Below, piece by piece: positions 1 through 7,446 of a DNA stretch of 7,446 nucleotides. Made by a program: the position numbers and the translations under genes. How positions within the stretch are numbered: the first letter of the stretch is position 1; the number at the start of each line of letters is the position of its first letter. The stretch is from Oscillospiraceae bacterium (GTDB lineage Bacteria > Bacillota_A > Clostridia > Oscillospirales > Oscillospiraceae), in assembly GCA_017550765.1 (NCBI GenBank), contig JAFZOC010000130.1:1-7446 (forward strand). The letters run 5' to 3'. A model generated the notes under the pieces. That model was not told the DNA's origin, made no database searches, and saw nothing but the letters and a program-made list of their open reading frames with translations.

Positions 1-234
1 AACAGCACAGCGGCTGACCTGTTGGGGGGCTGGACCTACGGGCACTATATGACGATGCTGGTGGCCGTGTGGTACATCTTCACGGAACTGGGCTCGATCG
101 TGGAGAACGCCGGGGAGCTGGGCGCACCGGTCCCCCCGTGGCTGCGCAAGGGCATCGCGGCGCTGAAGCAGAAGGCCGACGCCGTGGATCCGATCCAAGA
201 AAAGCCGCCCGACGAGAGCGGTGAAGATAAGTGA
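1..234 (+). CDS. Phage holin, C-terminal part (5' end outside window)
   Basis: Frame 1 is open from the first base, so the gene begins upstream of the window; 77 codons are visible before the TGA stop. The visible part starts near the end of a membrane segment (YMTMLVAVWYIFTEL) and continues with the stretch ELGSIVENAGELGAPVPPWL. That is the typical C-terminal signature of the toxin-secretion/phage-lysis holin family (TcdE-like, Phage_holin_4). It ends in a charged, probably cytoplasmic tail (EKPPDESGEDK). Holins form membrane lesions that release or activate the endolysin at the end of the lytic cycle. The gene is followed at once by a strong terminator and then by the apparent prophage boundary, so it is the last gene of the phage on this side. 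An internal TTG at 22 lies in the middle of the domain and is not the start. The family assignment rests on recognised sequence pattern, not on a search. Confidence 0.85.
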   Translation, partial: NSTAADLLGGWTYGHYMTMLVAVWYIFTELGSIVENAGELGAPVPPWLRKGIAALKQKADAVDPIQEKPPDESGEDK

Positions 235-243
235 TACATAAAG

Positions 244-282
244 AAACCGCCTCGTGAGCTTGTCGCTCACGGGGCGGTTTTT
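244..282 (+). terminator. Intrinsic terminator after holin, probably bidirectional
   Basis: A 16-base arm AAACCGCCTCGTGAGC (244-259) pairs with GCTCACGGGGCGGTTT (265-280) across a five-base loop TTGTC; the only non-Watson-Crick position is one G-T wobble. On the plus strand the stem runs into TTTTT (278-282). On the minus strand the same hairpin is followed by TTTCTTTAT, so it could also stop transcripts arriving from the cotJ side. It begins 9 bases after the holin stop codon. Confidence 0.9.
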
Positions 283-285
283 CTG

Positions 286-314
286 TTGATTATTGAAGAT
301 CGATACCGTACAAT
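286..314 (+). promoter_or_regulatory. Predicted sigma-A promoter at prophage edge
   Basis: TTGATT (286-291) and TACAAT (309-314) are separated by exactly 17 bases, matching the vegetative consensus at 4/6 and 5/6 positions. It lies just after the holin terminator in the AT-rich strip and points rightward across the phage/host junction, antisense to cotJC and the cotJA-cotJB gene. In an excised circular phage it would instead read across the attachment site into whatever gene sits at the opposite phage end. AT-rich DNA gives chance matches, so this is only a prediction. Confidence 0.4.
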
Positions 315-369
315 AAAAGTGAAAACTAGATCAAGAAGCAATATGACGCCTTGAGACTTTATATCGGTT

Positions 370-474
370 TTAGCAAATAGGCCCGCCGACCTGGCTGATG
401 ATGATCTTTGCCAGCTTCGGATCGGGCTTAGCGATCTTGATGGGGTATTGCAGCTTCTTTTCATAGATGAACAT
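370..474 (-). pseudogene. cotJC: cotJC, 5' fragment interrupted at prophage junction
   Basis: This encodes the N-terminus of CotJC, a manganese-catalase-family spore coat protein of the mother cell. The minus-strand ORF has 34 codons from ATG (472-474) to TAA (370-372). Residues 1-32 begin MFIYEKKLQYPIKIAKPDPK and continue KIIISQVGGP, matching the conserved CotJC start with its YEKKLQYP hallmark. The family is about 190 residues long, and the conserved continuation after GGP (typically DGELxAxLRYLxQRY) is absent; only I, C and a stop follow. The ribosome binding site AGGAGG (minus strand, 482-487) sits 7 bases before the ATG inside the end of the upstream gene, and only 2 bases separate the two genes. 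The expression signals and visible codons look undamaged, which fits a recently or reversibly split gene better than a decayed one. The missing ~155 residues, including the metal-binding ferritin-like core, must lie elsewhere or be lost. Confidence 0.82.
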
Positions 475-476
475 CG

Positions 477-920
477 TCAGCCCTCCTCACGCCTGCTGAG
501 CTCCCATGGCCAGGGCCCATCCAGCCAGGCGTAGCGCGTCATGCCCAGCTGGTCGCTCTGGCGGATGGGGCCGCAGCTGCGCACATAGCGCGCCTTGGCC
601 TCTTTTGCCATGGCGAGCATGGTCTGATAGAGCTCGAATGCTTCCCGGTCTTCCGCGTGGGTGTCCAGATACAAGGCCAGCTCATCCACGACGAAACAGA
701 TCGCCATCAGCTCCGTGCGGGGCGTGATCTCCATGTCCGGGGAAACGAGCCCCATAAAGGGCAGATCCAGTCCGGGGAAGAGCGTGCCGCGGGCAAGGGC
801 GCGGTCGGCGCCATAGCGCGGCTCCGCTTTCTCCTGCATCGGTACATAAGCTCCCGCCAGTGGCGCCGGATCCGGCAAGGTCCCGAGGCGGTATGCGTCC
901 AGTTCGGGGTCCAATCTCAT
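477..920 (-). CDS. cotJA-cotJB: CotJA-CotJB fusion spore coat protein
   Basis: A 147-residue protein joins two proteins that are separate genes in Bacillus. Residues ~20-60 are CotJA-like, with AYVPMQ (24-29) and RGTLFPGLDLPFMGL (44-58). Residues ~65-140 are CotJB-like, with ELALYLDTHAEDREAF (80-95), YVRSCGP (112-118) and the terminal WLDGPWPWE (132-140). There is no stop and no convincing ribosome binding site before the internal Met63 (MEITPRTEL), so a fused product is favoured. CotJ proteins are known to assemble into the spore coat under mother-cell control; their exact role is unclear. The ORF stays open upstream to 1106, but that extension lacks family similarity and contains the likely promoter. 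The start at 918-920 has AGGA (930-933) 9 bases upstream and a second AGGAG (923-927) very close; the latter would also suit a TTG start at 912-914. It is followed directly by cotJC. Confidence 0.85.
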   Translation of the reverse strand: MRLDPELDAYRLGTLPDPAPLAGAYVPMQEKAEPRYGADRALARGTLFPGLDLPFMGLVSPDMEITPRTELMAICFVVDELALYLDTHAEDREAFELYQTMLAMAKEAKARYVRSCGPIRQSDQLGMTRYAWLDGPWPWELSRREEG

Positions 921-929
921 CACTCCTGA

Positions 930-933
930 TCCT
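930..933 (-). promoter_or_regulatory. Ribosome binding site choosing the cotJA-cotJB start
   Basis: The minus strand reads AGGATCAGGAGTGATG. The first AGGA (930-933) lies 9 bases before the ATG at 918-920. The second AGGAG (923-927) is only 2 bases from that ATG but 8 bases from a TTG at 912-914. Both options discard the 62-codon upstream extension; they differ by two residues. Confidence 0.55.
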
Positions 934-955
934 GTATTGAGGAAGTCCTCGGCCC

Positions 956-982
956 ATCCTATGCGCCAACGCAATTGAGCGT
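956..982 (-). promoter_or_regulatory. Candidate mother-cell sigma promoter for cotJ operon
   Basis: The minus strand has GCATAGGAT (956-964), matching the gCATAnnnT -10 element shared by the mother-cell factors sigma-K and, in part, sigma-E. An AC dinucleotide (981-982), the minimal sigma-K -35 feature, lies 17 bases upstream of CATA. No good sigma-E -35 element is visible. Transcription would start near 948, about 28 bases before the proposed start codon. The location is right, but the motif is short and degenerate. Confidence 0.3.
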
Positions 983-1085
983 CCGTCTGTTCGGCCGCAG
1001 GGACAGAGGGACCTTGCGGGACCGTCGTTCGCGCGTCCAGAAGCGCGCCTGGACAGAAAAAGACAGGGATAGACGCGGCGAGATA

Positions 1086-1114
1086 TTGTGTTTTTACGCT
1101 CAACATGGTACACT
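1086..1114 (+). promoter_or_regulatory. Predicted uvrB operon promoter (extended -10)
   Basis: TTGTGT (1086-1091), a 17-base spacer and TACACT (1109-1114) form a moderate vegetative promoter, strengthened by TG at 1106-1107 (TGnTACACT, an extended -10). The start of transcription would be near 1121, which leaves a short leader before the uvrB ATG at 1147. It also makes the upstream in-frame ATG at 1105 unusable. No clear LexA box overlaps it. Confidence 0.5.
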
Positions 1115-1136
1115 ATCATGAAATAAGAAACACGAT

Positions 1137-1140
1137 GGAG
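1137..1140 (+). promoter_or_regulatory. Ribosome binding site fixing the uvrB start
   Basis: GGAG (1137-1140) is followed by a 6-base spacer and ATG at 1147-1149. That ATG begins [17 protein letters not shown], exactly where UvrB proteins normally begin. The in-frame ATGs at 1105 and 1135 lack equally placed sites. Confidence 0.7.
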
Positions 1141-1146
1141 AGCATT

Positions 1147-3111
1147 ATGGATCGTTTTGAGCTCGTCTCCGGTTTTCAGCCCACAGGCGATCAACCGGAG
1201 GCCATAGAAGATCTTGTCGCGGGACTGGAGAACGGTCTGGAGGAGCAGGTCCTCCTGGGCGTGACCGGTTCCGGCAAGACCTTTACCATGGCGAACGTCA
1301 TCGCCCGGCTCAACAGGCCCACCCTGGTCCTGGCCCACAACAAGACCCTGGCGGCCCAGCTCTGCAGCGAGTTCAAGGAGTTCTTCCCCCACAACGCTGT
1401 GGAGTACTTCGTCTCGTACTATGACTACTATCAGCCGGAGGCCTATATCCCCCATACCGACACCTATATCGAGAAGGACGCCTCCATCAACGATGAGATC
1501 GAACGGCTGCGCCACAGCGCCACCTCCAGCCTCTTCGAGCGGCGGGACGTGATCGTGGTGGCGTCGGTCTCCTGCATCTACGGCCTGGGCGACCCGATCG
1601 ACTACGCCAACATGGTCATATCCCTGCGGCCCGGACAGATCCGGCCCCTGGACGAGCTCCTGCGCAAACTCGTGGAGATCCGCTACGAGCGCAACGACCT
1701 CTCTTTTGAGCGCAACAAGTTCCGTGTCCGCGGCGATACGGTGGAGATCTTCCCGGCCTACTCGAACGACAGGGCCGTGAGGATCGAGTTCTTCGGCGAC
1801 GAGGTCGATCGCATCAGCGAGATCAACGTGGTCACAGGGGCGCCCACGCGCGTTCTGGAGCATGTGGCGATCTACCCGGCCAGCCACTATGTGACCACCA
1901 AGGAGAAGATGGCCGCCGCGATCGGGCGGATCCGGGCCGAGTGCGACGAGCGCGTCGCCTGGTTCGAGGCCAACGGCAAGCTCATCGAGGCCCAGCGGAT
2001 CCGCCAGCGCACGGACTACGACATCGAGATGATGCAGGAGCTGGGCTACTGCTCCGGGATCGAGAACTACTCCCGGGTCATCTCCGACAGGGCACCGGGC
2101 AGCCCGCCCATGACCTTGCTGGACTATTTCCCCAAGGACTTCCTCCTCTTCGTGGATGAGAGCCACGTGACCCTGCCCCAGGTCCGCGCCATGTACCGCG
2201 GGGACCGTGCGCGGAAGGAGTCGCTGGTGGACTTCGGCTTCCGGCTTCCCTCGGCCTTCGACAACCGCCCCTTGAAGTTCGAAGAGTTCACCCAGCGGAT
2301 CCATCAGCGGATCTACGTCTCCGCCACGCCCGGAGACTATGAGCGGGAACGGGCCGGCCAGGTGGTGGAACAGATCATCCGGCCCACGGGCCTGCTGGAC
2401 CCGGAGATCTTCGTGCGGCCTGTGCAGGGACAGATCGACGATCTGATCGGCGAGATCAACGGCAAGGTCGAGCGGGACCAGCGGGTGCTGGTGACCACGC
2501 TCACCAAAAAGATGGCGGAGGATCTGACGTTCTATCTGACGAACGCCGGGATCCGCTGCCGCTATATGCACCACGACATCGGCACCATCGAGCGCATGGA
2601 GATCATCCGGGACCTGCGCCTGGGCGAGTTCGACGTGCTGGTGGGCATCAACCTCCTCCGCGAGGGCCTGGACATCCCGGAGGTGGGCATGGTCGCGATC
2701 CTGGACGCGGACAAGGAGGGCTTCCTCCGCAGCGAGACGAGCCTCATCCAGACCGTGGGCCGTGCGGCCCGCAACGCAGAGAGCTACGTCATCATGTACG
2801 CCGATAATGTCACGCCCTCCATGCGCGCCTGTATCGACGAGACGAACAGGCGCCGCCGCAAGCAGATCGCCTACAACAGGGCCCACGGCATCGAGCCGAA
2901 GACCATCGTCAAGAGCGTCCGGGATCTGATCAAGATCTCCGCCGGCCCGGAGATCTCCGCCAAGGCCAAGGGCGTGAAGCTGACCGAGCGGGAGCGGAAG
3001 GACCTGATCGCAGATCTGGAGAGCAAGATGCGCAAGGCCGCGCAGATGCTGGAATACGAGATCGCCGCGCAGCTGCGCGACGAGATCATCCGCCTGCGGG
3101 GGGAAAAGTGA
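1147..3111 (+). CDS. uvrB: UvrABC system protein B (excinuclease subunit)
   Basis: UvrB is the central component of nucleotide excision repair: loaded by UvrA at bulky lesions, it verifies damage by inserting a hairpin between the strands and then recruits UvrC for dual incision. The 654-residue product is full length (about 660 is usual). It shows the Walker A motif GVTGSGKT (38-45), the aromatic beta-hairpin region [14 protein letters not shown] (from residue 87), the DESH Walker B box (337-340), helicase motif [11 protein letters not shown] (535-543) and a C-terminal UVR domain (~620-654) that contacts UvrC. The start at 1147 is set by the family's N-terminus (MDRFELV), by GGAG at 1137-1140 and by the predicted promoter. 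It is the first gene of the rightward operon, and polA starts 7 bases after its stop. In many Firmicutes uvrA follows uvrB, which is not the case here. Sequence and motifs look fully functional. Confidence 0.97.
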
Positions 3112-3118
3112 GGATACG

Positions 3119-5671
3119 ATGAAACTGATGATCTTGGACGGCAACAGCATCGTCAACCGGGCTTTCTTCGGGGTCCGTCCGCTGAACGCGCCGGACGGGA
3201 CGCCCACCAACGCCCTCTATGGCTTTCTGGCCATCCTGCAGCGTCTGCTGGATGAACAGCATCCCGATGCCCTGGCGGTATGTTTCGACCTCAAAGCGCC
3301 GACCTTCCGCCACATGGCCTATGAAGGCTACAAGGCCAAGCGCGCCGCTATGCCGGAGGAGCTGGCCGCACAGATGCCCATCCTGAAAGAACTGCTGGAC
3401 GATATGGGCGTGCGGCGCTATGAACTGGAAGGCTACGAAGCCGACGATATCCTGGGCACCGCCGCACGGATCTGCGAGGAGAAGGGCTGGGACTGCGTCA
3501 TCGTCACCGGCGACAAGGACAGTCTGCAGCTGGTGAGCGAGCAGACCAGCGTTTGCAATGTGAAGACGCGCATGGGCCAGACGGAGACGATCTTGTACAC
3601 CCCGGAGGTGTTCCGGGAGGAGTACGGCTTCGGCCCGGAGCGGATGGTTGATCTGAAGGCCCTGATGGGCGACAGCAGCGACAATATCCCCGGGGTCCCG
3701 GGGATCGGCGAGAAGACGGCCCTGGACCTTCTCCGCCGCTATGGCAGCCTGGACGAGATCTACGCCCGGCTGGATGAACTGGAGATCAAAGAGGGCGTGC
3801 GCAAAAAGCTGCGGGAGGGCGAGCGGAGCGCCCGGCTCTCCTGTTGGCTGGCCACGATCCTGCGGGAAGTGCCGATCGCCTTCGACCCGGAAGAGGACGT
3901 CTGGGACCGGGACTTCCGGCCGGAACTCTACGCTCTCATGAAGCGCCTGGACTTCCAGCGTTTCATCGAACGCTGGGGCCTGGAGCCCACGGCGGAGACC
4001 GTCGCGAGGACCCGGGAGAACGGCCTGGAGCGGGTAGATCTGGACGCGGAGGGCGCGGCCCGGCTGGCGGCCCAGCTGGGAGAAAGGCCCCTCGCCGTCT
4101 ATCCCCTACGCGGGATCGAGGCGATCGAGATCTGCGACGGCGAGCGGGTCTATGTCTCTGACTGGAGCCTCTGCGGCGATGGGCATCAGCAGCTCCTGCG
4201 GGAGATCTTTCGCCCGGCGCGGGAGAAGATCGGCCAGGACGTGAAAGATCTGATGGGCCTGTTGCTGACGGAGGGCCTGCCGATTGAGGGCTTCGTCTTC
4301 GATACGGCGCTGGCGGGCTATCTCCTGGATGCCACATCGAACGCCTACGCGCCGGAGAAGCTCTCCGTGCGACATCTCGACCGGGAGCTCCGCGGAGCAG
4401 AGGCGATCTGGCTGCTGCGTGTGCCGATGGAGGAGAGCCTGCGTGCCAACGGGATGGATCGGCTCTACCGCGAGGCGGAGCTCCCACTCTGCGCGGTGCT
4501 GGCACGGATGGAGCGCGCTGGCTTTTTGGTGGACCGCAAGGCACTCTTCGACTTTGGCGAGAGCCTGAAAGACGGGATCGACAGTCTGCAGCGGAGCATC
4601 TGGGAGCAGGCAGGACACGAGTTCAACATCAATTCGCCCAAGCAGCTGGGGACGGTGCTCTTCGAGGAACTGATGCTCCCCTCTGGCAAGAAGACCAAGA
4701 CCGGCTGGAGCACCAACGCCGACGTGCTGGACAAGCTCCGGGGCAAGCACCCGATCGTGGACGAGATCCTGGAGTTCCGGGAGCTGTCCAAGCTCCGCTC
4801 CACCTACGCCGACGGTCTGCTGAAGGTCATCGGGGAGGACGGCCGCATCCACACCAGCTTCCAGATGACCGTCACCGATACCGGACGGCTCTCTTCCCGG
4901 GAGCCCAACCTGCAGAACATCCCCATCCGAAAGAAGACCGGAGCCCAGATCCGCAAGATGTTCGTCGCGGCGCCGGGCAAAGTCCTGGTGGACGCCGACT
5001 ACAGCCAGATCGAGCTGCGGCTCCTGGCGCATATTTCAGACGACAGGACCATGCAGGAGGCCTTCCGCAGCGGGGAGGATTTCCACGCCGTCACGGCCTC
5101 CAAAGTCTTCAACGTCCCCCTGGCGGAGGTCAGCCCGACGCTCCGCAGTCGGGCGAAGGCGGTGAACTTCGGCATCGTCTACGGCATCTCGGCGTTCTCT
5201 CTGAGCCAGGACATCGGCGTGGCTCCCTATGAGGCGAGAGCCTACATGGACGCGTACCTGGAGCGCTTCCACGGCGTGCGGGACTATATGGCGCGCATCG
5301 TCGCTGAGGCGAAAGAAAAGGGCTTTGTGACCACGCTCTACGGCAGAAGGCGTGATCTCCCGGAGCTGAAGAGCAGCAACTTCAACGTCCGTTCTTTCGG
5401 TGAGCGCGTTGCGCTCAATATGCCGATCCAGGGCACGGCTGCGGATATCATGAAGATCGCCATGGTCCATGTGGACCAGCGCCTCCGGCGGGAGGGCCTG
5501 GAGGCGCAGCTCCTGCTGCAGGTCCATGACGAGCTGATCGTGGAGTGCCCGGAGGCGGAGCGGGACGCGGTCTGCCGCATCCTGAAAGAGGAGATGGAGC
5601 ACGCGGCAGAGCTCTCCGTCCCCCTCACCGTGGAGGCCAAGACCGGCCACAGCTGGGCGGAGGCGCACTGA
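3119..5671 (+). CDS. polA: DNA polymerase I
   Basis: DNA polymerase I has 5' flap exonuclease and polymerase activities; it removes RNA primers and fills gaps after excision repair. The product has 850 residues. The N-terminal 5'-3' exonuclease domain (~1-290) has MILDGNS (D7), GYEADDILGT (105-114), TGDKDSLQL (130-138) and the helix-hairpin-helix GDSSDNIPGVPGIGEKTA (184-201). The middle domain (~300-480) keeps the fold, for example GQDVKDLM (372-379) and FDTALAGYLL (394-403), but lacks the DxE and other metal-binding acids of the 3'-5' exonuclease, so proofreading is very likely absent, as in Bacillus and Thermus Pol I. The polymerase has motif A DYSQIELR (627-634), the O-helix with R676, K680, F684 and Y688, and motif C QVHDE (801-805; catalytic D804). 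The start ATG at 3119 has GAGG/AGGA just upstream, overlapping the uvrB stop. The last base of its stop is the first base of the rimI start codon, so the two are probably translationally coupled. Confidence 0.97.
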   Translation: MKLMILDGNSIVNRAFFGVRPLNAPDGTPTNALYGFLAILQRLLDEQHPDALAVCFDLKAPTFRHMAYEGYKAKRAAMPEELAAQMPILKELLDDMGVRRYELEGYEADDILGTAARICEEKGWDCVIVTGDKDSLQLVSEQTSVCNVKTRMGQTETILYTPEVFREEYGFGPERMVDLKALMGDSSDNIPGVPGIGEKTALDLLRRYGSLDEIYARLDELEIKEGVRKKLREGERSARLSCWLATILREVPIAFDPEEDVWDRDFRPELYALMKRLDFQRFIERWGLEPTAETVARTRENGLERVDLDAEGAARLAAQLGERPLAVYPLRGIEAIEICDGERVYVSDWSLCGDGHQQLLREIFRPAREKIGQDVKDLMGLLLTEGLPIEGFVFDTALAGYLLDATSNAYAPEKLSVRHLDRELRGAEAIWLLRVPMEESLRANGMDRLYREAELPLCAVLARMERAGFLVDRKALFDFGESLKDGIDSLQRSIWEQAGHEFNINSPKQLGTVLFEELMLPSGKKTKTGWSTNADVLDKLRGKHPIVDEILEFRELSKLRSTYADGLLKVIGEDGRIHTSFQMTVTDTGRLSSREPNLQNIPIRKKTGAQIRKMFVAAPGKVLVDADYSQIELRLLAHISDDRTMQEAFRSGEDFHAVTASKVFNVPLAEVSPTLRSRAKAVNFGIVYGISAFSLSQDIGVAPYEARAYMDAYLERFHGVRDYMARIVAEAKEKGFVTTLYGRRRDLPELKSSNFNVRSFGERVALNMPIQGTAADIMKIAMVHVDQRLRREGLEAQLLLQVHDELIVECPEAERDAVCRILKEEMEHAAELSVPLTVEAKTGHSWAEAH

Positions 5672-6117
5672 TGGCCGGCTGGCAGATCAAAGACGCGTGC
5701 CGGCGGCAGCTGGAGCAGCTGGAAGAGCTGGAGAGGTGTTGCTTCTCCCTGCCCTGGACCCGGGAGATGCTGGAGAGCCAGCTGCCAGGCCCCATGCACA
5801 TCTTCCTGGTCGCCGAGGACGCCGACGGTACGATCCTGGGCTACGTGGGGATGATGCACGTCCTGGACGAGGGCTACATCTCCAATGTGGCCGTGCGTCC
5901 CGAAGCGCGCCGCCAGGGCGTCGCGGATGCCCTGATCCGGGAACTGCTGCACAGGTCGGAGGCTCTTGCGCTCCGTTTCGTGACACTGGAAGTGCGCGCA
6001 CACAACGAGCCGGCCCAGGCGCTCTATCGCAAGCACGGCTTCGCGCCGGTGGGCCTGCGCCCCAAATACTATGAAGCGCCCGTCGAAGACGCGGTGCTGA
6101 TGACCAAGTATCTGTAA
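5671..6117 (+). CDS. rimI: Ribosomal-protein N-alpha-acetyltransferase RimI (GNAT family)
   Basis: RimI transfers an acetyl group from acetyl-CoA to protein N-termini, classically ribosomal protein S18. The 148-residue product is the family's usual length. The acetyl-CoA-binding motif A is EGYISNVAVRPEARRQGVADAL (from residue 67), with R80-x-x-G83-x-A85. Further on, LEVRAHNEPAQALYRKHGF contains E107 and Y119, aligning with the proposed catalytic Glu and Tyr of RimI. It closes with PKYYEAPVEDAVLMTKYL, where YY and EDA are characteristic. The start ATG overlaps the polA stop by one base (TGATG). GGAGG (5659-5663) lies 7 bases upstream inside polA. The longer open frame from 5545 runs within polA and is not used. 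Next to tsaD it keeps a common bacterial pairing, although tsaB and tsaE, which often precede rimI, are not here. The exact substrate cannot be told from sequence. Confidence 0.92.
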   Translation: MAGWQIKDACRRQLEQLEELERCCFSLPWTREMLESQLPGPMHIFLVAEDADGTILGYVGMMHVLDEGYISNVAVRPEARRQGVADALIRELLHRSEALALRFVTLEVRAHNEPAQALYRKHGFAPVGLRPKYYEAPVEDAVLMTKYL

Positions 6118-6130
6118 GGAGACGAGCCTT

Positions 6131-7132
6131 ATGAAGATCCTTGCATTCGAATCCACCTGTGACGAGACCGCTGTGGCGGTGGTCGAGGACGGGCGGCATA
6201 TCCTCTCAGACCAGATCTTCTCCCAGGCGCAGCTCCATGCCGTCTATGGCGGCGTGGTGCCCGAGATCGCGTCGCGCTGCCAGGTGGAGTCCATCGCGCT
6301 GCTGGCGCAGCGCGCGATCGAGACGGCCGGGATCAAAAGGGAGGAGATCGACGCGGTGGCAGTGTCCTACGCGCCGGGCCTGATCGGCGCGGTGCTGGTC
6401 GGCGTCAATTTCGCAAAGGCTGCAGCGCTGGCTCTGGGCGTGCCGCTGATCCCGGTGCACCATATCCGCGGCCACATCGCTGCCAACTATCTGGCCTATC
6501 CCGAGCTGGAACCGCCCTTCCTGTGTCTGGCGATCTCCGGCGGGAACACCATGCTGGTGGATGTGCGCGGCTACACCGACATGAAGATCCTGGGAGCCAC
6601 CAGGGACGACGCGGCAGGGGAGTGCTTCGACAAGACGGCAAGGGTCCTGGGCCTGCCCTATCCCGGCGGAAAGCCCATCGACGAGCTCTCTCGGGGCGGG
6701 GACGACAGCAAGTATGTCTTCCCGATCGGCCATGTGTCAGGCGACCCCTATGACATGAGCTTCTCAGGCCTGAAGACTGCGGTGATCAATCTGGTCCACA
6801 ACGCAGAACAGAAGGGCGAGGAGATCGACCGCGCCTCTCTGGCGGCCTCTTTCACCAAAGCGGTGAGCGATAGCCTGATCCCCAGGACCGTGGCTGCGGC
6901 GAAGGCTTTGGGATACGGGAAGGTGGTGGCGGCGGGCGGCGTCGCGGCGAACTCCCGCATCCGGGCGGACCTCCAGCGCGCGGCGGAGGCCGAGGGCTTC
7001 GAGCTCTACATCCCGCCCCTGCGTCTCTGCGGCGACAACGGCGCCATGATCGGCGCCCAGGCCTATTATGAGTATCTGGCCGGCGTCAGGGCTGGCAGCG
7101 ATCTGAACGCTTACGCGACGATGGATCTTTGA
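6131..7132 (+). CDS. tsaD: tRNA N6-threonylcarbamoyladenosine synthase subunit TsaD
   Basis: TsaD (formerly Gcp/YgjD) transfers the threonylcarbamoyl group from threonylcarbamoyl-AMP to A37 of tRNAs that read ANN codons, working with TsaB and TsaE in the cytoplasm. The 333-residue product is full length. It begins MKILAFESTCDETAVAVV, the ASKHA-fold phosphate-1 region. The metal site is HHIRGH with H111 and H115 plus D302 in CGDNGAMI (300-307). The nucleotide-binding region includes AISGGNT (134-140), SFSGLKTA (210-217) and AAGGVAANSRIR (267-278). The start ATG follows AAGGAG (6116-6121, overlapping the rimI stop) by 9 bases. It is 13 bases after rimI and 20 bases before radC, so it is part of the same transcript. 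tsaB, tsaC and tsaE must be encoded elsewhere. No damage is seen. Confidence 0.97.
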   Translation: MKILAFESTCDETAVAVVEDGRHILSDQIFSQAQLHAVYGGVVPEIASRCQVESIALLAQRAIETAGIKREEIDAVAVSYAPGLIGAVLVGVNFAKAAALALGVPLIPVHHIRGHIAANYLAYPELEPPFLCLAISGGNTMLVDVRGYTDMKILGATRDDAAGECFDKTARVLGLPYPGGKPIDELSRGGDDSKYVFPIGHVSGDPYDMSFSGLKTAVINLVHNAEQKGEEIDRASLAASFTKAVSDSLIPRTVAAAKALGYGKVVAAGGVAANSRIRADLQRAAEAEGFELYIPPLRLCGDNGAMIGAQAYYEYLAGVRAGSDLNAYATMDL

Positions 7133-7152
7133 ACGGCGGGAGGGAAGACCGA

Positions 7153-7446
7153 ATGGGCATCCATGACGGCCACCGGGAAAGGTTACAGCAGCATTTCCGC
7201 GAGAAGGGGATAGACGGCTTCACCACCGTCACGACCTTGGAGTTCCTCCTGCAGTTCGCGATACCCCGTCGCGACACCAATCCGATCGCCCATGCGCTCT
7301 TGGACAAGTTCGGCTCTCTTCATGGCGTCTTCAGCGCCAAGGCGGAGGAACTGTGCGATGTGCCGGGCGTGGGACCGCGCGTGGCGGATCTCATCACGCT
7401 CATCCCGCAGATCATGCGCAAGAGCGCCGTTGACAGCGCCGCGGAG
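7153..7446 (+). CDS. radC: RadC-family protein, N-terminal part (3' end outside window)
   Basis: The first 98 codons of a radC gene are present and the frame is open to the window edge. The start MGIHDGHRERLQQHFREKGI and the following FLLQFAIPRRDTNPIAHALL (31-50) are the conserved RadC N-terminal UPF0758 domain. A helix-hairpin-helix, PGVGPRVADLI (71-81), suggests DNA contact. The JAB/MPN metalloprotease-like domain that makes up the rest of the family (about 225 residues in total) would lie beyond the window. RadC was named as a DNA repair protein, but its molecular activity remains unsettled. A GGGAGG stretch (7138-7143) lies 9 bases before the ATG, and the gene begins 20 bases after tsaD, apparently in the same operon as uvrB and polA. 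Confidence 0.93.
   Translation, partial: MGIHDGHRERLQQHFREKGIDGFTTVTTLEFLLQFAIPRRDTNPIAHALLDKFGSLHGVFSAKAEELCDVPGVGPRVADLITLIPQIMRKSAVDSAAE

Follow-up and report, generated by a model that had tools for sequence, protein, structure and literature searches.

Why should a spore-coat gene that has kept its start and its ribosome-binding site end after 32 codons beside phage DNA? The question arises from the window, by which we mean the whole stretch of 7446 nucleotides analysed here (Oscillospiraceae bacterium, contig JAFZOC010000130.1), in which the mother-cell gene cotJC breaks off close to a phage holin gene. The answer that we consider probable is that a prophage interrupts cotJC reversibly, in the manner of the skin element in sigK, and that the gene would be rebuilt by excision.

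cotJC and its neighbours in the window

The 5' part of cotJC occupies positions 370–474 of the minus strand. It starts with an ATG at 474, and its 32 codons matching CotJC are followed by two foreign codons and a stop (370–372); positions 474–376 translate to MFIYEKKLQYPIKIAKPDPKLAKIIISQVGGPI, after which the next codon is C. Residues 1–32 of the piece align with positions 1–32 of Pfam Mn_catalase (PF05067) at E = 2.7e-08, a match that exceeds the curated cut-off. A ribosome-binding site, AGGAGG, was read from the sequence at 482–487 (minus strand), 7 nt from the ATG. The conserved CotJC N-terminus ending at about codon 32 that had been described in the earlier note is confirmed by these results. 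The likeness to CotJC is lost directly after GGCGGGCC (380–387 in plus-strand numbering, read on the minus strand), the cotJC core motif (GGNGGNCC, codons 30–32) and the insertion point of the site-A elements described below. Residue 29 of the window protein is V, which occurs in none of 92 compared sequences (Y in 85 of them); this is possibly the first sign of decay and was counted against our preferred reading.

Directly upstream of cotJC, and separated from it by 2 bases, lies a fused cotJA–cotJB gene (477–920, minus strand) with an intact open frame, which holds CotJA (Pfam E = 4.4e-14) and CotJB (E = 2.6e-22) in a single frame. The fused gene has a match in 301 of the 400 family genomes sampled below, and single-frame matches are common there. 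The right side of the window carries uvrB, polA, an acetyltransferase gene, tsaD and the start of a radC-like gene. In the closest seven relatives of the window that were fetched, 7–14 kb of sequence surrounding cotJ gave no uvrB hit beside cotJAB.

On the other side of the break the DNA turns AT-rich, as had been claimed: the G+C content, taken in 100-base steps, drops from about 0.6–0.7 to 0.43 across 251–400. A terminator and a holin had also been proposed there, and both were found. The terminator-like hairpin (242–282, plus strand) has an 18-pair stem with a T tail and lies 3' of the C-terminal part (77 residues) of a phage holin (1–234, plus strand), which is cut by the window edge and is the prophage gene closest to the cotJC junction (Phage_holin_4_1, Pfam E = 3.8e-13; PHROG 199, holin, E = 8.4e-05). 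Relatives of this holin were found at 25 loci in viral contigs, the best being 80% identical over 60 residues; an exact 26-base pattern taken from the holin had no match in viral contigs. The element side of the left attachment site (362–379, minus strand) is weakly like the site-A attP arm (consensus GTACTGCAATAGGCTATA). Its position-weight-matrix score was 0.19, compared with a null mean of −19.2 (s.d. 7.3), and was reached at 71 of 14 856 positions and in 2140 of 100 000 shuffles (2.1%); 47 of 51 left-out training arms scored above it and four below. This weak fit was counted against our preferred reading.

Relatives of the window

Genome contigs were scanned with CotJAB, which gave 14 loci. 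The nearest relatives of the window by CotJAB are 57–63% identical. An uninterrupted cotJC in related strains, which the earlier note had suggested looking for, is present at full length in six of the closest seven; the other is G176, where the cotJC match stops near site C, about 150 bases from a contig end.

Among the 14 loci, the same cut as in the window was found in G001 (uncultured Oscillospiraceae, isolate Lapin-002__bin97, locus L005), which we take for a rabbit-gut metagenome-assembled genome (MAG). Its cotJC is cut after the same GGP, unlike that of the sister rabbit-gut genomes (L002, L003, L004 and L006), which is intact. The two halves lie on the minus strand, 43 kb apart (C5:82129–82224 and C5:38293–38748), with portal and internal virion protein genes between them and a large serine recombinase of 492 residues 30 bp from the second half. 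Both junctions have the core GGTGGCCCT in common, and joining at this core gives a CotJC of 198 residues. G001 additionally encodes a full-length PF05067 protein, which is a point against the preferred reading. In G002 (L009, a roe-deer MAG) the cut in cotJC is near residue 135; the two halves are on separate contigs, and the recombinase beside the second half differs from that of G001.

The junction itself is seen in the window, which shows neither the second half nor a recombinase, a point against the preferred reading; in relatives both halves, the recombinase and the attachment arms are seen as well. Relatives strongly support the earlier proposal that cotJC is an attachment gene: the gene is interrupted at the same codon, the attL and attR arms match, there is a large serine recombinase, and the second half is intact and lies on the same strand as the first.

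Occurrence of split cotJC

Breaks were located, in CotJC numbering, at about residues 32 (A), 52 (D), 63 (B), 135 (C) and 177 (E). Site E was recognized in fetched loci as early ends of 3' pieces; tails belonging to it were found 6–9 kb further on, on the same strand, at three of the eight loci searched (G057, G311 and G380), one of them abutting a recombinase.

In a sample of 400 genomes from the GTDB family of G001, PF05067 was matched in 321 (E no higher than 0.1). The re-search covered 115 genomes in which the best match was weak, but not G032 and G166 (best E 0.06–0.1). In 82 of the 115, cotJC is present as at least two pieces, abutting at a site but located apart in the genome, and six of these genomes have it in three pieces. 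A single piece was found in 21, beginning or ending near a site in 20 of these, some at contig edges (the exception is G237); seven were unclear, and five (G008, G060, G267, G276 and G369), whose weak matches were taken not to represent cotJC, were omitted from the tabulated results. With G001, the family total is 83 of 400. In one respect the split counts are lower bounds: where a strong full-length match was accompanied by further matches, only G001 and four other genomes were re-searched. The junctions in the 82 genomes fall at site A in 25, B in 44, C in 18 and D in one. Site A is also where G001 and the window are cut, and the break in the window is not at a random point, because it coincides with this recurrent site.

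A class-wide sample of 391 genomes contained 268 with a PF05067 match, of which 51 were re-searched; weak-match genomes such as G557, G731 and G732 were left out. Here cotJC was split in 30 of the 51, in a single piece in nine and unclear in nine, among them G668 and G468, whose pieces in adjacent frames are probable frameshifts. In one genome (G562) the gene is in four pieces. The tabulated results exclude G649, G718 and G723; they also exclude weak rows, a surplus 3' row of G768 and additional weak pieces in G467 and G772.

At all 50 family junctions with the pieces on one contig and strand, the 5' piece lies upstream. Gaps on one contig measure 2.4–43 kb in the family set and up to 157 kb in the class set, and splits occur inside contigs of 2.19, 2.28, 3.14, 3.67 and 4.07 Mb. 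One contig of G147 (C1) holds three cotJC pieces, of which the last lies beyond the first and runs in the opposite direction; its site C, a same-contig junction with pieces on opposite strands, is a further point against the preferred reading, and either an inversion or a second event is a possible explanation. In G439 the halves are 157 kb apart on a 3.14 Mb contig (C1:2541492–2698788, L200–L207), with a recombinase adjoining the second half and no tRNA genes between the halves; the interval may be either a very large element or trapped chromosome. cotJC is a multi-site insertion hot spot, which goes beyond what the first reading of the window had foreseen.

Recombinases and attachment sites

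The fetched loci that include a break point contain 74 recombinase ORFs of at least 250 residues, and 67 of these lie within 400 bp of the break; the fetching of loci around breaks favours this count. Pfam Resolvase and Recombinase domains were present in all seven recombinases scanned. A tree was built from the 62 of the 67 ORFs with at least 400 residues, the site label of G028 (L042) having been set to B rather than A beforehand; some of its deep joins are on long branches. Site A forms a clade of 21 with two outliers, site B clades of 24 and six, and site C a clade of eight, while site D is represented by a single sequence. The site label changes four times on the tree, compared with a mean of 26.0 in shuffles, and recombinase clade largely follows insertion site. 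The site-C recombinase of G002 (L027:9112–10668) carries DUF4368, and its relatives here occupy one site; in the excerpted text of PMC10083194, DUF4368 is tied to multi-targeting recombinases.

Among 32 site-A 5' junctions in relatives, 27 have the GGNGGNCC anchor at the break, and site-A elements tend to carry inverted arms flanking the core. Of 52 junction cases in relatives, 51 could be joined in frame and one yielded no join; since the join was picked by best score, the frame is partly selected. The core shared by attL and attR has at least 5 bp in 39 of the 51 joins; in the other 12 it has 2–4 bp, which says little. These 12, like the case that yielded no join, weigh against the preferred reading. 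The recombinases of G043 and G159 are 97% identical and the cotJC genes 78%; some recombinases have spread between species, and part of the splits may be young, which counts against the preferred reading.

Related recombinases were found at six loci in viral contigs, five of which match most of the query, and at two of these five (L089 and L091) a cotJC 3' piece adjoins the recombinase. In L091 (IMG/VR 3300028048_003184) a site-A type recombinase is followed by a match confined to about residues 22–65 of cotJC, suggesting that the gene is broken again at site B. As a candidate free phage with a site-A attP, bajarodcaudo virus 3 was rejected: its integrase, the closest listed, is 41% identical and has no cotJC-like core alongside, and the arm model found no convincing attP in a 9.4 kb stretch of this virus.

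No candidate directionality factor was recognized among the ORFs of the small elements examined; the 3.0 kb element of G170, with two genes, has little room for one. Upstream of 63 recombinases, promoters of the sigE type (0 of 63; controls 8 of 5000) and of the sigK type (1 of 63; controls 20 of 5000) were not enriched. Both negative results weigh against the preferred reading.

Selection and SpoIVA

Four sister pairs share the same site and have elements of near-equal size (G170/G264, G185/G310, G057/G202 and G093/G218). In these ω is 0.000–0.029 in each cotJC half at a cotJC Ks of 0.41–1.24, the recombinase Ks being 0.73–1.01. Eight other pairs gave a cotJC ω of 0.000–0.281. Among 67 split and 22 intact sequences, compared in pairs that are not independent, the median ω was 0.157 (split) versus 0.121 (intact) for residues 1–30, 0.195 versus 0.206 for residues 66–130 and 0.068 versus 0.079 for residues 138–175. 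Both halves of split cotJC are under constraint similar to that of intact genes, sister species included.

SpoIVA was found in all 40 split genomes tested, in two of them in two pieces (G341 and G170). The pieces in G341 (C20:236830–237279 and 489491–489769; L186 and L187) are 252 kb apart, and the second begins some 70 bases past the end of a large serine recombinase; the 220 kb of the interval scanned for tRNA genes (241501–461500) contained a cluster of 11 and one more. In G170 the pieces are on C7 and C129.

Content of the elements

The elements in G001 and G204 are prophages. In G204 the holin adjoins the cotJC 3' part and the recombinase the 5' part, the mirror image of the layout expected for the window. 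The scanned ORFs of 3–6 kb elements are non-phage. The elements of G170, G264 and G102 carry a recombinase and a pyrimidine nucleoside phosphorylase gene (assigned by position in G264), which is the sole PYNP_C match in each genome. Other elements likewise gave non-phage ORFs where scanned: alcohol dehydrogenase with LysR, MatE, type III restriction–modification and DNA repair. The 31.5 kb interval of G012 carries a gene for a dnaE-type polymerase and one for a PFL-like glycyl-radical enzyme; the former is the only dnaE-type gene found in that genome, the one other PF07733 gene found being polC-like, and was counted in favour of the preferred reading. A misassembly of this MAG is possible.

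Interpretation

Elements with serine recombinases have repeatedly inserted into one coat gene, with both halves preserved. For the window, the probable course of events would be as follows. A large serine recombinase would have inserted a temperate prophage at site A (codon 32) of cotJC; the window would contain the left attachment junction, and the 3' part of the gene and the recombinase would lie beyond its left edge. In the sporulating mother cell the recombinase and a directionality factor would recombine attL with attR, the element would leave as a circle and cotJC would be rebuilt in frame, while the forespore would retain the element. We infer the unseen half in the window's genome, the excision and its timing; purifying selection on both halves and the analogy with known systems suggest that rebuilding takes place during sporulation.

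The main rival, which we regard as unlikely, is plain lysogeny: phages and integrases would use conserved cotJC motifs as attB, and the gene would be switched off and never rebuilt in development. Loss of the coat protein would be cheap, and the halves would be intact because the insertions are young. The near-identity of the G043 and G159 recombinases despite diverged cotJC genes fits this explanation, as do the intact sister genomes beside the cut L005 and the full-length gene in most of the nearest relatives fetched, and it explains those cases that are recent and borne by phages; for the window it may be all that is needed. It poorly explains the selection on both halves in sister pairs that have themselves diverged in cotJC and recombinase, the small elements in which no phage gene was recognized, the frequency of splits and the genes in three or four pieces. 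It is very doubtful that the window cotJC is a dead remnant or part of a chimaeric contig. The window is just 7.4 kb long and has the unusual V29, but the break falls exactly at recurrent site A, the 32 codons, the start and the ribosome-binding site are kept, and in other genomes splits lie within megabase-sized contigs. Most doubtful of all is the idea that the halves are made separately and then assemble, which would explain selection on the 3' half without excision. A start codon does lie near the junction in some 3' halves (G102 and G264); in G001, however, the first start is some 20 residues inside the half, and the pieces of only about 20 residues at site E would be unlikely to act alone.

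Beyond reversible interruption in the window, a wider reading is put forward tentatively, at somewhat less than even confidence: cotJC would routinely be in pieces in gut Clostridia, and some of the intervals would by now be permanent chromosome. No fewer than five recombinase lineages would hold the gene split, at five sites, in roughly a fifth of the species sampled from one family, sometimes with two or three elements in one cotJC at once. As intervals carry the only detected copy of a host gene (dnaE in G012; pyrimidine nucleoside phosphorylase in G170, G264 and G102), a full coat protein would on this wider reading require DNA elimination in the doomed mother cell.

Relation to known systems

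The skin element has one insertion site in sigK. In heterocyst-forming cyanobacteria, the nif and hup elements include several in one gene and use partly other recombinases. These cyanobacterial elements differ from those in cotJC in phylum and in genes. The sigK skin elements of Bacillus subtilis and Clostridioides difficile are phage-like and have a serine recombinase (PMC5025042, PMC6957869, PMC10747680); as in cotJC, a phage-like element lies in a mother-cell sporulation gene, and sigK is rebuilt in the mother cell. Like the prophage in cotJC, SPβ interrupts a spore-envelope gene (spsM); it is active and is excised in sporulation (PMC4191935). The gin element in gerE of Bacillus cereus is non-phage, has serine recombinases and a 9 bp core, and the gene is rebuilt in sporulation (PMC5595907); gin measures 28.6 kb and has three recombinases, whereas cotJC elements may measure only about 3 kb and hold a single recombinase and a single cargo gene. 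In all three systems the gene differs from cotJC, where excision is predicted, and cotJC unlike sigK has several sites. Genes given as interrupted or rearranged are sigK, spsM, spoVFB, spoVR, gerE, kamA and yabG (PMC6957869, PMC10747680, PMC5595907), with vfbin (spoVFB), spoVR, kamA and yabG coming from one or other of the first two; cotJC is not named in the excerpts of PMC6957869 and PMC10747680. In Anabaena, excision restores nitrogen-fixation genes in a terminal cell type (PMC6957869).

A CotJC-like gene is placed downstream of attR of the C. difficile phage phi027 in excerpts of two papers, and the excerpted main text of a survey of large serine recombinases mentions neither catalase nor spore coat. 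No report of a split cotJC was found in literature titles and the opening lines of abstracts, subscription papers and preprints lying outside the search.

Programmed gene rebuilding in sporulation is known for a handful of genes (excerpts of PMC6957869, PMC10747680 and PMC5595907). The gene studied here, a single coat gene, has several fixed break points, which are used among 83 of the 400 species sampled from one gut family. Annotators may call these split cotJC genes broken when they are not. The loci also supply many new serine recombinases with known target sites, and they amount to dozens of natural replicates in which to consider such elements as parasites, switches or captured chromosome.
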